From positions 1 to 64,000 of the forward strand of contig JAFTYU010000004.1 in assembly GCA_017461235.1 (NCBI GenBank): 64,000 bases of DNA. The letters are read 5' to 3'. This DNA is from Clostridia bacterium. Lineage in GTDB: Bacteria > Bacillota > Clostridia > Oscillospirales > Acutalibacteraceae. Below the pieces are notes generated by a model that ran no database searches, had not been told where the DNA came from, and worked only from the letters and a program-made list of their open reading frames with translations. Below are positions 1-64,000 of this stretch, piece after piece. Position numbers and translations under genes: made by a program. How positions within the stretch are numbered: position 1 is the first letter of the stretch; each line of letters opens with the position of its first letter.

Positions 1-242
1 ACGAGAGGACCGGGATGGACGCACCGCTGGTGCATCGGTTGTCACGCCAGTGGCACGGCCGAGTAGCTATGTGCGGATTGGATAAACGCTGAAAGCATCT
101 AAGCGTGAAGCCATCTCCAAGATAAGATTTCCCATAACTTAAGTTAGTAAGACCCCTCAAGGACTATGAGGTTGATAGGCTGCGTGTGTAAGCATGGTGA
201 CATGTTCAGCTAAGCAGTACTAATAGGTCGAGGGCTTGACCA
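1..242 (+). rRNA. 23S ribosomal RNA, 3' end (partial)
   Basis: The first 240 or so bases match the conserved 3' part of bacterial 23S rRNA, including the sarcin-ricin-proximal GAGAGGACCGGGATGGAC block, the AGTACTAATAGGTCGAGG block and the terminal CTTGACC that pairs with the 5' end of the molecule. The gene starts outside the window. No 5S rRNA follows before the terminator-like hairpin at 303. Confidence 0.95.
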
Positions 243-302
243 TTTCGTTTGTTTCTTTCGCTTTCCCTTTGTTCAGTTTTCAGGGTATTTGCCTTGTTGA
301 CG

Positions 303-335
303 AGAGTTGAAGTTTTACTTCGACTCTTTTTTTCT
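303..335 (+). terminator. Intrinsic terminator of the rRNA operon
   Basis: Inverted repeat AGAGTTGAAG / CTTCGACTCT (303-312 with 318-327, one G-T pair) followed directly by a run of T. It lies about 60 bases after the 23S end, so the rRNA transcript appears to stop here without a 5S gene. Confidence 0.75.
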
Positions 336-354
336 TTATTTTTTGATTTTTTTA

Positions 355-383
355 TTGACAAATAAAAAATATAGTGGTAGTAT
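355..383 (+). promoter_or_regulatory. Sigma-A promoter of the tyrA leader
   Basis: TTGACA at 355-360, a 17-base spacer and TAGTAT at 378-383. The -35 is perfect and the -10 matches at four of six positions. A start near 390 would place the leader ORF at 409 right at the beginning of the transcript. Confidence 0.8.
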
Positions 384-408
384 CATAAAAAATGAAAGGA
401 AAATCGTT

Positions 409-462
409 ATGAAGAATGTTATCGTAGCTACATACTATTATTACTATTACTTAGGTGAATAA
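409..462 (+). CDS. Tyr-rich leader peptide (attenuator peptide of tyrA)
   Basis: A 17-codon ORF reading MKNVIVATYYYYYYLGE, with GAAAGGA as a ribosome binding site a few bases upstream. Six consecutive Tyr codons (TAC TAT TAT TAC TAT TAC, 433-450) lie inside one arm of a hairpin and just ahead of an intrinsic terminator. The next gene is prephenate dehydrogenase, whose pathway makes tyrosine. This is the classic design of ribosome-mediated attenuation: lack of charged tRNA-Tyr would stall the ribosome on the Tyr run and change downstream folding. The ORF, codon run and terminator are seen in the sequence. The regulatory mechanism is inferred. It is too short for usual gene callers. Confidence 0.85.
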   Translation: MKNVIVATYYYYYYLGE

Positions 463-522
463 GTAATAGTGATTTGTGCTGCTTTCTTTGTATCGTTTGA
501 TATTCCCTTGCAGTCATTCACT
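443..522 (+). promoter_or_regulatory. Alternative RNA folds of the tyrA attenuator
   Basis: Segment 443-452 (ACTATTACTT, within the Tyr codons) is perfectly complementary to 461-470 (AAGTAATAGT), giving a 10-bp hairpin 1:2. A stalled ribosome on the Tyr codons would block it. Freed bases AGTGA (468-472) and CTGC (479-482) can then pair with TCACT (518-522) and GCAG (510-513), which would break the terminator at 505-539. The first hairpin is certain by complementarity. The antiterminator is short (5 plus 4 bp) and tentative. Confidence 0.6.
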
Positions 523-539
523 GCAAGGGTTTTATTTTT
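505..539 (+). terminator. Attenuator terminator upstream of tyrA
   Basis: Perfect 9-bp stem CCCTTGCAG / CTGCAAGGG (505-513 with 521-529), a 7-base loop, then TTTTATTTTT. It stands 12 bases before the tyrA start and after the Tyr-rich leader ORF. Confidence 0.85.
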
Positions 540-551
540 GGAGGAATTTTT

Positions 552-1382
552 ATGAATATCGGTGTAGTTGGTCTCGGTCTTATTGGTGGTTCTCTTGCAA
601 AGTCCGCAAAGAAGAACACAAATTATAAGGTTTATGGCTATGATATTAATAATGAGGTTGTAAAGTCTGCAATTTCTGATAAAAGCATTGACGGAGAGTT
701 GACTGAAAAACGGCTTGCAGCATGTGATTATGTTTTTATACCGCTTTATCCTGAAGCAGTTATTGAATATGTCGAAAAAAATGCAGAGATTTTCAAGGAT
801 GGAGCTACTGTAATAGACTGCGCCGGTGTTAAACGTTCGGTTTGTGATAAATGTTTTGCTATTGCAGAGAATCACAACTTCTCTTTTGTAGGCGGACATC
901 CTATGGCGGGTACGCAGTATTCAGGCTTTGAAAATTCAAAAGACACAATGTTTTATAATGCACCCTTTGTTCTCACTCCTAAAGAGAATGAAGACATATT
1001 AATACTTGCGAATGCCAGAGAAGTAATTATGAAACTCGGATTCGGACGAGTTTCGGTAATGACAGCCCAAAAACACGATAAGCTTATTGCTTTTACTTCT
1101 CAGCTTGCTCACGTTGTTTCAAATGCATTTGTTAAAAGTCCGTCTGCTCTTGAAAGAAAAGGCATTTCTGCGGGTAGCTATAAAGACCTTACCCGTGTTG
1201 CCTATCTTAATGAGTATATGTGGACAGAGCTTTTCCTTGAAAATAAGGATAACCTGATATTCGAGCTGGACAATATTATTGCTGAGCTTCAGAAATACAG
1301 CGACGCTATGAAAGCCGATGATTCAGATACTTTACGTCAACTTCTCAGAGATGGCAAAGAGATGAAATTACGCGCTGATTGA
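552..1382 (+). CDS. tyrA: Prephenate dehydrogenase
   Basis: Converts prephenate to 4-hydroxyphenylpyruvate with NAD+, the committed step to tyrosine, in the cytosol. The 276-residue protein opens with a Rossmann nucleotide-binding motif (VGLGLIGGSLA, residues 6-16) and contains the family motif GGHPMAGTQYSGFENS near residue 116. The C-terminal part is helical, as in the dimerisation domain of the family. It lacks a C-terminal ACT regulatory domain, which many Firmicute TyrA proteins carry, so feedback may be weak and the attenuator upstream may carry most of the control. GGAGG at 540-544 fixes the ATG at 552. No T-box was seen, although Firmicute Tyr genes often use one. The gene appears monocistronic. 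Confidence 0.93.
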   Translation: MNIGVVGLGLIGGSLAKSAKKNTNYKVYGYDINNEVVKSAISDKSIDGELTEKRLAACDYVFIPLYPEAVIEYVEKNAEIFKDGATVIDCAGVKRSVCDKCFAIAENHNFSFVGGHPMAGTQYSGFENSKDTMFYNAPFVLTPKENEDILILANAREVIMKLGFGRVSVMTAQKHDKLIAFTSQLAHVVSNAFVKSPSALERKGISAGSYKDLTRVAYLNEYMWTELFLENKDNLIFELDNIIAELQKYSDAMKADDSDTLRQLLRDGKEMKLRAD

Positions 1383-1556
1383 TAATAATATTTTGATAAA
1401 GCGCCCATTTATTTTGGTGTTTGTCGATTTACATATTTTGTTGCATTTTTGTCACAAAAAAATTGGTTATATTTTAGTTAATATGCTACTTCCTAAAAAT
1501 CAAAAAAGTGATATAATATAATAGTAATTTAATATGTACATAAAAGGAGAAGTATT

Positions 1557-2822
1557 ATGAAAAAGACTTTAAGTGTATTCTTATCAGTGCTTGTGTTGTT
1601 ATCAGTTTTTTCTGTAGCAGCATTTGCCGCAGAAGCTCCTGAGCTTAAAGATTTAAAATGTACTTTTGATGGTGTTGAACTTTCCTGGACAGGAAGTGCA
1701 GATGCTGTTAACTATCTTGTTTACCGCGCCGAAGGTGCTGACGGTGAGCTTGATTGTATTGCTACTACGACCAAAACAAAGTATGTTGATAAGGACGTTA
1801 CAGTTGGTAAAATCTATAAATATACTGTAACTGTTGTTAACGCTGACGGTAGTTATACTAAACCTAATCTTGCCGATGCAAAAACAGTTCTTTTTGCAAA
1901 AGCTCCCTGTGCTCATGAAGATTATAAATGGGTTATTGATTACAGAGCAACGGTTTATGCTTCAGGTTTAAAGCACAAGGAATGTAACACCTGTCACGAA
2001 AAATTCGGCGAAGTTATTATTCCCCAGCTTGTTACTGCAACTCCCGTACTTAAAACACTTGCTAACAGAACAAATGGTGTTTACGTTTCCTGGACTGAGA
2101 TTGAGGGCGCAACCAGCTACAACGTTTACAGACGTGGTGCCGGTGAAAAATGGAAATTGATCAGAATTACAGCAGCTACATCTATTGTGGATAAGACTGT
2201 TGAAAACGGTAAAATATACAGATATACAATTAAAGCGCGCAATGCTGCCGGCTTAAGTCCTTATGTTGACGGCAAAGCAATCAAGTTCATTGAATCTCCT
2301 GTTAACATTAAAGCTAACAATACACCCGGTGGTATTAAAGTTACATGGACTGCAGTTGAAGGTGCAACAAGCTATAGAGTTTACCGTAAAGCACTCGGTG
2401 ATACATCGTGGACTTTGATCGGTACAACCAAGAAAGCATATTACGGCGATGTTAAGGTTGAGGCTGCGCAGACGTATACATACACTGTAAGAGTAGTTTC
2501 AGGCAAAAATATCAGCTACTTCTATGCAGGTGAGAGTGAAGTTCGTCTTGAAAGACCTGCCCTTGTGAGTGCAAAATCTTCATCCGAAGGTATCACAGTT
2601 TCATGGGAAAAAGTTGACGGTGCAAAAGGTTACTATGTTTACCGTAAAACCGCAAATTCAGGTTGGGTGCGTATCGGTACTGTTAAGAATGTAAGATCTT
2701 CTGCATATCTTGATAAGTCTACAACTAAAGGTGTTAAATACACATACACAGTAAGAGCATTTAATGGTGATTCAAGAAGTTACTATTACACAGATGGTAT
2801 TACTTGTAAGGATGTTCACTAA
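1557..2822 (+). CDS. Secreted fibronectin type III repeat protein
   Basis: A 421-residue exported protein of unknown role, probably cell-surface or extracellular. Residues 1-24 form a clear signal peptide with an AFA-A cleavage site. About four Fn3-like beta-sandwich repeats follow, with the recurring pattern V-SW..V.GA..Y.VYR....W..I......Y.D......Y.YTVR (roughly residues 28-110, 158-245, 246-330 and 331-415). Between the first and second lies a cysteine/histidine insert (CAHEDYKW then CNTCHEKFG, about residues 118-150) of a kind common beside Fn3 repeats in gut Clostridia. There is no LPXTG motif, dockerin or enzyme domain. AAAGGAGA precedes the ATG, and a TATAAT at 1512-1517 is the likely -10. 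Function is not known. Confidence 0.85.
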   Translation: MKKTLSVFLSVLVLLSVFSVAAFAAEAPELKDLKCTFDGVELSWTGSADAVNYLVYRAEGADGELDCIATTTKTKYVDKDVTVGKIYKYTVTVVNADGSYTKPNLADAKTVLFAKAPCAHEDYKWVIDYRATVYASGLKHKECNTCHEKFGEVIIPQLVTATPVLKTLANRTNGVYVSWTEIEGATSYNVYRRGAGEKWKLIRITAATSIVDKTVENGKIYRYTIKARNAAGLSPYVDGKAIKFIESPVNIKANNTPGGIKVTWTAVEGATSYRVYRKALGDTSWTLIGTTKKAYYGDVKVEAAQTYTYTVRVVSGKNISYFYAGESEVRLERPALVSAKSSSEGITVSWEKVDGAKGYYVYRKTANSGWVRIGTVKNVRSSAYLDKSTTKGVKYTYTVRAFNGDSRSYYYTDGITCKDVH

Positions 2823-2830
2823 ATAAATTA

Positions 2831-2871
2831 AACGGGATGTAAAAAACAAAGTTTTTTACATCCCGTTTTTT
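2831..2871. terminator. Bidirectional terminator between convergent genes
   Basis: A 16-bp stem (2831-2846 with 2851-2866) built on ACGGGATGTAAAAAAC with a short loop, flanked by A and T runs. It can serve the Fn3 gene on + and the HAD gene on -. Confidence 0.85.
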
Positions 2872-2872
2872 A

Positions 2873-3667
2873 TCAATAAATATTATTAAGTATTTCAATA
2901 GCGTGGGCAATGCAGCCATCGTTATTGGAGCGTGTTACGTGCTTTGCAACACTTAAGGCTTCCGTTGAACCGTTTTCAGGAACGAAACTACCTGCGGCAG
3001 CAACAAGCATTTCAACGTCGTTGTATCCATCGCCTGCGGCGTAAGTGTTCCGGGCGTCACAACCAAGAGCATTTGCGAGCTTCAAAAGACCTGTACCTTT
3101 ATCAACACCTTTTTTCAGTATTTCGACATAGTCACCCGTAGTTTTTAAGAAGTTGACTTCAGGATGTTTTTCAAGTATATCCTGAACTTCTTTTGAATGC
3201 CCGTGGGCGGCTATCATAACTTTAGTCCATGGCAGTTTTGCATCTTCGGGTTCGGTTATTATATTAAATTCAATGCCCTGACTTGTGAAATGCTGTTCGG
3301 AGTGGGAGTTGAGATTTATTGCGCAAACCTTATCAAAGTTATAAAACTCAATAGAAATATCGGGAAAAACCTTTAATATATCTCGTATTGCAGGTAAACC
3401 TTCTTCACCGACTGCATCGTTGAAAATGATTTTTTCTTTTTCATAATCATAAGCCATAGCACCGTTACCGAGCAAAACGGGCGCATTAATGTATTCCTTA
3501 TTGTACAGGTGGAATCCCTGATATATTCTTCCGGTACAAACGGTGAAAAAACCGCCTTGTACCATGAAACCGGATATTGCTTTTTTTACATCATCGGTAA
3601 TGATTCCGTCATCAGTTTTCAAAGTACCGTCAAAGTCACTTGCAAGCAAAACATTTTTAAATTTCAT
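2873..3667 (-). CDS. HAD-superfamily hydrolase, Cof-type
   Basis: A 264-residue cytosolic phosphatase-like protein, likely acting on sugar phosphates or related small metabolites. Motif I is ASDFDGTLKTDDG at residues 9-21 with the nucleophile and acid/base Asp pair. Motif II is the T of FTVCTGR, and motif IV is AAGDGYNDVEML near residue 210. A Lys of the KG-D/KGTGL segment before motif IV fits motif III. Length and the large cap domain match the Cof/IIB class. It is transcribed alone, convergent with the Fn3 gene, from a promoter at 3683-3711. The substrate cannot be read from sequence. A histidinol-phosphatase role is not supported by its family. Confidence 0.85.
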   Translation of the reverse strand: MKFKNVLLASDFDGTLKTDDGIITDDVKKAISGFMVQGGFFTVCTGRIYQGFHLYNKEYINAPVLLGNGAMAYDYEKEKIIFNDAVGEEGLPAIRDILKVFPDISIEFYNFDKVCAINLNSHSEQHFTSQGIEFNIITEPEDAKLPWTKVMIAAHGHSKEVQDILEKHPEVNFLKTTGDYVEILKKGVDKGTGLLKLANALGCDARNTYAAGDGYNDVEMLVAAAGSFVPENGSTEALSVAKHVTRSNNDGCIAHAIEILNNIY

Positions 3668-3682
3668 ATAATCACCGAAGTT

Positions 3683-3711
3683 ATTTTATCAAAACATAAA
3701 AATTTTTTCAA
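3683..3711 (-). promoter_or_regulatory. Promoter of the HAD hydrolase gene
   Basis: On the minus strand TTGAAA (complement of 3706-3711), a 17-base spacer and TAAAAT (complement of 3683-3688), 16 bases before the ATG. Confidence 0.65.
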
Positions 3712-3826
3712 TGTGTAATCAGTAAAGTTACAAACGATAAGTTGGTTATGAAGTTCTATTTGGTAATGTGAATAAATAATTATATGGATATTTGTTTGTT
3801 TTCTACCAAAAATGGTATTAAAAATC

Positions 3827-3855
3827 TTGATTATACGCATATAGAGTGATATAAT
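3827..3855 (+). promoter_or_regulatory. Promoter of typA
   Basis: TTGATT at 3827-3832, a 17-base spacer and a perfect TATAAT at 3850-3855, about 57 bases before the proposed GTG start of typA. Confidence 0.75.
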
Positions 3856-3912
3856 ATTTAATTATTTATTGTAATTATTTATCGGATTTTGAAATTTTTG
3901 AAGGTGAAATCA

Positions 3913-5736
3913 GTGGATAGAAGAGAAGATATAAGAAACGTTGCCATTATCGCCCACGTTGACCACGGTAAAACAACACTTGTTGACCAGCTTCTTCATC
4001 AGAGTGGTATATTCCGTTCAAATGAGCAGGTTGATGATCGTGTTATGGACTCCAACGATCTCGAGAAAGAACGCGGTATTACAATACTTTCCAAAAATAC
4101 AGGCGTACATTACAACGGTGTGAAAATAAATATTGTTGACACCCCCGGTCACGCAGACTTCGGCGGTGAAGTTGAGCGTATTATGATGATGGTTGACGGT
4201 GTTCTGTTGTTGGTTGATGCCTTTGAAGGTTGTATGCCTCAGACACGCTTCGTGCTTAAAAAAGCTCTTGCTCTCGGTAAAAAAGCCATTGTTGTTATTA
4301 ATAAAATTGACAGACCCGGCGCAAGACCGCTTGAGGTTATTGACGAAGTTCTGGATTTGTTTATTGAGCTTGGTGCTAATGATGACCAGATTGAGTTTCC
4401 GGTTGTTTTTGCATCTGCGCGTGACGGTTACGCATCTCTTGAACCCGATGTAAGGGAAGGCGATATGCGTCCGCTTTTCGATTCCATTATTGAAAATATT
4501 GACCCACCTTGCGGTGAGATGGACGGGCCGTTACAGCTTTTGTTCTCAAGCCTTGATTATGACGATTATCTTGGCAGAATCGGTGTAGGCAGAGTTGAAC
4601 GCGGTAGTGTAAAAGAAGGTCAACAGGCAGTTCTTTGCAAGCAGGACGGGTCAACCGAAAACGTAAAAGTTGTAAAACTTTATAATTTTGAAGGTCTTGC
4701 AAGAGTGGAATGTCAGGAAGCAAAGATGGGCGATCTTGTTGCTGTGTCGGGTATTACTGACCTTAATATAGGTGAAACGGTATGCGATAAAGAGCATCCC
4801 GATCCGCTTCCCTTCGTTAAGATTGATGAACCTACAATTTCAATGAACTTTATGGTTAACGATAGCCCGTTTGCAGGTAAGGAAGGTAAATTCGTTACAT
4901 CACGTAACATCCGCGCCCGACTTTTCAAAGAGGTTGAAACAAACGTAAGTATGCGTGTTGAAGAAACTGATACTACCGACTCCTTTAAGGTTAGCGGCAG
5001 GGGTGAGCTGCATCTTTCAATACTTATTGAAACAATGCGCCGTCAGGGTTACGAGTTTCAGGTTTCACGTCCTCAGGTTATTTTTAAGAATGGTCCTGAT
5101 GGTGAACTTCTTGAACCTATGGAATTGCTTATAGTGGAAGTTCCTGAAAATTATGTTGGTTCAGTTATGGAAAAAATCGGTTCACGTAAGGGTGAACTGG
5201 AAAATATGGATGTGCGCGATGGCGGTTCAACCCACATTGAGTTCAAAATACCTGCACGTGGTCTTATCGGATACCGTTCTGAGTTTATGACTGATACAAA
5301 CGGTAATGGTATTATGAATAACCTTTTTGCAGGCTATGAGCCTTATAAAGGTGATATTCAGATGCGTGAACGCGGTTCAATCGTTGTACACGAAACAGGT
5401 GAAAGTACAGGCTACGGTCTTTTCAATACACAGGATAGGGGAAGGCTCTTCATCGGACCCGGTGTACCTGTTTATGAAGGTATGATTGTAGGTGAATGTG
5501 CAAAGAATGAAGACATTGTTTGTAACGTTTGCAAGAAAAAACAAATGACAAACACACGCGCATCAGGTAGTGACGAGGCACTCCGTCTTGTTCCGCCTAC
5601 AACGCTTTCTCTTGAACAATCAATGGAGTTTATCGGTGACGATGAACTTGTTGAAATAACCCCTGAAAGCATCCGTCTGAGAAAGAGAATCCTTTCAAAA
5701 GAAAAACGAATGAAACAACAGTTTGGACATAAATGA
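3913..5736 (+). CDS. typA: Ribosome-associated GTPase TypA/BipA
   Basis: A translational GTPase of the EF-G-like group that acts on ribosomes in assembly and stress adaptation. The G1 motif AHVDHGKTT, the switch/G2 region EKERGIT, G3 DTPGHADFGGEVERI and G4 NKIDR are all present in the first 130 residues. EF-G-like domains II, III and V follow and end in the TypA-specific C-terminal domain (GRLFIGPGVPVYEGMIVGE). The frame is open from a TTG at 3889, but AAGGTG sits seven bases before the GTG at 3913. That start gives VDRREDIRNVAIIAHVDHG, which agrees with the usual TypA N-terminus, so 3913 is chosen (607 residues). A hairpin terminator follows at once, so it is a single-gene unit. Confidence 0.95.
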   Translation: MDRREDIRNVAIIAHVDHGKTTLVDQLLHQSGIFRSNEQVDDRVMDSNDLEKERGITILSKNTGVHYNGVKINIVDTPGHADFGGEVERIMMMVDGVLLLVDAFEGCMPQTRFVLKKALALGKKAIVVINKIDRPGARPLEVIDEVLDLFIELGANDDQIEFPVVFASARDGYASLEPDVREGDMRPLFDSIIENIDPPCGEMDGPLQLLFSSLDYDDYLGRIGVGRVERGSVKEGQQAVLCKQDGSTENVKVVKLYNFEGLARVECQEAKMGDLVAVSGITDLNIGETVCDKEHPDPLPFVKIDEPTISMNFMVNDSPFAGKEGKFVTSRNIRARLFKEVETNVSMRVEETDTTDSFKVSGRGELHLSILIETMRRQGYEFQVSRPQVIFKNGPDGELLEPMELLIVEVPENYVGSVMEKIGSRKGELENMDVRDGGSTHIEFKIPARGLIGYRSEFMTDTNGNGIMNNLFAGYEPYKGDIQMRERGSIVVHETGESTGYGLFNTQDRGRLFIGPGVPVYEGMIVGECAKNEDIVCNVCKKKQMTNTRASGSDEALRLVPPTTLSLEQSMEFIGDDELVEITPESIRLRKRILSKEKRMKQQFGHK

Positions 5737-5741
5737 TAAGC

Positions 5742-5772
5742 ATAACCACCGTTTTCGGTGGTTATATTTTTT
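5742..5772 (+). terminator. Terminator of typA
   Basis: Stem ATAACCACC / GGTGGTTAT (5742-5750 with 5757-5765) followed by a T-rich tract. Confidence 0.8.
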
Positions 5773-5867
5773 TATATAAAGATTTTTCAAATTGATATTG
5801 AGAAAAAATTCAATAAATGTTATGATTGCTTTGTATTGGCGAAATTAAAACGGAGGTTCGTTTTTAT

Positions 5868-8800
5868 ATGAGAAAGAAATTCAAACGTGTTTCAATTATT
5901 TGTGTATGCGTGTTGTTGCTTGTATCAAGCCTTTTATCGCCTGTAGCATTTTCGGCTTCGGGTGTATATGAGCTTACATTTGACAATTTGTTTATTTTTG
6001 AGCAATGGTCTAATAATACAAATTCAAGTATTGTCGCGCCCGGTACACCGGGTGAGTTGACCGAGGATATTGAAACAGGCACTTTTAACCTTGTTAATAC
6101 ATCAACTGAAAGTGTTGAAACTTATACAACCTTCGGAAATAGTATCAGCGGATATTATTATATGGATGTTGAACCCAATACCCAATACACCTTCGCTTTT
6201 TCGGTAGAGAGAACAGAGAGCAATCCTACACAGAATATGGAAGCTTTTGTTTTCTACTATGATTCAAACGGAAATCTTACGGAATGGGTGAGCTATAACC
6301 CCATACACTACGGACTCAGCGAATGGGATTTTACTACACCTTCCGGTACTGAATATATTCAGGTTCGTTTTGATAATAACTGGCCGGATTCTCAGGCAAA
6401 GGTTTCAGATATAAGAATTTGTGAAACAGAGATTTACGAATATTCAAAGGATTTGGACTTCAGAAAATCTTTCACATATTCATCGGGAGCAACCTACGGT
6501 GAGCTTCCTGCACCGGAGAGGGAAGGACTCGTTTTTTCAGGTTGGTTTACCGAGCCCGACGGTCAAGGTGAAGAAATAACCTCAGACACAAAAATGTCGG
6601 CGCAGAGTTATTCTCTGTTTTCATACTGGACAACTATTCCCGTTAGTGCATTAGAAGTAGTATGTGCACCTGTTAAGCAAAACTATTATTCGGGTGAAAA
6701 ACTTAATACAAGGGGCCTTGTTTTAGCTGTAACTTATCCTGACGGAACCAAAGAAAATATTGATGAAGATTTTATTTGTTCTCCTATGGTGTTATCTGCA
6801 ACAGGCGAACAGACTATTACTGTTTCTTACGGCAGCGGCTCAACGGAGTTTACCGTAAATGTTGAAGCATCCAAAAACGAAAGCATAATGCTTAATAACA
6901 CACAGTACACAGCTTCACTTGCCAATAATACATATACTCTCAATTATAACTCAACCGCATTTAATCGTTTTGAATTAACCTATTCTTCTGATGCTTACGT
7001 TAAAGGAACAATGAATTTCGGTACGGTTACAGAAGAATTCTTTTTAGAAGCGGCTGATAGTGGTAGTTTTTCAAGTTATATTGATGGTTTCCTTGACGGA
7101 ACAACTCAGAGTAAGGTCGTTTCAATTAGTTTTGAGTCTCTTGATAAAGAATTTGCAGATTTTACGCTTCTTTCCCTTAATTTAAGTCAGGGTACTGATA
7201 TAAGTGATGATTATGGTATGGTTTACCTTTCGGGCGCTGACTACAAAATCGGCATAGATCTTGATTGGGGCGGCGCGCTCACATATATGGAAGATTTAGG
7301 AAACAGTGTTGTAGCAGCGCAGAAAAAGTCATATTTTGGCGCCACTACGAACCCTGTGGAGGTTGGCTTGTCTACTGATTTTAAGAGCTCAGGTTTAACA
7401 AGATATAATACTTTAGGTAATGTTAATCTGATTAACGCTCACGATACGGGCAGACTTGTTCAACAGTCATATTACGGTGCAGGCGACTCTACCTATGAGC
7501 CGGGGATGTTTGAAGGTGCAGCATGGCCATATAACCCTGTTCAAGGCGGTAACGTTTATAACGATCCAAGTAAAATTGTTGATTTACAGGTTACGGATAG
7601 TTACATTTATATAAAATGCCGTCCCCTTGACTGGGCACGCGAGTCACAGTATATAACACCGACATATATGGAAGCATGGTACACTCTCGAAGACGGAATG
7701 ATGAGAGCATCCTGCAGATTTGTGGATTTCTCGGGCTATCCGTCTTTGACAACTAATCAGGAGGTTCCCGCATTCTATTGCGTCGAGCCACTTAATAATT
7801 TTGTGTATTATTCGGGTGGTGAGGCTTGGTTAGACAGTAACACTAAGGTTACAAGAAGTGATTTGCAGTTCTGGAGCGGACGCGATGACCAGAATTTCCC
7901 GTGTAACGAGAACTGGGCGGCTTTCGTAGGCGACGGCTCGAGCGGTTACGGTATAGGTGTTTATGCTCCGGGTCAGACTGATTTCTGCGCAGGTGTTATG
8001 GAACGTGATACTTTAACGTCTCTGGATGATGCGAATATGACGTCAGACCTTATACCCGGTCAACCTGCCGCAAATCATAATTCAACGTCATACATAGGTG
8101 TTATGGATTCAATTTGTTTCCAAAGTTATACACCCATTGAGTATTGCTATTACATTACAACAGGTGACGTAACTTCAATCCGTAACAAGTTCAAACCCCT
8201 TGCACAGGAAGAAACTGATATCTGTGATGCAACCTATACAAATGGTTTTTGTGATATGTGCGGAAGGTATAAAGCTCCCGAACTTACTACGGACAAATAC
8301 GATGTTAATGATGATAACGCGTTTGATAACGTTTATGAGATTTCAAGTATGGGTGAGCTTAATTGGTTCAGGGATAACGTCAACAACGGTGACGTGAATG
8401 CCAACGCAGTGCTTACTTGCGACATTACTGACAACAGTGGCGTTCTTGCGGCTTACGGTACATTGGCGAGTGATACATCCGGCTTCAGAAATTGGACACC
8501 CATAGGTAATCAGACTTGCAAGTATAACGGACATTTTGATGGTCAGGGTCATACAATAAACGGACTTTATATGAATGATACAAGCCTTTCTTACGGTGGC
8601 CTTTTTGGTTATGCAGAGTCAGATTCCGTAATTGAAAGGGTAGGTATTGATGATTCCTATTTCTATGGTAATCAATATATAGGTGGTATTTGCGGTTATG
8701 GTAACGGAAAAATTGAAAACTGTTACTCATTGTATGCAATCACAAAAGGCAGTTCTTATGTGGGCGGCGTAACCGGTTACAATAACGTATCTGTGAAGAA

Positions 8801-9557
8801 TTGTTACAGCGCAGGTATCGTTCAGGGTACTAACTATGTCGGTGGAGTTTCAGGTAGTAAAGGTACCAATGCAGTCTTCACTAATTGCTATTATCTTTAC
8901 AGTTCACCGTCTGATGGCTCGGGTACCATTCAGAACGGTATAGGTGCCGCTACAAACGGCAGCGTAACCGCAGATATTGCAAATGCAACAGAAGTTAAAA
9001 CTGTAGCACAGTTCGCAAATGGTGAAGTTTCGTATCTTTTACAGTCCGCTAACTCCGAGCAGCTTTGGGGTCAGGTTATTAATAAAGATGCCACGGCACC
9101 TACGTTTAATACTGACGGTAAATACAAAGTACACGCAGTTTCAGGAACGGACAGCTATTCTTTGGTTAATATAGGGGACATTGACGATGATGAAGATATA
9201 GATGTTCAGGACTATCAGCAACTTGTAAATAAAGCTCTTTCAAACGAAAATCTTGCGTATAGAGATATGCATATCGCTGATATTGACGGTGACGGAGCAC
9301 TTGATGTGGTTGACTGTTCAATTATGGAGCGCTTTATTTACGGTCATATTGTTAAAATAGACGTTTATCTTAAAGGCGATTTTGATTTTGATGGTACAGC
9401 GTTTACTGCGAATGACATAAAAGCCATTAAAAAAGGACTTATAAATCAGGATAAATTAAACACAAAGCAAAAATATGCTTGTGATTTGAATTTTGATGGT
9501 GTTCTTGACATTAATGATAAAGATATTTTGCTTCAGCAAGAAGTGACAAGTGCGTAA
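5868..9557 (+). CDS. Large secreted GLUG/dockerin surface protein
   Basis: A 1229-residue exported multidomain protein, counted from the ATG at 5868 behind GGAGG (an upstream in-frame ATG at 5826 lacks a binding site and would bury the signal peptide). Residues 1-31 are a signal peptide. Then come a carbohydrate-binding-like beta-sandwich (about 40-195), an InlB/Listeria-Bacteroides repeat (LVFSGWFTEPDGQG, about 205-245), a Big_3-type Ig-like domain (about 255-325), a large unassigned beta-rich domain (about 445-770), and GLUG motifs (GHFDGQGHTINGL, YIGGICGY, YVGGVTGY, YVGGVSG; about 877-1000). The C-terminus has two dockerin-like pairs of Ca-binding loops (GDIDDDEDIDVQD and ADIDGDGALDVVD; GDFDFDGTAFTAND and CDLNFDGVLDIND). 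Dockerins anchor proteins to cohesins, so it is probably part of an extracellular complex or surface layer. No catalytic domain is recognised. Confidence 0.88.
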   Translation: MRKKFKRVSIICVCVLLLVSSLLSPVAFSASGVYELTFDNLFIFEQWSNNTNSSIVAPGTPGELTEDIETGTFNLVNTSTESVETYTTFGNSISGYYYMDVEPNTQYTFAFSVERTESNPTQNMEAFVFYYDSNGNLTEWVSYNPIHYGLSEWDFTTPSGTEYIQVRFDNNWPDSQAKVSDIRICETEIYEYSKDLDFRKSFTYSSGATYGELPAPEREGLVFSGWFTEPDGQGEEITSDTKMSAQSYSLFSYWTTIPVSALEVVCAPVKQNYYSGEKLNTRGLVLAVTYPDGTKENIDEDFICSPMVLSATGEQTITVSYGSGSTEFTVNVEASKNESIMLNNTQYTASLANNTYTLNYNSTAFNRFELTYSSDAYVKGTMNFGTVTEEFFLEAADSGSFSSYIDGFLDGTTQSKVVSISFESLDKEFADFTLLSLNLSQGTDISDDYGMVYLSGADYKIGIDLDWGGALTYMEDLGNSVVAAQKKSYFGATTNPVEVGLSTDFKSSGLTRYNTLGNVNLINAHDTGRLVQQSYYGAGDSTYEPGMFEGAAWPYNPVQGGNVYNDPSKIVDLQVTDSYIYIKCRPLDWARESQYITPTYMEAWYTLEDGMMRASCRFVDFSGYPSLTTNQEVPAFYCVEPLNNFVYYSGGEAWLDSNTKVTRSDLQFWSGRDDQNFPCNENWAAFVGDGSSGYGIGVYAPGQTDFCAGVMERDTLTSLDDANMTSDLIPGQPAANHNSTSYIGVMDSICFQSYTPIEYCYYITTGDVTSIRNKFKPLAQEETDICDATYTNGFCDMCGRYKAPELTTDKYDVNDDNAFDNVYEISSMGELNWFRDNVNNGDVNANAVLTCDITDNSGVLAAYGTLASDTSGFRNWTPIGNQTCKYNGHFDGQGHTINGLYMNDTSLSYGGLFGYAESDSVIERVGIDDSYFYGNQYIGGICGYGNGKIENCYSLYAITKGSSYVGGVTGYNNVSVKNCYSAGIVQGTNYVGGVSGSKGTNAVFTNCYYLYSSPSDGSGTIQNGIGAATNGSVTADIANATEVKTVAQFANGEVSYLLQSANSEQLWGQVINKDATAPTFNTDGKYKVHAVSGTDSYSLVNIGDIDDDEDIDVQDYQQLVNKALSNENLAYRDMHIADIDGDGALDVVDCSIMERFIYGHIVKIDVYLKGDFDFDGTAFTANDIKAIKKGLINQDKLNTKQKYACDLNFDGVLDINDKDILLQQEVTSA

Positions 9558-9566
9558 ATTGAATGA

Positions 9567-9607
9567 AAACGGTCTGCAAAAACCTTTGTTTTTACAGACC
9601 GTTTTTT
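9567..9607 (+). terminator. Terminator of the dockerin gene
   Basis: AAACGGTCTG / CAGACCGTTT (9567-9576 with 9595-9604) with a second inner stem AAAAAC / GTTTTT, then a T run. Confidence 0.85.
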
Positions 9608-9619
9608 GTTGGCAGATAT

Positions 9620-9655
9620 GTGACTCGAACACGCGACCTATGGTTGTATTTAAGG
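9620..9655. repeat. tRNA-Thr 3'-end fragment, candidate att site (left)
   Basis: Bases 9620-9639 are identical to 16249-16268, the T-arm and variable region of the tRNA-Thr gene. Bases 9625-9655 (31 bases) are identical to 14737-14767. No complete tRNA can be folded here. Short duplications of a tRNA 3' end are the usual footprint of tyrosine-recombinase integration, so this is read as an old attachment site or the remains of one. Confidence 0.6.
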
Positions 9656-9812
9656 GCGATTTTTTTGTGTCGGCATCGCCGTCTGTTGTGAGCTGTCCGA
9701 ACGTCCTAAAAGACGTACGGACTTATTCCTGCCATATCTATTTATCACAAAACACATTTTAGAAATATAGATAAAGATTGATTTGCACACTAGAAAAATT
9801 CGTAAACTGGTG
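9656..9812. other. Non-coding start of the island
   Basis: No supportable gene. It contains an interrupted palindrome TCCGAACGTC / GACGTACGGA (9694-9719) and a looser inverted repeat based on ATCTATTT / AAATATAGAT (about 9736-9773). These could be recombination or regulatory sites, but no specific function can be assigned. Confidence 0.4.
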
Positions 9813-9841
9813 TTGACATTTGTATACATTTGTGTTATTGT
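9813..9841 (+). promoter_or_regulatory. Promoter of the RHH / zinc-ribbon operon
   Basis: TTGACA at 9813-9818, a 17-base spacer and TATTGT at 9836-9841. The spacer holds the palindrome TTGTATACA, a plausible operator for the ribbon-helix-helix protein encoded just downstream. The operator role is inference. Confidence 0.65.
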
Positions 9842-9870
9842 GTTTACAGTAACTGAGGTGGTGATGTTTC

Positions 9871-10053
9871 TTGAAAGAAAAATTAATTATTGAAAAGAAA
9901 AACTATAAAGGCGAAACAGCGGTTATTTCAGCAAGAATTCCTGGTGATTTAATCGCAAAAATTGATGAAATTGTTTCAATAACAGGAAGAACAAGAAACG
10001 AAGTAATTCAACTTTGCCTTGAATATGCTATTGATAATTTAGAGATAAAATAA
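9871..10053 (+). CDS. Ribbon-helix-helix (CopG/Arc-type) DNA-binding protein
   Basis: A 60-residue protein. After about 17 charged residues it has the RHH pattern: a beta strand (AVISARIPGDL), then helix A (IAKIDEIVSITG), a turn with R-T-R-N and helix B (EVIQLCLEYAIDNL). It most likely binds DNA as a dimer and represses its own operon. The start is a TTG at 9871 behind GAGGTGGTG. The ATG at 9864 is out of frame and stops after nine codons. It is the first gene of the island operon, 14 bases before the zinc-ribbon gene at 10068. It is not clearly an antitoxin, because the next gene does not resemble a known toxin. Confidence 0.7.
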   Translation: MKEKLIIEKKNYKGETAVISARIPGDLIAKIDEIVSITGRTRNEVIQLCLEYAIDNLEIK

Positions 10054-10067
10054 GGAGGCATAGAATT

Positions 10068-10937
10068 ATGGCTAAATTGATGTGTGAAATTTGTGGCGGT
10101 TCATTGGTTATGAATGTGAATAATATTTCAGAATGCGAAAACTGCGGTATGAAATATGCTAAAGAAAAAGTTGCACAGATGGTTAAAGTTGATGGTGCTG
10201 TTGAAGTCACAAAAGGTGAAGTTGAAAAAGAAAGACTTTTGAACAATGCGTATACATATAATAAACTGAATAAACATAAAGAAGCTGAAGAACTTTATGT
10301 TAAGATTACTCAAGATTATCCGGCTGATTGGAATGGTTGGCTTGGGTTGGGGTTGACACGTTTTACTCTGGATAATAATGATTCAGAATTAAATAAACAC
10401 ACAGAAGAAAAGCATAAACGTAGTGTTGAAGATGCCGAAAAACAATATAAAACTGCGATGATGTTAGTTGATAAAAAAACTGCATTGAAAATTAGTCAAG
10501 AACTTGAAAAACAAAAAACTAATAATCAAAAAACTTACAATGAGAAATGGCAGATTTTTTTGAATAAAATAAAGAATCCCGAAAAACTTGATACGAATCA
10601 ATTGCCTGGTGACTTTGAACTACTGCAATACGGACCTGAATTTTGCAAAGATTTTTATAAAAGAGCTAAAGAATTGGCGGAAAAAATATATGAATATTTA
10701 CCTAAAAATAGTTGCAATAAATTTGATGGATGGTATGTTGATACTAAAACTTCTATAGAATTCACAGATAAATGTTTAGTTAATAAGCATCCAGGACATT
10801 ATGTTGGTCTGTATGCTGTTTATGATGATATTTTTTTAAATGAAAAAGGAATCTATAGAAGTAAATTTGAGTTTACAGATGAAAATTATAAACAAGTCAT
10901 TGATTCATTAAAACTGAAACGTAGATGGTTTTCTTAA
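10068..10937 (+). CDS. Zinc-ribbon protein with helical (TPR-like) body, copy 1
   Basis: A 289-residue cytosolic protein of unknown function. Residues 6-26 carry two CxxC knuckles (CEIC, then CENC) typical of a zinc ribbon. A conserved linker (YAKEKVAQMVKVDGAVEVTKGE) follows, then a TPR-like segment (ERLLNNAYTYNKLNKHKEAEELYVKITQDYPADWNGWLGLG, about 53-95). The rest is lysine-rich and helical with no recognisable enzyme motif. The first 53 residues are nearly the same as those of the next gene, while the remainders differ. AAGGAGG precedes the ATG at 10068. Adaptor or sensor roles in the SPFH/AbiH island are possible but only guessed from context. Confidence 0.75.
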   Translation: MAKLMCEICGGSLVMNVNNISECENCGMKYAKEKVAQMVKVDGAVEVTKGEVEKERLLNNAYTYNKLNKHKEAEELYVKITQDYPADWNGWLGLGLTRFTLDNNDSELNKHTEEKHKRSVEDAEKQYKTAMMLVDKKTALKISQELEKQKTNNQKTYNEKWQIFLNKIKNPEKLDTNQLPGDFELLQYGPEFCKDFYKRAKELAEKIYEYLPKNSCNKFDGWYVDTKTSIEFTDKCLVNKHPGHYVGLYAVYDDIFLNEKGIYRSKFEFTDENYKQVIDSLKLKRRWFS

Positions 10938-11008
10938 TGTAAAAAAGGAAATTGAAAAAATGTAATAAATGTGCTAAAGAAAAGGACTATTAATAAGGAG
11001 TTTTTGTT

Positions 11009-11857
11009 ATGGCCAAATTAATGTGTGAAATTTGTGGTGGTTCATTAATTATGAATGCTGGTAATATTGCAGAATGCGAAAACTGTGGTATGAAATATGC
11101 TAAAGAAAAAGTTGTACAGATGGTTAAAATCGACGGTGCAGTTGAAATTACAAAAGGTGAAGCGGAAAAAGTGCGTCTTCTTAATAATGTAGAAACTTAT
11201 TTGAAATTAGGGAAATATGCCCAGGCATATGAGCTTTGCCAAAACATAACAGATGAATACCCTGATGATTTCAGAGGTTGGTACTTTACCTTTAAAAGTT
11301 GTGTTTATATTTTTGCAAATAACATTAGAATACCTCACACAGATTGCTTGAAAGAAGCTGATTCAAATTTAATTACGGCTTTAAAACTAACTAATGACAA
11401 AGATGTTTTAGGACGAGAAGCTGTTGTTTTCTGGTTTGATATTCTTAAAAAAGGAAATCCTGATTTAAATGCCTTGTATGCATTTCGGAATAGCAAAAAT
11501 TGTACTGACAACCATATAATATCAATGTTTATAAAGAGGATTGATGAACAAATCCTTTTTTTCTTAAACCAATTGAATTCTTGTCAGAACAAAAAAGATG
11601 TATGTGATAAATTAGGTTTTACTTCACGATTTGATGAACCTATTAAAAACATTAATTCATTTTCTTTTGAGAATGGGTGGTTAACTGCAGATGGAACAAT
11701 TGTTAGAAAGAAATTTGACGGTATTTCTTTTTGGGGATCAAAAACCAAATACCAATATGAAGAACTAGCAGTAAAAGATATTTATCATCTCAAAATTAAT
11801 TTCTATAATGAATTACAAGAATTAATTAAGGCAGTAAGCAATTTAACAAATCAATAA
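11009..11857 (+). CDS. Zinc-ribbon protein with helical body, copy 2
   Basis: A 282-residue paralogue of the preceding gene. The N-terminal 55 residues (CEIC, CENCGMKYAKEKVVQMVK, DGAVEITKGEAEK) are almost identical. A TPR-like part follows (NVETYLKLGKYAQAYELCQNITDEYPDDFRGW), and after that the sequence departs from copy 1. The shared head with an unlike tail suggests a modular adaptor: one zinc-ribbon dock with two different partner surfaces. It lies 71 bases after copy 1 and 16 bases before the SPFH gene, in the same operon. AAGGAG precedes the ATG. No catalytic residues could be recognised. Confidence 0.75.
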   Translation: MAKLMCEICGGSLIMNAGNIAECENCGMKYAKEKVVQMVKIDGAVEITKGEAEKVRLLNNVETYLKLGKYAQAYELCQNITDEYPDDFRGWYFTFKSCVYIFANNIRIPHTDCLKEADSNLITALKLTNDKDVLGREAVVFWFDILKKGNPDLNALYAFRNSKNCTDNHIISMFIKRIDEQILFFLNQLNSCQNKKDVCDKLGFTSRFDEPIKNINSFSFENGWLTADGTIVRKKFDGISFWGSKTKYQYEELAVKDIYHLKINFYNELQELIKAVSNLTNQ

Positions 11858-11873
11858 AAAAGGAGGAAAATAT

Positions 11874-12938
11874 ATGTCAGTTTTAGATACCATAAAATAC
11901 GAAGGTAATAACGATACATTTATATGGAAACATCCTCGTGAAGATTTTAATACTCTTTCACAGTTGATTGTTCACGAATCACAAGAGGCAATATTATTCA
12001 AAAATGGACAAGCACTTGATTTATTCGGTCCTGGTAAATACACATTAACTTCGAAAAATATCCCTTTACTATCAAAACTGATTAATCTCCCCTTTGGTGG
12101 AGAATCTCCGTTCCATTGTGAAATTTATTTTATAAACAAAACAATGCCACTCGATATGAAATGGGGCACTCAAAACAGAATACAGATTCTTGATCCGCAA
12201 TTTAATATTTTACTCCACGCCGGTGCCAGTGGAGGTATGGGCGTACATATCGAGGACTCTCGTAAATTTTTAACAAAGCTTATAGGAACAACAAATGCTT
12301 TTAACAAAGATTCGCTTGTTATATATTTTCGTGAAATGATTATAACAAGGGTTAAAACCTATCTCACAAAAGCAATGTCGGCAGTTTCATTTATAACCAT
12401 CAATGCTCACCTTGATGAAATGTCAACTGCGATACATGGTATTCTTAATGAAGAAATATCTGAGTTTGGAGTAAAACTAGCAAAATTCTTCGTTTCAACA
12501 ATACAGCTTGAAGAATGCGATTATAAGCAAGTTCAAAACGCACTTTCAACCGTGGCAAGCCGTAACATTGAAGGCTACAATTGGGTCGATGAACAAATTG
12601 CAGATTTTATGAAACGTTATGCTTCCAACGAAGGCTCGCAGGATAATATAGGTGGTATGATTTCACAAGTTCCTCTTGCTATGGCTTTTGGCAATATGTT
12701 ACGAGGAACAATTGAGCCACTCGCAAATATGGGATTTTCCGGCAATCTCCAAGCATTACATAATGGAAGCAACAGATTCTGCACAAAATGCGGTGAAGTC
12801 TTAAAACCTGATGCTAAATTCTGTACTAAATGCGGTTCACCCACCAAAAATGCTATGTACAGTTGCTCGAATTGTGGAAACATCATTGATAAAGAAGATA
12901 TCTTTTGTGCTAAATGCGGAAAGAAATGCGGTGAATAA
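11874..12938 (+). CDS. SPFH-domain protein with C-terminal double zinc ribbon
   Basis: A 354-residue protein of the SPFH/band-7 (stomatin/flotillin-like) superfamily, of the soluble YdjI-like kind annotated as virion-core-like. Residues 1-245 form the SPFH region (LIVHESQEAILFKNGQALDLFGPGKYTL at the start). A Gly/Met-rich amphipathic stretch follows (GGMISQVPLAMAFGNMLRG), then two zinc ribbons: CTKCGEVLKPDAKFCTKCG (about 303-321) and CSNCGNIIDKEDIFCAKCGKKC (about 331-352). In Bacillus the relative belongs to the ydj membrane-stress operon with a PspA homologue, so membrane-integrity sensing is plausible. No PspA gene is present here. The zinc ribbons could pair with the two upstream zinc-ribbon proteins. 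RBS AAAGGAGG. Confidence 0.82.
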   Translation: MSVLDTIKYEGNNDTFIWKHPREDFNTLSQLIVHESQEAILFKNGQALDLFGPGKYTLTSKNIPLLSKLINLPFGGESPFHCEIYFINKTMPLDMKWGTQNRIQILDPQFNILLHAGASGGMGVHIEDSRKFLTKLIGTTNAFNKDSLVIYFREMIITRVKTYLTKAMSAVSFITINAHLDEMSTAIHGILNEEISEFGVKLAKFFVSTIQLEECDYKQVQNALSTVASRNIEGYNWVDEQIADFMKRYASNEGSQDNIGGMISQVPLAMAFGNMLRGTIEPLANMGFSGNLQALHNGSNRFCTKCGEVLKPDAKFCTKCGSPTKNAMYSCSNCGNIIDKEDIFCAKCGKKCGE

Positions 12939-12939
12939 T

Positions 12940-13245
12940 ATGTTGAAAAAGAATGAGCTTATAAAAAATAACAGACAGGCAATAAATGATTTTTGCGGGA
13001 GAATCAATAGGATTGCCAAAAAAATAAGATATTTGCCAACTGCTGTACAAGCAGAAGCTGAGCGACAACTTACCGATTTAAATGATGCTGTACGCTTCCT
13101 TGATCCTACAAAAGAAAATGTAACAGAAAAAATCAAGCATCTTTCCCCAGCGGTTATAGAGCTTTCGAAAGAACTTGATAATTTAATTGAAATTGAAAGC
13201 GACACCGCAGAAAGTTTAAAAGATATTGTAAGACATTATACATAA
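12940..13245 (+). CDS. Small helical protein, unknown
   Basis: A 101-residue lysine-rich, almost entirely helical protein (MLKKNELIKNNRQAIND at the N-terminus, then amphipathic helices with AEAERQLTDLNDAV and SPAVIELSKELDNLIE). It begins one base after the SPFH stop codon, so it is translationally coupled to that gene and is the last member of the operon before a terminator. The frame is open further upstream inside the SPFH gene, but that part is a shadow. It may be a partner of the SPFH protein. No family is recognised. Confidence 0.6.
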   Translation: MLKKNELIKNNRQAINDFCGRINRIAKKIRYLPTAVQAEAERQLTDLNDAVRFLDPTKENVTEKIKHLSPAVIELSKELDNLIEIESDTAESLKDIVRHYT

Positions 13246-13260
13246 TAAACAAAGAAAAAG

Positions 13261-13292
13261 TCCTCAACACGTTTCTGTGTTGGGGATTTTTA
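13261..13292 (+). terminator. Terminator of the RHH-SPFH operon
   Basis: TCCTCAACAC / GTGTTGGGGA (13261-13270 with 13277-13286, one G-T pair) followed by TTTTTAG. Confidence 0.8.
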
Positions 13293-13425
13293 GTCAAACC
13301 AAACAACTAACCAAATCAAACTATGTGCAATTTGCCATTTTTCGAAAAAACTGAAAAATTTTTTGAAATATTTGTCGAATATTGTCATATATATTATGAA
13401 ACTTTATTTTTTAGGAGTGATTATT

Positions 13426-14646
13426 ATTAACATTTTAGTAATTGGAAACGGATTTGACATTGCCCACGGTTTGCCTACATCATACCGAAACTTTTTGGAC
13501 TTTGTTAACTTAGTAAACAAAACACACGATGCGCTTAATCAAAATATTAACCCATCAACTAAAGATTCATATTCAAAAGACCTAAAAAAATATATCAAAG
13601 AAAATGAAACTTTAAAGAATTCTTTAACTGATTTACTTGATAAAAAAAGTAGTGATGAAATTTCAAATGATATAACATTGATTTATAATCTTACACACAG
13701 TAATTTTTGGGTAAACTACTTTAATAAAATTTCAAATGAAATAGGTCAAAATTGGATAAATTTTGAGGATGAAATTTCTAAAATAGTTCAAAAACTTGAT
13801 TCTGAAATATGGAGTGAAAACATCTTACAATACAAAAATTTATTACCCAAAGATTTTACAATTGATAAAAAAACACTTATAGACTTACTTGACAAAGATT
13901 TATATAACTTAACTGAAGCATTAGAAATATATTTATATAATTATATAAATGAAATATATTATTTTAATGATATTGACGGTAAGAGAGTTCGTATCGTTGA
14001 AAATCCAGATATATCAATGTTACATATTGATAAAGTTCTTTCTTTTAATTACACCAATACTTTTGAAAGACTATACGCTACAACTAAAAAAAGAATTCAA
14101 TTCAATTACATTCACGGTAAAGCTCAAATACATGGTAAAGATACATGCAATATGATCTTGGGTATCAACGAATATCTTCCGCTTGAATCAACTAACACAA
14201 ACATTGATTTTATTAAATTTAAAAAGTACTTTCAGCGAATACACAAAAACACCGGACGAGAACACAGAGAATGGTTAGACAATATCAAAGAACAACAAGA
14301 CACATACACGTATAAACTTAAAGGTTATAAAAAAATCAAATTAGCTATTTGGTTCTTTGAAAAAAAGAAAAAACCATTTAAAATTAAAAATCCACATAAA
14401 TATTATCATCAAATATATTTTTTTGGTCACTCTCTTGATATTGTTGATAAAGATATAATCGAATTTTTAATTCTAAACGATAATGTACGAACATACATAT
14501 ATTATCATAACACAACATCATACGAGGAAAAAATAATAAACCTTGTCAAAATAATAGGAAAAGATGAATTAATTAAGAGAACCGCAGGAAAAAATCAAAC
14601 TATTTTCTTCCTTAAACAGACAGATACAATTGAAAACGATACATAA
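13426..14646 (+). CDS. AbiH-family abortive-infection protein
   Basis: A 406-residue protein of the phage abortive-infection AbiH family. The N-terminus has the conserved NILVIGNGFDIAHGLPTSY motif, and the C-terminal part has the family's YFFGHSLDIVDKDIIEFLI motif (about residue 330). Members stop phage by an unclear mechanism. The start is unusual. AGGAG at 13413-13417 lies eight bases before an ATT codon at 13426, exactly where family proteins have ATG followed by N-I-L-V. Upstream in-frame options (GTG 13417, ATG 13396, TTG 13363) have no binding site. The gene is very AT-rich, has its own spacing from the preceding operon, and ends at a strong terminator. It may be expressed poorly if ATT is the only start. 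Confidence 0.85.
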   Translation: MNILVIGNGFDIAHGLPTSYRNFLDFVNLVNKTHDALNQNINPSTKDSYSKDLKKYIKENETLKNSLTDLLDKKSSDEISNDITLIYNLTHSNFWVNYFNKISNEIGQNWINFEDEISKIVQKLDSEIWSENILQYKNLLPKDFTIDKKTLIDLLDKDLYNLTEALEIYLYNYINEIYYFNDIDGKRVRIVENPDISMLHIDKVLSFNYTNTFERLYATTKKRIQFNYIHGKAQIHGKDTCNMILGINEYLPLESTNTNIDFIKFKKYFQRIHKNTGREHREWLDNIKEQQDTYTYKLKGYKKIKLAIWFFEKKKKPFKIKNPHKYYHQIYFFGHSLDIVDKDIIEFLILNDNVRTYIYYHNTTSYEEKIINLVKIIGKDELIKRTAGKNQTIFFLKQTDTIENDT

Positions 14647-14682
14647 TTAATAAGAAAAAGCATTTCTAATTTGTAATCAAAA

Positions 14683-14716
14683 AACCGAGTAAACCCTTGA
14701 GTTTACTCGGCTTTTT
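14683..14716 (+). terminator. Terminator of the AbiH gene
   Basis: Perfect CCGAGTAAAC / GTTTACTCGG stem (14685-14694 with 14701-14710) and a T run. The same stem sequence is largely reused by the terminator at 15847. Confidence 0.85.
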
Positions 14717-14726
14717 GATGGAACTG

Positions 14727-14767
14727 GTGACGGAAATCGAACACGCGACCTATGGTTGTATTTAAGG
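14727..14767. repeat. tRNA 3'-end-like fragment, candidate att site (middle)
   Basis: Bases 14737-14767 repeat 9625-9655 exactly (31 bases, same orientation). The bases just before read, on the minus strand, like the end of a tRNA (CACCAGTTCCA). No complete tRNA is present. Together with 9620 and the intact tRNA-Thr at 16236 it divides the island into an AbiH/SPFH part (5.1 kb) and a barnase/recombinase part. The rest of the gap up to the SOS promoter (14768-14866) holds nothing recognisable. Confidence 0.6.
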
Positions 14768-14866
14768 ATAAGTATTTGGTAGTTATACAATAATCAACTC
14801 TACATAGTCTTTTTTGAAATCATAATATTACAAGTAACAATTTTTTCGAAAATTTTCGTTTCGGGG

Positions 14867-14917
14867 TTGATTTTTGGAATTTTCGTGCTATAATACAATT
14901 GTTCGAACAAATGTTCT
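14867..14917 (+). promoter_or_regulatory. Promoter with LexA (SOS) box upstream of barnase
   Basis: TTGATT (14867-14872), a 16-base spacer and TATAAT (14889-14894). The 14-base CGAACAAATGTTCT follows at 14904-14917. It fits the Gram-positive SOS box CGAACRNRYGTTYC in all but the final base and nearly equals the two boxes before the Y-family polymerase at 36945 and 36973. LexA bound here would cover the transcription start. A tiny ORF (ATG 14932, two codons) directly follows AGGAAGG. Confidence 0.75.
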
Positions 14918-14948
14918 GCAGCGAGGAAGGAATGATTTAACGGCTCTT

Positions 14949-15479
14949 ATGCCCGACAGACACTTGTCAGGTAATAGTGTTAATTGGAAAAATTGGGAAT
15001 CTAAATTAAAATTTACAACATGTGCTGAATGTTTTAAGAAACATGGTACTATATATGATACGACTTTTGAGCGGGATGATATTATGCCTATACATCCGAA
15101 TGGTCTTTGTGAGTTACCGTTTATGAGGACTAAAATGGCTGGTACTGTAACAAAACTCGGTCCACTTGGTGCTGATGCTCAACTTTGTTACTTGAAAAAA
15201 CTGCCGGATTTTTATGTTACCAAAAAAGATGCATTGAAATCAGGATGGAAAAGAGCTTTAGGCAATTTAAATGATGTTTTACCTGGTAAATCAATAGGCG
15301 GAGATATTTTTTATAATGATTTAGGTAAACTGCCGTCTGAGGCATCTCGTGTATGGCGTGAAGCTGATTTCGATTATATAAAAGGCTATAGGAATGACAA
15401 AAGAATTTTATATTCTAATGATGGTTTATTGTTTGCTACCTATGACCATTATCAGACTTTTTATGAAATACTACCATAA
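14949..15479 (+). CDS. Barnase-type ribonuclease toxin (short, tail-like form)
   Basis: A 176-residue protein whose last 110 residues align by eye with barnase: LPDFYVTKKDA, LNDVLPGKSIGGDIFYND, WREADFDYIKGYRN, KRILYS and DHYQTFYEI. The catalytic Glu (WREAD), both active-site Arg (GYR and DKR) and the His (DHYQTF) are kept, so it should be an active RNase. The first 65 residues (CAECFKKHGTIYD, PIHPNGLCELPF) resemble the Cys-containing linker seen before toxin tips of polymorphic or phage-derived proteins. No signal peptide or delivery domain is visible, so it may be a tail cut from a larger toxin. The frame is open back to 14874, but the ATG at 14949 is the first standard start and has only a weak binding site. 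Barstar follows. Confidence 0.85.
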   Translation: MPDRHLSGNSVNWKNWESKLKFTTCAECFKKHGTIYDTTFERDDIMPIHPNGLCELPFMRTKMAGTVTKLGPLGADAQLCYLKKLPDFYVTKKDALKSGWKRALGNLNDVLPGKSIGGDIFYNDLGKLPSEASRVWREADFDYIKGYRNDKRILYSNDGLLFATYDHYQTFYEILP

Positions 15480-15491
15480 GTGGAGGTTGCT

Positions 15492-15830
15492 ATGTACGAA
15501 CAAAAGGATACATATATTGTGGATTTTTCAGAAGTTGAATATTATGCTCAGATGCATAGTGCCATAAAAGATGGTTTGAGTTTTCCTGATTATTATGGAA
15601 ACAATTGGGATGCATTCTGGGATTGTTTAACTGATATGTATGGTGAAAGCATTAATATCGAGTTTATAGGTATTGAGAAATTAAGAACTGCATTCGGTGA
15701 AGAAGCAGGGAATGATATTGAGATTCTGAAAAGAATTTTATATAGATTCAAGCATAACTATAACGACGAATTTTCTGATTTGATAAGAATAAAGATTCAG
15801 GATGAGGATTCTACATATTACATTGATTAA
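15492..15830 (+). CDS. Barstar-family ribonuclease inhibitor (immunity)
   Basis: A 112-residue cytosolic inhibitor that would bind and block the upstream barnase. It has the barstar core: an N-terminal strand ending in VDFSEVEYYAQMHSAIKDGL, the hallmark helix FPDYYGNNWDAFWDCLTD (about residues 35-52) with the acidic residues that plug the barnase active site, and a final strand (DLIRIKIQDED). GGAGG at 15482-15486 selects the ATG at 15492, 12 bases after the toxin stop. The tight coupling is that of a toxin-immunity pair. The same transcript, and so the same SOS promoter, probably serves both genes. Confidence 0.92.
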   Translation: MYEQKDTYIVDFSEVEYYAQMHSAIKDGLSFPDYYGNNWDAFWDCLTDMYGESINIEFIGIEKLRTAFGEEAGNDIEILKRILYRFKHNYNDEFSDLIRIKIQDEDSTYYID

Positions 15831-15846
15831 TTATAGATAAACGAAA

Positions 15847-15880
15847 AACCGAGTAAGCTCAAAAGTTTACTCGGTTCTTT
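15847..15880 (+). terminator. Terminator of barnase-barstar
   Basis: AACCGAGTAA / TTACTCGGTT (15847-15856 with 15867-15876). Nearly the same stem as the AbiH terminator at 14685, which hints at duplication or shared origin. Confidence 0.75.
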
Positions 15881-15900
15881 AAATTGTACCCGAAACGGTG

Positions 15901-16032
15901 TTATATACTCATCAACCCCACGAACTTGTAGTATATATGCACGCATTGGTATTTTTCACCGTTTATGATTTCCTTTTCTGATACCACGATTTTCTCAATG
16001 AGCTCGTTCAGGTTTCTTTCGTTGAGTTTTTG
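15901..16032 (-). pseudogene. C-terminal remnant of a serine recombinase (DUF4368 end)
   Basis: On the minus strand a 43-codon open stretch ends in TAA (complement of 15901-15903). It reads LNELIEKIVVSEKEIINGEKY, then QCVHIYYKFVGLMSI, the typical tail of large serine recombinases of Clostridial mobile elements. An in-frame stop ends it upstream and no catalytic domain is present. It marks a past insertion or excision event next to the tRNA-Thr gene. Confidence 0.65.
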
Positions 16033-16044
16033 TAAGAAAGAAAA

Positions 16045-16195
16045 TCACACCGAAGATGTGTATGTAATCCGTCTTCGGACGGAATGCAATCGCAACTTTA
16101 GTTGCGTATGTAATCAATACGAAGGATTGTATATATACACCTTCGGCAATTACATACACGCTGACGCGTGATTACATGCCAATCCTTAGGATTGG
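16045..16195. repeat. Chain of short hairpins with a common linker
   Basis: Four to six small stem-loops in a row, including CCGTC-ttcg-GACGG, CGCAAC-ttta-GTTGCG, ACGC-tgac-GCGT and AATCC-tta-GGATT. They are joined by the linker TATGTAAT or its complement ATTACATA. The outer arms GTGTATGTAAT (16058-16068) and ATTACATACAC (16149-16159) are perfectly complementary and would close the whole set into a multibranched fold. No ORF is supported. It fills most of the 400-base gap before the tRNA. Function unknown. Confidence 0.6.
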
Positions 16196-16235
16196 ATAAA
16201 AATAAAGCACCTGCTATTGCAGATGCTTTATTTTT

Positions 16236-16311
16236 TGGAGCTGGAAACGTGACTCGAACACGCGACCTGCTCATTACGAATGAGCTGCTCTACCAACTGA
16301 GCTATTCCAGC
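16236..16311 (-). tRNA. tRNA-Thr (anticodon CGT)
   Basis: On the minus strand a full cloverleaf: acceptor GCTGGAA / TTCCAGC, D arm GCTC...GAGC, anticodon arm GCTCA-TTCGTAA-TGAGC with anticodon CGT (codon ACG), T arm GCGTG-TTCGAGT-CACGT, then discriminator T and an encoded CCA. Its 3' end lies at the island edge and is partly duplicated at 9620, so it is the probable integration site. Confidence 0.93.
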
Positions 16312-16331
16312 ATATTATATGTGCAAAAGAT

Positions 16332-16360
16332 ATTATATATAATTGTTTTGAGTTTTTCAA
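16332..16360 (-). promoter_or_regulatory. Promoter of tRNA-Thr
   Basis: Minus strand TTGAAA (complement of 16355-16360), a 17-base spacer and TATAAT (complement of 16332-16337), 20 bases before the mature 5' end. The remaining gap to the his promoter holds one hairpin (AAAGCAAT / ATTGCTTT, 16408-16434) and nothing else recognisable. Confidence 0.75.
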
Positions 16361-16534
16361 GAGAAATTTTAAAAATGTAAATCTCATAACACAAATTTAA
16401 TGTCAGCAAAAGCAATGATAATATATTATTGCTTTAATGTCTTGTCACCTTCACTATATAAGACCCGTGTTTTAAGGTGATTTTGTTTAATTTCCCAAAA
16501 TGCAAAAAATATTATTTTTTTAGCTCTTTTTGTG

Positions 16535-16563
16535 TTGACTTTAGCGCTTTAGCGTGCTACTAT
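16535..16563 (+). promoter_or_regulatory. Promoter and possible operator of the his operon
   Basis: TTGACT (16535-16540), a 17-base spacer and TACTAT (16558-16563). The spacer contains the direct repeat TTTAGCG-C-TTTAGCG, centred where a repressor would act. The first gene encodes a TrpR-like protein, which makes autoregulation an attractive but untested idea. Confidence 0.7.
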
Positions 16564-16596
16564 ATGAATACGTTTTTTATAACAGGCAGTATTATG

Positions 16597-16621
16597 AAAG
16601 GAGCAATACATCGGGTATTGC
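16597..16621 (+). promoter_or_regulatory. Ribosome binding site separated from start by a hairpin
   Basis: AAAGGAG (16597-16603) is 28 bases from the yerC ATG, too far for normal use. Between them GCAATAC (16602-16608) and GTATTGC (16615-16621) form a perfect 7-bp hairpin. Looping it out leaves about 9 bases. The hairpin may set translation of the regulator gene. Confidence 0.5.
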
Positions 16622-16630
16622 GATATTATT

Positions 16631-16933
16631 ATGACACCCTTTAAAAACAGTTATGTTGACGAACTTTATGATGCAATTTTAAGTCTCGAAAATAAGGAAG
16701 ATTGTCAGGCGTTTTTTGAAGACCTTTTTACAATAAATGAAATAATTTCTCTTTCCCAACGTCTGAGCGTTGCCAAAAAACTTGACGAGGGCAAAACCTT
16801 TTCTGCGATCACTGCGGAAACGGGTGCAAGCTCTGCAACTATCGGCAGAGTTAATAAGTGTCTTTCTTACGGCACCGGCGGTTACAGGAAAATTATTGAC
16901 AGATTGAAAAAAGAAGGCGGCGAAACAAAATGA
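16631..16933 (+). CDS. YerC/TrpR-like transcriptional regulator of the his operon
   Basis: A 100-residue helical DNA-binding protein of the TrpR/YerC superfamily. Residues 20-55 (CQAFFEDLFTINEIISLSQRLSVAKKLDEGKTFSAI) form the dimerising helices. The helix-turn-helix (AITAETGASSATIGRVNKCLSYG) follows, close to TrpR's reader head. Relatives have been proposed as histidine-pathway regulators in Gram-positive bacteria (from memory). Its ATGA overlap with hisZG and its position as first gene fit a dedicated his regulator, perhaps binding the repeat in the promoter at 16535-16563. The ligand (histidine or a charged intermediate) is unknown. Confidence 0.85.
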   Translation: MTPFKNSYVDELYDAILSLENKEDCQAFFEDLFTINEIISLSQRLSVAKKLDEGKTFSAITAETGASSATIGRVNKCLSYGTGGYRKIIDRLKKEGGETK

Positions 16934-18522
16934 GTATTGATTTATCTGTTCTAAACAATTCTGAAAAGATAATATTTGAATTGCGCAGTCTTTATTCAAA
17001 ATACGGTTATAAACCTTTTAAAATGAGCAAATTTGAGGAGTATGACCTTTACGGAAGCAATAAGGATTTCCTTGTTAGCGGTAACTGTATTACTTTTACC
17101 GATTCCGACGGAAGACTCCTTGCCTTAAAGCCTGACGTAACCTTTTCTATTATTAAAAATCTTGATGATTCCGCTACGGGCGTGCAAAAGGTTTATTATA
17201 ATGAAAACGTTTACCGTGTAACTAAAAAGGCAGGCGGGTTCAGTGAAATAATGCAGACAGGCATTGAATGTATGGGTGATATCGATATCGGTGAGGTATG
17301 CGAGGTTATAACTCTTGCAGCGCGAAGTCTTTATGCCATCAGTGAAGATTATGTTCTTGATATTTCCCATATGGGTATTCTCAGCGGACTTTTCAGCGCT
17401 ATGGATTTATCCGAAAGCAAAAAATCAGAGCTTCTTTGTGCCGTAGCTGAAAAGAACAGCGGCGTTATTTTAAATCTTTGTAATCAGTATGGCGTAGGCG
17501 ATGCTCTCAGCAACAAGCTTTTAAGTCTTATTGATGCTTACGGCACACCTTCCGAAACACTCGAAAAAATCGGTAACTCTATTGTAAATGCTGAAATGCA
17601 GAATGCTTATAACGAGCTCTGTGAAGTCTGCAGCATGCTCACACAAAAGGGTTACGAAAAGAATATTAATATAGACTGCTCTGTTGTAAACGATATGAGT
17701 TATTATAACGGCATTGTATTCAAAGGCTTTTTGCACGGAGTGCCTACGGGCGTGCTTTCCGGCGGTAGATACGACAGACTTATGGAGCGCGTCAATAAAA
17801 AAGCAGGAGCTATAGGTTTTGCGGTTTATCTTGACGAAGTTGACAGAATTCTTCAGTCATCCGAAGAATCTGAAGGCTGTAATGATGACCAATATCTCAA
17901 TGTGGCTCTCCCTAAAGGCAGATTGGGCGAAAAGGTTTATGCTATGTTTGAACAGGCCGGCTTTGAATGTCCCCAGATTCACGAAAAGAACAGACGTCTT
18001 ATTTTTGAAAATGCTGAAAAAAAAGTGCGTTATTTCTGGGTAAAGCCTTCGGACGTTGCCATATATGTTGAACGTGGCGCGGCAGATATCGGCGTTGCAG
18101 GTAAGGATATTTTATTAGAGTATTCGCCCGATGTTTATGAGCTTCTTGATATGAATATGGGCAAATGCCGTATGTGCGTTGCTGCAAAAAATGAGTTTGC
18201 GGACAATGGTGCTAATACTTTACGTGTGGCTACCAAATTTGAAAATATTGCAAAAAGTTACTATGCCGATAAATGCCGTGATATAGATATAATTAAACTT
18301 AACGGTTCTATTGAGATTGCGCCTATTCTCGGTCTATCCGATGTTATTGTGGATATTGTGGAAACAGGGGCAACTCTTCTTGAAAACGGTCTCGAGCCTA
18401 AAGAAACTATTGTTGAAATAAGTGCACGTCTTATTTCAAACAAAGCATCCTATAAATTCAAATCTCAACTTATTGACAAACTTAAGGATGCGCTTTCAAC
18501 GATTGTGAGGGAAAAACAGTGA
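16930..18522 (+). CDS. hisG: Fused HisZ-HisG: ATP phosphoribosyltransferase
   Basis: A 530-residue single chain for the first step of histidine synthesis, ATP plus PRPP to phosphoribosyl-ATP. Residues 1 to about 305 are HisZ, the HisRS-like regulatory subunit: class II tRNA-synthetase core with FKMSKFEEYDLY, DVTFSIIKNL, YYNENVYR, and YYNGIVFKGF...LSGGRYDRL near 260-280. After a short acidic linker (QSSEESEGCNDDQ), residues 317-530 are short-form HisG: NVALPKGRLGEKV, DVAIYVERGAADIGVAGKDIL, NGSIEIAPILGLSDVIVDIVETGATL. These two subunits normally come from separate genes and form a hetero-octamer, so this is a real fusion with no stop or frameshift at the junction. It overlaps yerC and hisD by ATGA and GTGA. 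Confidence 0.93.
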   Translation: MSIDLSVLNNSEKIIFELRSLYSKYGYKPFKMSKFEEYDLYGSNKDFLVSGNCITFTDSDGRLLALKPDVTFSIIKNLDDSATGVQKVYYNENVYRVTKKAGGFSEIMQTGIECMGDIDIGEVCEVITLAARSLYAISEDYVLDISHMGILSGLFSAMDLSESKKSELLCAVAEKNSGVILNLCNQYGVGDALSNKLLSLIDAYGTPSETLEKIGNSIVNAEMQNAYNELCEVCSMLTQKGYEKNINIDCSVVNDMSYYNGIVFKGFLHGVPTGVLSGGRYDRLMERVNKKAGAIGFAVYLDEVDRILQSSEESEGCNDDQYLNVALPKGRLGEKVYAMFEQAGFECPQIHEKNRRLIFENAEKKVRYFWVKPSDVAIYVERGAADIGVAGKDILLEYSPDVYELLDMNMGKCRMCVAAKNEFADNGANTLRVATKFENIAKSYYADKCRDIDIIKLNGSIEIAPILGLSDVIVDIVETGATLLENGLEPKETIVEISARLISNKASYKFKSQLIDKLKDALSTIVREKQ

Positions 18523-19790
18523 TAAAAATATACGACCGCAACGAAATATCAATTGAACAGATTCTCGAAAGAAGCGAACAGACCATTGATGTTGAAGGTA
18601 TCGTTGCTGATATTATAAAAAATGTTAAAGAAAACGGAGACAAGGCTCTTGTTGAATATTGCCAAAAGTTTGACGGCGCCGTTGACGATGTTATTGAAGT
18701 CAGCGAAGAAGAAATAGAAGCGGCTTTCAATGAAATTGATGATGAGCTTGTTGATATTCTCACACAAGCAAAGGAGAATATCACCGCTTTCCATTCAAAG
18801 CAAGTTCGCAACTCTTTTGTAATCAACGATAAAGACGGTGTTATCATCGGGCAGAAGGTTTTGCCCATTGAAAAGGTTGGTCTTTATGTTCCCGGCGGCA
18901 CAGCGGCTTATCCGTCATCCGTTCTTATGAACTGTGTTCCTGCAAAGATTGCAGGTTGCAGTGAGATTGTTATGGTTACACCTGCCAAAGCAGGTAAGGT
19001 GAAGCCGGTAATTCTCGCGGCGGCTAAAATTGCAGGGGTGGATAAAATTTTCAAAATCGGCGGTGCGCAGGCGGTTGCTGCTCTTGCTTACGGTACACAG
19101 AGCGTTCCCAAGGTTGATAAAATTGTCGGTCCCGGCAATGCCTTTGTTGCAGAAGCTAAAAAACAGGTTTTCGGTATGGTCGATATTGATATGATCGCAG
19201 GACCAAGTGAAATTCTTGTTGTTGCGGATTCAACAAACAATCCTGCACATATTGCGGCTGATATGCTTTCACAGGCAGAGCACGATAAAATGGCTACAGC
19301 GGTTCTTATTACCGACAGTATGGCTTTTGCGGAAAAAGTCAGTGCCGAACTTGAAAAACAGATTCCGCTTTTACCAAGAGCCGAAATTGCACGTTGCTCT
19401 GTTGATACAAATGGTAAAATAATCGTAACGGACAACCTTGTTGAGGCGATGAATGTTTCCAATATTCTTGCTCCCGAGCATCTTGAGATTTGTGTTGATA
19501 ATCCGTTTGAGTATCTCGGATACGTTAAAAATGCAGGCTCTGTTTTCCTTGGTAAAAACTGTCCCGAAGCTTTGGGGGATTATTTTGCAGGTCCTAACCA
19601 CACACTTCCTACAAGCGGTACTGCGCGTTTTTCAAGTCCGCTTTCGGTTGATGATTTTGTTAAAAAGACCCAATTCTCATATTTCAGTAATGAAGCACTT
19701 TGCAAGATAGGGGATAAAGTAGTCCGCTTTGCAAATGAAGAAGGTCTTCAGGCGCACGCAAGAAGCGTCAGCATCAGAACGGAGAAATAA
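18519..19790 (+). CDS. hisD: Histidinol dehydrogenase
   Basis: Oxidises L-histidinol to L-histidine in two NAD+-dependent steps, the end of the pathway. The 423 residues match the usual length. Recognisable blocks are GLYVPGGTAAYPSSVLMN, RIGGAQAVAALAYGT-type (KIGGAQAVAALAYGTQSVPKVDKIVGPGN), DMIAGPSEILVVAD, LSQAEHD with the zinc-ligand Gln/His, LAPEHLEI and GDYFAGPNHTLPTSGTARF with the catalytic/zinc His. Translation starts at GTG 18519 in a GTGA overlap with the end of hisZG, which implies coupling. Order hisZG-hisD follows common Firmicute his operons. Confidence 0.97.
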   Translation: MIKIYDRNEISIEQILERSEQTIDVEGIVADIIKNVKENGDKALVEYCQKFDGAVDDVIEVSEEEIEAAFNEIDDELVDILTQAKENITAFHSKQVRNSFVINDKDGVIIGQKVLPIEKVGLYVPGGTAAYPSSVLMNCVPAKIAGCSEIVMVTPAKAGKVKPVILAAAKIAGVDKIFKIGGAQAVAALAYGTQSVPKVDKIVGPGNAFVAEAKKQVFGMVDIDMIAGPSEILVVADSTNNPAHIAADMLSQAEHDKMATAVLITDSMAFAEKVSAELEKQIPLLPRAEIARCSVDTNGKIIVTDNLVEAMNVSNILAPEHLEICVDNPFEYLGYVKNAGSVFLGKNCPEALGDYFAGPNHTLPTSGTARFSSPLSVDDFVKKTQFSYFSNEALCKIGDKVVRFANEEGLQAHARSVSIRTEK

Positions 19791-19794
19791 ATTT

Positions 19795-20859
19795 ATGAGT
19801 AAATTCCTTGATGAGCGTTACAGTTCTCTGGCTGCTTATGTGCCCGGTGAACAACCGCAGGATAAGAAATATATAAAATTAAATACTAACGAGTCACCGT
19901 ATCCGCCGTCACCTGAAACATTTGCGGCTGTGAATGTGAACGAAACTGAAAATCTGCGGCTTTATCCCGACCCGGATGGCAGAGTGCTTACAAAAAAACT
20001 TGCAGATTGTTACGGTGTTGAGAGTGAAAATATTTTTCTCGCAAACGGCTCTGATGATATTCTTAATTTTGCTTTTATGGCGTATGGTGCCAATGGCAGG
20101 AAATCGTATTTTGCTGACATTACTTACGGATTTTACAGCGTGTTTGCAAATCTTCACGGCTCCGATTACACGGTGATTCCCCTTGAAGATGATTTTACGA
20201 TTGATGCCGATAAATTCTGCGGCGTTGACGGTTGTGTGTTTATTGCCAATCCCAATGCTCCTACGGGTCTTGCATTGAGTCTTGCAGAGATTGAAAGAAT
20301 AATAAGCACCAATCCCGAAAACGTGGTTGTCATTGACGAAGCGTACGTTGATTTCGGTGCTGAAAGTGCAGTAAGCCTTGTGAAAAAATACGACAATCTT
20401 CTTGTGGTTCAGACTTTTTCAAAGTCACGCTCAATGGCAGGAGCAAGATTGGGTTTTGCTATTGGTAATAAGGAGATAATAGGGGATTTGCATAAGTTAA
20501 GATACTCAACTAATCCCTACAATATAAATCGTATTACTCTTGCGGCAGGCGCGGCTTGCATTGATTCGCAGAATTATTATGATGATAATTGTAAAAAAAT
20601 AATTAATACAAGAGCATACACTACAAATGAATTGGAAAAACTCGGTTTTTCTGTTCTTCCGTCAAAGGCAAATTTTGTTTTTGCACAGTCGGATAGAATT
20701 GACGGCGGAGAATTGTATCTGAAATTAAAAGAAAAAGGTGTTCTTGTCCGTCACTTTACAAGCGGAAGGATAAAGAATTTTAACCGCATAACTATCGGTA
20801 CACCCGAACAGATGGCGGTATTTATAGAAAAAACCAAAGAAATTCTGGAGGACAAATAA
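19795..20859 (+). CDS. hisC: Histidinol-phosphate aminotransferase
   Basis: A PLP-dependent class I/II aminotransferase that moves an amino group from glutamate to imidazole-acetol phosphate. The 354-residue protein has KLNTNESPYPPSP at the N-terminus, ANGSDDILNFAF for cofactor binding, NPNAPTG, DEAYVDF and the PLP lysine in TFSKSRSMAGARLGFAIG, then the C-terminal Arg motif RHFTSGRIKNFNRITIGT. The frame extends upstream, but GGAGAA before the ATG at 19795 and the family N-terminus (MSKFLDERYSSLAAY) select that start. It is five bases after hisD and directly adjacent to hisB. Confidence 0.96.
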   Translation: MSKFLDERYSSLAAYVPGEQPQDKKYIKLNTNESPYPPSPETFAAVNVNETENLRLYPDPDGRVLTKKLADCYGVESENIFLANGSDDILNFAFMAYGANGRKSYFADITYGFYSVFANLHGSDYTVIPLEDDFTIDADKFCGVDGCVFIANPNAPTGLALSLAEIERIISTNPENVVVIDEAYVDFGAESAVSLVKKYDNLLVVQTFSKSRSMAGARLGFAIGNKEIIGDLHKLRYSTNPYNINRITLAAGAACIDSQNYYDDNCKKIINTRAYTTNELEKLGFSVLPSKANFVFAQSDRIDGGELYLKLKEKGVLVRHFTSGRIKNFNRITIGTPEQMAVFIEKTKEILEDK

Positions 20860-21447
20860 ATGCGCGTAGCTGAAATTTCAAGAAAAACTGCGGAAACCGA
20901 TGTTTTGGTTAAAATCAATCTTGACGGTACAGGCATTTGTGATATTGATACGGGTATCGGTTTTCTTGACCATATGATGATATTATTCGGTAAGCACGGC
21001 AGATTTGACCTTACCGTTAAATGTAACGGTGATTTAGAAGTTGACGGACACCATACCACCGAAGATATCGGTATTGCTCTTGGTCAGGCTTTTAAAGAAG
21101 CTCTCGGAGATAAAAGGGGAATCAAGCGCTACGGCAGCACAATCCTTCCTATGGATGAAGCGCTTATACTCACCGCCGTTGATATTTCCGGCAGACCCTA
21201 TCTTCGTTACAGAATGAAAATTCCGGCACCTATGGTCGGGGACTTTGATACAGAGCTTCTTCGTGAATTTGTAATTGCTTTTGCCTTTAATGCTGGCATA
21301 ACCTTACATATCAGAAGACTTGACGGTGTTAACAGCCATCACATAATCGAGGGAACCTTCAAATCCCTTGCCCGAACACTGAAAAAAGCGGTGGAAATCG
21401 ACGAAAAAGCAAAAGACGAAATACCGTCAACCAAAGGAGTTTTATAA
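20860..21447 (+). CDS. hisB: Imidazoleglycerol-phosphate dehydratase
   Basis: Dehydrates imidazoleglycerol phosphate to imidazole-acetol phosphate, with manganese. The 195-residue monofunctional form has the repeated metal-binding blocks [16 protein letters not shown] and [16 protein letters not shown] in the first half and [31 protein letters not shown] in the second. There is no fused histidinol-phosphate phosphatase domain as in E. coli HisB, so the phosphatase must be a separate protein. GGAGG inside the end of hisC serves as binding site. The TAATG junction with hisH indicates coupling. Confidence 0.97.
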
Positions 21448-22061
21448 TGCTTGCTATTATAGATTACGGCGTGGGTAACCTGTTTTCATTGCAGTGCTCA
21501 CTAAAAAAAATCGGTGTTGAAGCAGTTGTTACAAATGACCCCGATACAATAAAAAAAGCCGACAGAATTATTCTTCCCGGGGTAGGGGCATTCGGTGATG
21601 CCGCTAAAAAACTTCGTGCAACAGGTCTTGTGGATACAATAAAAACCGAAGCGGAAAACGGCAAGCCGTTTTTAGGTATATGTCTTGGTATGCAGCTACT
21701 TTTTGAGAAGGGTTACGAATATGGCGAGCACGAGGGTCTGGGCTTTATTAAGGGCAACGTTGTTGCTCTTGAAGGTATAATTCCCGAAAATTTAAATATT
21801 CCGCATATGGGGTGGAATGCCCTTGATTTCAAATGTGAAAGTCCGATTTTTAAATACATAAACGACGGTGATTGCGTTTATTTTGTTCATTCATATCACG
21901 CCACAGACTGCGATGAGTCCGTTATTGCTACTGCAGAATATGGAGTTCAGGTTACGGCGGCTGTCGGTAAGGGCAATATTTTCGGTTGTCAGTTCCATCC
22001 GGAAAAAAGCGGTGATACAGGTTTAAAAATATTAAAAGCATTTTGTGAAATCGGAGAGTAA
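21447..22061 (+). CDS. hisH: Imidazole glycerol phosphate synthase, glutamine amidotransferase subunit
   Basis: Class I glutaminase subunit that supplies ammonia to HisF. The 204-residue protein shows IDYGVGNLFSL, GVGAFGDA, the oxyanion/nucleophile block PFLGICLGMQLLFEKGYE with the catalytic Cys, PHMGWN, YFVHSYH, and the C-terminal His-Glu pair in GCQFHPEKSGD. Its ATG overlaps the hisB stop (TAATG). HisH and HisF here are separated by hisA, a common order in his operons, and must assemble as a 1:1 complex. Confidence 0.97.
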   Translation: MLAIIDYGVGNLFSLQCSLKKIGVEAVVTNDPDTIKKADRIILPGVGAFGDAAKKLRATGLVDTIKTEAENGKPFLGICLGMQLLFEKGYEYGEHEGLGFIKGNVVALEGIIPENLNIPHMGWNALDFKCESPIFKYINDGDCVYFVHSYHATDCDESVIATAEYGVQVTAAVGKGNIFGCQFHPEKSGDTGLKILKAFCEIGE

Positions 22062-22062
22062 A

Positions 22063-22776
22063 ATGAGATTATTTCCTGCAATAGATTTATATGAAGGTAA
22101 GGCGGTTCGCCTTTTGAAAGGTAACTATAATGACCTTACAGTTTATTCTGAAAATCCTTTGGAAATAGCCAAGGATTTTGAAAATCAGGGTGCAACAGAA
22201 CTCCACACGGTTGACCTTGAGGGTGCCCGTGACGGTGGTACACCCAATATTGAAATTATAAAAAGCTTTGTTGAAAATACTTCCTTGAATGTTGAAGTGG
22301 GTGGCGGTATCCGCTCTATGGAAACAGTTGAAGCGTACCTTAATGCAGGTGTTAAGAGAGTAATTCTCGGTACTGCCGCAGTGACGGATGAAGCCTTCTT
22401 GAAGGACGCAGTTAAGCGTTACGGCGATAAAATTGCCGTGGGTGCGGACATCAAAGACGGTAAGGTTGCTATTAAGGGCTGGGTAGAAAAATCAGAATAC
22501 GGCACGTTTGAGTTCTTTGAAAAGCTTGAAAAAATCGGTGTTTCAACGGTTATTTGTACCGATATATCAAAAGATGGTGCAATGCAAGGCACTAACCGTG
22601 GGCTTTATAAAGAGCTTTCTGAAAAATTCTCGGTTAATATAATTGCATCCGGCGGTGTTTCTACACTTGATGATATCAAGGCGTTGAGCGAAATGAACCT
22701 TTATGGTGCCATTGTAGGCAAGGCTTATTATACAGGTGCTGTTAAGATTAACGAGGCTTTGGAGGTTATAAAATGA
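22063..22776 (+). CDS. hisA: ProFAR isomerase (phosphoribosylformimino-AICAR-P isomerase)
   Basis: A beta/alpha barrel that opens the ribose of ProFAR by an Amadori rearrangement. The first strand FPAIDLYEGKAVRL carries the catalytic Asp, and the fifth region TDISKDGAMQGTN carries the second. Phosphate sites are GGGIRSM and ASGGVSTLDD. The ATG at 22063 follows the hisH stop by one base. An earlier in-frame ATG at 22045 lies inside hisH and adds only six non-conserved residues. Length 237 residues, as expected. It ends in an ATGA overlap with hisF. Confidence 0.96.
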   Translation: MRLFPAIDLYEGKAVRLLKGNYNDLTVYSENPLEIAKDFENQGATELHTVDLEGARDGGTPNIEIIKSFVENTSLNVEVGGGIRSMETVEAYLNAGVKRVILGTAAVTDEAFLKDAVKRYGDKIAVGADIKDGKVAIKGWVEKSEYGTFEFFEKLEKIGVSTVICTDISKDGAMQGTNRGLYKELSEKFSVNIIASGGVSTLDDIKALSEMNLYGAIVGKAYYTGAVKINEALEVIK

Positions 22777-23531
22777 TTACCAAAAGAATTATTCCATGCC
22801 TTGATGTACGCAACGGTACAGTTGTTAAAGGAACGAATTTTGAAAATCTTAACGAGATTTCTTCTCCTGTTCAGTTGGCGGAATACTACAGTTCACACGG
22901 TGCTGATGAGCTTGTATTTTATGATATAACTGCATCATCAGACGGACGAAAGCTTTTTACCGATATTTTAACCGAAACTGCATCAAAGGTGTTTATTCCT
23001 TTGACAGTCGGCGGTGGTATAAATACTCTTGAGGATTTTGACAGAGTCTTAAAGTGCGGTGCAGATAAGGTCAGTGTGAACTCGGGTGCAATAAGAAATC
23101 CCGATTTAATCCCTGCGGCGGCAGAGAAATACGGTGACCAATGCGTTGTTCTTTCGGTTGATGTTAAACGTGTTGACGGTCAATTCCGCGTGTTTGCAAA
23201 GGGCGGCAGAGAAGATACAGGCCTTGATGCTCTCGAATGGATAAAACGCGGCGTAAACAACGGTGCAGGCGAAATCGTTGTGAATTCCATTGACACAGAC
23301 GGTGTTAAAAAGGGGTTCGATATTGAGATGCTAAAAGCCGTATGCGAGATTGTAAATGTTCCCGTAATTGCATCGGGCGGTGCAGGCGGCAAACAGGATT
23401 TTGTTGATTTGTTCAATATCGTACCCGATGTAAGCGCAGGTCTTGCGGCATCCATCTTCCATTACGGTGAAGTTACAATTGACGATCTGAAGAAAACTTT
23501 AAATGAAAATAACATTACTGTGAGGTTATAA
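22773..23531 (+). CDS. hisF: Imidazole glycerol phosphate synthase cyclase subunit
   Basis: Barrel subunit that uses ammonia from HisH to form imidazole glycerol phosphate plus AICAR. The 252 residues contain the family start [16 protein letters not shown] with the catalytic Asp, [56 protein letters not shown] with the second catalytic Asp, and ASGGAG. AICAR made here feeds purine synthesis. It is translationally coupled to hisA and ends one base before hisIE. Confidence 0.97.
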
Positions 23532-23532
23532 T

Positions 23533-24186
23533 ATGTTTGATATTAAAAAACTTAAGTTTGACGAAAAGGGTCTTATCCCTGCTATTGTTGTTGATGATGA
23601 AACAGGGGATGTGCTCACTCTCGCTTATATGAATGAAGAAAGCCTTAAAATATCCCTTGAAAAGAAGATGACCTGTTTCTGGAGCCGTTCAAGACAGGAG
23701 CTCTGGCTTAAAGGTGAAACAAGCGGCAACTATCAACATATTGTCAGTATCACAGCAGATTGCGATATGGATGCCCTTACCGTACGCGTAAAAAAAGACG
23801 GTCCTGCTTGTCATACCGGTGAGGATAGTTGTTTTTTCAACAAGGTGATGGAAAATGATGAGATTGCACCCGCATTCTCTGTTCAGGCACTTGTTGAAAT
23901 GCTTGAAGGCAGAAAAACCAATCCTAAAGAGGGCTCTTATACAACCTATCTTTTTGAAAAGGGTATTGATAAAATCCTTAAAAAAGTAGGCGAGGAAAGC
24001 ACCGAGGTTATAATTGCAGGTAAGGCTGACGATAAGGCAGAAACTATTTATGAAATTTCTGATCTTATGTATCACGTGCTTGTGCTTATGATTGAAATGG
24101 GTATTTCCGTTGATGATATCAAGAAGGAGCTTGCGTCACGTCACGTTATCGATCATAAGGTTAAACAGGAAAAAATGACAAAGTAA
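23533..24186 (+). CDS. hisIE: Bifunctional PR-AMP cyclohydrolase / PR-ATP pyrophosphohydrolase
   Basis: Carries out steps two and three of the pathway in one chain. Residues 1 to about 105 are the HisI cyclohydrolase: [33 protein letters not shown], and metal-binding [10 protein letters not shown] plus [13 protein letters not shown]. Residues about 115-217 are the HisE pyrophosphohydrolase helical bundle: [31 protein letters not shown] and [15 protein letters not shown] 217-residue fusion is usual in this phylum. It is the last gene of the operon, before a strong terminator. Confidence 0.97.
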
Positions 24187-24237
24187 ATTCAGGTCCGATG
24201 CTTTACGGGTTTATTTCCAACCCTAAGAGACCAATTA

Positions 24238-24275
24238 ACATCCGAAGAAACTTTAAAGTTTCTTCGGATGTTTTT
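24238..24275 (+). terminator. Terminator of the his operon
   Basis: A 16-bp perfect hairpin ACATCCGAAGAAACTTT / AAAGTTTCTTCGGATGT followed by TTTTTAT. Confidence 0.9.
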
Positions 24276-24295
24276 ATGTGTTTTTTCGGTCAATC

Positions 24296-24303
24296 TTCGA
24301 CAA
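24296..24303 (-). promoter_or_regulatory. Spo0A box upstream of spoIIA
   Basis: TTCGACAA, i.e. TTGTCGAA on the minus strand, is an exact match to the core 0A box (TGTCGAA). It lies 61 bases before the spoIIAA start. In Bacillus the spoIIA operon is activated by Spo0A-P with sigma-H. No confident sigma-H promoter was found here. Confidence 0.65.
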
Positions 24304-24363
24304 TTATTTTACATCCTGAGATGTACACTTAACGTATAAATATATTTCAGGGGAGCAGTGATT

Positions 24364-24684
24364 ATGCCTGTTACGATTAAAACAAAACAAAATACAATAT
24401 ACGCCTATCTTAAGGGTGAGATTGACCACCATACAGCACCCGAGCTTCGCAACACGATTGATGATGCTATCATTATGAACGAAACGTCACAGATGTTGGT
24501 GCTTGATTTTTCGGGCGTTACTTTTATGGATAGCTCGGGAGTAGGACTTGTTATGGGAAGATATCGCCTTGCATCTTCAAAAGGTAAAAAGTTAAGGGTC
24601 GATAACCTTAGCGAGCGTGATTATAAAATTATGAAAATGTCGGGAATAGAAAAACTCGCACAAATCAATAAAGTTAAAGAATAA
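24364..24684 (+). CDS. spoIIAA: Anti-sigma F factor antagonist SpoIIAA
   Basis: A STAS-domain protein of 106 residues that, when dephosphorylated, binds SpoIIAB and frees sigma-F in the forespore. The phosphorylated Ser lies in FSGVTFMDSSGVGLVMGRYRLA (about residues 50-71), the standard SpoIIAA motif. GGGGAG fits an ATG at 24364. A GTG six bases earlier is too close to the binding site. First gene of the three-gene sporulation operon. Confidence 0.95.
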   Translation: MPVTIKTKQNTIYAYLKGEIDHHTAPELRNTIDDAIIMNETSQMLVLDFSGVTFMDSSGVGLVMGRYRLASSKGKKLRVDNLSERDYKIMKMSGIEKLAQINKVKE

Positions 24685-24703
24685 AAAGGAAAGAGGAAAA
24701 ATC

Positions 24704-25138
24704 ATGAAAAAAATCAATGAATTAAAAATGGTGTTTGACAGTAGGTCTGTAAACGAAAGCTTTTCACGTATGGCGGTAGCGGCTTTTGCATCGCAGCTTG
24801 ATATGACTGTGGAGGAAATGGGGGATATAAAAACCGTTGTCAGCGAAGCGGTTACTAATTGCATAGTTCACGCCTACCGCAACACTATAGGGAAAATTTA
24901 CATAACCTGCGCCGTTTTTGAAGAAGGTATAGTACGCGTGCGCGTTAGGGATAAAGGCTGTGGCATAGCCGATGTCGAAAAGGCTATGGAACCGTTATAT
25001 ACAAGTCTGGGGGGTGACCGCTCGGGACTCGGCTTTTCGGTTATGGAAAGCTTTTCTGATAAACTGACGGTGCGTTCAAAACCCGGGGTCGGCACAACCG
25101 TAACCATTGATAAAAAAATCAAAGGAAAAGTATTATGA
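24704..25138 (+). CDS. spoIIAB: Anti-sigma F factor / serine kinase SpoIIAB
   Basis: A GHKL-fold protein of 144 residues that binds and inactivates sigma-F and phosphorylates SpoIIAA. The N box is VVSEAVTNCIVHAYRN, the G1 box RDKGCGIADV, and the lid and G2 region TSLGGDRSGLGFSVMESF. It starts behind AAAGAGG, 19 bases after spoIIAA. Its stop overlaps the sigF start (ATGA), the same coupling as in Bacillus, which helps keep inhibitor and sigma factor in balance. Confidence 0.95.
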   Translation: MKKINELKMVFDSRSVNESFSRMAVAAFASQLDMTVEEMGDIKTVVSEAVTNCIVHAYRNTIGKIYITCAVFEEGIVRVRVRDKGCGIADVEKAMEPLYTSLGGDRSGLGFSVMESFSDKLTVRSKPGVGTTVTIDKKIKGKVL

Positions 25139-25791
25139 CCACACGGGATAAAATGATTGAAAATAATCTGGGACTCGTCCACTCCTGTGCACAGAAGTTC
25201 AAAAACAGGGGAGTGGATTATGATGATTTGTTCCAGGCGGGCTGTATCGGTCTTGTTAAAGCTGTTGATGGTTTTGACGAAAGCCTCGGCTATGTGTTTT
25301 CAACCTATGCAGTCCCGGCAATTCTTGGTGAAATTAAACGTATTTTCCGTGACGGCGGGACGGTTAAAGTCAGTCGCAGTCTTAAGGAACGGTCGCGTAA
25401 AATATGTCAGGAAAAACAAAATCTTACCGATGAATACGGGAGAGAGCCAACCGTTACCGAACTTGCGGAGTACGTGGGTTTAAGTGTTTATGAAACAAGT
25501 CAGTTGCTTCTTGCTTTTCAACCCGTGGTATCACTTACTGCCACAGAGGATGAATCCGGCAAACAATTTGACATACCCGTAGAAAGTGAAGAAGAACGCA
25601 TCAATGAGAAAATCTGCCTTGATGAATGTATAGCGGACCTTTGCGAAAATGACAGGAAAATAATAGATCTGAGATATTACAAATCGAAAACACAAGCCGT
25701 TGTAGCTAAAGAGCTGGGTATGACGCAGGTGCAGGTTTCAAGACGTGAAAAGAAAATTCTCAAAGAAATTCGCGAAAAAATGTCTGTTTAA
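25135..25791 (+). CDS. sigF: RNA polymerase sigma-F factor (forespore)
   Basis: The first forespore-specific sigma factor. The 218-residue protein has sigma region 2 (YDDLFQAGCIGLVKAVDGFDESLGYVFSTYAVPAILGEIKR), region 3 (RSLKERSRKICQEKQNLTDEYGREPTVTELAEYVGL) and region 4 with its helix-turn-helix (KSKTQAVVAKELGMTQVQVSRREKKILKEIREK). Order spoIIAA-spoIIAB-sigF and the overlap confirm the assignment against sigma-G. Its presence means the organism can probably sporulate, at least ancestrally. Confidence 0.95.
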   Translation: MTTRDKMIENNLGLVHSCAQKFKNRGVDYDDLFQAGCIGLVKAVDGFDESLGYVFSTYAVPAILGEIKRIFRDGGTVKVSRSLKERSRKICQEKQNLTDEYGREPTVTELAEYVGLSVYETSQLLLAFQPVVSLTATEDESGKQFDIPVESEEERINEKICLDECIADLCENDRKIIDLRYYKSKTQAVVAKELGMTQVQVSRREKKILKEIREKMSV

Positions 25792-25867
25792 AGTAAATCG
25801 ACAAAAAACACGGGTTTACCCTATAAAAGAATGTTGAAAATGATAGTTCAAAAAATAGTAAATATAC

Positions 25868-25896
25868 TTGAAAAAAAACGGCGGTTAGTATAAAAT
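25868..25896 (+). promoter_or_regulatory. Promoter of pgk
   Basis: TTGAAA (25868-25873), a 17-base spacer and TAAAAT (25891-25896), 40 bases before the pgk ATG. Confidence 0.65.
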
Positions 25897-25936
25897 ATAT
25901 TCGGTAAAAAATTAACAAACAAAAGGAGTTATAAAA

Positions 25937-27148
25937 ATGGGTCTTTTAAACAAAAAAACTGTTGATGACATCAACGCAAAAGGCAAAAAGGTTCTCGTTC
26001 GTTGCGACTTTAACGTTCCGCTCAAAGACGGCGTTATTACTGACGAAAACCGTATAACAGCAGCACTCCCCACAATTAAAAAACTTATCGCTGACGGCGC
26101 ACAGGTTATCCTTTGCTCACATCTCGGCAAAGTTAAAAACGGCCCCAACGAAAAAGAATCTCTTGCTCCCGTAGCAAAAAGACTTACCGAAGTTCTCGGT
26201 CAGGATGTTGTTTTCGCAGCAGATGACGTAGTTGTTGGCGAAAATGCTAAAAAAGCAGTGGCTGAAATGAAAGACGGCGATGTTGTTCTTCTTCAGAACA
26301 CACGTTTCCGTCCCGAAGAAACAAAGAACGGCGAAGCTTTCTCAAAAGAACTTGCTTCACTTTGCGATATCTATGTTAACGATGCTTTCGGTGCTGCTCA
26401 CAGAGCACACTGCTCTACAGTAGGCGTTGCATCATTCGTTGAAGAAGCAGCAGTTGGCTACCTTATGGGTAAAGAGCTCAAATATCTCGGTAACGCAGTT
26501 GAAGATCCCCAGAGACCTTTCGTTACAATCCTTGGCGGTGCAAAGGTTGCTGATAAGCTCAATGTTATCGAAAACCTTCTTAATAAAGCCGATACTCTCA
26601 TCATCGGCGGCGGTATGGCTTACACATTCCTTGCAGCAAAAGGCTACAGCGTAGGTACATCACTTCTTGACGAAACAAAGATTGACTACTGTAAAGATAT
26701 GCTCAAAAAGGCAGAAGAAAAAGGTGTTAAGATTCTTCTTCCCGTTGATGTTACAATCACAAAGGATTTCCCCAATCCTATCGATGCTGAAATCGAAGTT
26801 CAGGTTTGCGATGCGGACAAGATTCCTGCAGATATGATGAGCCTTGACATCGGCCCCAAGACAGCTGCTCTTTACGCAGAAGCAGTTAAATCTGCAAAAA
26901 CAGTTGTATGGAATGGTCCTATGGGCGTGTTCGAGAACCCCATCCTTGCAAAGGGTACAATCGCAGTTGCTGAATCTCTTGCTGAAACAGATGCAACAAC
27001 AATCATCGGTGGTGGTGACTCAGCAGCAGCAGTTAACACTCTTGGCTACGGCGCAAAAATGACACACATTTCCACAGGTGGCGGCGCATCACTTGAGTTC
27101 CTTGAGGGTAAGGCTCTCCCCGGCATCGAAGCAGTAAACGATAAATAA
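25937..27148 (+). CDS. pgk: Phosphoglycerate kinase
   Basis: Makes ATP and 3-phosphoglycerate from 1,3-bisphosphoglycerate in glycolysis. The 403-residue protein has the substrate signature [16 protein letters not shown], the Arg-rich [37 protein letters not shown], and the nucleotide-binding [11 protein letters not shown] and [10 protein letters not shown]. Codon use is strongly biased toward preferred codons (for example ACA, GCA, GTT), as in the other two glycolytic genes downstream and unlike the island genes, in line with high expression. AAAGGAG binding site. Confidence 0.98.
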
Positions 27149-27159
27149 TATTTCACGCA

Positions 27160-27360
27160 CATTTGACGTTTTTCTGCCCACTCGGAGTATCTATATACAC
27201 CTTCGGGGCAGAGAAAACGCCAACTGCACGCAAACTATTATTTATCACATCTCAGATAGATTGTGTTGAGTGAAAAGTTTCGGTAATGCGAAGCCTATCA
27301 TCCCATTTTTGCGACGCAAAAAGGGATGGGGACCATCGCTTGCGATGGTGGTGGGTAGTT
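27160..27360. repeat. Non-coding hairpin cluster between pgk and tpiA
   Basis: The 321-base gap has no supportable ORF. It contains a long imperfect inverted repeat (GACGTTTTTCTGCCC near 27168 against GGGGCAGAGAAAACGCC near 27207) and two tight hairpins, TTTTTGCG-acg-CAAAAA flanked by CATCCC / GGGATG, and CCATCGC-tt-GCGATGG (27337-27352). The loop of the first shares the tract TATATACACCTTCGG with the chain at 16045, so they may be one repeat family. Roles in mRNA stability or attenuation between the two genes are guesses. Confidence 0.5.
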
Positions 27361-27469
27361 CTCTTACTGTTTTTCTTCAATATGGCTGAACTTAATCAAA
27401 CATTATAATCGGCACGCTTTGCCCCGAAACTCCTCACTCCTAATTCCTAACTAAAGAAAGGTAATCGTT

Positions 27470-28237
27470 ATGGATAAATCACTTCGTAAAGCAGTTATCG
27501 CAGGTAACTGGAAAATGAATAAAACTCCCGATGAAGCAAAAGCTATCATCAACGAAATGAAACCCCTTGTTGCAGATGCAGATTGTGACGTTATTCTTTG
27601 CGTTCCTTATATCGATATTTTTGCAGCACAGGAAGCAGCCGCAGGCTCCAACATCAAAATCGGTGCTGAGAACTGCCACTGGGCAGAAAGCGGTGCTTTC
27701 ACAGGCGAAGTTTCTGCACCCATGCTTAAGGCTATCGGTGTTGAGTACGTTATTATCGGTCACTCCGAAAGAAGACAATACTTCGGCGAAACCGACGAAA
27801 CAGTTAACAAACGCGTTCGTGCAGCTCTTGACAGCGGTCTTACAGTAATTCTTTGTGTTGGCGAACTTCTCGACGAACGTAAAAAAGGCGTTACAATGGA
27901 GGTTGTTCGTTCACAGACAAAGATTGCACTTCAGGGCGTTTCTAACGAAGAGCTTGACAGAATCATCATCGCTTACGAACCCGTTTGGGCTATCGGTACA
28001 GGCGAAACTGCAACTGCAGAACAGGCAGATGAAGTTAACCACGCAATCCGCGAGGTTCTCGGCGAAATCTACTGCCCCAAATGTGCAAGTCGCGTTACAA
28101 TTCAGTACGGCGGTTCAATGAACGCAAAGAATGCGGCCGAACTTCTCAGCAAGGTTGATGTTGACGGCGGTCTTATCGGTGGTGCTTCACTTAAAGCAGA
28201 GGACTTCTCTGTTATCGTTAAAGCGGCATCCGTTTGA
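27470..28237 (+). CDS. tpiA: Triosephosphate isomerase
   Basis: Interconverts dihydroxyacetone phosphate and glyceraldehyde 3-phosphate. The 255-residue barrel has the catalytic Lys in GNWKMNK, the catalytic His in VIIGHSERRQYFGE, the catalytic Glu in AYEPVWAIGTGETAT, and phosphate loops YGGSMN and GGLIGGASL. AAAGAAAGG precedes the ATG. It lies downstream of pgk across a hairpin-rich gap, and gpmI follows after 60 bases with a small hairpin between them. Confidence 0.98.
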   Translation: MDKSLRKAVIAGNWKMNKTPDEAKAIINEMKPLVADADCDVILCVPYIDIFAAQEAAAGSNIKIGAENCHWAESGAFTGEVSAPMLKAIGVEYVIIGHSERRQYFGETDETVNKRVRAALDSGLTVILCVGELLDERKKGVTMEVVRSQTKIALQGVSNEELDRIIIAYEPVWAIGTGETATAEQADEVNHAIREVLGEIYCPKCASRVTIQYGGSMNAKNAAELLSKVDVDGGLIGGASLKAEDFSVIVKAASV

Positions 28238-28250
28238 TTTTAATAATTAC

Positions 28251-28270
28251 GGGCAGACTTCTGTCTGCCC
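28251..28270 (+). other. Intercistronic hairpin between tpiA and gpmI
   Basis: Perfect GGGCAGAC-ttct-GTCTGCCC stem-loop without a proper T run. More likely an mRNA-stabilising or partial-termination element than a full terminator. Confidence 0.6.
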
Positions 28271-28297
28271 TATAATTCTGTAAAAGGAGAATTATAT

Positions 28298-29869
28298 ATG
28301 TCTGAAAAAATACTTCTCGTCGTAATGGACGGTATAGGATACTCAAAAACAGGTTTAGGCGATGCGGTTACACTTGCCAACACACCTGTTCTTGATAAGC
28401 TTCTTAAAGAATGTCCCAATGTTCGTCTTAAAGCCCACGGCGCTGCAGTAGGTCTTCCTTCTGATGACGATATGGGTAACAGTGAAGTTGGTCATAACGC
28501 ACTTGGTTGCGGTCAGGTTTACTCACAGGGCGCAAAGCTCGTTAACGAGTCAATTGAGTCAGGTAAAATCTACGCATCCGATGCTTGGAAAGAGGTTGCA
28601 GGTAACTGTGTTGAAAAAAGTTCAACACTTCATTTTATCGGTCTTCTTTCCGACGGTAACGTTCACTCAAACATTTCACACCTTATTGAAATGGTTAAGA
28701 AAGCAAAGGCAGACGGCGTTAAAAACGTACGCGCTCACGTTCTTCTCGACGGTCGTGACGTTCCCGCAACATCGGGTCTTGTTTACGTTGAACAGTTAGA
28801 AAACGCTTTCGCAGAGCTTAACGACGATACATTCTGCGGTAAAATCGCTTCAGGTGGCGGCAGAATGGTTGTTACAATGGACCGTTATCAGGCTAACTGG
28901 AATATGGTTAAGGTTGGTTGGGATACCCACGTTAAAGGTATCGGCAGACAGTTTGCAACTGCAACTGAGGCTATTGAAACCTACCGCGCAGAAAATGACG
29001 GTATTATCGACCAGGATCTTCCTCCCTTTGTTATTGCCGAAAACGGCGAGCCCGTCGGCACAATCAACGATGGTGACAGTGTAGTTCTTTTCAACTTCCG
29101 CGGTGACCGTGCGATTGAATTGAGCATGGCTTTTGATAACGATGATTTCACATATTTCGACAGAGGTGCAAAGCCCGATGTTGTATATGCAGGTATGCTT
29201 CAGTATGACGGCGACCTTAAGCTTCCCGAGCGTTACCTTGTTAATCCTCCCGAAATTAAGGATACACTTTCCGAGCTTCTTGTTTCAAAGGGTATGAATC
29301 AGTTTGCAGTTTCCGAAACTCAGAAATATGGTCACGTAACATATTTCTGGAACGGTAACAAGAGCGACAAATTCTCAGAAGATCTTGAAACATATATGGA
29401 AATTCCTTCCGATAAAGTTTCTTTCGATGAAAGACCCTGGATGAAATCTGCGGAGGTTACAGACGCAGTTATCGAAGCAATGGAAAGTGGTAAATATGAC
29501 TTCATCCGTTGCAACTATCCCAACGGCGATATGGTAGGTCATACAGGTAACCTTGATGCAACTATCACCGCAGTTGAAGCAGTTGATCTCGGTCTTGCAA
29601 GAGTTCTTAAGGTTGCGGATAAACTCGGTGTAACAGTTCTTATTACTGCCGACCACGGTAATGCTGATGAAATGCTTGAAAAAGATAAAAAAGGCAACAT
29701 CGCACCCAGAACTGCCCACTCTCTTAATGAAGTTCCCTTCATCATTTACAGCAAAAATGATTATGAAGTAAAAGACGGCAGCTTCGGTCTCGCTAACGTA
29801 GCACCCACAGTTGCAACAATCTTTGGCATCGACCCCTATGATAGTTGGGAAGAATCAATAATTAATTAA
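28298..29869 (+). CDS. gpmI: 2,3-bisphosphoglycerate-independent phosphoglycerate mutase
   Basis: Converts 3- to 2-phosphoglycerate with two manganese ions and no bisphosphoglycerate cofactor. The 523-residue protein has the alkaline-phosphatase-type metal site VVMDGIGY at the start, the phosphoserine in DDDMGNSEVGHNALG, the phosphotransferase-domain GRDVPATSG and MVVTMDRY blocks, NFRGDRAIE, and the C-terminal metal ligands NYPNGDMVGHTGN and ITADHGNADEM. Mn-dependent, pH-sensitive GpmI is the typical mutase of spore-forming Firmicutes. AAAGGAG binding site. A strong terminator follows. Confidence 0.97.
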   Translation: MSEKILLVVMDGIGYSKTGLGDAVTLANTPVLDKLLKECPNVRLKAHGAAVGLPSDDDMGNSEVGHNALGCGQVYSQGAKLVNESIESGKIYASDAWKEVAGNCVEKSSTLHFIGLLSDGNVHSNISHLIEMVKKAKADGVKNVRAHVLLDGRDVPATSGLVYVEQLENAFAELNDDTFCGKIASGGGRMVVTMDRYQANWNMVKVGWDTHVKGIGRQFATATEAIETYRAENDGIIDQDLPPFVIAENGEPVGTINDGDSVVLFNFRGDRAIELSMAFDNDDFTYFDRGAKPDVVYAGMLQYDGDLKLPERYLVNPPEIKDTLSELLVSKGMNQFAVSETQKYGHVTYFWNGNKSDKFSEDLETYMEIPSDKVSFDERPWMKSAEVTDAVIEAMESGKYDFIRCNYPNGDMVGHTGNLDATITAVEAVDLGLARVLKVADKLGVTVLITADHGNADEMLEKDKKGNIAPRTAHSLNEVPFIIYSKNDYEVKDGSFGLANVAPTVATIFGIDPYDSWEESIIN

Positions 29870-29883
29870 ATATAATTATTAAC

Positions 29884-29921
29884 AAAGACCTTGATTTTCG
29901 TTTTTGAAAATCAAGGTCTTT
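29884..29921. terminator. Bidirectional terminator between gpmI and the DUF1015 gene
   Basis: A 16-bp perfect stem AAAGACCTTGATTTTC / GAAAATCAAGGTCTTT with T run, between convergent genes. Confidence 0.9.
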
Positions 29922-29929
29922 TAATGTTT

Positions 29930-31174
29930 TTATTTAAGCTTATGAATAAATAATCCGCTTAAGAGTTTGGGCTCAAACCAAGTGGATTTTGGCGGCATAA
30001 TCATATTAGCATCAGCAATATCCATAAGGTCGTCAAGAGTGGTAGGATACATTGAGAAGGCAAGCTCCATATCATCCGAAACTCTGCGTTCAAGCTCACC
30101 CAAGCCACGGATACCGCCAATAAAGTCGATTCGTTTATCTGTTCTCGGGTCGCCTATATTGAGTATAGGGGTCAGAAGATTTTTTTGTAAAATAGAAACA
30201 TCTAATTGGTCAACAGGGTTATTTTCATCAAAAGTACCTTCTTTTGCGGTAAGCTTATACCACTCATTATCAAGGTACATACCGAAGGTATGTTTTTTTT
30301 CAGGATGATATGCACCGTTACAAGGAGCTTTTTCCACAGTGAACGCCTCAGAAATCTTTTCAATGAATTCTTCCTTTGTGTTGCCGTTTAAATCCTTAAC
30401 CACACGGTTGTAGTCCATAATTTCAAGGCTTTCAGCAGGGAAGAGAACCGCAAGGAAGAAGTTGAATTCTTCAGTGCCGTTGTAATCGGGATTCTGTTCA
30501 CGACGCATTTTTGCAACATTTACTGCGGATGCGCAACGGTGATGACCGTCTGCAATGTAAAAATCACCCGCATCACCTAAAAGTGCACAAATTTTTTTGC
30601 AGTCACTTTCATCATTTATTACCCATACGGTGTTTGCGATACCGTCATCAGTAACAAAATCATACACGGGTTCTGATTTTTTGTATTCTTCAATAATGTC
30701 TGCAATATCTGATTTGCCTTTATAACAAAGGAAGATGGGACCGGTGTTTGCATCACAGGTGTCAACGTGACGGATTCTGTCAGCTTCCTTGTCAGCACGG
30801 GTGAGCTCGTGCTTTTTGATGTGGTTATTAATGTAATCGTCAACGCTTGCACAGCCTACAAGACCTGTCTGTTCTCTGCCGTTCATAATCTGTCGATAAA
30901 TATAAAAACAAGGCGTTTCGTCAGATTTCATTATGCCGTCGTTTTCGAACTTTTTAAGATTCTCGGCGGCCTTGGCATAAACCTCGTCGCTGTATAAATA
31001 CGTTCCATCGGGCAAATCTATTTCTGCTTTATCTATATGCAAAAATGAATAGGCATTGCCTTCAACCATTACTTTAGCTTCTTCGCTGTTCATAACATCA
31101 TATGGAAGTGCCGCTACTTTTGAAGCGTATTCGGGGATAGGTCTTAATGCTTTAAAAGGTTTAAAAACAGCCAT
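29930..31174 (-). CDS. DUF1015 family protein
   Basis: A 414-residue cytosolic protein of a widespread uncharacterised family. The start FKPFKALRPIPEYASKVAALPYDVM, the YRQIMNGREQTGLVGCASVDDY segment, the HELTRADKEADRIRH block and YIADGHHRCASAVNVAKMRREQ (about residues 210-230) are family hallmarks. The HELTR and ADGHHR motifs look catalytic or ligand-binding but no reaction is established. In other Clostridia it often neighbours serine or phosphoglycerate metabolism genes, and here it is convergent with gpmI. GAGG precedes the ATG. Its own promoter lies at 31210-31239. Confidence 0.9.
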   Translation of the reverse strand: MAVFKPFKALRPIPEYASKVAALPYDVMNSEEAKVMVEGNAYSFLHIDKAEIDLPDGTYLYSDEVYAKAAENLKKFENDGIMKSDETPCFYIYRQIMNGREQTGLVGCASVDDYINNHIKKHELTRADKEADRIRHVDTCDANTGPIFLCYKGKSDIADIIEEYKKSEPVYDFVTDDGIANTVWVINDESDCKKICALLGDAGDFYIADGHHRCASAVNVAKMRREQNPDYNGTEEFNFFLAVLFPAESLEIMDYNRVVKDLNGNTKEEFIEKISEAFTVEKAPCNGAYHPEKKHTFGMYLDNEWYKLTAKEGTFDENNPVDQLDVSILQKNLLTPILNIGDPRTDKRIDFIGGIRGLGELERRVSDDMELAFSMYPTTLDDLMDIADANMIMPPKSTWFEPKLLSGLFIHKLK

Positions 31175-31209
31175 ATAAATAACCTCTTTTTTTCATATTT
31201 GATACAATA

Positions 31210-31239
31210 ATTTTACTTTAAATATGTGTTTCTTGTCAA
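31210..31239 (-). promoter_or_regulatory. Promoter of the DUF1015 gene
   Basis: Minus strand TTGACA (complement of 31234-31239), an 18-base spacer and TAAAAT (complement of 31210-31215). Confidence 0.7.
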
Positions 31240-31299
31240 TAAAATATTGCATTTTAAATGTTGCTGTGATAAATTTAATTATATGATTTTTGGGAAAAG

Positions 31300-32010
31300 G
31301 TGATACAAATTAGCGGTGATATGAATTTTAATAACATTTTAAAATATTCGGGAAACCTTCGCGCCAATAATGATCGTACTTGGTTTCATAACAATCACGA
31401 TGAATACGATGCAGCAAGAAAACAGTTTTTAGGTTTTCTTGATATGTTCCGTTTTAAGTTGAGTGATGTTGCTCCTGATATAGGTAAATCAATAATGTAT
31501 ATGGAGCCCAGAGAATGGATGTACCGTATAGCAAGGGATATGCGTTTTCACAAAAACGGACCGCCGTATAATCCTGCGTTCAGGGCGTATATTGCCGCGG
31601 ATAGAAAATCATGGTTACCCATCGGCTACTTTCTGATGTTAACACCCGGGGGCTCTTGCTTTGGTACGGGGTTATGGTGTGATACCACAGCTAAAATGAA
31701 CAATATCCGAAAATATATTTCTCTCCATTATGATGAACTGCGTGAAGCTCTGGACAAAAGCGGATTGGCTCTTATGGGTGATAAGTTAAAAACAATGCCC
31801 CGTGGCTTTTCAGCGGATGACCCTGCGGCAGAGTATATAAAGTACAAAAACTGGGAGATGATTTTCTATATTCCCGATGAAGATATAGGAACTTTTGAAG
31901 AGTTTTCGGATCTTTTGATTTTTTATGTTAAAAAAATCGAGCCTGTAAGATTATTTCTTCTGAAAGCCGCACAGTATGTGGATAACCCACGTCCCGAATT
32001 TGAATGGTAA
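31300..32010 (+). CDS. DUF2461 family protein
   Basis: A 236-residue protein of an uncharacterised conserved family. Hallmarks are LRANNDRTWFHNNHDEYDAARKQFLGF at the N-terminus, RIARDMRFHKNGPPYNPAFRAYI in the middle and the GGSCFGTGLW segment. No catalytic mechanism is known. Start choice is uncertain: GTG at 31300 with GGGA four bases before it, or ATG at 31321, which lacks a clear binding site. The GTG is kept because it leaves a fuller N-terminus. The gene is divergent from DUF1015 and ends at its own terminator. Confidence 0.85.
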   Translation: MIQISGDMNFNNILKYSGNLRANNDRTWFHNNHDEYDAARKQFLGFLDMFRFKLSDVAPDIGKSIMYMEPREWMYRIARDMRFHKNGPPYNPAFRAYIAADRKSWLPIGYFLMLTPGGSCFGTGLWCDTTAKMNNIRKYISLHYDELREALDKSGLALMGDKLKTMPRGFSADDPAAEYIKYKNWEMIFYIPDEDIGTFEEFSDLLIFYVKKIEPVRLFLLKAAQYVDNPRPEFEW

Positions 32011-32012
32011 AA

Positions 32013-32038
32013 AACAATCTCTTCGGAGGTTGTTTTTT
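32013..32038 (+). terminator. Terminator of the DUF2461 gene
   Basis: AACAATCTC-ttcg-GAGGTTGTT (one T-G pair, TTCG tetraloop) followed by six T. Confidence 0.85.
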
Positions 32039-32118
32039 ATGCAAAATGCAGAATTCAAAATGCAAAATTATTGGGATCTGCGGTCGGCATCATAAAAGAA
32101 AAATTGAAACAAAAACAG

Positions 32119-32147
32119 TTGATAAATATTGAAATATGTGTTAAATT
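32119..32147 (+). promoter_or_regulatory. Promoter of the candidate structured RNA
   Basis: TTGATA (32119-32124), a 17-base spacer and TAAATT (32142-32147, a weaker -10). Transcription would begin near 32154, exactly where the inverted repeat starts. Confidence 0.5.
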
Positions 32148-32152
32148 ATTAG

Positions 32153-32307
32153 TGCGACACAATTAAATTTTTTCAGTAACAGATGACTCCTGTGTTTGGG
32201 TAAAAACACGGGCTTCTGTCTTGTCGTTTGTTACTGAACTATAAGAATTGTGTCGCAGCAAATGAAGCCTTGTGTTTTTCATGCGTGGCTTCGGCTGCGC
32301 ATTTTTT
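32153..32307 (+). ncRNA. Candidate structured RNA or leader, class unknown
   Basis: Three nested stems: P1 TGCGACACAATT / AATTGTGTCGCA (32153-32164 with 32246-32257, 12 bp, perfect), P2 TTCAGTAACA / TGTTACTGAA (32172-32181 with 32229-32238, 10 bp, perfect) and P3 CCTGTGTTT / AAACACGGG (32189-32197 with 32204-32212, one wobble). After 23 bases comes a terminator-like hairpin with a TTCG loop (32281-32302) and six T, then a small gene at 32325. A promoter fits directly upstream. It could be a small RNA, a cis-regulatory leader or a small inverted-repeat mobile element. I do not recognise a known riboswitch consensus in it. Confidence 0.55.
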
Positions 32308-32324
32308 GTTTTAGGGTGATTTTT

Positions 32325-32543
32325 ATGAATGAAAAAGAGCTGTTGTGGAAAATGTACAGTACATTATTTAACACTATTACGGATGTGTTGCCTGTTGTAG
32401 GAAATACTAAAGTCGCCGAAAAATTAAAACAGGCACAGCTTGATACAGAAGAAATGTATATAAGTCAAGGTGGGGCAGATATAATTGAATATATTCGTCC
32501 CGAAGAATATCAAAACAGATGTATGCGAAACTTATATAAATAG
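32325..32543 (+). CDS. Small protein, unknown
   Basis: A 72-residue ORF (MNEKELLWKMYSTLFNTITDVLPVV...). AGGGTG lies nine bases before the ATG. The N-terminal half is an amphipathic, hydrophobic-leaning helix, and the C-terminus is acidic then basic (EYIRPEEYQNRCMRNLYK). No family is recognised. It sits right behind the structured element at 32153-32307, which suggests that the structure may control it. Frames further upstream (from 32250) run through the hairpins and are not coding. Confidence 0.55.
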   Translation: MNEKELLWKMYSTLFNTITDVLPVVGNTKVAEKLKQAQLDTEEMYISQGGADIIEYIRPEEYQNRCMRNLYK

Positions 32544-32593
32544 CCAACGCAGTTCCGAAATTTTGCATTTTACATTTTGAATTTTGCATTAAC

Positions 32594-32624
32594 AAAAACG
32601 CCCTGTTTAAAACAGGGCGTTTTC
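32594..32624. terminator. Bidirectional terminator
   Basis: AAAACGCCCTGTTT / AAACAGGGCGTTTT hairpin with flanking A and T tracts, between the small ORF on + and the DUF3048 gene on -. Confidence 0.85.
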
Positions 32625-32625
32625 C

Positions 32626-33708
32626 TTATGATATTGTGCAGGAGCTTTCCTGTGATGATGCTACAAGACCGATGTATGTTCTGCCTGTGTTGAGAGCGAG
32701 TTCTTCGCCATCCGCGTCGTAGAACTTCATCATATCGGAGTAATCACCTTTTTCCCAGGTGATTTCTTCGTATGTTCCGTTGGAAACATAAACACCGTGT
32801 CCTTCGGAAAGGTCCAATGAAATTCTGCCCTTTGCGTCGCCTAAGCTTGATTTATCAACGTAGCAGATCAAAAGGTTTGAGAAATTTTGTTGATTACCGT
32901 CACTATCTTTGAAGGTGTTACCGTTAAGAGAACTGTAATAAAGATTGTCTTCGGCGTTATAGGTGTATGTGTATGTGGCATAGTTTGAAAAGTCAACTAC
33001 CATCTCTGTACACTCACCGTCATTAAGCTTGCGGTTGGAAGAACTGAATTTGAAGGGGTTGAGATAGTCTTCGTCGATTTCAGTTCTGAATTCTTTATTT
33101 TCAATAGCATTTACAACTTTTTCACCTGTTGTGTAAGCTCTGTGCTCAGATGAAACGTTTCGTGAAGTATCTCTTGAGAATGTGTTGCCATCGCTCATAC
33201 CGTCAATGTGATCCGTGCCATGGTTGCTCATAGCGTTGTATGCCTGCGGGCTACCGCCGAAATGAACGAAGATTGCATCAAAACCTTCAACAAGCTCAAC
33301 AAAGTAGTGTCTTGCACTTCTTGTGGGGCCTACCTTATCGGGAATGCGTGAAGCATCCGCAAACATAAGGAGCATTCTTGTGATACCGCCTTCGGCTTCC
33401 ATTTCCCAGACGATATCAGCGTCGGTTATACCCCATTGGGGTCGTGCATCTTTATGGTTTTCAACCGAAATCATAATAGGTCGGTTATTGAGAAGCTCTT
33501 TATCGTAACCCTGTTCACCTGTCAAGGGATTTATATCACCTGATAAATAAGGTGACGTAGTAGTGGGTGCTGCGGTAGTTTGTATGGGTTCAGTTGTAGT
33601 TTCTTCTTCGGTATTTTTACCGCAACCTGCAAATGCTCCGACTGTAATTACGAGTGCAAGTGAAAGTGCGATTAATCTGAATATTGTGTTTTTCTTGAGT
33701 TTTGCCAA
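32626..33708 (-). CDS. DUF3048 (YerB-like) lipoprotein
   Basis: A cell-surface lipoprotein of about 360 residues. The signal peptide (IFRLIALSLALVITVGAFAGCG) ends in a lipobox with Cys, followed by a Thr-rich spacer (ETTTEPIQTTAAPTTTS). The YerB-type domain follows: INPLTGEQ, NNRPIMISVENHKDARPQWGITDADIVWEMEAEGGITRMLLMF and KVGPTRSARHYFVELVEGFDAIFVHFGGSPQAY. Family function is unknown. AGGA directly abuts the ATG at 33717, so that ATG cannot be used well. The TTG at 33708, nine bases from AGGA, gives a natural MAKLKKNTIFRL start and is preferred. It lies 23 bases from the gene at 33732 and may be co-transcribed with it. Confidence 0.85.
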   Translation of the reverse strand: MAKLKKNTIFRLIALSLALVITVGAFAGCGKNTEEETTTEPIQTTAAPTTTSPYLSGDINPLTGEQGYDKELLNNRPIMISVENHKDARPQWGITDADIVWEMEAEGGITRMLLMFADASRIPDKVGPTRSARHYFVELVEGFDAIFVHFGGSPQAYNAMSNHGTDHIDGMSDGNTFSRDTSRNVSSEHRAYTTGEKVVNAIENKEFRTEIDEDYLNPFKFSSSNRKLNDGECTEMVVDFSNYATYTYTYNAEDNLYYSSLNGNTFKDSDGNQQNFSNLLICYVDKSSLGDAKGRISLDLSEGHGVYVSNGTYEEITWEKGDYSDMMKFYDADGEELALNTGRTYIGLVASSQESSCTIS

Positions 33709-33731
33709 TGGTGTCATTCCTTTGTAATAAA

Positions 33732-35858
33732 TTAAATCCAGAACTCAACAAGATGTAAAATCTTGGCGTATAAAGTTGGGTTCTGTGTATCTATTGTAAC
33801 ATCTGCCACAGAAAAAACAAGTGCTATTGTGTAAACAATGCTTAAAATTGTCGAAATGAATAAAAGTGTGTTTAAATTTATGTGACTTTCTTTTAAATCA
33901 AAGTTTTCGAACAAGGCAAAAACGGTAATAGCCGTTGCTATAAAGAAAATTATACCAAAGTCACTGTAGTATCTTTGCAACAATCCGCCTGCCTGTGTAT
34001 CTGCAATAACAAGGGCAAAACCGACACCGAGAAGAACAAGAACAAAACCAAGCAGCTTTGCTTCCTTCAGCTTTTTTCGTACCTTTGGCAACGCGCCTGT
34101 AAACCACAAGAAGGGAAGACAGGTTATCATACCACCGAAACAAAATTCGTAAATTGTTCTGCCTATATAATTTGTGTCGATTTTCACTGCCTTGATATAG
34201 GGAAAAACACCTGTGAATTGTGGCGGCTGGAAAAGATATGTGAAAATACCGAGTCCTGTTCTTCCCATATCAAAACCGCGTTTTGTAACGTCATTTGTAG
34301 TAAGATTATATCCAGAACCAAAGTCGACGGGTGAGCCGAAACGGATATAATTATAGTACATTATACCTGCGGCAACAACGATGAAAGGGATTGCCAACAT
34401 AACAAGGTTAAGTATGCCTTTTTTAGTCGCGATGTGTTTTTCTTTAAAGAAATAACCTGCAAACAGCGGTATTGCTACTGCGCAGACGAGAACTGTCTGG
34501 GGACGGCAGCCGACTGCAAGGGCACAGAAAAGTGAACCGAGAAGGAGAAAAACATTCTGGCATTTTTGCGTGTGCTTTCCTTTTATCCAACAGAACAGCC
34601 CCCATACAATAAATGCCAACGCCGTCATAATGGGTACGGAATAAAAGTCCGGCCTTTTCACAAGAAACATCGAACCGCAACAGTTTACAGTTACCAAAGA
34701 CACGAGCATATAAACGCCGACGGAAACGTTTTTGAATTTTTTTTCGCAAATGATACCCAGTAGCTTGAATACACCTATAGCGAAAATCATGGCGAAAATT
34801 ATTATGCCTGCTGCCGACGGGAAAGGTGCATTGAAAATAGCTCTGAACGGCAGATACATTAATAAAAGCGGAACTATGCCGAAATAAACGTAATAGTGCC
34901 CGTCAAAGTATGCCACGTCCCAGCGGTATGTGTCGCCTGTAAGGTTTTCTGTAATCTTTCTTGCAACTGTATCGTATGGATTGTCCATATCAATAAGGGA
35001 TTGTGGCACATCATCGTTATCGATATATGTTTTGCCCTGAAGTATAGCTTGAGCCAATTCATCGTATTGATTGTGATGCTTAAAGGCAAGCTGTGAAAAT
35101 GTTATGCCTTCATCGGTTATATCAAATCCTAAAAACGAAGGATTCATAGTGCCGACGAAAACAAAAATAATACATTGCAAGGCAATAAACGCTACGGTAA
35201 GATTGTATTTAAGATTTTTTGCTTGAGTGATATTGTGTAGGTATATGGGGGATGAAGGTCTGAAAATGTATAATAAAAATAAAATACCGATTAACAGAAT
35301 AAATCTTAAAATTGAAAATTCAAACGGTCGTTGGTTGTTTATGGTGATGGAGTTTACATTTATTGATTCTTCATCACCGAATTTTATTTTCAGCTCTTCG
35401 GTTGCGCCTATTGTATTTATGTTGATATACTCACTTTTTTCAATGGAGTAATAAATCTGTCTTTCGGGAGTGGCATAGTAATATTGATTGGCTTCATCAG
35501 TAAGGTAAAGAGTAACATCCACGACATCCGTGTTATGCTCGGTAAGGTCTATTCTGATATTGTCGATTTCAACATTGATATCATTGAATTCAATCTCACT
35601 AAAGCCTGTAAAACTGTAAAAGCCTTCTTCGTTAAGGTATTCCGCCATATATGCGGATAAATCAACAGGCGTGTTATCTGCGGTAGTGTAATAGTTGATG
35701 TTGAAAACAGAAACTTCCAGCCCGGCCGCAAAAAGCAATATAGCGGCTAATGCCGTAACGCAGGATTTAATAAAATTATCCTGTTTTTTGCTTATTTTGT
35801 AAATTACAAGGGCAGCGGCACTTGCAATTAAAAAAACTATAATACAAACTGCAATCAT
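33732..35858 (-). CDS. Polytopic membrane protein, GT-C-like
   Basis: A 708-residue integral membrane protein. It has an N-terminal hairpin of two hydrophobic segments, an extracytoplasmic beta-rich domain (about residues 60-185) and then ten or more membrane segments. The arrangement of a large acidic loop after the early segments (YDELAQAILQGKTYIDND, YRWDVAYFDGHYYVYFGIVPLLLMYLPFRA) and a CRPQTVL motif resembles GT-C glycosyltransferases, which use lipid-linked sugars. The typical catalytic DD or DXD is not certain, so the enzymatic role is a guess. GGGAG fixes the ATG. The downstream lipoprotein gene is 23 bases away. Confidence 0.7.
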   Translation of the reverse strand: MIAVCIIVFLIASAAALVIYKISKKQDNFIKSCVTALAAILLFAAGLEVSVFNINYYTTADNTPVDLSAYMAEYLNEEGFYSFTGFSEIEFNDINVEIDNIRIDLTEHNTDVVDVTLYLTDEANQYYYATPERQIYYSIEKSEYININTIGATEELKIKFGDEESINVNSITINNQRPFEFSILRFILLIGILFLLYIFRPSSPIYLHNITQAKNLKYNLTVAFIALQCIIFVFVGTMNPSFLGFDITDEGITFSQLAFKHHNQYDELAQAILQGKTYIDNDDVPQSLIDMDNPYDTVARKITENLTGDTYRWDVAYFDGHYYVYFGIVPLLLMYLPFRAIFNAPFPSAAGIIIFAMIFAIGVFKLLGIICEKKFKNVSVGVYMLVSLVTVNCCGSMFLVKRPDFYSVPIMTALAFIVWGLFCWIKGKHTQKCQNVFLLLGSLFCALAVGCRPQTVLVCAVAIPLFAGYFFKEKHIATKKGILNLVMLAIPFIVVAAGIMYYNYIRFGSPVDFGSGYNLTTNDVTKRGFDMGRTGLGIFTYLFQPPQFTGVFPYIKAVKIDTNYIGRTIYEFCFGGMITCLPFLWFTGALPKVRKKLKEAKLLGFVLVLLGVGFALVIADTQAGGLLQRYYSDFGIIFFIATAITVFALFENFDLKESHINLNTLLFISTILSIVYTIALVFSVADVTIDTQNPTLYAKILHLVEFWI

Positions 35859-36008
35859 AAAAATAACTCCCGAAAAAATATGTAGAGTGTATATACTTTA
35901 CTCTGTTTATTAAACCATAAAAACTCAGATTTGTAAATATTTCACGTCATTGAGCATATATTATAAAGATTTCTGAATACGGAAAAAGTGAAAAGCGGAG
36001 GTTGTATT

Positions 36009-36911
36009 ATGCAGAAAACGGTAAAAAATGTTACGCTTACATATGAGGTGTACAAAAGATATGTCAATGAATTAAAGGCTGTGTATCCGCAGATGAAGGT
36101 CGCATCCTGCGGTAAATCGGTACTGGGTAAAAAAATATATTCTTTTGTTATTGGCGAAGGAAAAGAGACCGTAGTTTACGTAGGGGGTACACACGGGCTG
36201 GAATGGCTTACTTCTTTGGTATTATTACGCTTTTGTGAAAACATTATGTATCAGAGTGAAAATGATGGTCAGCTATCGGGATACAATGTGAGAAAACTTC
36301 TTAATAACAGGCGTCTTATAATAATACCCGAAATTAACCCCGATGGTATAGAAATTGCCGTGAAAGGTGCTTGCGCCTGCGAAGAATATAAAATGATTGA
36401 TTCCCGTATATGTAACGGTGATTTCAGCGGATGGAGCGCAAACGCAAGGGGAGTGGACATTAACCACAACTTTAATGCGGATTGGTACGCTTTACGTGAT
36501 TACGAAAAAGAGCGGGGTATCGACTCACCGTCACCAAGACGCTTTGGGGGTGCCTTTCCCGAAAGTGAACCCGAAACAAAAGCCATAACACGCTTGTGCC
36601 GTAATATAATGCCGGATATGCTTTTTACATTCCACTCGCAAGGGGAAGAAATTTATTATGAGTACGGAAATAATACACCTGAAAAATCTTATACGATAGC
36701 CAAGGTTTTAGGTGGGTTGACCGACTATGCACTTGTAAAAAACGAAGGACACGCCGCATCGGGAGGCTTGAAAGACTGGTTCATTGAAGAGTTTCGCAGA
36801 CCTGCTTTTACCGTGGAAATAGGAAAGGGCAAAAATCCGTTGCCTTTAAGTGATTTTGATGATATATATTTTAAAACCGAACCACTTATGGTTTTGGGTT
36901 TGGTGCTTTGA
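36009..36911 (+). CDS. M14-family zinc carboxypeptidase
   Basis: A 300-residue metallopeptidase, cytosolic by sequence because it lacks a signal peptide. Zinc ligands are HGLE in GGTHGLEWL (His and Glu) and the later His of TFHSQGEEIYY. The substrate-binding NPDG and RGVDINHNFNADW (Arg, Asn) and the catalytic Glu in AFTVEIGKG are present. This pattern fits the gamma-D-glutamyl-diamino acid endopeptidase branch of M14 that trims peptidoglycan peptides. A recycling role is inferred. GGAGG chooses the ATG at 36009 over an earlier one at 35988. Confidence 0.88.
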   Translation: MQKTVKNVTLTYEVYKRYVNELKAVYPQMKVASCGKSVLGKKIYSFVIGEGKETVVYVGGTHGLEWLTSLVLLRFCENIMYQSENDGQLSGYNVRKLLNNRRLIIIPEINPDGIEIAVKGACACEEYKMIDSRICNGDFSGWSANARGVDINHNFNADWYALRDYEKERGIDSPSPRRFGGAFPESEPETKAITRLCRNIMPDMLFTFHSQGEEIYYEYGNNTPEKSYTIAKVLGGLTDYALVKNEGHAASGGLKDWFIEEFRRPAFTVEIGKGKNPLPLSDFDDIYFKTEPLMVLGLVL

Positions 36912-36937
36912 AAATTTAAATGATTTCAAAATATCAC

Positions 36938-36986
36938 TTTACAAAGAACAAATGTTCTGTTATAATACAAAACGAACAAATGTTCA
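36938..36986 (+). promoter_or_regulatory. Promoter of the Y-family polymerase with two LexA boxes
   Basis: TTTACA (36938-36943), a 17-base spacer and TATAAT (36961-36966). Box 1 AGAACAAATGTTCT (36945-36958) fills the spacer and is a perfect palindrome in its arms. Box 2 CGAACAAATGTTCA (36973-36986) covers the start site. Strong SOS control is expected. Confidence 0.88.
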
Positions 36987-37003
36987 GAAAGAAGTGACGG
37001 CGT

Positions 37004-38209
37004 GTGGAACGCACCATATTACATTGCGATTGCAACAGTTTTTTTGCATCTGTTGAGGGTGTGCTTAATCCGGAATTGAAAAAATATGCTTATGCAGTTT
37101 GCGGTGACCCGGAGTACAGACACGGTATAATTCTTGCCAAAAATGAAGCGGCAAAAAAATACGGCGTAAAAACCGGGGAGGCTATATGGCAGGCAAAATC
37201 CAAATGTCCGAAACTGGTTACCGTAACCCCACATTATGAGCTGTATAAAAAATATTCCGAAACCGTTTTCAATATTTATTGTAGGTACACCGACCTTGTT
37301 GAGCCTTTCGGTATAGATGAATGCTGGCTGGACGTAAGCGGTACAACGCATCTTTTCGGTAGTGGTCAGGATATTGCTGATGAATTAAGGCGTGTCGTAA
37401 AGGCGGAAACGGGTTTAACCATATCTGTAGGTGTGTCTTATAACAAAATTTTTGCAAAAATGGGCAGTGATTATAAAAAGCCTGATGCTACAACTGTCAT
37501 AAGTGAAGATAATTTTAAAAAGATAATTTATCCTTTGCCTGTGAACGATATGTTTATGGTAGGTCGGCGTACTGCGGAAAAGCTCCGCGGTGTAGGGATA
37601 TTTACTATAGGTGATATCGCAAGTGCAGATGAACGGACTCTCAGACGGCTGTTGGGTGAAAACGGCAGAGTTCTTTGGCAGAATGTAAACGGGTATGATT
37701 ATTCGCCTGTTTTACCATTTAATTATCGCGAAGCATATAAATCAATCGGTAACGGCGTAACGTTCAAGCGCGACCTTACAAGTAAAAAAGATGTGCGTAC
37801 CTGCGTTTTCTTTTTGTGTGATAAAGTAGCCGCAAGGCTCCGAAAGCACAACGTTGAATGTTCAGCAATACAGGTCGGTATAAAGGATACAAATATGCAA
37901 AGTATAAGTCGGTCTGTTCAGCTTTCATCGCCGACGGATTTAAGCTTCGATTTGCGGCGTTCGGCACTTTCTTTGATTCAGGATAATATCGACGTAACGC
38001 AAAAGCCAATAAGGGCGTTGACCGTAACAGGCACAAAGCTTCTTAACGGGGACGAAGTCTGTGAACAGATATCTTTTCTTGATCTTGATTATCATATAAA
38101 ACGTGAAAAAGAACAAAGACTTGAAAACGCCAAGGACGATATACGTCATAAATACGGCTTGGGTACGTTAACACGTTGTTCGTTTATCCGTAATGAGTTC
38201 GGGTTTTAG
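37004..38209 (+). CDS. Y-family DNA polymerase (DinB/UmuC type)
   Basis: A translesion polymerase of 401 residues. The palm Asp is in LHCDCNSFFASVE, the second metal site in DECWLDVSG, and the finger region in GIILAKNEAAKKYGVKTGEAIWQAKSKCP. The helix-hairpin-helix (GRRTAEKLRGVGIFTIGDIA) precedes the little-finger domain (FKRDLTSKKDVRTCVFFLCDKVAARLRKH). It starts at GTG 37004. Two LexA boxes show that it is part of the DNA-damage response. The C-terminus has no obvious beta-clamp box beyond EQISFLDLD, which resembles the Q-x-x-[LS]-F clamp motif. Closest to the Gram-positive UvrX/YqjW group by look. Confidence 0.9.
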   Translation: MERTILHCDCNSFFASVEGVLNPELKKYAYAVCGDPEYRHGIILAKNEAAKKYGVKTGEAIWQAKSKCPKLVTVTPHYELYKKYSETVFNIYCRYTDLVEPFGIDECWLDVSGTTHLFGSGQDIADELRRVVKAETGLTISVGVSYNKIFAKMGSDYKKPDATTVISEDNFKKIIYPLPVNDMFMVGRRTAEKLRGVGIFTIGDIASADERTLRRLLGENGRVLWQNVNGYDYSPVLPFNYREAYKSIGNGVTFKRDLTSKKDVRTCVFFLCDKVAARLRKHNVECSAIQVGIKDTNMQSISRSVQLSSPTDLSFDLRRSALSLIQDNIDVTQKPIRALTVTGTKLLNGDEVCEQISFLDLDYHIKREKEQRLENAKDDIRHKYGLGTLTRCSFIRNEFGF

Positions 38210-38221
38210 GGGTGGTTTATA

Positions 38222-38470
38222 TTGAAGTGTACGGTAACTGCGTTACGCGCCAAAGAAGTAGTCAATGTTGATAACGGCTGTCGCCTTGGTTGTGTCAGTG
38301 ATGTTGAAATAGATACTTGTACAGGGTGCCTTGTGAGCATAACTGTTTTTTGCGGTAGGGGAATATGCGGTTTTTTGGGTCGTGGTGAAGAAATCGTTAT
38401 TTGCTGGAAGGATATAGTGGTAATCGGTGAAGATACCATTCTCGTCCGCAAAGGCGGTGCTAAATTATAA
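38222..38470 (+). CDS. YlmC/YmxH family protein (PRC-barrel)
   Basis: An 82-residue PRC-barrel-like protein of the YlmC/YmxH family, often found in spore formers. Recognisable parts are LRAKEVVNVDNGCRLGCVSDVEIDTCTG and GEEIVICWKDIVVIGEDTILVR. It starts at a TTG (38222) behind GGGGTGG that overlaps the polymerase stop, so the two genes are probably one transcript, which would bring it under the SOS promoter. Cys residues are unusually many (seven). Precise function unknown. Confidence 0.85.
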   Translation: MKCTVTALRAKEVVNVDNGCRLGCVSDVEIDTCTGCLVSITVFCGRGICGFLGRGEEIVICWKDIVVIGEDTILVRKGGAKL

Positions 38471-38551
38471 AAAATCACAGATTTAAAAAATCCTGACATC
38501 ATTAAGTATCATAATACACGTTAAAGTCAGAAAATTACGCGTAATAAAAAA

Positions 38552-38940
38552 AGAGTTGCATTTGAGGCACCCTCCGTAAGGAAGATGCCTCAGCTATATT
38601 CGTGCTTTGCACGAGCGATATAACGTTCGTTGCGATATGCGGTAAACCGCACGATATACGGCTTTCGCCGTGAGAAAAGACACGAATATAATATCGCAAA
38701 AGCCGAAGGCTTTTATATCGCTTTCTTTTAAAAATATCTTGCTATAGGCTAGGATTTTAAAAGAAAATATCGCTGTGAGACCCGTCTCACAATATCACTT
38801 ATTATTTCATATTTGAGATAGGTATAATTTAAAAGTATGTAACCCACTATGACACTTTCACTAACTGAAAGTGTCAATTTTTCTTTATATAGAAAAACGG
38901 AGACTACTTCTTTACGAAGCGTCTCCGTTAAGGCAACTCT
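38552..38940. repeat. Hairpin-chain element, about 390 bases
   Basis: Outer arms AGAGTTGC (38552-38559) and GCAACTCT (38933-38940, then TTTTTG) enclose a run of hairpins: GAGGCA/TGCCTC, GCGGT-aa-ACCGC, ACGGC-tttc-GCCGT, AAAAGCC-gaa-GGCTTTT, TTTCTTTTAAAA/TTTTAAAAGAAA, GTGAGAC-cc-GTCTCAC and ACGGAGAC/GTCTCCGT. TATATTCGTG (38595-38604) pairs perfectly with CACGAATATA (38680-38689) and closes one sub-group. The linker CGATAT or ATATCG recurs between stems. No ORF is supported. It is the main content of the 677-base gap before the Rhs gene. Confidence 0.65.
38851..38880 (+). terminator. Terminator-like hairpin inside the chain
   Basis: GACACTTTCA / TGAAAGTGTC perfect stem (38851-38860 with 38866-38875) followed by AATTTTTC. 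Confidence 0.6.
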
Positions 38941-38945
38941 TTTTG

Positions 38946-39136
38946 TGTTTATATATAGTCAAAACCAACTAAATACAGAACTTCTTTTTGTGCAATGATA
39001 CAAACTTAAAAAATTTTTGAAAAAACGTGAAATTTTATGCGTTTTTTGTCATATATAAGTGAACCCCATAAAAAAACAGGAGATGATACCGATGGTTTGG
39101 TAAAAAACCGGTGCGTGATAATTTGAAAATTTTATA
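38946..39136 (+). other. Leader region of the Rhs gene
   Basis: AT-rich, no ORF. GTCATATATAAGTG near 39048 resembles the GTCATATATATTATG stretch before the AbiH gene (13384), each with an upstream TTTTTGAAA, so both may be promoters of the same kind. A small stem GGTTT-ggtaa-AAAACC follows at about 39094. Promoter identity is uncertain. Confidence 0.35.
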
Positions 39137-39147
39137 GGAGGTAAATG

Positions 39148-42100
39148 ATGAAAACTTTTATAAAAACCATGTCACTCATAATGTCGGTCATAATGTTTTT
39201 AGGTGTTTTTTCTGCGGCGAATCCTGCCATAGCGGCAGAGGTTCAGGAAAGTCAAGAGAATACTGAGTCTGCCGAAAAAATGGCAGAAGATATGTTATCT
39301 GGTTCTATAAATGAAATTGTAGAAGAACGTGATAAATTCACTAAAGTGTACAAAACGGGACAAGGAACTAAAAAAGCTGTTATTTCTTCTACACCCGTTC
39401 ATTACGAAGAAAATGGAAACTGGTATGAAATTGATAATAGCCTTGTTGAGGTTCCCGAAACGGATTTTTATACTAATTCGAATAACTTCTTTGAAGTAGA
39501 ACTTCCAAAAGAACTAACCGGTAATTCTCAAATCGGTATTGAAAAAGACGGTTTTTCATTAACGTTTGAGTTAAATGGAACAGATATTCTTGATAAGAAA
39601 AAGAAATCGAAAGCTAAAAAAGTTGAACCAAATACTGATAATGTATCCGATAATTATAATATAGCGGATAAAACGCAATCCGGATTGATTTTTGAAGATG
39701 TAGGCGATAATACAAGTATTGAATATTGTGTAACGTCTGCCGGTATAAAGGAAAATATTATCTTAGAAAAGAAACCGAAACAAGAGGTTACGTACAGCTA
39801 TGATATAACAGCCGATAATTTGAGTGCAACTTTGAATGACGATAAATCCGTTTCATTTACAAGTACGCAAGGCGACATTGTATTTAAAATTCCTACACCG
39901 ATAATGTATGATAGCAACTCTGCATCATCACAAGATATTGAAGTTGCTTTAATGGGAGAAAGCGGTAAATACGTTTTGGAATACAAGCCGTCTTATGAAT
40001 GGTTGAAAACCGATGCAAAATACCCGGTTATCATCGATCCTGTTATTGAAGTGAACGATGACAACTACGGAATAATTGATACTATGGTATCATCCGCCTC
40101 ACCAACAGTAAATAGTGGTAGTGAATTATCACTTTACACGGGACATACATCAGAAGGAATCGAATATATATCATATATAGATATTGTAAATAACTATTAT
40201 TTCAATAACGGTTTAGCGATTAAAAATGCGTTGTTGTATGTATATACCGGTCTCGTAGTTTCATCAGGTGATTCATCCGAATTTGAAGTTGCCGCCTGTC
40301 CCGTCGTTGGTAATTGGACTGAAAATTCGGTAACCTTTAACAATAAACCGTCTCTTGATACGAATGTTATTCTTGATATAAGAACATATACGAGTGAATC
40401 AAGCGGAAAATATTCGGTGTATGATGTAACAGAAGCCTTTGCTTCCAACAGTTCAGATTACAATGGCATAGCTTTAATAACTTCTGCAACAGATGATGGT
40501 GTCGCTGTTTTTTGTTCATCAGAAGATAGTAATTCTGAAAACAGACGTCCGTATTTTGTGATAGAGTATTATGAATCACAAGGTGTGGAAGAACAATTTG
40601 ATTACCATCTACAAAGCGCGGGCAGAGCCGGAAAGGTATATTACAATGATTACAGTAATCAGATATATATCGAAAGGGATGAGTTGGGTTTATCCGGACT
40701 TACTATGCCCGTTCAGATTAAGCGCTTTTACAACAGCAATGCAGGAGGTTCCATATCTTTTTACAATTTAATATTCTTCGGTGTTGCGGCGTATTACGGT
40801 TTTGGTTGGAAAACCAATTATAACCAAAGTGTGGAATATGCAGGGATAATAGATGGTAAAGAGTATATTCTTTATAATAACGATCAAGGTCAAACTGTAT
40901 ATTTTGAAAAAAGTGATACTGTACAGGATGGAAAACGTAAATGGGTTGAAGTTGTAGATGTTTTTTCAACTGAAAAAGGCTACGAACTGTGGTTAAGTAC
41001 CTCATATGAAAGTGATTTATCTGCTAATTTTGGTTATGCAACAATTAAAGATTCACAGAATCAAACCTATGAGTTTAATACACAAGGTTTATTGACTAAA
41101 ATAAATTCGGGTGAAGACGGTTCAACCGCCTCTATTACTGTAAACTACAATGCAAACTATTCTATTAATAAAATCGTGGATGGCGTAGGTAGAGAATATC
41201 GTTTTTTATATACCGAATATGAAAGCGAAGATTGTTCATTGTTAACATCTATACAAGCCTATACTGCCAGTGGAAATGCAATAAAACTCAAAGACGCTGA
41301 TAACAATAACGTGGATTATAAAATCACATATGGATACACATTCAGAGAAATTAACGGTAGCCGTGTGCCGATATTAACGTCGGCAACATATCCTGACGGA
41401 GAAAGTGTTACCTATGATGTTACGGACAATTTAACAAGTGTCAAAAACATAGACGGCTACACGTTGGAATATGCATTTTCAGGGGTTGGTAATTGCACAA
41501 TAACAGAAAAGGTGTATTCCGAAAATTCGATTGACCCAACTTTGGGCGGAAGTCTGACTGTTACGCAGGTTAATGCATATGAAAAAACTTTTACTGATGC
41601 CAATAACGTGAGCCAGACAAAGCAGTTTGATTTGTACGGCAGAACCATATCGATCATTAATAACGACGGCACGGTAGTTTCACGGGCTTTCAGCGATACT
41701 ATGATGTCTTGTGGCACCCTTAACGAGAGTTTGTACATTGACTATGAGACTGATTATGCTGTTGATGGAGAGAATATAGTTATTAACGGCGGTTTTGATG
41801 ACGGATTATCCTCTTGGGATATTTCAGATAGTTCAAAAATAAGTAGGGTAACTTATACGGAGTCAGAATCAAATACATTGAGTGCTATGCGGTTTGTGGG
41901 TGATACAGACAGTTTGTTATACGCGATACAAACTATTGAGGTTCCCGATGGCGTTTCAGGCGATGGGTATCATTTTAGTTTTTTGAGTAAAAATTTCAAG
42001 AATCACAACGTTGATGATCTGGCGTATTCAAGCGGTATTATAGTTGAAGCCAAAACAGCGGACGGTACTTGGGAATCTGTTACGCGAATATATCCCAATC

Positions 42101-45100
42101 CGTTCAATGATAACTGGCAAAAATACAGTTGTGAATTTAATATTGATTTTGAATATGATGAAATCAGATTATTTGTTATCCATATTTGCCAATACGGAAT
42201 GGCTTGGTTTGACGATATGTCTTTAATAAACACGTACAGACCGAGTGAGAGTACGTCAACTGATACCGAAACGGATAGTGAAACTACAGCCATGTGTTCA
42301 TGTTCATATTGCGAAAACAACTGCGAATGCAGTCATGACGGCACAACGGTCTGCACACCCGAAAGCTGTCCGGATTGCGGTGAATGCACCTGCGAAGGTT
42401 GTACACAACTTGATTGTTCCTGCAGAGATTGTTCAGATACTTGTAGCAAAGTATCATGTAACCGTGGCTATGAATACAGCAACACCGCAGAGGGTTCCTG
42501 GTTCTCTATGTCCGATGGCGAAAAAGAAATGAATATTTCTCAAAGTGTGAGCGGTAATTACTACGGCAGTCAAAATGACATGAATGGCGTAAATACGTTT
42601 TATAACTATAATCAGTCAAACGGACAACTGAATTCCGTAACAAACGGCAATGATTACGTTACGTCTTACTCGTACGATGCTATGAATCAGCTGAAAAGTG
42701 TTACAACTTCTGTCAGTAATCTTAGCTGCGGAAACAATATGAATACCGCATATACTTATGAAGATGATAGAATAAGCAATATAACTCACAACGGATTTTC
42801 ATATAACTATGAATACGATGCATGGGGTAACGTGATCTCGGTTAAAGTCGGTCAGCAGTCATTGGTAAATTATGAATACGGTGAAGGAGTCAACAGAAAC
42901 AGAATCAACCGTCTGACGTACGGAAACGGCGATTACACAGACTATGTGTATGACAATGCCGGGAATGTTGTTACGATAAAATCATATTCATCTACAGGAA
43001 CTCTTACTGCCGATTATAAATACACCTATGACACTAACGGTATGATTTCTGTTATTGAAAATAAACTTGAAAATACAGAGATACGTTATGATGAAAATAA
43101 CATAACAATAGTTTTACTGAATGCAGAGGGAGAGAACGACGATATCACGCTTTATTCTACTCAGTTAAACAATAATGAAGAAAAAGTTGAAAACTTAGGT
43201 GGAATATCTTATACTGAATGTGCCTCTACCTATTCAGGTAACGTGGATAAAGGTACTTCAGTTACAAATCAGGAAATTACGAGCAACACTAAAAACTATA
43301 ATTTTGTTTCTGAAACCGATTATTTCGGAAGACAAACAAAGAAAGAGTTTTCAACAGTTGTTTCTGAAACAACCGATTCAAAGCAAACCTTGAATATCGA
43401 AACATCTTACGGATATAAAAATTTAACAGGTAACAGAACAACGTCTCTTGTCAGCAGCTATAAACCCGTGTTAACCAAAGAAACCGAAACTCTTTCGGGT
43501 GAAACAAGTGAAATACAAACACAGACCTTATCCGACTATGAGTATTTATATACCTACGATACAAACGGTAATTTAACCGATATCAGCGTAAATATATCTG
43601 ATCTGGGTTTTAACGGCGTTTCTGTTGGCAGTTGTGTTTATGATGAGGCTGGGCAATTAGTTCGCGAAAATAGCCTCATATCAGAAAAAAGTTACGTTTA
43701 CGTATATGACAAAGGCGGAAACATAACTCAGAAAATAGAATATGAATATTCTGCTGATGAGTTGGGTGACCCTATATCAACCGTAAATTACACTTATGAT
43801 ACAGAGTGGAAAGATAAACTGACCGCTTACGGCGATACCGCGATTGTAACGGATGCAATCGGCAACCCGCTTAATATGACAAGTGTTGATTTCTTAGGTA
43901 ATGAAGTGAACGCTACCCTTGAATGGAACGGAAGACAGTTATCCGCCGCCATAGTTGACGGTACAAGGTATGAATACACCTACGATTCGGAGGGTATAAG
44001 GACAAAAATGGCTGTTTACGATGTGGAAACAGATACCCTTATGACCCAATATTATTACATTTGGGAAAACGGAAAACTTCAGGGCTACACGGTAATTAAC
44101 GCCGACGGAGAAATTGAAAACACAGTCAAAATGCTGTTCGATAATACAGATGATTCCGTTGGCTACGAACTTTATTCGGCAGATGACAATACTACAAAAA
44201 CCTTCTTCTTTTTGAAGGATATGAACGGTAACATAACAACCGTTTATAATGAAAACGGCGAAGATGTTTTACAGTACGCATACGATTCCTGGGGTAACGT
44301 AAACGTAATTTTAGACAGAAGCAGTCTGGAAGGTATTAATAAATCAGCAGAAGCCGCCGTATATACTCCCATAACCTACAGAGGCTATATGTATGACTTC
44401 TACACAGGCCTTTATTACCTTCAGTCGAGATACTATAACCCCTTGTATTGCAGGTTTTTGAATATGGATGATACGTCCATACTCGAAAGGAGCTCAGGTA
44501 CAGTTCACGGTGCAAATCTTTTTGCTTATTGTAATAACGATCCTATTCAGTTGATTGATCCAACCGGAAGAATGGGTAGCGGAGCAGGTACAATCGAACA
44601 AGAACGACAAGATGAATGGTCATCGGATGGACTTTGGTTTTTCTGGGCTCTGATTGTTCTGAGTGTAATTGTATATACTGTATTTATTGTTATGATTAAC
44701 ATTGCGATAGAAGTTTGGTCTTGGCTAAGTGAGCTTGTTACCAAAGTAGTATCAGATGTTCAACATAAATTGGGTATTGATGTTCCTGAAACGTTAGAAG
44801 GTCAGATGGAACGAGCCAAAGTTAAAGCTAATGAACGTGGTAGAAGCAATAAAATTAATAGACATCATATCGTTGCAAGGATAGACCCCAGAGCAGACAA
44901 ATCTAGAAAAATTTTAGATTACGCAAAAATTGGAATTAATAGCGAAGAAAATATTGCAACAATGAATCGTGAAGCTCATTGGTATATACATACATCATTG
45001 TATCATGCTAGTGTGAAAAGCTATCTGCAAAACGCAAAGAATACGGGGGTTGATGATATTTCCCGAAGAACTGCAGTTCATACAGCTTTAGCAACACTGA

Positions 45101-45123
45101 AATGGGAGTTGACCTATTTATGA
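39148..45123 (+). CDS. Secreted Rhs/YD-repeat toxin with C-terminal HNH-like (AHH-type) nuclease
   Basis: A 1991-residue polymorphic toxin. Residues 1-31 are a signal peptide (ANPAIAA-EV). A DNRLRE-like spacer domain (about 300-480) precedes long tracts of RHS/YD repeats (YEYDAWGNV, YTYDTNG, YVYDNAGNV; about 620-1740). These are interrupted by a carbohydrate-binding-like domain (about 874-1030) and a 58-residue segment with 16 cysteines (about 1048-1108). The Rhs core closes with YDFYTGLYYLQSRYYNP...FAYCNNDPIQLIDPTG (about 1746-1808). The variable tip has a membrane-type helix (about 1825-1855) and an AHH-like nuclease with NRHHIVARIDPRADKSRKIL and AHWYIHTSLYHAS. GGAGG lies six bases before the ATG at 39148. 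A second ATG at 39145 is too close. The stop overlaps the immunity gene. Confidence 0.92.
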   Translation: MKTFIKTMSLIMSVIMFLGVFSAANPAIAAEVQESQENTESAEKMAEDMLSGSINEIVEERDKFTKVYKTGQGTKKAVISSTPVHYEENGNWYEIDNSLVEVPETDFYTNSNNFFEVELPKELTGNSQIGIEKDGFSLTFELNGTDILDKKKKSKAKKVEPNTDNVSDNYNIADKTQSGLIFEDVGDNTSIEYCVTSAGIKENIILEKKPKQEVTYSYDITADNLSATLNDDKSVSFTSTQGDIVFKIPTPIMYDSNSASSQDIEVALMGESGKYVLEYKPSYEWLKTDAKYPVIIDPVIEVNDDNYGIIDTMVSSASPTVNSGSELSLYTGHTSEGIEYISYIDIVNNYYFNNGLAIKNALLYVYTGLVVSSGDSSEFEVAACPVVGNWTENSVTFNNKPSLDTNVILDIRTYTSESSGKYSVYDVTEAFASNSSDYNGIALITSATDDGVAVFCSSEDSNSENRRPYFVIEYYESQGVEEQFDYHLQSAGRAGKVYYNDYSNQIYIERDELGLSGLTMPVQIKRFYNSNAGGSISFYNLIFFGVAAYYGFGWKTNYNQSVEYAGIIDGKEYILYNNDQGQTVYFEKSDTVQDGKRKWVEVVDVFSTEKGYELWLSTSYESDLSANFGYATIKDSQNQTYEFNTQGLLTKINSGEDGSTASITVNYNANYSINKIVDGVGREYRFLYTEYESEDCSLLTSIQAYTASGNAIKLKDADNNNVDYKITYGYTFREINGSRVPILTSATYPDGESVTYDVTDNLTSVKNIDGYTLEYAFSGVGNCTITEKVYSENSIDPTLGGSLTVTQVNAYEKTFTDANNVSQTKQFDLYGRTISIINNDGTVVSRAFSDTMMSCGTLNESLYIDYETDYAVDGENIVINGGFDDGLSSWDISDSSKISRVTYTESESNTLSAMRFVGDTDSLLYAIQTIEVPDGVSGDGYHFSFLSKNFKNHNVDDLAYSSGIIVEAKTADGTWESVTRIYPNPFNDNWQKYSCEFNIDFEYDEIRLFVIHICQYGMAWFDDMSLINTYRPSESTSTDTETDSETTAMCSCSYCENNCECSHDGTTVCTPESCPDCGECTCEGCTQLDCSCRDCSDTCSKVSCNRGYEYSNTAEGSWFSMSDGEKEMNISQSVSGNYYGSQNDMNGVNTFYNYNQSNGQLNSVTNGNDYVTSYSYDAMNQLKSVTTSVSNLSCGNNMNTAYTYEDDRISNITHNGFSYNYEYDAWGNVISVKVGQQSLVNYEYGEGVNRNRINRLTYGNGDYTDYVYDNAGNVVTIKSYSSTGTLTADYKYTYDTNGMISVIENKLENTEIRYDENNITIVLLNAEGENDDITLYSTQLNNNEEKVENLGGISYTECASTYSGNVDKGTSVTNQEITSNTKNYNFVSETDYFGRQTKKEFSTVVSETTDSKQTLNIETSYGYKNLTGNRTTSLVSSYKPVLTKETETLSGETSEIQTQTLSDYEYLYTYDTNGNLTDISVNISDLGFNGVSVGSCVYDEAGQLVRENSLISEKSYVYVYDKGGNITQKIEYEYSADELGDPISTVNYTYDTEWKDKLTAYGDTAIVTDAIGNPLNMTSVDFLGNEVNATLEWNGRQLSAAIVDGTRYEYTYDSEGIRTKMAVYDVETDTLMTQYYYIWENGKLQGYTVINADGEIENTVKMLFDNTDDSVGYELYSADDNTTKTFFFLKDMNGNITTVYNENGEDVLQYAYDSWGNVNVILDRSSLEGINKSAEAAVYTPITYRGYMYDFYTGLYYLQSRYYNPLYCRFLNMDDTSILERSSGTVHGANLFAYCNNDPIQLIDPTGRMGSGAGTIEQERQDEWSSDGLWFFWALIVLSVIVYTVFIVMINIAIEVWSWLSELVTKVVSDVQHKLGIDVPETLEGQMERAKVKANERGRSNKINRHHIVARIDPRADKSRKILDYAKIGINSEENIATMNREAHWYIHTSLYHASVKSYLQNAKNTGVDDISRRTAVHTALATLKWELTYL

Positions 45124-45998
45124 TAATCGAAAACACCAATATTGAGTATGTAGAGCACATTAAAAATTGTGATTTTGATATCCCTAAAAGTGGAAAATTT
45201 ATTGTGCGAACCAATAATCATCTGGTATGGATTGAAGATTTTAAGACGAGAGAGATACTTATTCACAAAAAGTACAGGGCACATATTATTAGGAGTATTA
45301 CCCCTGATGAAAAGTACGGATTGTTTACTGCCGAAGGTGAAACAGAGCTTGTTGTCTTGTCATTACCGGATTTAGTTAAGGTTAGCAGTGTTTCTGTGGA
45401 CTATTGTCAAGGATTGACCTTCATTTCCAATGATGAGGTTATGTTTTGGCAATCTGCAAAGCCTTACCCTAAGCGAGAATTGAAAATTTGGAATTTCAAG
45501 ACAAATAATATCGAAACAATTTATTCCGTGCTGTCAGTAAATGTTTTTTCGGTAAACGATAAATTTATTTGTGTAGAAGACGATGAAAAAAGAAAAAATC
45601 ACAAACTCATTGTGTTTGACCGGAGAAAATCAAAATCCTTCGATGTCAATAAATGGTGGTGTAGTTATGATGATTTTTCACAATTAAATGGAACAAAGTT
45701 GTTGTGTACACCCTGTAAAAACGGTGGAAAAACTGTGTATTTATGCGATGTTGAAAAGCAAACGTATGAAATTATATCAAGAAGAAAGCTTTCTAGTTTA
45801 AGATGGATAACAAAAGATTTATTCTGGTTTGAAGAAAGTGGAGAAAACTATGATTGTAGTTCCGGTATAATGGATTTATCAGGCAATGTTCTTTGGATAA
45901 CAAAAGGAGAATATCACTTGAGAAATTTAACCAATGACCAATATTTTAATGTTAGGTGTTGCTGTGATAATTTTTTGTTCAAAATATTGGATGAATAA
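45120..45998 (+). CDS. Putative immunity protein, beta-propeller-like (cassette 1)
   Basis: A 292-residue cytosolic protein starting in an ATGA overlap with the Rhs toxin stop, the normal place for a cognate immunity gene. It looks like a WD40/beta-propeller: short repeated beta units with VWIEDFKTREILIHKKY, SITPDEKYGLFTAEGETELVVLSLPDLVKV, LKIWNFKTNNIETIY, and VYLCDVEKQTYEIIS. No known immunity family is recognised by name. A second version lies at 50403, about three quarters identical by eye. Immunity function is inferred from position only. Confidence 0.75.
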   Translation: MIIENTNIEYVEHIKNCDFDIPKSGKFIVRTNNHLVWIEDFKTREILIHKKYRAHIIRSITPDEKYGLFTAEGETELVVLSLPDLVKVSSVSVDYCQGLTFISNDEVMFWQSAKPYPKRELKIWNFKTNNIETIYSVLSVNVFSVNDKFICVEDDEKRKNHKLIVFDRRKSKSFDVNKWWCSYDDFSQLNGTKLLCTPCKNGGKTVYLCDVEKQTYEIISRRKLSSLRWITKDLFWFEESGENYDCSSGIMDLSGNVLWITKGEYHLRNLTNDQYFNVRCCCDNFLFKILDE

Positions 45999-46017
45999 GA
46001 CAGCGGGATAATATACC

Positions 46018-46146
46018 AATCAGGGGACGGTTCTATGATTGAGCCATAAACCCTTATAAATCAAGGTTTTTGCTCTTTTAAAATTTAAAATCGGGGGGCG
46101 GTTTTCGTTGGGGAAACCATCCAATAACAGAACCGCTCCCTTGATT
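46018..46146. repeat. Inverted-repeat element, copy A (full)
   Basis: About 129 bases bounded by AATCAGGGG-a-CGGTTCT and AGAACCG-ct-CCC(T)TGATT. Inside it has GGTTTTCGTTGGGGAAACC and a run ATCAAGGTTTTTGCTC. The ends are complementary, so it can form a long hairpin. Four more copies sit between cassettes in this locus. Confidence 0.8.
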
Positions 46147-46178
46147 GTTCTACTATGCACGATATTGGCGGTGTTATA

Positions 46179-47129
46179 ATGAAAAAAGTAGTTGGTTTAA
46201 GAAAAAAATACAAATTATCAGGCTCATGTGTTGCTATATCAACAAGTAACAAGTATATGGTTCGCTCAACGGATAGGAAGATTTATTTATCTGATTTCAA
46301 AACAAACCAAATAATTAAAACCATTAAGTCTGATTGCGTTATCCTTAGAAATATTTCACCAAACGATAAATACTGTGTTGGTACGTTTAATGGTGAATTA
46401 GGAATTAAAGTTTTTAATTTACCGGAGTTGGAAGAAGTTGTGTCCTTGGACGTTGCCGAAGACGAATATGTTGTTTTCGTCGATTTTCTATCCGATGCTG
46501 AATTTGTTTATTGTGTACGGGTACGAAAAGAGGCTGGAAAGTTATACACTTATAATATCGAAACAGGTAAATTAAGTGTAGTGTACACCATCGATTATGA
46601 TAAGTTTTGTTTACCATTGCAACATCCCTTTTGGAATGATGGATTGCTGTGTATTCCGTTACAGAATAAAAAAAATGAAAACGCTCTTACAAAATTTGTT
46701 ATGTGGGACGGTAAAAATTTTCAAGAGAAAGAAATACCGTGCCAGGAAGACGGCAATTTCTATGATTTCAGTAACATTTTAAATAATAAAATTTTATTTA
46801 ACAAATATATAGAAGAGGGAAACGTTGTTTTGGGCGTTTATGATTTTGATTCTAAAGAATTTACACCTATTTCATCTTTCAGTCGCCCTATAGAAACCTA
46901 TTGGGTTTCTGATGATTTGTTTTGGTTTTCACAAGTTAATGTAGGCAAATTAGGACGTAGTGGACTTATGAATCTGAAAGGCGAGATTCAGATTATGCAC
47001 GATACTTTTTCCTTTGCAAATACTAATTGTAACGAGGATTATTTTATTGTTGATGCAATGTCATCATATGTTTACGAAAAGATTTATGAGTATGACGATG
47101 CAACAACGAAAAACACGTCAACAAATTAA
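46179..47129 (+). CDS. Putative immunity protein, beta-propeller-like (cassette 2)
   Basis: A 316-residue protein with the same layout as the gene at 45120: YMVRSTDRKIYLSDFKTNQIIKTI, ISPNDKYCVGTFNGELGIKVFNLPELEEVVSL, LYTYNIETGKLSVVY and GVYDFDSKEFTPIS are propeller-blade units. GGCGGTG precedes the ATG at 46179. A TAA in another frame overlaps this ATG (TAATG), which suggests that a toxin tip once ended here. Its toxin now seems to be lost, replaced by repeat copy A. An orphan immunity role is inferred. Confidence 0.7.
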   Translation: MKKVVGLRKKYKLSGSCVAISTSNKYMVRSTDRKIYLSDFKTNQIIKTIKSDCVILRNISPNDKYCVGTFNGELGIKVFNLPELEEVVSLDVAEDEYVVFVDFLSDAEFVYCVRVRKEAGKLYTYNIETGKLSVVYTIDYDKFCLPLQHPFWNDGLLCIPLQNKKNENALTKFVMWDGKNFQEKEIPCQEDGNFYDFSNILNNKILFNKYIEEGNVVLGVYDFDSKEFTPISSFSRPIETYWVSDDLFWFSQVNVGKLGRSGLMNLKGEIQIMHDTFSFANTNCNEDYFIVDAMSSYVYEKIYEYDDATTKNTSTN

Positions 47130-47136
47130 ATAACTA

Positions 47137-47193
47137 AAAATCAAGGGCGGTTTTCGTTGGGAAACCATCCAATAACAGAACCGACCCCTGATT
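47137..47193. repeat. Inverted-repeat element, copy B (right part only)
   Basis: The right 57 bases of the element (ATCAAGGGCGG through GAACCG-a-CCCCTGATT). The left arm is missing. It joins the cassette-2 immunity gene to the next Rhs tip. Confidence 0.75.
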
Positions 47194-47198
47194 TTTTA

Positions 47199-47975
47199 AC
47201 CTACAGATGTTATATGTATGACTTCTACACAGGCCTTTATTACCTTCAGTCGAGGTACTATAATCCCCTGTATTGCAGGTTTTTGAATATGGATGATACG
47301 TCCATACTCGAAAGGACAAGCGGCACGGTTCACGGTGCAAATTTGTTTGCTTATTGTAATAATAATCCCATAATGAATGTGGATTATACGGGTATGTATG
47401 TTGGTGCTACAGCCGTAGGTGCGGGTATATCCGTGATATCTGTTATAGGATATCTCGTAATTATTGGTATTATATTTATAATTTTAGTATGGCTTGTTAA
47501 TCCTAATCTTTTTCAATTTGATGGTATGGATTTTTCTTTAGATGAAATGATAACTAAATGGAAAATCTGGTGTACCGTAATGGCTTTCAAATTGATTAAT
47601 GTTACTATATCATCTTTAACAAAAGATATTGACAGCAGAATAACGAATTATAAATATCGTAATGGACAGCAAGAACATCATATAGCACCTCGAAAAATAT
47701 TTTTTAATAAGGGTAAGCCCGATAGTATATTTTGTTCTTATTATCTTGAAGTTAGTGGTATTGATATTGATTCCCCCATAAATAAAATGTGGCTAAACGC
47801 ATCTTTTCATAGTGCTTTAAATACTAATATTTATTATTCTGCTGTATATCAATTAACCGGGGTATTTTATGATGAGTTGGATAAAACGGGTGTGTATTTG
47901 GCTTTAGTGATTTTGAGAATTTATTTGTCAGTTTTCAATTATATGTACATGCTTAGTCATGGTGGTGGTATATAA
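47199..47975 (+). pseudogene. Orphan Rhs C-terminal tip with nuclease-like domain (cassette 3)
   Basis: Residues begin abruptly in the Rhs core (TYRCYMYDFYTGLYYLQSRYYNP...SILERTSGTVHGANLFAYCNNNPIMNVDYTG), nearly identical to 44380-44570 of the main toxin. They continue with a different tip: a hydrophobic helix (about 33 residues), then QEHHIAPRKIFFNKGKPDSIF and MWLNASFHSALNTNIYY, an HH-nuclease pattern like the AHH family. There is no signal, no N-terminus and no good start (an in-frame TTG at 47157 lies inside the repeat element). Such silent tips can replace the main tip by recombination through the shared core, as known for rhs and cdi loci. Its stop overlaps the following gene (TAATGA). 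Confidence 0.8.
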
Positions 47976-49012
47976 TGACGCAATTAATCAAAGAGAAAAA
48001 TGCCAAAGTTGTCTTTAATTTTGATGACACAAAAGTGATTGTAGCTAAAAGTCAAAACGAACAGACATATTTATATGATTTTAATCTCAATACCAAAACG
48101 AAAATTGATGTTTTTGGATTAGGTGTGTTTTCTATCGTTTTTTCAAAGGATAATGAATTTGTGACCCTTATCTTATATAATAAAAAAACTTGTGATTTGG
48201 AAAAGTTATTAATCATTGATTGTATAAACGGTGAAGCTGTTAAGGTTGTATCTATAAAAGATTACGTTCAGGATGATGTAGGGTTAATATCACCTATACA
48301 TAATTCAAAAAATTATATTGTAGTATCTTTGCAAAAATCAAATGCAACCGGTGCAGTACTTTTGGTTGTTGATTTAAATAATAATTTTTCGGTTTGTGTA
48401 AAGGAGCTTCACAAAACGATAATTAAAACCGTCCATTGCATTGAAGATAAACTATTGGTGTTGTCAACGAAGGGTTTACTCTATTTGTTTGATTGTCCCA
48501 ACCTGCAAATTCAGGATGAGTTTTTGTATGACAAGGGGATTTTATGTTCTGTTAAATCCTATGATTGTTGTGGTAAAATACAATTATACTCCTTTATTCA
48601 TCCACATTTAATGCCGTACCGAAAGTATATGGTTAGTGAATTTGACGTGCTTTCTGGTAAAATAAGTTTGGTCAGCAAGTTTACAAAATATCAAAGAAAA
48701 ATGCCCGAACCCGACCGGTATTTGTTCAGTAAGGGCTGTATTCTTGCTACTAAAATGAAAAGAAAAATTTTAAAAAAGAAACAGATATTCGGTGCATATA
48801 AAATTGAAAATTTGGATTTTATTGGTGAATTTTTGATTAATGACAATTCAGTCTGTTTTTTTAACGGTGAAAAAACTGTGGATATATTGACAAAAGACGA
48901 TTTGAAATTGTCTGCTTATGAAAACATAGAGGGTTATTATTGTTCTAACACAGGGAAATATTCCCTTGTGTTCACCAACAAATTTACTTATGTTTTTGAA
49001 ACGGACGGTTAA
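47975..49012 (+). CDS. Putative immunity protein, beta-propeller-like (cassette 3)
   Basis: A 345-residue protein directly coupled to the orphan tip (TAATG overlap, GGTGGTGG as binding site). Repeated beta units such as TYLYDFNLNTKTKIDVFGLGVFSIVFSKDNEFVTLILY, KLLIIDCINGEAVKVVSI, LLYLFDCPNLQIQDEF, and the closing GKYSLVFTNKFTYVFETDG give it the same propeller look as the genes at 45120 and 46179, with little direct identity. Expected to neutralise the tip at 47199. Function inferred from position. Confidence 0.7.
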   Translation: MTQLIKEKNAKVVFNFDDTKVIVAKSQNEQTYLYDFNLNTKTKIDVFGLGVFSIVFSKDNEFVTLILYNKKTCDLEKLLIIDCINGEAVKVVSIKDYVQDDVGLISPIHNSKNYIVVSLQKSNATGAVLLVVDLNNNFSVCVKELHKTIIKTVHCIEDKLLVLSTKGLLYLFDCPNLQIQDEFLYDKGILCSVKSYDCCGKIQLYSFIHPHLMPYRKYMVSEFDVLSGKISLVSKFTKYQRKMPEPDRYLFSKGCILATKMKRKILKKKQIFGAYKIENLDFIGEFLINDNSVCFFNGEKTVDILTKDDLKLSAYENIEGYYCSNTGKYSLVFTNKFTYVFETDG

Positions 49013-49014
49013 AA

Positions 49015-49103
49015 AATCAGGGGGATGGTTAGCGTGATTGAATCGTAAACCCCGATGAATCAAGGCTTTTACTCTTTTAAAATTTAAAATCAGGGGTGGT
49101 TCT
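49015..49103. repeat. Inverted-repeat element, copy C (diverged, left part)
   Basis: AATCAGGGGGATGGTTAG through TTTAAAATCAGGGGTGGTTCT. It keeps the left arm and middle, but the right third is replaced by a toxin-tip fragment. Confidence 0.6.
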
Positions 49104-49220
49104 CCGCACAACAATCCTGCACCTAATGAGTTCGGTTCGTTTGTAGAGAAACATTATGATGTTATTTCGTTTGCTCTTGTTTTAGGAGTTTCTCTCAATT
49201 TGATAATTAATGGAGGTTAA
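49104..49220 (+). pseudogene. Remnant of an Rhs toxin tip (cassette 4)
   Basis: A 38-codon open stretch in frame with a TAA at 49218-49220 (PHNNPAPNEFGSFVEKHY then DVISFALVLGVSLNLIINGG). It enters directly from repeat copy C, has no start codon of its own, and ends two bases before the next gene. This position matches the tip-immunity junctions elsewhere in the locus, so it is read as the last bit of a lost toxin. Confidence 0.5.
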
Positions 49221-49222
49221 CA

Positions 49223-50071
49223 ATGAAGAAAAAGATAGTACTTATTGTTGTAATGTTTCTGGTCCTAACTTTAGTTTTACCGTATGTATATGTTGAGATA
49301 ATGTCTGCTGTATATTATGATGAAACTGTTAATCTGTATGAAAAAACAGGTCTGATTTCATCTGACAATTATCATAAGGTCTTTTGGTTTTCGCAGGATA
49401 ATGCCAAGGTACTCTATTCTGAACCGCACCGTGTTGTCATATGTGAGTTTTCTAAGGATGAAAACGGTGTATGGCAATATGAAAATATAGAACCTGTGCT
49501 TTTTAGAAATAATTTGGAGTTGTTGCCTTTTAACTTTAGCATACCGGAAAAGAATATTTATCCGTTGTATTTAACCAAGCATTTAATAGAACCGGAAGAA
49601 TCTAAAGAGAATTTTGATTTGTATGAAAAGGAATTAAAGATATTAGCTGAGTCCGAAAACCTTTCATTTGATGTAATGTTAGCCGAAAATGCTATCGATA
49701 GAATAATTTTACTTTCGGATAAAAACAATAGTTTTGTAATAAATTTGTTTAATGACTACGATGGTTCTCGCGGTTATGAGAAAGCTGAGATATTTTATAC
49801 ATGTACAAAAGGTTTTGACTTTGATTTGAATTTATTAGTGCGAATTCAAGAAAAAATCTTACACAAAATTGCAAATGAAAAAAATATTGCGGCGGTTTTT
49901 GCCCCCGATGAGATATTTAACGAGGCAAAACTTGTGCGAGATATCTACCCCGATGCCTACGAAATTAACTCAATGGATATTTTGGGAAATGGTGAGTATC
50001 TATTGAGTTATATCGAAACAAAAAACGATGAAATAATTTTAATTTCAGGAACTACCAAACGGGCAAGATAG
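49223..50071 (+). CDS. Membrane-anchored protein, possible immunity (cassette 4)
   Basis: A 282-residue protein with an N-terminal membrane helix or uncleaved signal (KKKIVLIVVMFLVLTLVLPYVYVEIMSAVYY) and an extracytoplasmic domain rich in acidic and aromatic residues. It lies directly after the tip remnant at 49104, with GGAGG overlapping that remnant's stop. By position it is an immunity gene, but unlike the other four it is not propeller-like and would act outside the membrane. A cognate toxin working at the membrane or cell wall is possible. The stop codon lies at the edge of repeat copy D. No family is recognised. Confidence 0.6.
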   Translation: MKKKIVLIVVMFLVLTLVLPYVYVEIMSAVYYDETVNLYEKTGLISSDNYHKVFWFSQDNAKVLYSEPHRVVICEFSKDENGVWQYENIEPVLFRNNLELLPFNFSIPEKNIYPLYLTKHLIEPEESKENFDLYEKELKILAESENLSFDVMLAENAIDRIILLSDKNNSFVINLFNDYDGSRGYEKAEIFYTCTKGFDFDLNLLVRIQEKILHKIANEKNIAAVFAPDEIFNEAKLVRDIYPDAYEINSMDILGNGEYLLSYIETKNDEIILISGTTKRAR

Positions 50072-50188
50072 GGCCGGTTCTATGATTGAGCCGTAAGCCC
50101 TGATAAATCAAGGTTTTGCTCTTTAGAATTTAAAATCAAGGGCGGTTTTCGTTGGGGAAACCATCAAATAACAGAACCGTCCCTGATT
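50069..50188. repeat. Inverted-repeat element, copy D
   Basis: Nearly complete copy (GGGCCGGTTCTATGATTGAG to AGAACCGTCCCTGATT). Only the outermost left bases are missing, where it meets the stop of the gene at 49223. Confidence 0.8.
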
Positions 50189-50202
50189 TTCTGATTATAG
50201 AA

Positions 50203-50406
50203 GGTGCAGGCATTGGAATTAATAGCGAAGAAAATATTGCAACAATGAATCGTGAAGCGCATTGGTATATACATACATCTTTGTATCATGCTAGTGTGGA
50301 ATGTTATCTAACAAGTGCACGAGATACAAGTGATGATAAAACTTTACAGGATGCTGCAGTTCATTTGGCTTTGGCAACATTAAAAACAAAATTGGAGTAT
50401 TTATGA
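50203..50406 (+). pseudogene. Orphan AHH-type tip fragment (cassette 5)
   Basis: Encodes only the last 60 or so residues of the main toxin's nuclease (GIGINSEENIATMNREAHWYI, HTSLYHAS, then a diverged end with LATLKTKLEYL). It lacks the HHIVA half of the active site, so alone it should be inactive. It starts straight from repeat copy D. It would give a new tip end if recombined into the main gene within the identical 50-base stretch. Confidence 0.8.
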
Positions 50407-51281
50407 TAATCGAAAACACAAACATTGAGTATGTAGAACACATTAAAAACTCTGTTTTTGATATTCCTAAAAGTGGGAATTATATAGTGCGTTCAAACAA
50501 TCAATTGGTCTGGATTGAAGATTTTAAGACGAGAGAAATACTTATTCATAAAAAGTACAGGTCCCATATAATAAATAGTATTACACCTGATGAAAAGTAC
50601 GGATTGTTTACTGCCGAAGGTGAAACAGAGCTTGTTGTCTTGTCATTACCGGATTTAGTCAAGGTTAATAGTATTTCTGTAGACTATTGTCCTGAGCTAA
50701 CTTTTATTTCCAATAATGAAGTTATGTATTATCAATTTACAAAACCACACCCGAATCGTGATTTGAAAATTTGGAATTTCAAGACCAATAAAATTGAAAC
50801 CATATACTCCTCTGTGTCAGGTGGCGGTTTTTTTGAAATGGATAAGTTTATTCGTTTAGAGGATGATGAGAACGCAAAAAAACACAAACTCATCGTATTT
50901 AATGGTAGAGAATCAAACTCATTCGATATCAATAAATGGTGGTGCAGTTATGATGATTTTTCACAATTAAACGGAACAAAGTTGTTGTGTACACCACGGA
51001 AAAACGGTGGAAAAACTGCGTATTTATGCGATGTTGAAAAGCAAACGTATGAAATTATATCCGAAAAAAATCTTTCAGGTTTAAGGTGGATAACAAAAGA
51101 TTTCTTTTGGTTTGAGGAGCATTGCTATAAATTTCAATTCTATTCAGGTATTATGGATTTATCAGGCAATGTTCTTTGGATAACCAAAGGTGGATATCAC
51201 TTAAGGAAATTAACCAATGACAACTATTTTTATGTAAATTATTGCGGTGATAGTTTTTTGTTCAAAATATTGGATGAATAA
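50403..51281 (+). CDS. Putative immunity protein, beta-propeller-like (cassette 5)
   Basis: A 292-residue paralogue of the gene at 45120. Long blocks are identical (FKTREILIHKKYR, SITPDEKYGLFTAEGETELV, NKWWCSYDDFSQLNGTKLLC, GIMDLSGNVLWITKG) with clusters of changes between them. The ATG overlaps the stop of the tip fragment (ATGA) behind GGAG. The variable clusters may reflect matched change with the diverged end of the tip at 50203. The DNA after its stop is also the same as after 45998, so the unit was duplicated with its flanking element. Confidence 0.75.
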   Translation: MIIENTNIEYVEHIKNSVFDIPKSGNYIVRSNNQLVWIEDFKTREILIHKKYRSHIINSITPDEKYGLFTAEGETELVVLSLPDLVKVNSISVDYCPELTFISNNEVMYYQFTKPHPNRDLKIWNFKTNKIETIYSSVSGGGFFEMDKFIRLEDDENAKKHKLIVFNGRESNSFDINKWWCSYDDFSQLNGTKLLCTPRKNGGKTAYLCDVEKQTYEIISEKNLSGLRWITKDFFWFEEHCYKFQFYSGIMDLSGNVLWITKGGYHLRKLTNDNYFYVNYCGDSFLFKILDE

Positions 51282-51300
51282 GACAGCGGGATAATATACC

Positions 51301-51425
51301 AATCAGGGGACGGTTCTATGATTGAGCCATAAACCCTTATAAATCAAGGTTTTGCTCTTTAGAATTTAAAATCAAGGGCGGTTTTCGTTGGGAAACCATC
51401 CAATAACAGAACCGCTCCCCTGATT
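51301..51425. repeat. Inverted-repeat element, copy E (full)
   Basis: About 125 bases with the cleanest terminal arms, AATCAGGGG-a-CGGTTCT and AGAACCG-ct-CCCCTGATT, followed by a T run. In this position it can also act as a terminator. Confidence 0.85.
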
Positions 51426-51509
51426 TTTTTCTGATTTTCCCTTGTCCTGTTAAATATGGTATGTTAAAATGAAAATACTAATTTGAATAACATTTTGGAG
51501 GATAACACA

Positions 51510-51924
51510 ATGAGTAAAACTGATGATGCTATTTTTAAAAGAGCTTGATGCAAAATTTAACGATTTATTCGGTGATATTGAAGGTGTTGGTGAAGTATCA
51601 GATAACACCCTTACAGAGATGTTGCTGGATGACAATGCAGGTGGCTCGTCAGAGAGTTTGTTAAAAAACATTGTTTTAACCGATGAAAAAGGAAATGATG
51701 TTACATTTGAATTTCTTGATTTAATTAAATATAACAATGAAGAATATGTGGTGTTTCTACCTGAGGAGGAATCAGACGAAGCAGGTGAAGTTATTATTCT
51801 TAAAATTGAAACTTCTGACGATGGGGGCGAAACTTATGTAAGTGTAGATGATGAGGCAGCGCTTACAATTGTTTTTGAGATCTTTAAAGAGAGAAATAAG
51901 GATGTTTTTAATTTTGTCGATTAA
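51510..51924 (+). pseudogene. DUF1292 family protein, probable one-base frameshift near the start
   Basis: The conserved part (KNIVLTDEKGNDVTFEFLDLIKYNNEEYVVFLPEEESDEAGEVIILKIE) is a DUF1292 domain, a small acidic protein family of Firmicutes of unknown function. TTTTGGAGG stands before an ATG at 51510, but that frame (MSKTDDAIFKRA) stops after 12 codons. The domain is read one base later, from an ATG at 51523 without a binding site. One extra base in TTTTTAAAA (about 51532-51540) explains it: removing one A joins MSKTDDAIFK to ELDAKFNDLFGD. It may be a true mutation, a sequencing error in a homopolymer, or phase variation. The gene could still be made weakly from 51523. Confidence 0.65.
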
Positions 51925-52016
51925 TTATTGAAAATAAGACAAGGGATGGTTCTGCGTTTCAGTCTTAATGCTAAAAAATCTCTTTATAATCAACAGTTTT
52001 TAATTTAATACAAAAA

Positions 52017-52055
52017 ACAACCGTTTCGAGGTGTTTCCCCGAAACGGTTGGCTTT
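52017..52055. terminator. Terminator between the DUF1292 gene and sialidase
   Basis: AACCGTTTCG / CGAAACGGTT stem (52019-52028 with 52040-52049) with T-rich flank. It can serve both converging genes. Confidence 0.75.
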
Positions 52056-53528
52056 TTATTTCCTTGTTTTATTATAAATTTTAGATTTGATTCTGTTTAT
52101 AAATGAAAGCTTACCGTCGTCATGTGTTTTTAAGTCTTCTATTGTGAAAGCGGCAACGGATAACTCGAATTTATTGCTTTCATAAAGGTCAATTATATTG
52201 CCGTCGGCGGTTTCGGTAAGACATGAATAAACAAAACTGAAAGGGTTGAGACCGGTTGTTACATTTTTGCGGTATTTCCATTCGACAACATTGTTTTCAT
52301 CATAAAGACCGATTTTTATAACCCCGCATTTTCGGATTTTTGCCGAAGGGTAAGAGATAACAATCGCATCTTTACCGTCAACCTTTTTGCTGTAATTTAT
52401 AACGGAAAACTGACAGTTTGAGCAGTATGCAAGGTCTTGGTCAAGCGTGTATTTTCCCCAGGTTTCACCATAATCTGCAGAATCACAATAGCTGATGTAT
52501 CCCGCGGTATTTCGTGAATACATTCTCAGAATGTTATTATTGAGTAAAACAAACTGTGTTTCTGAGCTTTTTCCGGCGTTGCCAACCTTGTTGGCTTTTT
52601 CCGAACGGTGCCAGGTTTCGCCGTCATCGGTGTAGATAACGCTTGTATATTCCTTGCCGTCATTGTTATCGTAAACGGCAAAAATAACTCTCGTTTTTCC
52701 ATTCTTTTCAATACAGATGCCTCTGCCGGGGGCAAAACCCGTGAACCCCTTTGAATTAACTTCGGTATTCACTATTTTGCCGTCAGACCAGGTTTCACCG
52801 CCGTCTGTGCTCTTTTTTACCCAGAGATAGTATGTGGGATAAATCTTTATGGGCGCGTAGGCGTAAAAGATGTTTGCAACGATTTCTTTATCACTCAGAG
52901 AGCCGTCTTTTTTCATTTGTTTTATCATAAACGGTGAAAGATTCTCGCCGTTTTTCTGATATATGTTGTAATCCTTATCAACAAAATAATCATTGTAAAG
53001 AGTGTTGTCCGCAAACTTAAGAACGGGTGCAAATCCGTTTTCAAATTCACCTACATAGTATGGGTATGTTTCTTTATTGAGTTTTGTGCTTTCGGCCTTG
53101 TTGGGTGTTGTTTTGTCGCAAAGAGCAAGCTTTCCGTCAATATATCCGTTCTCTTTGCCGTATGTGCCTGCACTCCAAAGACCCATATATGCAGGACAGG
53201 CGTCGCAAACGTGATAAACTGTTCCGTCTGAGCTTTCAACTATCGCTGAGTCAATGAATGACGCAGATGTTGCAACGGCTTTGTGATGGTCGATGTCTTC
53301 CATATCGTCAAAATGGTTGATGAATTTGACATCTGACCAACTTTTGCCGTTGTTATCGGAATAACGCACGGCAGTTTCAATATTTGCAGGGTCATCGGAG
53401 CCGCCGCCGTAACGGATATCCGTACAAGCAATGATTCTGCCGCTTTTTAAGGTGTACATAGCAGGTATTCTGAAAAGCTTAGTGTTTGCCGTACCGGGAG
53501 CATAAGGGTTTGTTATGGTTTGTATCAT
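52056..53528 (-). CDS. Exo-sialidase / BNR-repeat glycosidase (GH33-like)
   Basis: A 490-residue beta-propeller glycosidase, most likely removing terminal sialic acid. It has the arginine-triad RIP motif near the start (TKLFRIPAMYTLKSGRIIACTDIRYGGGSDDP) and several Asp boxes (SDNNGKSW, STDGGETW, TDDGETW, SADYGETW). No signal peptide or membrane segment is visible, so it should act inside the cell, on imported oligosaccharides. That is unusual for sialidases, which are mostly secreted. GAGGTG precedes the ATG. It lies 15 bases after the alpha-mannosidase gene in the same operon, which suggests joint breakdown of host-type glycans. Some BNR proteins act on other substrates, so sialic acid is likely but not certain. 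Confidence 0.8.
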   Translation of the reverse strand: MIQTITNPYAPGTANTKLFRIPAMYTLKSGRIIACTDIRYGGGSDDPANIETAVRYSDNNGKSWSDVKFINHFDDMEDIDHHKAVATSASFIDSAIVESSDGTVYHVCDACPAYMGLWSAGTYGKENGYIDGKLALCDKTTPNKAESTKLNKETYPYYVGEFENGFAPVLKFADNTLYNDYFVDKDYNIYQKNGENLSPFMIKQMKKDGSLSDKEIVANIFYAYAPIKIYPTYYLWVKKSTDGGETWSDGKIVNTEVNSKGFTGFAPGRGICIEKNGKTRVIFAVYDNNDGKEYTSVIYTDDGETWHRSEKANKVGNAGKSSETQFVLLNNNILRMYSRNTAGYISYCDSADYGETWGKYTLDQDLAYCSNCQFSVINYSKKVDGKDAIVISYPSAKIRKCGVIKIGLYDENNVVEWKYRKNVTTGLNPFSFVYSCLTETADGNIIDLYESNKFELSVAAFTIEDLKTHDDGKLSFINRIKSKIYNKTRK

Positions 53529-53543
53529 AATTACACCTCTTGA

Positions 53544-56500
53544 TTATTTTACGAGTCTGAAGGTTTTAACTTCAAAGGGTTTTATATTGAAGATGAGTTT
53601 GTTATCGGAGCAAGCAAATTCGCCTTCATTTTCTTCCATAAGGTTACATTCGTAAACCTTTGAGAAGGGGAGATTTACCGTGAGTGTTCTGTCACCGCGT
53701 ACGCGGCGGCTCTCATAAACTCGCAATATAATTCCGTTACCGTCCTGAGCCTGTTTTACCGCGTCTATTATAATATCGTCATTATCGCAGTTGATAAAGC
53801 TGTAGCAGTCGGGCAGCTTGCCTTCGTGAGCATTCGTTAGTGTAGCCTTTAAGGGAAGGTTGAGCTCAAAGGCTTCTTTTACGGTACCGCCTGTCTGCCA
53901 TGTGCCTGCGTGAGGATAATAGGCATACGTGAATGTGTGCATACCCAAATCGCCTTTTCTGTCCGGGCAGGTAGGAGCACGCAGAAGTGTTATTCTCATA
54001 CGGCTGTCAAGTATATCATAGCCATACTTGCAGTCATTGAGAATGCTTACGCCGTAATCACCTTCGGAAAGGTCTGCCCATTTGTGGGCACATTGCTCGT
54101 AGCGCGCAGCATCAAAGGGTGAGTTGCGGTGAGTTGGACGTTTAATTGCACCGTGAGCGGCTTCAAAAGTAGCTTCGTTATTAAGAATATTAACGTCAAA
54201 GGCTGCTTTCATAACCTTGTCGCGCTCCTGCCAGTCAATCTCTGTTTCAAATAAAACTTTTCTGCTGTCGGCATAAAGAATGATGTTCTGTGTAATAGTT
54301 GATTTATTGAATTTTCTTGTAACTTTAAGCACCGCGCGAAGAGGTGAACGCTCCGTGATTTCGATGCTTTCTGCTTTGCGGAGCTCCCATTTTTTCTTTT
54401 CATAGTTTTGCTCAAGGTTCCAAGCAGTTTCGTGAACGCATTTATCAATAAATACGGAAATAAGATTACCTTCACCATCAAGAGTTTCACGGTTGTTTTC
54501 TTTATCAAATATTGATGTAAGAATGCCGTTTTCGTCATATTCTACGCGCAGAAGCTTATTTTCAATTACGCCGTCACCGATATGTACGTTTTCGGCATCT
54601 TTTGCAGTTGCGTAGGGGAAAAATTTGTATCCCATGGCAGGAACGTTTTCTGCAATAAATTCGGTGTATTCTTCACCGTTTTTTGTAAAGCTTCTGCAAA
54701 GAGAGTCAAAGGATTTGTTGCCCTTTACCGTAACGGGAGCGGTAACTGTGTGCGAAAGGAAGTTCCACACAATAATACCGGTTTCTGTTACGTTGATATC
54801 CGGGATAATTGCATCAAGGGCGCTGTTGAACATTTCGTTACCTTCGTTTTCAAGCTTCTTGAAATCAGGTCTGCAATCCTCCATGGCTTCGTGGATGGAT
54901 GTACCGGGAAGAATATCGTGGAACTGGTTTTTAAGAAGCAAAAGCCATAAGTTCTGCATTCTCTCTTTATCGTAGCCTTTACCGAAAACACCTGCCATTT
55001 CAATCCTTGAAAGTAAGAATTCATTCTTGCGGTTTCTTTTTTTAATGAATCCCTGGCTTGTATATGTGCCGCGGTGGTTTTCATAATATAATTCGTCATT
55101 ATATACGGGGAGTTCGTCGCGGATTTTTTCTGCTTCCGCAAAGAATTCCTGCGGGTGCCCCATTCTTGCAGAAGGAAGTCCGGGGAAATTTTTGAGCCTT
55201 TTGGCATTTTCCAGCATTCTGTAGGTGCTTCCTCCGCCGCCGTCACCGTAGCCGAACATACCGAAGGCGGTTTTCATAGAGCCTTTTAAATCACATTCAT
55301 CAGCAGATTCAACAAGGTAGGCAGGGTCATAATCTCCCTGATAGTGAGTTCTCTGGTTAAATGCAAGTATCTCGGAACCGTCTGCGCCCTTCCATTTGAA
55401 AAGAGTGTGCGGAAAACGGTTGGTATCCTGATTACGAAGTTTTGAAGTGATAAAATACTTCATACCGCTCTTTTTGATAATCTGAGGCAAAGCATGTGAA
55501 AAGCCGAAACAGTCGGGGAGCCAGTATGTATCCGATGAAACACCGAATTCTTTAAGGAAAAACTCTCTGCCGTAAAGGAGTTGTCTTATCATACTTTCGC
55601 CTGATGCCACGTTTGTATCACATTCAACCCAGGTGTTACCGACAATGTTCCATTGCACGTTTTTAACTTTTTCCTTGATTCTTTCGTAAAGCTCGGGGTT
55701 GTTATTCTTTATCCAATGGTAAACAATCGCCTGACTCTGTGTGAAGGTGAACTCGGGATAGTGGTCCATAAGGGCTAAATTGTTGGCAAAAGTACGTGAC
55801 GTTTTGCGTTCTGTTTCCTGAACGCGCCAGAGCCACGCAATGTCAAGGTGACTATGACCGTCCATAATAACCTCGAACTGAGGTGTGTGCTTTATTTTAG
55901 CAAGTTCGGTATCAAAATATTCGCAAGCCTCGGCAATAGATTTTCTTGTGTCTGAATCATCAAAATTAAAGTCAACAAGGTGTAGAGAATCATCAAGAAC
56001 TTTGTAAACCGCCTCGCGGATATAAGCATCTTTTATGTATTTTAAAGCATCCCAAGCCATAACGCAGTTGAGATAGAATTTTTCGCAGATTTCATCAATG
56101 CAGGCGAAGTTTGCAAATTTTAATTTGTATTCCATTTCTTTTTTGCCTGCCATGGCATCGTTGCAGAAAGATGCGGAGTCAACAACTGCTTCGAGTTCGA
56201 TATCCATCGGCTCACCGAATTTTAAAAATTTATCGTTCATTACAACAGTTTCGCGTGCAACCCAACCGCTGTTTTCACGGGATGAAACGGAGTTGGCAAT
56301 TTTACCGTCGATTTTAACCATGATTTCACCGCCGAAATCAAGGTTGAGATAAATCTTCTTGCCCTTGAAGCTTTCGGGTAGAGTGCACTGAGTTTTGAAA
56401 ATTCTTGCGCAGTCATATCTTGCAAACCAATGCTCGCCGAGTTTTTTTGTTTCTGCGGTTTCGGGAAAAAATTCATACTTGCCCTCACCAAGATAATTGC

Positions 56501-56603
56501 CGTCATAAGAGATCCATTCAGGCATAGAAACGCTGTCGGTTTCACAGTATTTTTTTAATTGCTCCAGCATATCGAATAAAACGTGTTCTTTTGGGGTTCG
56601 CAT
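53544..56603 (-). CDS. Alpha-mannosidase, GH38
   Basis: A 1019-residue cytosolic glycoside hydrolase that removes alpha-linked mannose. The GH38 catalytic domain starts with the zinc His/Asp in DGHSHLDIAWLWRVQETERKTSRTF and has the later nucleophile region (YWLPDCFGFSHALPQII) and TDKG-type downstream motifs. The helical middle domain (FHDILPGTSIHEAMED) and the long C-terminal beta-sandwich complete the family layout. No signal peptide is present. AGGAGA picks the ATG at 56603 over one at 56621. It is the first gene of the operon with the intracellular sialidase, from a promoter at 56636-56665. Confidence 0.93.
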   Translation of the reverse strand: MRTPKEHVLFDMLEQLKKYCETDSVSMPEWISYDGNYLGEGKYEFFPETAETKKLGEHWFARYDCARIFKTQCTLPESFKGKKIYLNLDFGGEIMVKIDGKIANSVSSRENSGWVARETVVMNDKFLKFGEPMDIELEAVVDSASFCNDAMAGKKEMEYKLKFANFACIDEICEKFYLNCVMAWDALKYIKDAYIREAVYKVLDDSLHLVDFNFDDSDTRKSIAEACEYFDTELAKIKHTPQFEVIMDGHSHLDIAWLWRVQETERKTSRTFANNLALMDHYPEFTFTQSQAIVYHWIKNNNPELYERIKEKVKNVQWNIVGNTWVECDTNVASGESMIRQLLYGREFFLKEFGVSSDTYWLPDCFGFSHALPQIIKKSGMKYFITSKLRNQDTNRFPHTLFKWKGADGSEILAFNQRTHYQGDYDPAYLVESADECDLKGSMKTAFGMFGYGDGGGGSTYRMLENAKRLKNFPGLPSARMGHPQEFFAEAEKIRDELPVYNDELYYENHRGTYTSQGFIKKRNRKNEFLLSRIEMAGVFGKGYDKERMQNLWLLLLKNQFHDILPGTSIHEAMEDCRPDFKKLENEGNEMFNSALDAIIPDINVTETGIIVWNFLSHTVTAPVTVKGNKSFDSLCRSFTKNGEEYTEFIAENVPAMGYKFFPYATAKDAENVHIGDGVIENKLLRVEYDENGILTSIFDKENNRETLDGEGNLISVFIDKCVHETAWNLEQNYEKKKWELRKAESIEITERSPLRAVLKVTRKFNKSTITQNIILYADSRKVLFETEIDWQERDKVMKAAFDVNILNNEATFEAAHGAIKRPTHRNSPFDAARYEQCAHKWADLSEGDYGVSILNDCKYGYDILDSRMRITLLRAPTCPDRKGDLGMHTFTYAYYPHAGTWQTGGTVKEAFELNLPLKATLTNAHEGKLPDCYSFINCDNDDIIIDAVKQAQDGNGIILRVYESRRVRGDRTLTVNLPFSKVYECNLMEENEGEFACSDNKLIFNIKPFEVKTFRLVK

Positions 56604-56635
56604 AATGATTCTCCTAATCATAGAATATTTATTTT

Positions 56636-56665
56636 AATATAGCACAATTAAAATGCGATTATCAA
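56636..56665 (-). promoter_or_regulatory. Promoter of the mannosidase-sialidase operon
   Basis: Minus strand TTGATA (complement of 56660-56665), an 18-base spacer and TATATT (complement of 56636-56641). Confidence 0.6.
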
Positions 56666-56790
56666 GAAGAAAAACGTATATTTGAAAGTTTTTATTATTA
56701 TATAATAAAGTTGTTGTATTGTCTTTTAATTTAAGATGTTCCGTGGTATAATATTATGAATATTGATTTAAAAGGAGGGCGGAAAGTTTT

Positions 56791-58755
56791 ATGGATAAAT
56801 TCAAGCTTGTTTCACCATATAAGCCCACAGGGGACCAACCCGAAGCAATTAAAACGCTCGTTGACGGCGTCAACAAAGGTTATGATGAACAAACTCTTTT
56901 AGGTGTAACCGGTTCGGGTAAAACCTTTACGATGGCTAACGTTATAGCCCAACTTAACCGCCCCACTCTCGTTCTTGCCCATAATAAAACACTTGCTGCA
57001 CAGCTCTGCTCTGAGTTTAAAGAGTTTTTTCCTGAAAATGCGGTTGAATATTTTGTATCTTATTACGACTACTATCAGCCTGAAGCATATATTCCTTCAA
57101 CGGATACCTATATTGAAAAGGATAGTGCTGTAAATGACGAAATAGATAAATTGCGCCATTCCTCAACATCGGCACTCTCTGAAAGGCGCGATGTTATAAT
57201 TGTTGCCAGCGTATCCTGTATTTACACTCTGGGCGATCCTATTGACTACCGCAGTATGGTTATTTCTCTGCGTACGGGTATGCAGAAGGACAGGGACGAG
57301 CTTATAAAAAAACTTGTGGAAATTCAATACGAACGCAACGATGTCAGTTTCACGCGAAATAAGTTCAGAGTAAAAGGGGACACCGTTGAGATTTTTCCCG
57401 TTTATTCTTCGGAAAGTGCGTACAGAGTTGAGTTTTTCGGGGACGAGATTGACAGAATTTCCGAAATTCATCCCCTTACGGGTGAGGTTAAATGCACTCT
57501 TTCTCACGTTGCCGTTTATCCGGCATCACACTACGTTGTTGAGCCTGATAAAATGGAAAAGGCACTTGAAAATATTTATAATGAAATGGAGCAACGGGTG
57601 GAGGAGTTTAAATCTCAAGGTAAACTTTTAGAAGCTCAACGTATTCAGCAAATAACACTTTATGATATAGAAATGCTCCGTGAAACAGGCTTCTGCAAGG
57701 GTATTGAAAACTATTCCCGTGTTATGTCGGGCAGGGAGCCCGGCTCTGCACCCTTTACATTGCTGGACTATTTTCCCGATGATTTTGTTTTGTTCGTTGA
57801 CGAATCTCACGTAACGCTTCCCCAGGTGCGTGGTATGTTCGGCGGTGACCGTTCGAGAAAAGAAAGTCTTGTTAACTTCGGGTTCAGGCTTCCTTCTGCA
57901 TTCGATAACCGCCCGTTGAAATTTGATGAGTTTTACAAAAAAACTCATCAGAAAATATTTGTCAGCGCAACTCCGGGTGAACTCGAAAAAGAAAAAAGCT
58001 CGCAGATTGCGGAGCAGGTTATAAGGCCCACGGGTCTTCTTGATCCCGAAATAAGCGTAAGACCTACCGAAGGTCAGATTGATGACCTTATATCCGAAAT
58101 AAATATGCGAGTTGCCAAGGAAGAAAGAGTTCTTGTTACAACTCTCACACGCAAAATGGCGGAAGACTTAACAGATTATCTCACCGATTACGGCATAAAA
58201 GTGCGTTATATGCATTTTGATGTTGATACCATTGAACGTATGGAGCTTATACGTGACTTGCGTTTAGGTGAATTTGACGTTCTCGTAGGTATAAACCTTC
58301 TGCGTGAAGGTCTTGATATACCCGAAGTGTCCCTTGTTGCAATTCTCGATGCGGATAAGGAAGGCTTTTTAAGAAGTGAAACCTCGCTTATACAAACGGT
58401 AGGCAGAGCGGCAAGAAACGCCAACGGTCAGGTAATTATGTATGCCGATGAAGTCACGGGCTCTATGGAAAGGGCAATTACGGAAACTTACCGCCGTCGT
58501 GAAAAGCAAATGAAATATAATGAAGAACACGGTATTGTTCCCGAAACCATAAAGAAGGATGTGCGTGAAATTCTGGAGATAAGCTCCAAGGATAATATTC
58601 AGGAGCGCGTAGCAAAGCGCAGACTTTCCGAAAAGGAAAAGAATGAGCTTATTGATGCTCTTACAAAAGAAATGAAAGCCGCCGCTAAACTGCTTGAATT
58701 TGAACACGCAGCATATCTTAGAGATAAAATACAAAAAATCAAAGACGGAAAATAA
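56791..58755 (+). CDS. uvrB: Excinuclease ABC subunit B
   Basis: DNA-damage verifying helicase-like subunit of nucleotide excision repair. The 654 residues include Walker [11 protein letters not shown], the beta-hairpin region [25 protein letters not shown]-type DESH, helicase motifs near [14 protein letters not shown] and [20 protein letters not shown], and the C-terminal UVR domain ([28 protein letters not shown]) that contacts UvrC. AAAAGGAGGG precedes the ATG. A TATAAT at 56747-56752 is the likely -10. No LexA box could be found, although uvrBA is usually SOS-controlled. uvrA follows after 12 bases. Confidence 0.97.
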
Positions 58756-58767
58756 AAAAGGATTTTT

Positions 58768-61593
58768 ATGGAAAAGAATTTAATTGTCAAAGGTGCAAGA
58801 GAACACAATTTAAAAAATGTAAGTGTTGAAATACCAAGGGATAAGTTCGTTGTCTTCACGGGACTTTCGGGTTCAGGTAAGTCATCGCTTGCTTTTGATA
58901 CTATTTATGCGGAAGGTCAACGCAGATATATGGAGAGTTTATCTTCATATGCCCGTCAGTTTTTGGGTATTATGGAAAAACCTGATGTTGACAGTATTGA
59001 CGGACTTTCACCCGCTATCTCAATTGACCAGAAAACCACATCTAAAAACCCACGTTCAACAGTGGGTACCGTTACCGAGATATATGATTATTTAAGGCTC
59101 TTATATGCTCGCGTAGGTGTGCCTCATTGCCCGGTTTGCGGTAAAGAGATAAAGCAACAGTCAATTGACCAGATTGTTGATAAAATCCTGAAATTGCCCG
59201 AAGGAACAAGGTTTCAGATTCTTGCGCCTATTGCTAAGGGCAAAAAGGGTGAGTTTCAGAAGGAGCTTGAATCTGCGTCAAAATCAGGCTTTTCAAGAGC
59301 ACGTATTGACGGTGAGCTTGTTGACCTTTCAGAAAAAATAAAGCTTAAGAAGAATATTAAACACAATATAGAGATAATTGTTGACCGTCTTATTATGAAA
59401 GACGGAATTATGTCACGTCTTACGGATTCGTTGGAAACCGCTTTTTCACTTACGGAAGGTAATGTTCTTGTGGATGTTGTAGGTGGCGAAGAGATTCTGT
59501 TTTCGCAGAATTTTGCCTGCCCTGAGCACGGATCGTGTATGGATGAGCTTGAACCACGTATGTTCTCTTTCAATAATCCCTTCGGTGCGTGTCCCACTTG
59601 TTCGGGTCTCAGCGTGTTTATGCGAGTATCGGAAGATTTGCTCGTTCCCAATAAAAAGCTTTCCATTAACGAAGGTGCCATAAAGGGTAGCGGATGGAGT
59701 AATACCGATTCAAGCAGTATTGCAGGGATGTATTATAACGCTCTCGCAGATAAATATAACTTTACTTTTGATACTCCGTTCAGGGAGATTTCTGCTGAAG
59801 GACGCAAAGCAATTTTTTACGGCACAGACGGGGAACGTATAAAAATGGTTCGTCAGAACGAATACGGTAGCGGAACTTATATGACGGAGTTTGAAGGAAT
59901 TATAAACAATCTCGAACGCCGTTACCGCGAAACCACAAGCGATTGGTCACGTAGGGAGATTGAACAGTATATGACCGCATGTCCTTGCCCCGACTGTAAG
60001 GGTGCACGACTTAAACCCGGTTCTCTTGCGGTAACCGTGGGCGGTAAAAACATAAAAGAATTTACGGATATGTCTATCCGCGAAGAGCTTGAATTTATCG
60101 AGAATCTTGAGCTTACAGAAAAAGAGCAGATTATCGGTAAACAGATTATTAAAGAAATCCGTTCACGACTTGCGTTTTTGTGTAATGTAGGTCTTGATTA
60201 TCTTACTCTTTCGCGTTCGTCCGGTACCTTGTCAGGCGGCGAAAGTCAACGTATCCGCCTTGCAACCCAGATAGGTTCATCGCTTATGGGTGTTCTTTAT
60301 ATCCTTGATGAGCCCAGCATCGGTCTTCACCAGCGCGATAATGCAAAACTGCTCAAATCCTTGTGTGATTTGCGTGATATGGGTAATACACTTATTGTTG
60401 TCGAACACGATGAAGATACTATGAATGAAGCGGATTTTATCGTAGATGTTGGTCCCGGTGCAGGTGTTCACGGCGGCGAAATCGTTTGTGCGGGTACTGT
60501 GGAAGATATAAAAAAATGTGAAAAATCCCTGACGGGTCAGTATCTTTCGGGTAAAAAGAAAATTGAAGTTCCCGAAAAACGACGTAAAGGAAACGGCAAA
60601 TTTATTGAAATAAAGGGTGCAAAGCAAAACAACCTTAAAAATATAGACGTTAAAATTCCTTTGGGCGAGCTTGTGGCGGTTACGGGTGTTTCAGGTTCGG
60701 GAAAATCATCACTCGTTAACGAAATACTCTACAAAAAGCTTGCCGCAGAGCTCAATAATGCGCGTAAATTTGCCGGTAAGCATGACGATATAACAGGTAT
60801 TGAACATCTTGATAAGGTTATAAATATTGACCAGTCACCCATAGGAAGAACACCACGTTCAAATACCGCAACATATACAGGTGTTTTCAATGATATCAGA
60901 ACTCTTTTTGCTTCTACTCAGGATGCAAAAGCCAAGGGATACGATGCAAGCCGATTCTCCTTTAACGTAAAAGGGGGAAGGTGCGAATCCTGTGAAGGTG
61001 ACGGTATAATCAAAATTGAAATGAACTTCCTTTCGGATGTTTACGTTCCCTGTGAAGTATGCCGTGGGGCAAGGTATAACCGTGAAACGTTGGAAGTAAA
61101 ATATAAAGGTAAAAGTATAAGCGACGTTCTCAATATGACCGTTGAGGAAGCTCTTGATTTCTTCTCAAATATACCGAAAATCAGGAATAAGCTTGAAACT
61201 ATTTACGATGTAGGACTTGGTTATATCACTCTCGGGCAGTCTGCTACGACTCTTTCCGGCGGTGAGGCACAACGCGTCAAGCTTGCTACAGAGCTTTCAA
61301 AAAAATCAACCGGCAAGACCATATATATACTTGATGAACCTACAACGGGACTTCATACTGCGGATGTAAAAAAGCTTCTTGATGTTCTGAACAAGCTTGT
61401 TGATGCAAACAACTCCGTAGTGGTTATTGAGCATAATCTTGATGTGATAAAAACTGCCGATCATATTATTGATCTGGGACCGGAAGGCGGTAACGGCGGC
61501 GGTGAAGTTGTTGCAACGGGTACACCTGAGGATGTTGCCAAGTGTAAAAAATCCTACACAGGCAAATATTTGAAAACTTTGTTAAATGTTTAA
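58768..61593 (+). CDS. uvrA: Excinuclease ABC subunit A
   Basis: Damage-recognition ATPase of nucleotide excision repair. The 941 residues hold two ABC ATPase modules: Walker [15 protein letters not shown] and [14 protein letters not shown], signatures [12 protein letters not shown] and [12 protein letters not shown], and Walker [12 protein letters not shown] and [11 protein letters not shown]. Zinc-binding Cys pairs are [14 protein letters not shown]...CPCPDCKG and CESCEGDG...CEVCRGARY. It is co-transcribed with uvrB, 12 bases apart. Confidence 0.98.
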
Positions 61594-61660
61594 TGTAAAA
61601 CTTGATATGTTTTTAAAGATGTTATATAATTGTTAAAAATTGATGTAAAGAAGGATGAAA

Positions 61661-62920
61661 ATGAAAGCCAACGAAAGTATACCCAATTTTGATATAAAAG
61701 TCAGGGAATATACAAACTATGCTTTGAAAAGCATAAAGAATGTTTGTAAAAACTTCGGTCCCAGACCCGTGGGCAGTGATGCAGAAAAAGATGCACAGGA
61801 ATATATGCTCAAAGACCTTGAAAAATTTTGTGACGAGGCACGCCGTGAAGAATATAAATGCAGTGATAAAGCATTTATGTCATGGGTTCCCATCGGTGCG
61901 GCATTGCTTATTCTCAATACAGTATTTTTCACTTTAGGCTGGCATATTGCAGCGCTTGTGTTATCTGCGATTACTCTGTTTCTCGTGCTTGCTGAATTTA
62001 TATTTTACAAACCGATTCTTGACGTTTTCTTTCCCCAAAAAACGAGCGGTAACGTTTATGGTGTGCGTAAGGCAACGGGCGAAACTAAAAAACGTATAAT
62101 TCTTTCGGGGCATACCGACTCTGCTTTTGAATGGACTTATACATACAAAGGTGGCAGAACTGTTGTTGCTCTCATTATCGTTACTGCGGTAATTGCCATC
62201 CTTCTCGGTATAGGTGCCAATATTTTCGGTATGGTTCGTGCCGACGGAGTTATCGGTTCAATCGTATGGAGTGCTCAGGGCGGTATAGCTCTTAAAATTC
62301 TTGCGGTCATTATGTATATAACCGTTCCGGTGCTTGTTATGGCATTCAAGTTTTCTAACTACAAACTCCCTGTTATGGGTGCAAATGATGACCTTTCAGG
62401 TTGTTTCATTTCTTGTGCTGCCGCAAAATTTTTGAGCGATAACGATATCCGTTTTGAAAATACCGAGGTTGCAGTTCTTTGTGCAGGCGGTGAAGAAGCA
62501 GGTCTTCGCGGTTCAAAGGCATTTGCGAAAGCCAATAAAAAGATGCTTTGTGAAGACGGAGTTGAAACTGTTTTTGTAAGTTTTGATACTATCCGTGAAC
62601 TTGAGTTCGCAAAAATCTACGAAAAAGATATGACAGGTATGGTTAAAAATGACCGTCGTGTTGCAGAGCTTCTTCAAAAAGCCGCCGCAAACGTGGGTAT
62701 GGAAGTTCCCATCGGTACTATTGAATTAGGTTCAACAGATGCCGCCGCAATGTCACAGGCAGGCGTTCCTGCAAGTGCATTTACCGCAATGGATCCCACA
62801 CCCGCAAGGTACTATCACACACGTCTTGACGATGCGAACAATCTTTCGCCTCAGGCTATTGACACAGGTGTGAAAATTGCACTTGAAGCAATTTTCCTTT
62901 ATGACGAAAAGGGAATATAA
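61661..62920 (+). CDS. Membrane-associated M28-family zinc peptidase
   Basis: A 419-residue aminopeptidase-like protein. Two hydrophobic hairpins (about residues 68-115 and 165-235) are inserted into the fold and should anchor it in the membrane. Zinc-site motifs are SGHTDSAFEW (first His-x-Asp), GANDDLSG (bridging Asp), GGEEAGLRGS (catalytic Glu pair), STDAAAMSQAG and YYHTRLDD (final His). This is the di-zinc pattern of M28. AGAAGG lies six bases before the ATG at 61661, so the ATG at 61655 is not used. The substrate is unknown. It stands alone after uvrA, which has no clear terminator. Confidence 0.87.
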   Translation: MKANESIPNFDIKVREYTNYALKSIKNVCKNFGPRPVGSDAEKDAQEYMLKDLEKFCDEARREEYKCSDKAFMSWVPIGAALLILNTVFFTLGWHIAALVLSAITLFLVLAEFIFYKPILDVFFPQKTSGNVYGVRKATGETKKRIILSGHTDSAFEWTYTYKGGRTVVALIIVTAVIAILLGIGANIFGMVRADGVIGSIVWSAQGGIALKILAVIMYITVPVLVMAFKFSNYKLPVMGANDDLSGCFISCAAAKFLSDNDIRFENTEVAVLCAGGEEAGLRGSKAFAKANKKMLCEDGVETVFVSFDTIRELEFAKIYEKDMTGMVKNDRRVAELLQKAAANVGMEVPIGTIELGSTDAAAMSQAGVPASAFTAMDPTPARYYHTRLDDANNLSPQAIDTGVKIALEAIFLYDEKGI

Positions 62921-62923
62921 GAT

Positions 62924-62956
62924 AACAAGCCTTCCGTTTCCGGAAGGCTTGTTTAA
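62924..62956 (+). terminator. Terminator of the M28 peptidase gene
   Basis: ACAAGCCTTCCG / CGGAAGGCTTGT hairpin followed by TT and AT-rich DNA. Confidence 0.75.
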
Positions 62957-63015
62957 TCGAATAATGAATAATGATTAATGAAAAACGAATAATTTCGGGG
63001 CTGCGCCGATTATTC

Positions 63016-63861
63016 TTATTTCTTATCGCCCTTCTTTTCGTAACCGAAGGTTGAAGCGAAAAGGTCAATTTTGAAGGCTTTGATTACCGAACTGAAAAGT
63101 CTTGACCCCTGTACGGGCATAAGACGGTTAAATTTGCCCATTGCGTTGCCGTCAAAGCCAACAACGATATAATTCTTTTTCCTGAGAATACCCTTAAGGA
63201 TTTTGTTGACCGCCTTGTCACAGGGTGTTGAAACCATTTCTATAAGATTTGTACCGTTTGTGGCACCCTGGTTTCTCATAATATCCGTTTTTGTAAATCC
63301 TGGGCAAACAAGACCTATGTAAGCTTCGCCTCTGAGTTCTTCTCTCATAGCTTCTGTCATACCTTTAACGGCGGCTTTACTTGCAGAATACATTGACGTT
63401 CCGCCGAGAGACATAAGTGCTGCAGATGATGCAACGTTTATAATTGCGGGGGTCTCACTCTTGAGAAGAACGGGAAGCATAATTTTTGAAGAATATGCCG
63501 CAGAATAGAAGTCAATGTTGATTGATTCATCAATTTCTTCTTTGGTATAGTTCATAAGTCTGTCAAAACGAGGGAGAACGCCTGCGTTATTGATAAGAAC
63601 ATCGGGCTTTATATCGTTTTCAACAAGCCAGTCATGGAAGCTTTGCCAATTATCATAGCTTGAGACATCAAAAAGCTTGTAAGAAAACAATTTTGAATAA
63701 TCACCAAGCTCTTCAACGAAGTTGAGCATTTTCTTTTCGCTTCTTGCAACACCGATTACATTACAGTTGTGCTCTTTCATAAGCCTTTCGGCAAGCATTT
63801 TGCCGATACCGCTTGATGCACCCGTGATGATTACAGTCTTGTTATCAATCCACTTTGACAT
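63016..63861 (-). CDS. Short-chain dehydrogenase/reductase (SDR)
   Basis: A 281-residue NAD(P)-dependent oxidoreductase of the classical SDR family. The cofactor motif TGASSGIG is at residues 12-19, NNAG at about 90, the catalytic Ser in NVASSAALMS, and YSASKAAVKG has the catalytic Tyr and Lys. PGFTKTDI follows. The basic C-terminal extension (FSSVIKAFKIDLFASTFGYEKKGDKK) may contact the membrane. GAGGTG precedes the ATG at 63861. An in-frame GTG at 63870 is part of that binding site. Promoter at 63897-63925. The substrate cannot be told. Confidence 0.9.
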   Translation of the reverse strand: MSKWIDNKTVIITGASSGIGKMLAERLMKEHNCNVIGVARSEKKMLNFVEELGDYSKLFSYKLFDVSSYDNWQSFHDWLVENDIKPDVLINNAGVLPRFDRLMNYTKEEIDESINIDFYSAAYSSKIMLPVLLKSETPAIINVASSAALMSLGGTSMYSASKAAVKGMTEAMREELRGEAYIGLVCPGFTKTDIMRNQGATNGTNLIEMVSTPCDKAVNKILKGILRKKNYIVVGFDGNAMGKFNRLMPVQGSRLFSSVIKAFKIDLFASTFGYEKKGDKK

Positions 63862-63896
63862 TAAACACACCTCAAAATAAATATTTATATTGGAAT

Positions 63897-63925
63897 TATA
63901 TCACAGCAACTCATTATTTTCAATA
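63897..63925 (-). promoter_or_regulatory. Promoter of the SDR gene
   Basis: Minus strand TTGAAA (complement of 63920-63925), a 17-base spacer and TATAAT (complement of 63897-63902). Confidence 0.75.
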
Positions 63926-64000
63926 ATTTGTCAATGGCTTTTGTGATTTTTTATTCAGGTCTTGTATAGGGGATATCCGTTATTTTAAGTCTGTAATTGC

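Follow-up and report, generated by a model that had tools for sequence, protein, structure and literature searches.

Transcription attenuation in the trp, his and pheA operons of E. coli follows a 1:2 / 2:3 / 3:4 segment logic, with the regulatory codons lying in segment 1. The element described here shares this logic, and differs from the E. coli attenuators in that its stop codon falls before, in or after segment 2 and in that it matches no leader family of Rfam. Clostridia are usually described as using T-boxes for their amino acid genes, with the tyrosine genes of Firmicutes often among those under T-box control. The preliminary description of this locus drew the line between Proteobacteria with leader peptides and Firmicutes with T-boxes, but that line is too sharp: as far as the available portions of the reports go, Firmicutes have leader-peptide attenuators for Leu and His and probably also for Phe, and the mechanism proposed below is of an already known kind (PMC5794164; PMC9413887; PMC8632094).

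Three such systems invite comparison. The S. aureus ilv-leu leader contains a leader-peptide attenuator, and its promoter activity rises on Leu depletion (PMC5794164). Like the locus described here, it combines an amino-acid-rich leader peptide, a terminator and an alternative antiterminator fold in a Firmicute; unlike it, it uses Leu rather than Tyr/Phe codons, and in the accessible part of the report its antiterminator pairs with the poly-U tail (PMC5794164). In the his operons of Firmicutes (B. cereus group, Peptostreptococcaceae and Erysipelotrichales), His-leader attenuators have been predicted by comparison, and these likewise have a run of codons for one amino acid, a terminator and an antiterminator; compared by that part of their description which is accessible, they differ in the amino acid, His, and belong to other operons and other lineages (PMC9413887). 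Finally, uORFC-13-1 of Acholeplasma aroF is an upstream ORF with Phe codon(s) for which attenuation has been proposed, and like the family described here it lies beside an intrinsic terminator before a DAHP synthase gene. By the accessible part of its description, which is all that is compared here, it has 24 representatives, from Acholeplasma and environmental sequences only, with at least one Phe codon and no mention of a Tyr run (PMC8632094).

The window analysed here (64,000 nucleotides in all) starts at the end of a contig, within a 23S rRNA gene (Rfam match, 1-243); the features given below lie on its forward (+) strand. Behind the rRNA end and 5' of the tyrA promoter, a pattern scan placed an intrinsic terminator at 302..328 (12 pairs, T tail), which sets the rRNA gene apart from tyrA. 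A sigma-A-type promoter, TTGACA-17-TAGTAT, follows at 355..383, with the -35 TTGACA at 355-360, a 17-nt spacer and the -10 TAGTAT at 378-383 (10 of 12 consensus matches, and TG before the -10). A likely ribosome-binding site, GAAAGGA at 394..400, precedes a leader peptide ORF of 17 codons at 409..462, which reads MKNVIVATYYYYYYLGE followed by a stop and whose Tyr run is kept in 9 of 14 same-genus tyrA loci. Its six Tyr codons in a row (433..450) form the presumed ribosome stall site. The tyrA gene itself, encoding prephenate dehydrogenase, occupies 552..1382 (PF02153, 8.9e-26; PF20463, 3.6e-15).

Three RNA structures can be placed between the promoter and tyrA. First, a leader hairpin (1:2, the protector) at 440..473 joins Tyr codons to the segment that begins with the stop codon, with arms 440-453 / 460-473 and 11 Watson-Crick pairs, or 14 pairs with one G-U. 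Second, an antiterminator can form from a 5' arm at 468..482, which contains the conserved core AGTGATTTGTGCTGC, and a 3' arm at 510..522, which overlaps the terminator: AGTGA 468-472 and CTGC 479-482 pair with GCAG 510-513 and TCACT 518-522 at -14.4 kcal/mol, and 87 of 90 alignment cells are paired in the genus. Third, an intrinsic terminator spans 505..539, with 10 pairs at 505-529 found by pattern scan and fold, then a U tract at 530-539, TTTTATTTTT. The leader RNA folds at -42.8 kcal/mol, compared with -27.1 +/- 3.1 for 200 shuffles, none of which equalled it. The promoter, the 17-codon ORF with its six consecutive Tyr codons and binding site, and the terminator before tyrA all stand where the preliminary description had put them, and the antiterminator that it regarded as possible has been located; its perfect 10-bp hairpin does exist and is built partly from Tyr codons, but it is longer than stated. 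Several hallmarks of leader-peptide attenuators are found together at this locus: a putative Tyr-rich short ORF with a start codon and ribosome site, a downstream gene, tyrA, that serves the same amino acid, an intrinsic terminator between the two, and a hairpin that pairs the regulatory codons with the antiterminator segment.

We propose, with a probability of roughly 0.9, that the element is a ribosome-mediated transcription attenuator that would tie tyrA transcription to charged tRNA-Tyr. With ample Tyr-tRNA, the ribosome would pass the six Tyr codons and reach the stop at 460-462, where it would cover the start of the antiterminator arm (468 on); the 505-529 terminator would then form and transcription would end before tyrA. 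With scarce Tyr-tRNA, the ribosome would stall within the Tyr codons and the leader hairpin would be broken; the freed core could pair with GCAG...TCACT, which would block the terminator and allow tyrA to be transcribed. In an untranslated leader, the leader hairpin would sequester the antiterminator arm and the terminator would form. The parts, their conservation and the co-variation of the alternative pairings across the family are observed; that ribosomes stall, that the RNA switches and that Tyr is the signal are inferred.

The geometry calculated on the window is consistent with such a switch. Given a 12-nt leading edge, a ribosome holding any one of the six Tyr codons in its A site has its edge 8 to 23 nt short of the antiterminator arm, and a ribosome at the stop reaches 4 nt into it. 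Across the wider family described below, the arm (placed by duplex) starts a median of 16 nt downstream of the codon run. Relative to the arm, the stop codon is upstream in 31 of 83 elements, internal in 19 and downstream in 33, the last group departing from the textbook layout. Whatever the position of the stop, the arm would be disrupted by a ribosome that moves freely but left alone by one that has stalled. Equilibrium folds of the full freed window RNA contain the terminator even when the Tyr run is covered, so the choice would have to be kinetic and made during transcription, a form of switching that we liken to that of known attenuators.

The position of tyrA directly behind the end of the 23S rRNA gene in this genome suggests another reading, in which the Tyr-rich ORF either encodes a functional small protein or is a product of chance, and all that the terminator does is to end rRNA readthrough. 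Runs of six successive Tyr codons do arise for other reasons, being present in 43 of 394 genomes of the order. Thirty such places were inspected, one per genome; 14 lie in frames of at least 70 codons, and among the 16 in shorter frames, judged by eye, the window's alone has a terminator and a Tyr gene behind it. None of the inspected places outside the window proved to be a Tyr leader. The separate terminator at 302-328 already stands behind the rRNA gene, with the promoter in between, relatives carry the element before DAHP synthase, and no rRNA match occurs in 20 related loci of about 3 kb each. The antiterminator co-variation reported below would also be without reason under this reading, which we regard as highly improbable. 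The 3' end of a 23S rRNA gene was seen directly before leader and tyrA in six genomes of the genus (the window's, L014, L017, L018, L019 and L023), and the Rfam scan of the window gave no 5S match between the 23S rRNA and tyrA. Tyr-codon-like trinucleotide runs also occur around position 1500 of L064, L072 and L081, loci of three families, just before a gene read as dnaN; these repeats resemble the DnaA-trio of an origin.

To place the attenuator among its relatives, TyrA was searched in 60 genomes including the window's; 30 loci were fetched and 29 read (L032, which ends at a contig end, was omitted), 14 of them from the same genus. The Tyr leader lies directly before tyrA in nine of these 14, and in three (G004, G009 and G019) tyrA sits behind DAHP synthase with the element before DAHP synthase. 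The other two, G001 and G018 (L022 and L021), have a promoter and a 74-75% identical tyrA without leader and terminator, and neither gave a model match even with the search filters off. These two may be cases of natural attenuator loss, and their leaderless tyrA genes indicate that the device is dispensable. An alignment of relatives' tyrA leaders, proposed in the preliminary description, finds the Tyr run, hairpins, antiterminator and terminator kept in the nine loci, with compensatory changes in the terminator.

All nine genus leaders encode Tyr runs, L019 (G012) and L020 (G015) with one Tyr replaced by Cys each (TAC to TGC), a change that keeps a G-U pair of the leader hairpin. The string AATAGTGATTTGTGCTGC is identical in eight of the nine, the core is invariant in all nine, and each has a TTGAC 54-59 nt upstream of its leader start. 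In the nine-sequence alignment, three terminator pairs have changed on both sides and 97.8% of cells are paired; the leader hairpin and outer helices have 95.5% of cells paired and show one-sided changes only. The antiterminator (96.7% of cells paired) contains no two-sided change. Because it hardly varies within the genus it cannot show co-variation there, and the support for it lies in the wider family.

A covariance model, R1, was built from the nine genus tyrA leaders only. Among 291 genomes of the class it found the element in six beyond the window's, in each case before DAHP synthase and then tyrA, and within the genus it gave one match each in G004 and G009 before the DAHP synthase-tyrA operon, with a further one in G004 before tyrS. 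This tyrS-linked leader (L095, G004:C3) encodes MFFKSSSSSAYYYYFYFKI followed by a stop. A second promoter-like site, TTGACA-17-TATAAT, lies between its attenuator terminator and tyrS, which makes attenuator control of tyrS uncertain. R1 found true members in 11 of 22 genus genomes, and G019 was added with the filters off; a second copy of the G009 element at a contig end (L096) was left uncounted. The count is 11 rather than 13 since three further matches (L093 in G021, L094 and L097 both in G018; E 1.3e-5 to 9.2e-4) have no Tyr/Phe leader and were dropped, having matched through a terminator-like hairpin. Two of these, L093 and L094, from two genomes of the same genus, carry a GCAGTTTTCACTGC-type terminator resembling that of tyrA without a Tyr/Phe leader.

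A second model, R2, of 18 sequences matched 46 of the 394 genomes searched in the order; in the class it matched 25 of 391, and in the phylum 4 of 378. The window's genome is counted each time, and the three figures are probably lower bounds, since the stricter filters of Infernal were used and few candidates were scored per genome (8 with R2, 11 with R1). The three elements outside the class, of which two share a genus and the third belongs to another family, all lie before DAHP synthase as judged by eye. A search of 22 sources with the filters off gave 12 matches at 11 distinct places (L028 and L169 being the same). Three of these places (G046, G052 and G056) were also found in the order search and G009 in the R1 genus search; G047 matched here, though it had given no match in the R2 order search that sampled it. 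The other six (G019, G027, G029, G032, L049 and L050) lie outside the order sample, and in L049 (Oscillospiraceae bacterium) and L050 (Ruminococcus sp.) the element is upstream of a DAHP synthase-tyrA operon.

All R2 matches of the order and class, together with the rest of the training set, make up a set of 84 elements, 66 of them from outside the training set. It was assembled from 53 loci and 18 more, and the elements of the window and of G469 came in through the training set. By tblastn, 69 of the 84 precede DAHP synthase (tyrA was also seen in 60 of these), 11 precede tyrA alone, one precedes tyrS, and three precede none of these but a gene for chorismate mutase-prephenate dehydratase (pheA), an AMP-ligase or an ABC_sub_bind protein, so that DAHP synthase, tyrA, tyrS or pheA stands behind 82 of 84. 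A terminator was found in all but G680 (83 of 84; median -18.9 kcal/mol), and in the 18-sequence alignment six of nine consensus pairs of the leader hairpin show a two-sided change in one member or more. The preliminary description of an attenuator for a single tyrosine gene is supported by conservation and co-variation as regards the attenuator; the element is not isolated, however, and its commoner form stands before DAHP synthase-tyrA. At one locus (L123), FMN and SAM riboswitches (1776-1911 and 2655-2754) lie within 1.3 kb of the Tyr/Phe attenuator element.

The leader peptides of this set are rich in aromatic residues, with at least five Tyr/Phe in an eight-residue window in 84 of 84 and at least six in 79, and a typical stretch reads A-Y-F-Y-F-Y-F. 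Since the models favour Tyr/Phe sequences and the ORFs were picked by Tyr/Phe density, the independent evidence comes from the downstream genes and not from this count. An ORF with a start codon and ribosome site runs across the codon run in the Tyr/Phe frame in 79 of 84 of these Tyr/Phe-picked leaders and in the other two frames in 8 and 3, and 78 of 84 have at least four of six matches to AGGAGG. The conserved core was recognised, in one of four forms, in 41 of 84 elements, where it follows the stop codon in 23 and is otherwise translated in frame 2 (10), frame 0 (7) or frame 1 (1). A core that is translated in varying frames or lies after the stop is not conserved for the sake of the peptide.

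The antiterminator was tested by a duplex calculation on 83 elements, from 45 genus-level and 25 family-level groups, in which the segment after the codon run was given its best pairing with the 5' side of the terminator. Native duplexes average -17.6 kcal/mol, compared with -13.4 and -13.5 when either arm is swapped between families. When each of the 45 genera is represented by a single element, native duplexes average -18.1, compared with -13.4 +/- 0.4; for the 25 families, treated likewise, the values are -17.8 and -13.6 +/- 0.6, and in neither case were any of 10000 permutations as good. When decoy segments (shuffled, reversed or taken from upstream of the leader) replaced the true one, 1945, 947 and 4846 of 5000 permutations were as good, compared with 0 of 5000 for the true segment. 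The native advantage, absent with decoy arms, indicates that the two antiterminator arms co-evolve. Natively paired arms fall below both swapped means in 73 of 83 elements. In 12 of 83, half or more of the terminators swapped in are as good; these 12 include both G004 elements and five of the nine genus tyrA leaders, one of the five being the window's. Its native duplex is -10.9 in this test, and 87% of swapped terminators and 42% of swapped arms do as well; folded as a single strand, its antiterminator reaches -14.4. An antiterminator pairing that excludes the terminator is therefore supported through co-variation in the wide family, the window's own pair being unremarkable.

The same core raises the question of whether AGTGATTTGTGCTGC is instead a receptor, that is, whether a ligand-binding riboswitch or a protein-bound antiterminator operates here and the leader ORF is incidental. 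Its invariance over 15 nt in the genus and its recognisability across families go beyond the needs of pairing alone, and a similar RNA of two hairpins and a terminator, the trpB motif, is classed as a riboswitch candidate in the accessible part of its description, with an attenuator not excluded (PMC11109978). In that motif (RF04312), as here, the right shoulder of the leader hairpin holds the antiterminator and a terminator follows (PMC11109978). However, the core has two alternative pairing partners, the codon arm and the terminator, and it co-varies with the latter; moreover, all 84 elements have the Tyr/Phe-rich leader ORF, which is near-pure Tyr where the genus tyrA stands alone. We consider a receptor improbable and prefer ribosome-mediated attenuation. 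Neither in the window nor in 20 related loci did any Rfam family attain its cut-off on the element; at eight loci scanned with E up to 1, the trpB motif was the sole match on an element, and its 30.9 bits (cut-off 59) are at background level, the best match elsewhere in the same genome scoring 33.6.

T-boxes are in use in the window's genome, with 12 matches, five of them above the curated cut-off, and a T-box of unusual form that senses tRNA directly might be imagined before tyrA. The Rfam scan of the window at the gathering threshold shows only the 23S rRNA and one tRNA, and no T-box match appears at 380-560 with E up to 0.1, where the sub-threshold trpB match is the only one; this agrees with the preliminary description, to which no T-box was visible. 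The GGTGGTACCGCG-like core of most T-boxes in this genome is not readable at 355-551, and the Tyr codons sit in frame with a start codon and ribosome site; a T-box here is exceedingly improbable. The T-boxes on the window's contig lie outside the window, at C4:73998 and beyond. By eye, the genes behind the host's T-boxes appear to include pheS, thrS, alaS, ileS, aspS, a trpB-like gene and a threonine dehydratase-like gene, and none of the readable ones looks like a Tyr gene (the gene behind L007 is off the contig). With T-boxes and a leader-peptide attenuator in one genome, the host would use both principles. Tandem T-boxes (L009 and L011, G000:C38:104299-104731) stand before the threonine dehydratase-like gene, and two T-box-led genes (L004 and L008, G000:C4:74397 and 77071) have products with, by eye, a helix-turn-helix-like N-terminal stretch.

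A search of the open-access literature, mostly at the level of titles and abstracts, gave no report of the element as Tyr-codon or aroF/tyrA leader-peptide attenuation. The Tyr/Phe family itself is apparently new, as are its spread and its link with DAHP synthase-tyrA, the nearest candidates having been compared by description. There is a good chance that these elements form an undescribed, old family of Tyr/Phe-sensing leader-peptide attenuators which controls the entry to aromatic synthesis and the tyrosine branch in many families of Clostridia and at least two families outside, occurs also before tyrS, pheA, an ABC binding protein gene and an AMP-ligase gene, and has had its codon run rewritten to match the gene, mixed before DAHP synthase and near-pure Tyr at the split-off tyrA. 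Such a family would predict when these bacteria make their own tyrosine and phenylalanine, a defined RNA model of it could join Rfam, and its members would offer a natural series for comparing the codon content of one attenuator with the gene that it controls.

Before DAHP synthase, which catalyses the first step of the common pathway, the median Tyr fraction of the codon run is 0.5 and Phe is present in 68 of 69 elements, mixed codons which suggest that the element before DAHP synthase-tyrA operons probably senses both amino acids. Before tyrA alone the median is 0.86 Tyr (n=11, nine of one lineage). A pure Tyr run is not a general trait of tyrA-only leaders, as the other two read YYYLGFVY (G171, Tyr-rich) and FFYNSYFF (G745, mixed); because nine of the 11 belong to one lineage, the idea of rewritten codons rests on few independent events. 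A relative of the DAHP synthase of those operons is present in three of 22 genus genomes and was not found in the window's, which has a PF00793 protein of another type behind a gene read as EPSP synthase, with no Tyr/Phe-rich ORF in the 620 nt before the conserved region of its gene. In the simplest story, tyrA would have kept the attenuator after the operon broke up, and the codon run would then have become Tyr-only. Two elements stand before genes of other kinds: at L167 (G535:C158) a Tyr/Phe leader attenuator precedes an AMP-binding ligase (PF14535, PF00501) that may be an aryl-acetate-CoA ligase acting in the breakdown of aromatic amino acids, and at L178 (G379:C1) one precedes an ABC_sub_bind protein (PF04392), which may serve to transport aromatic amino acids.
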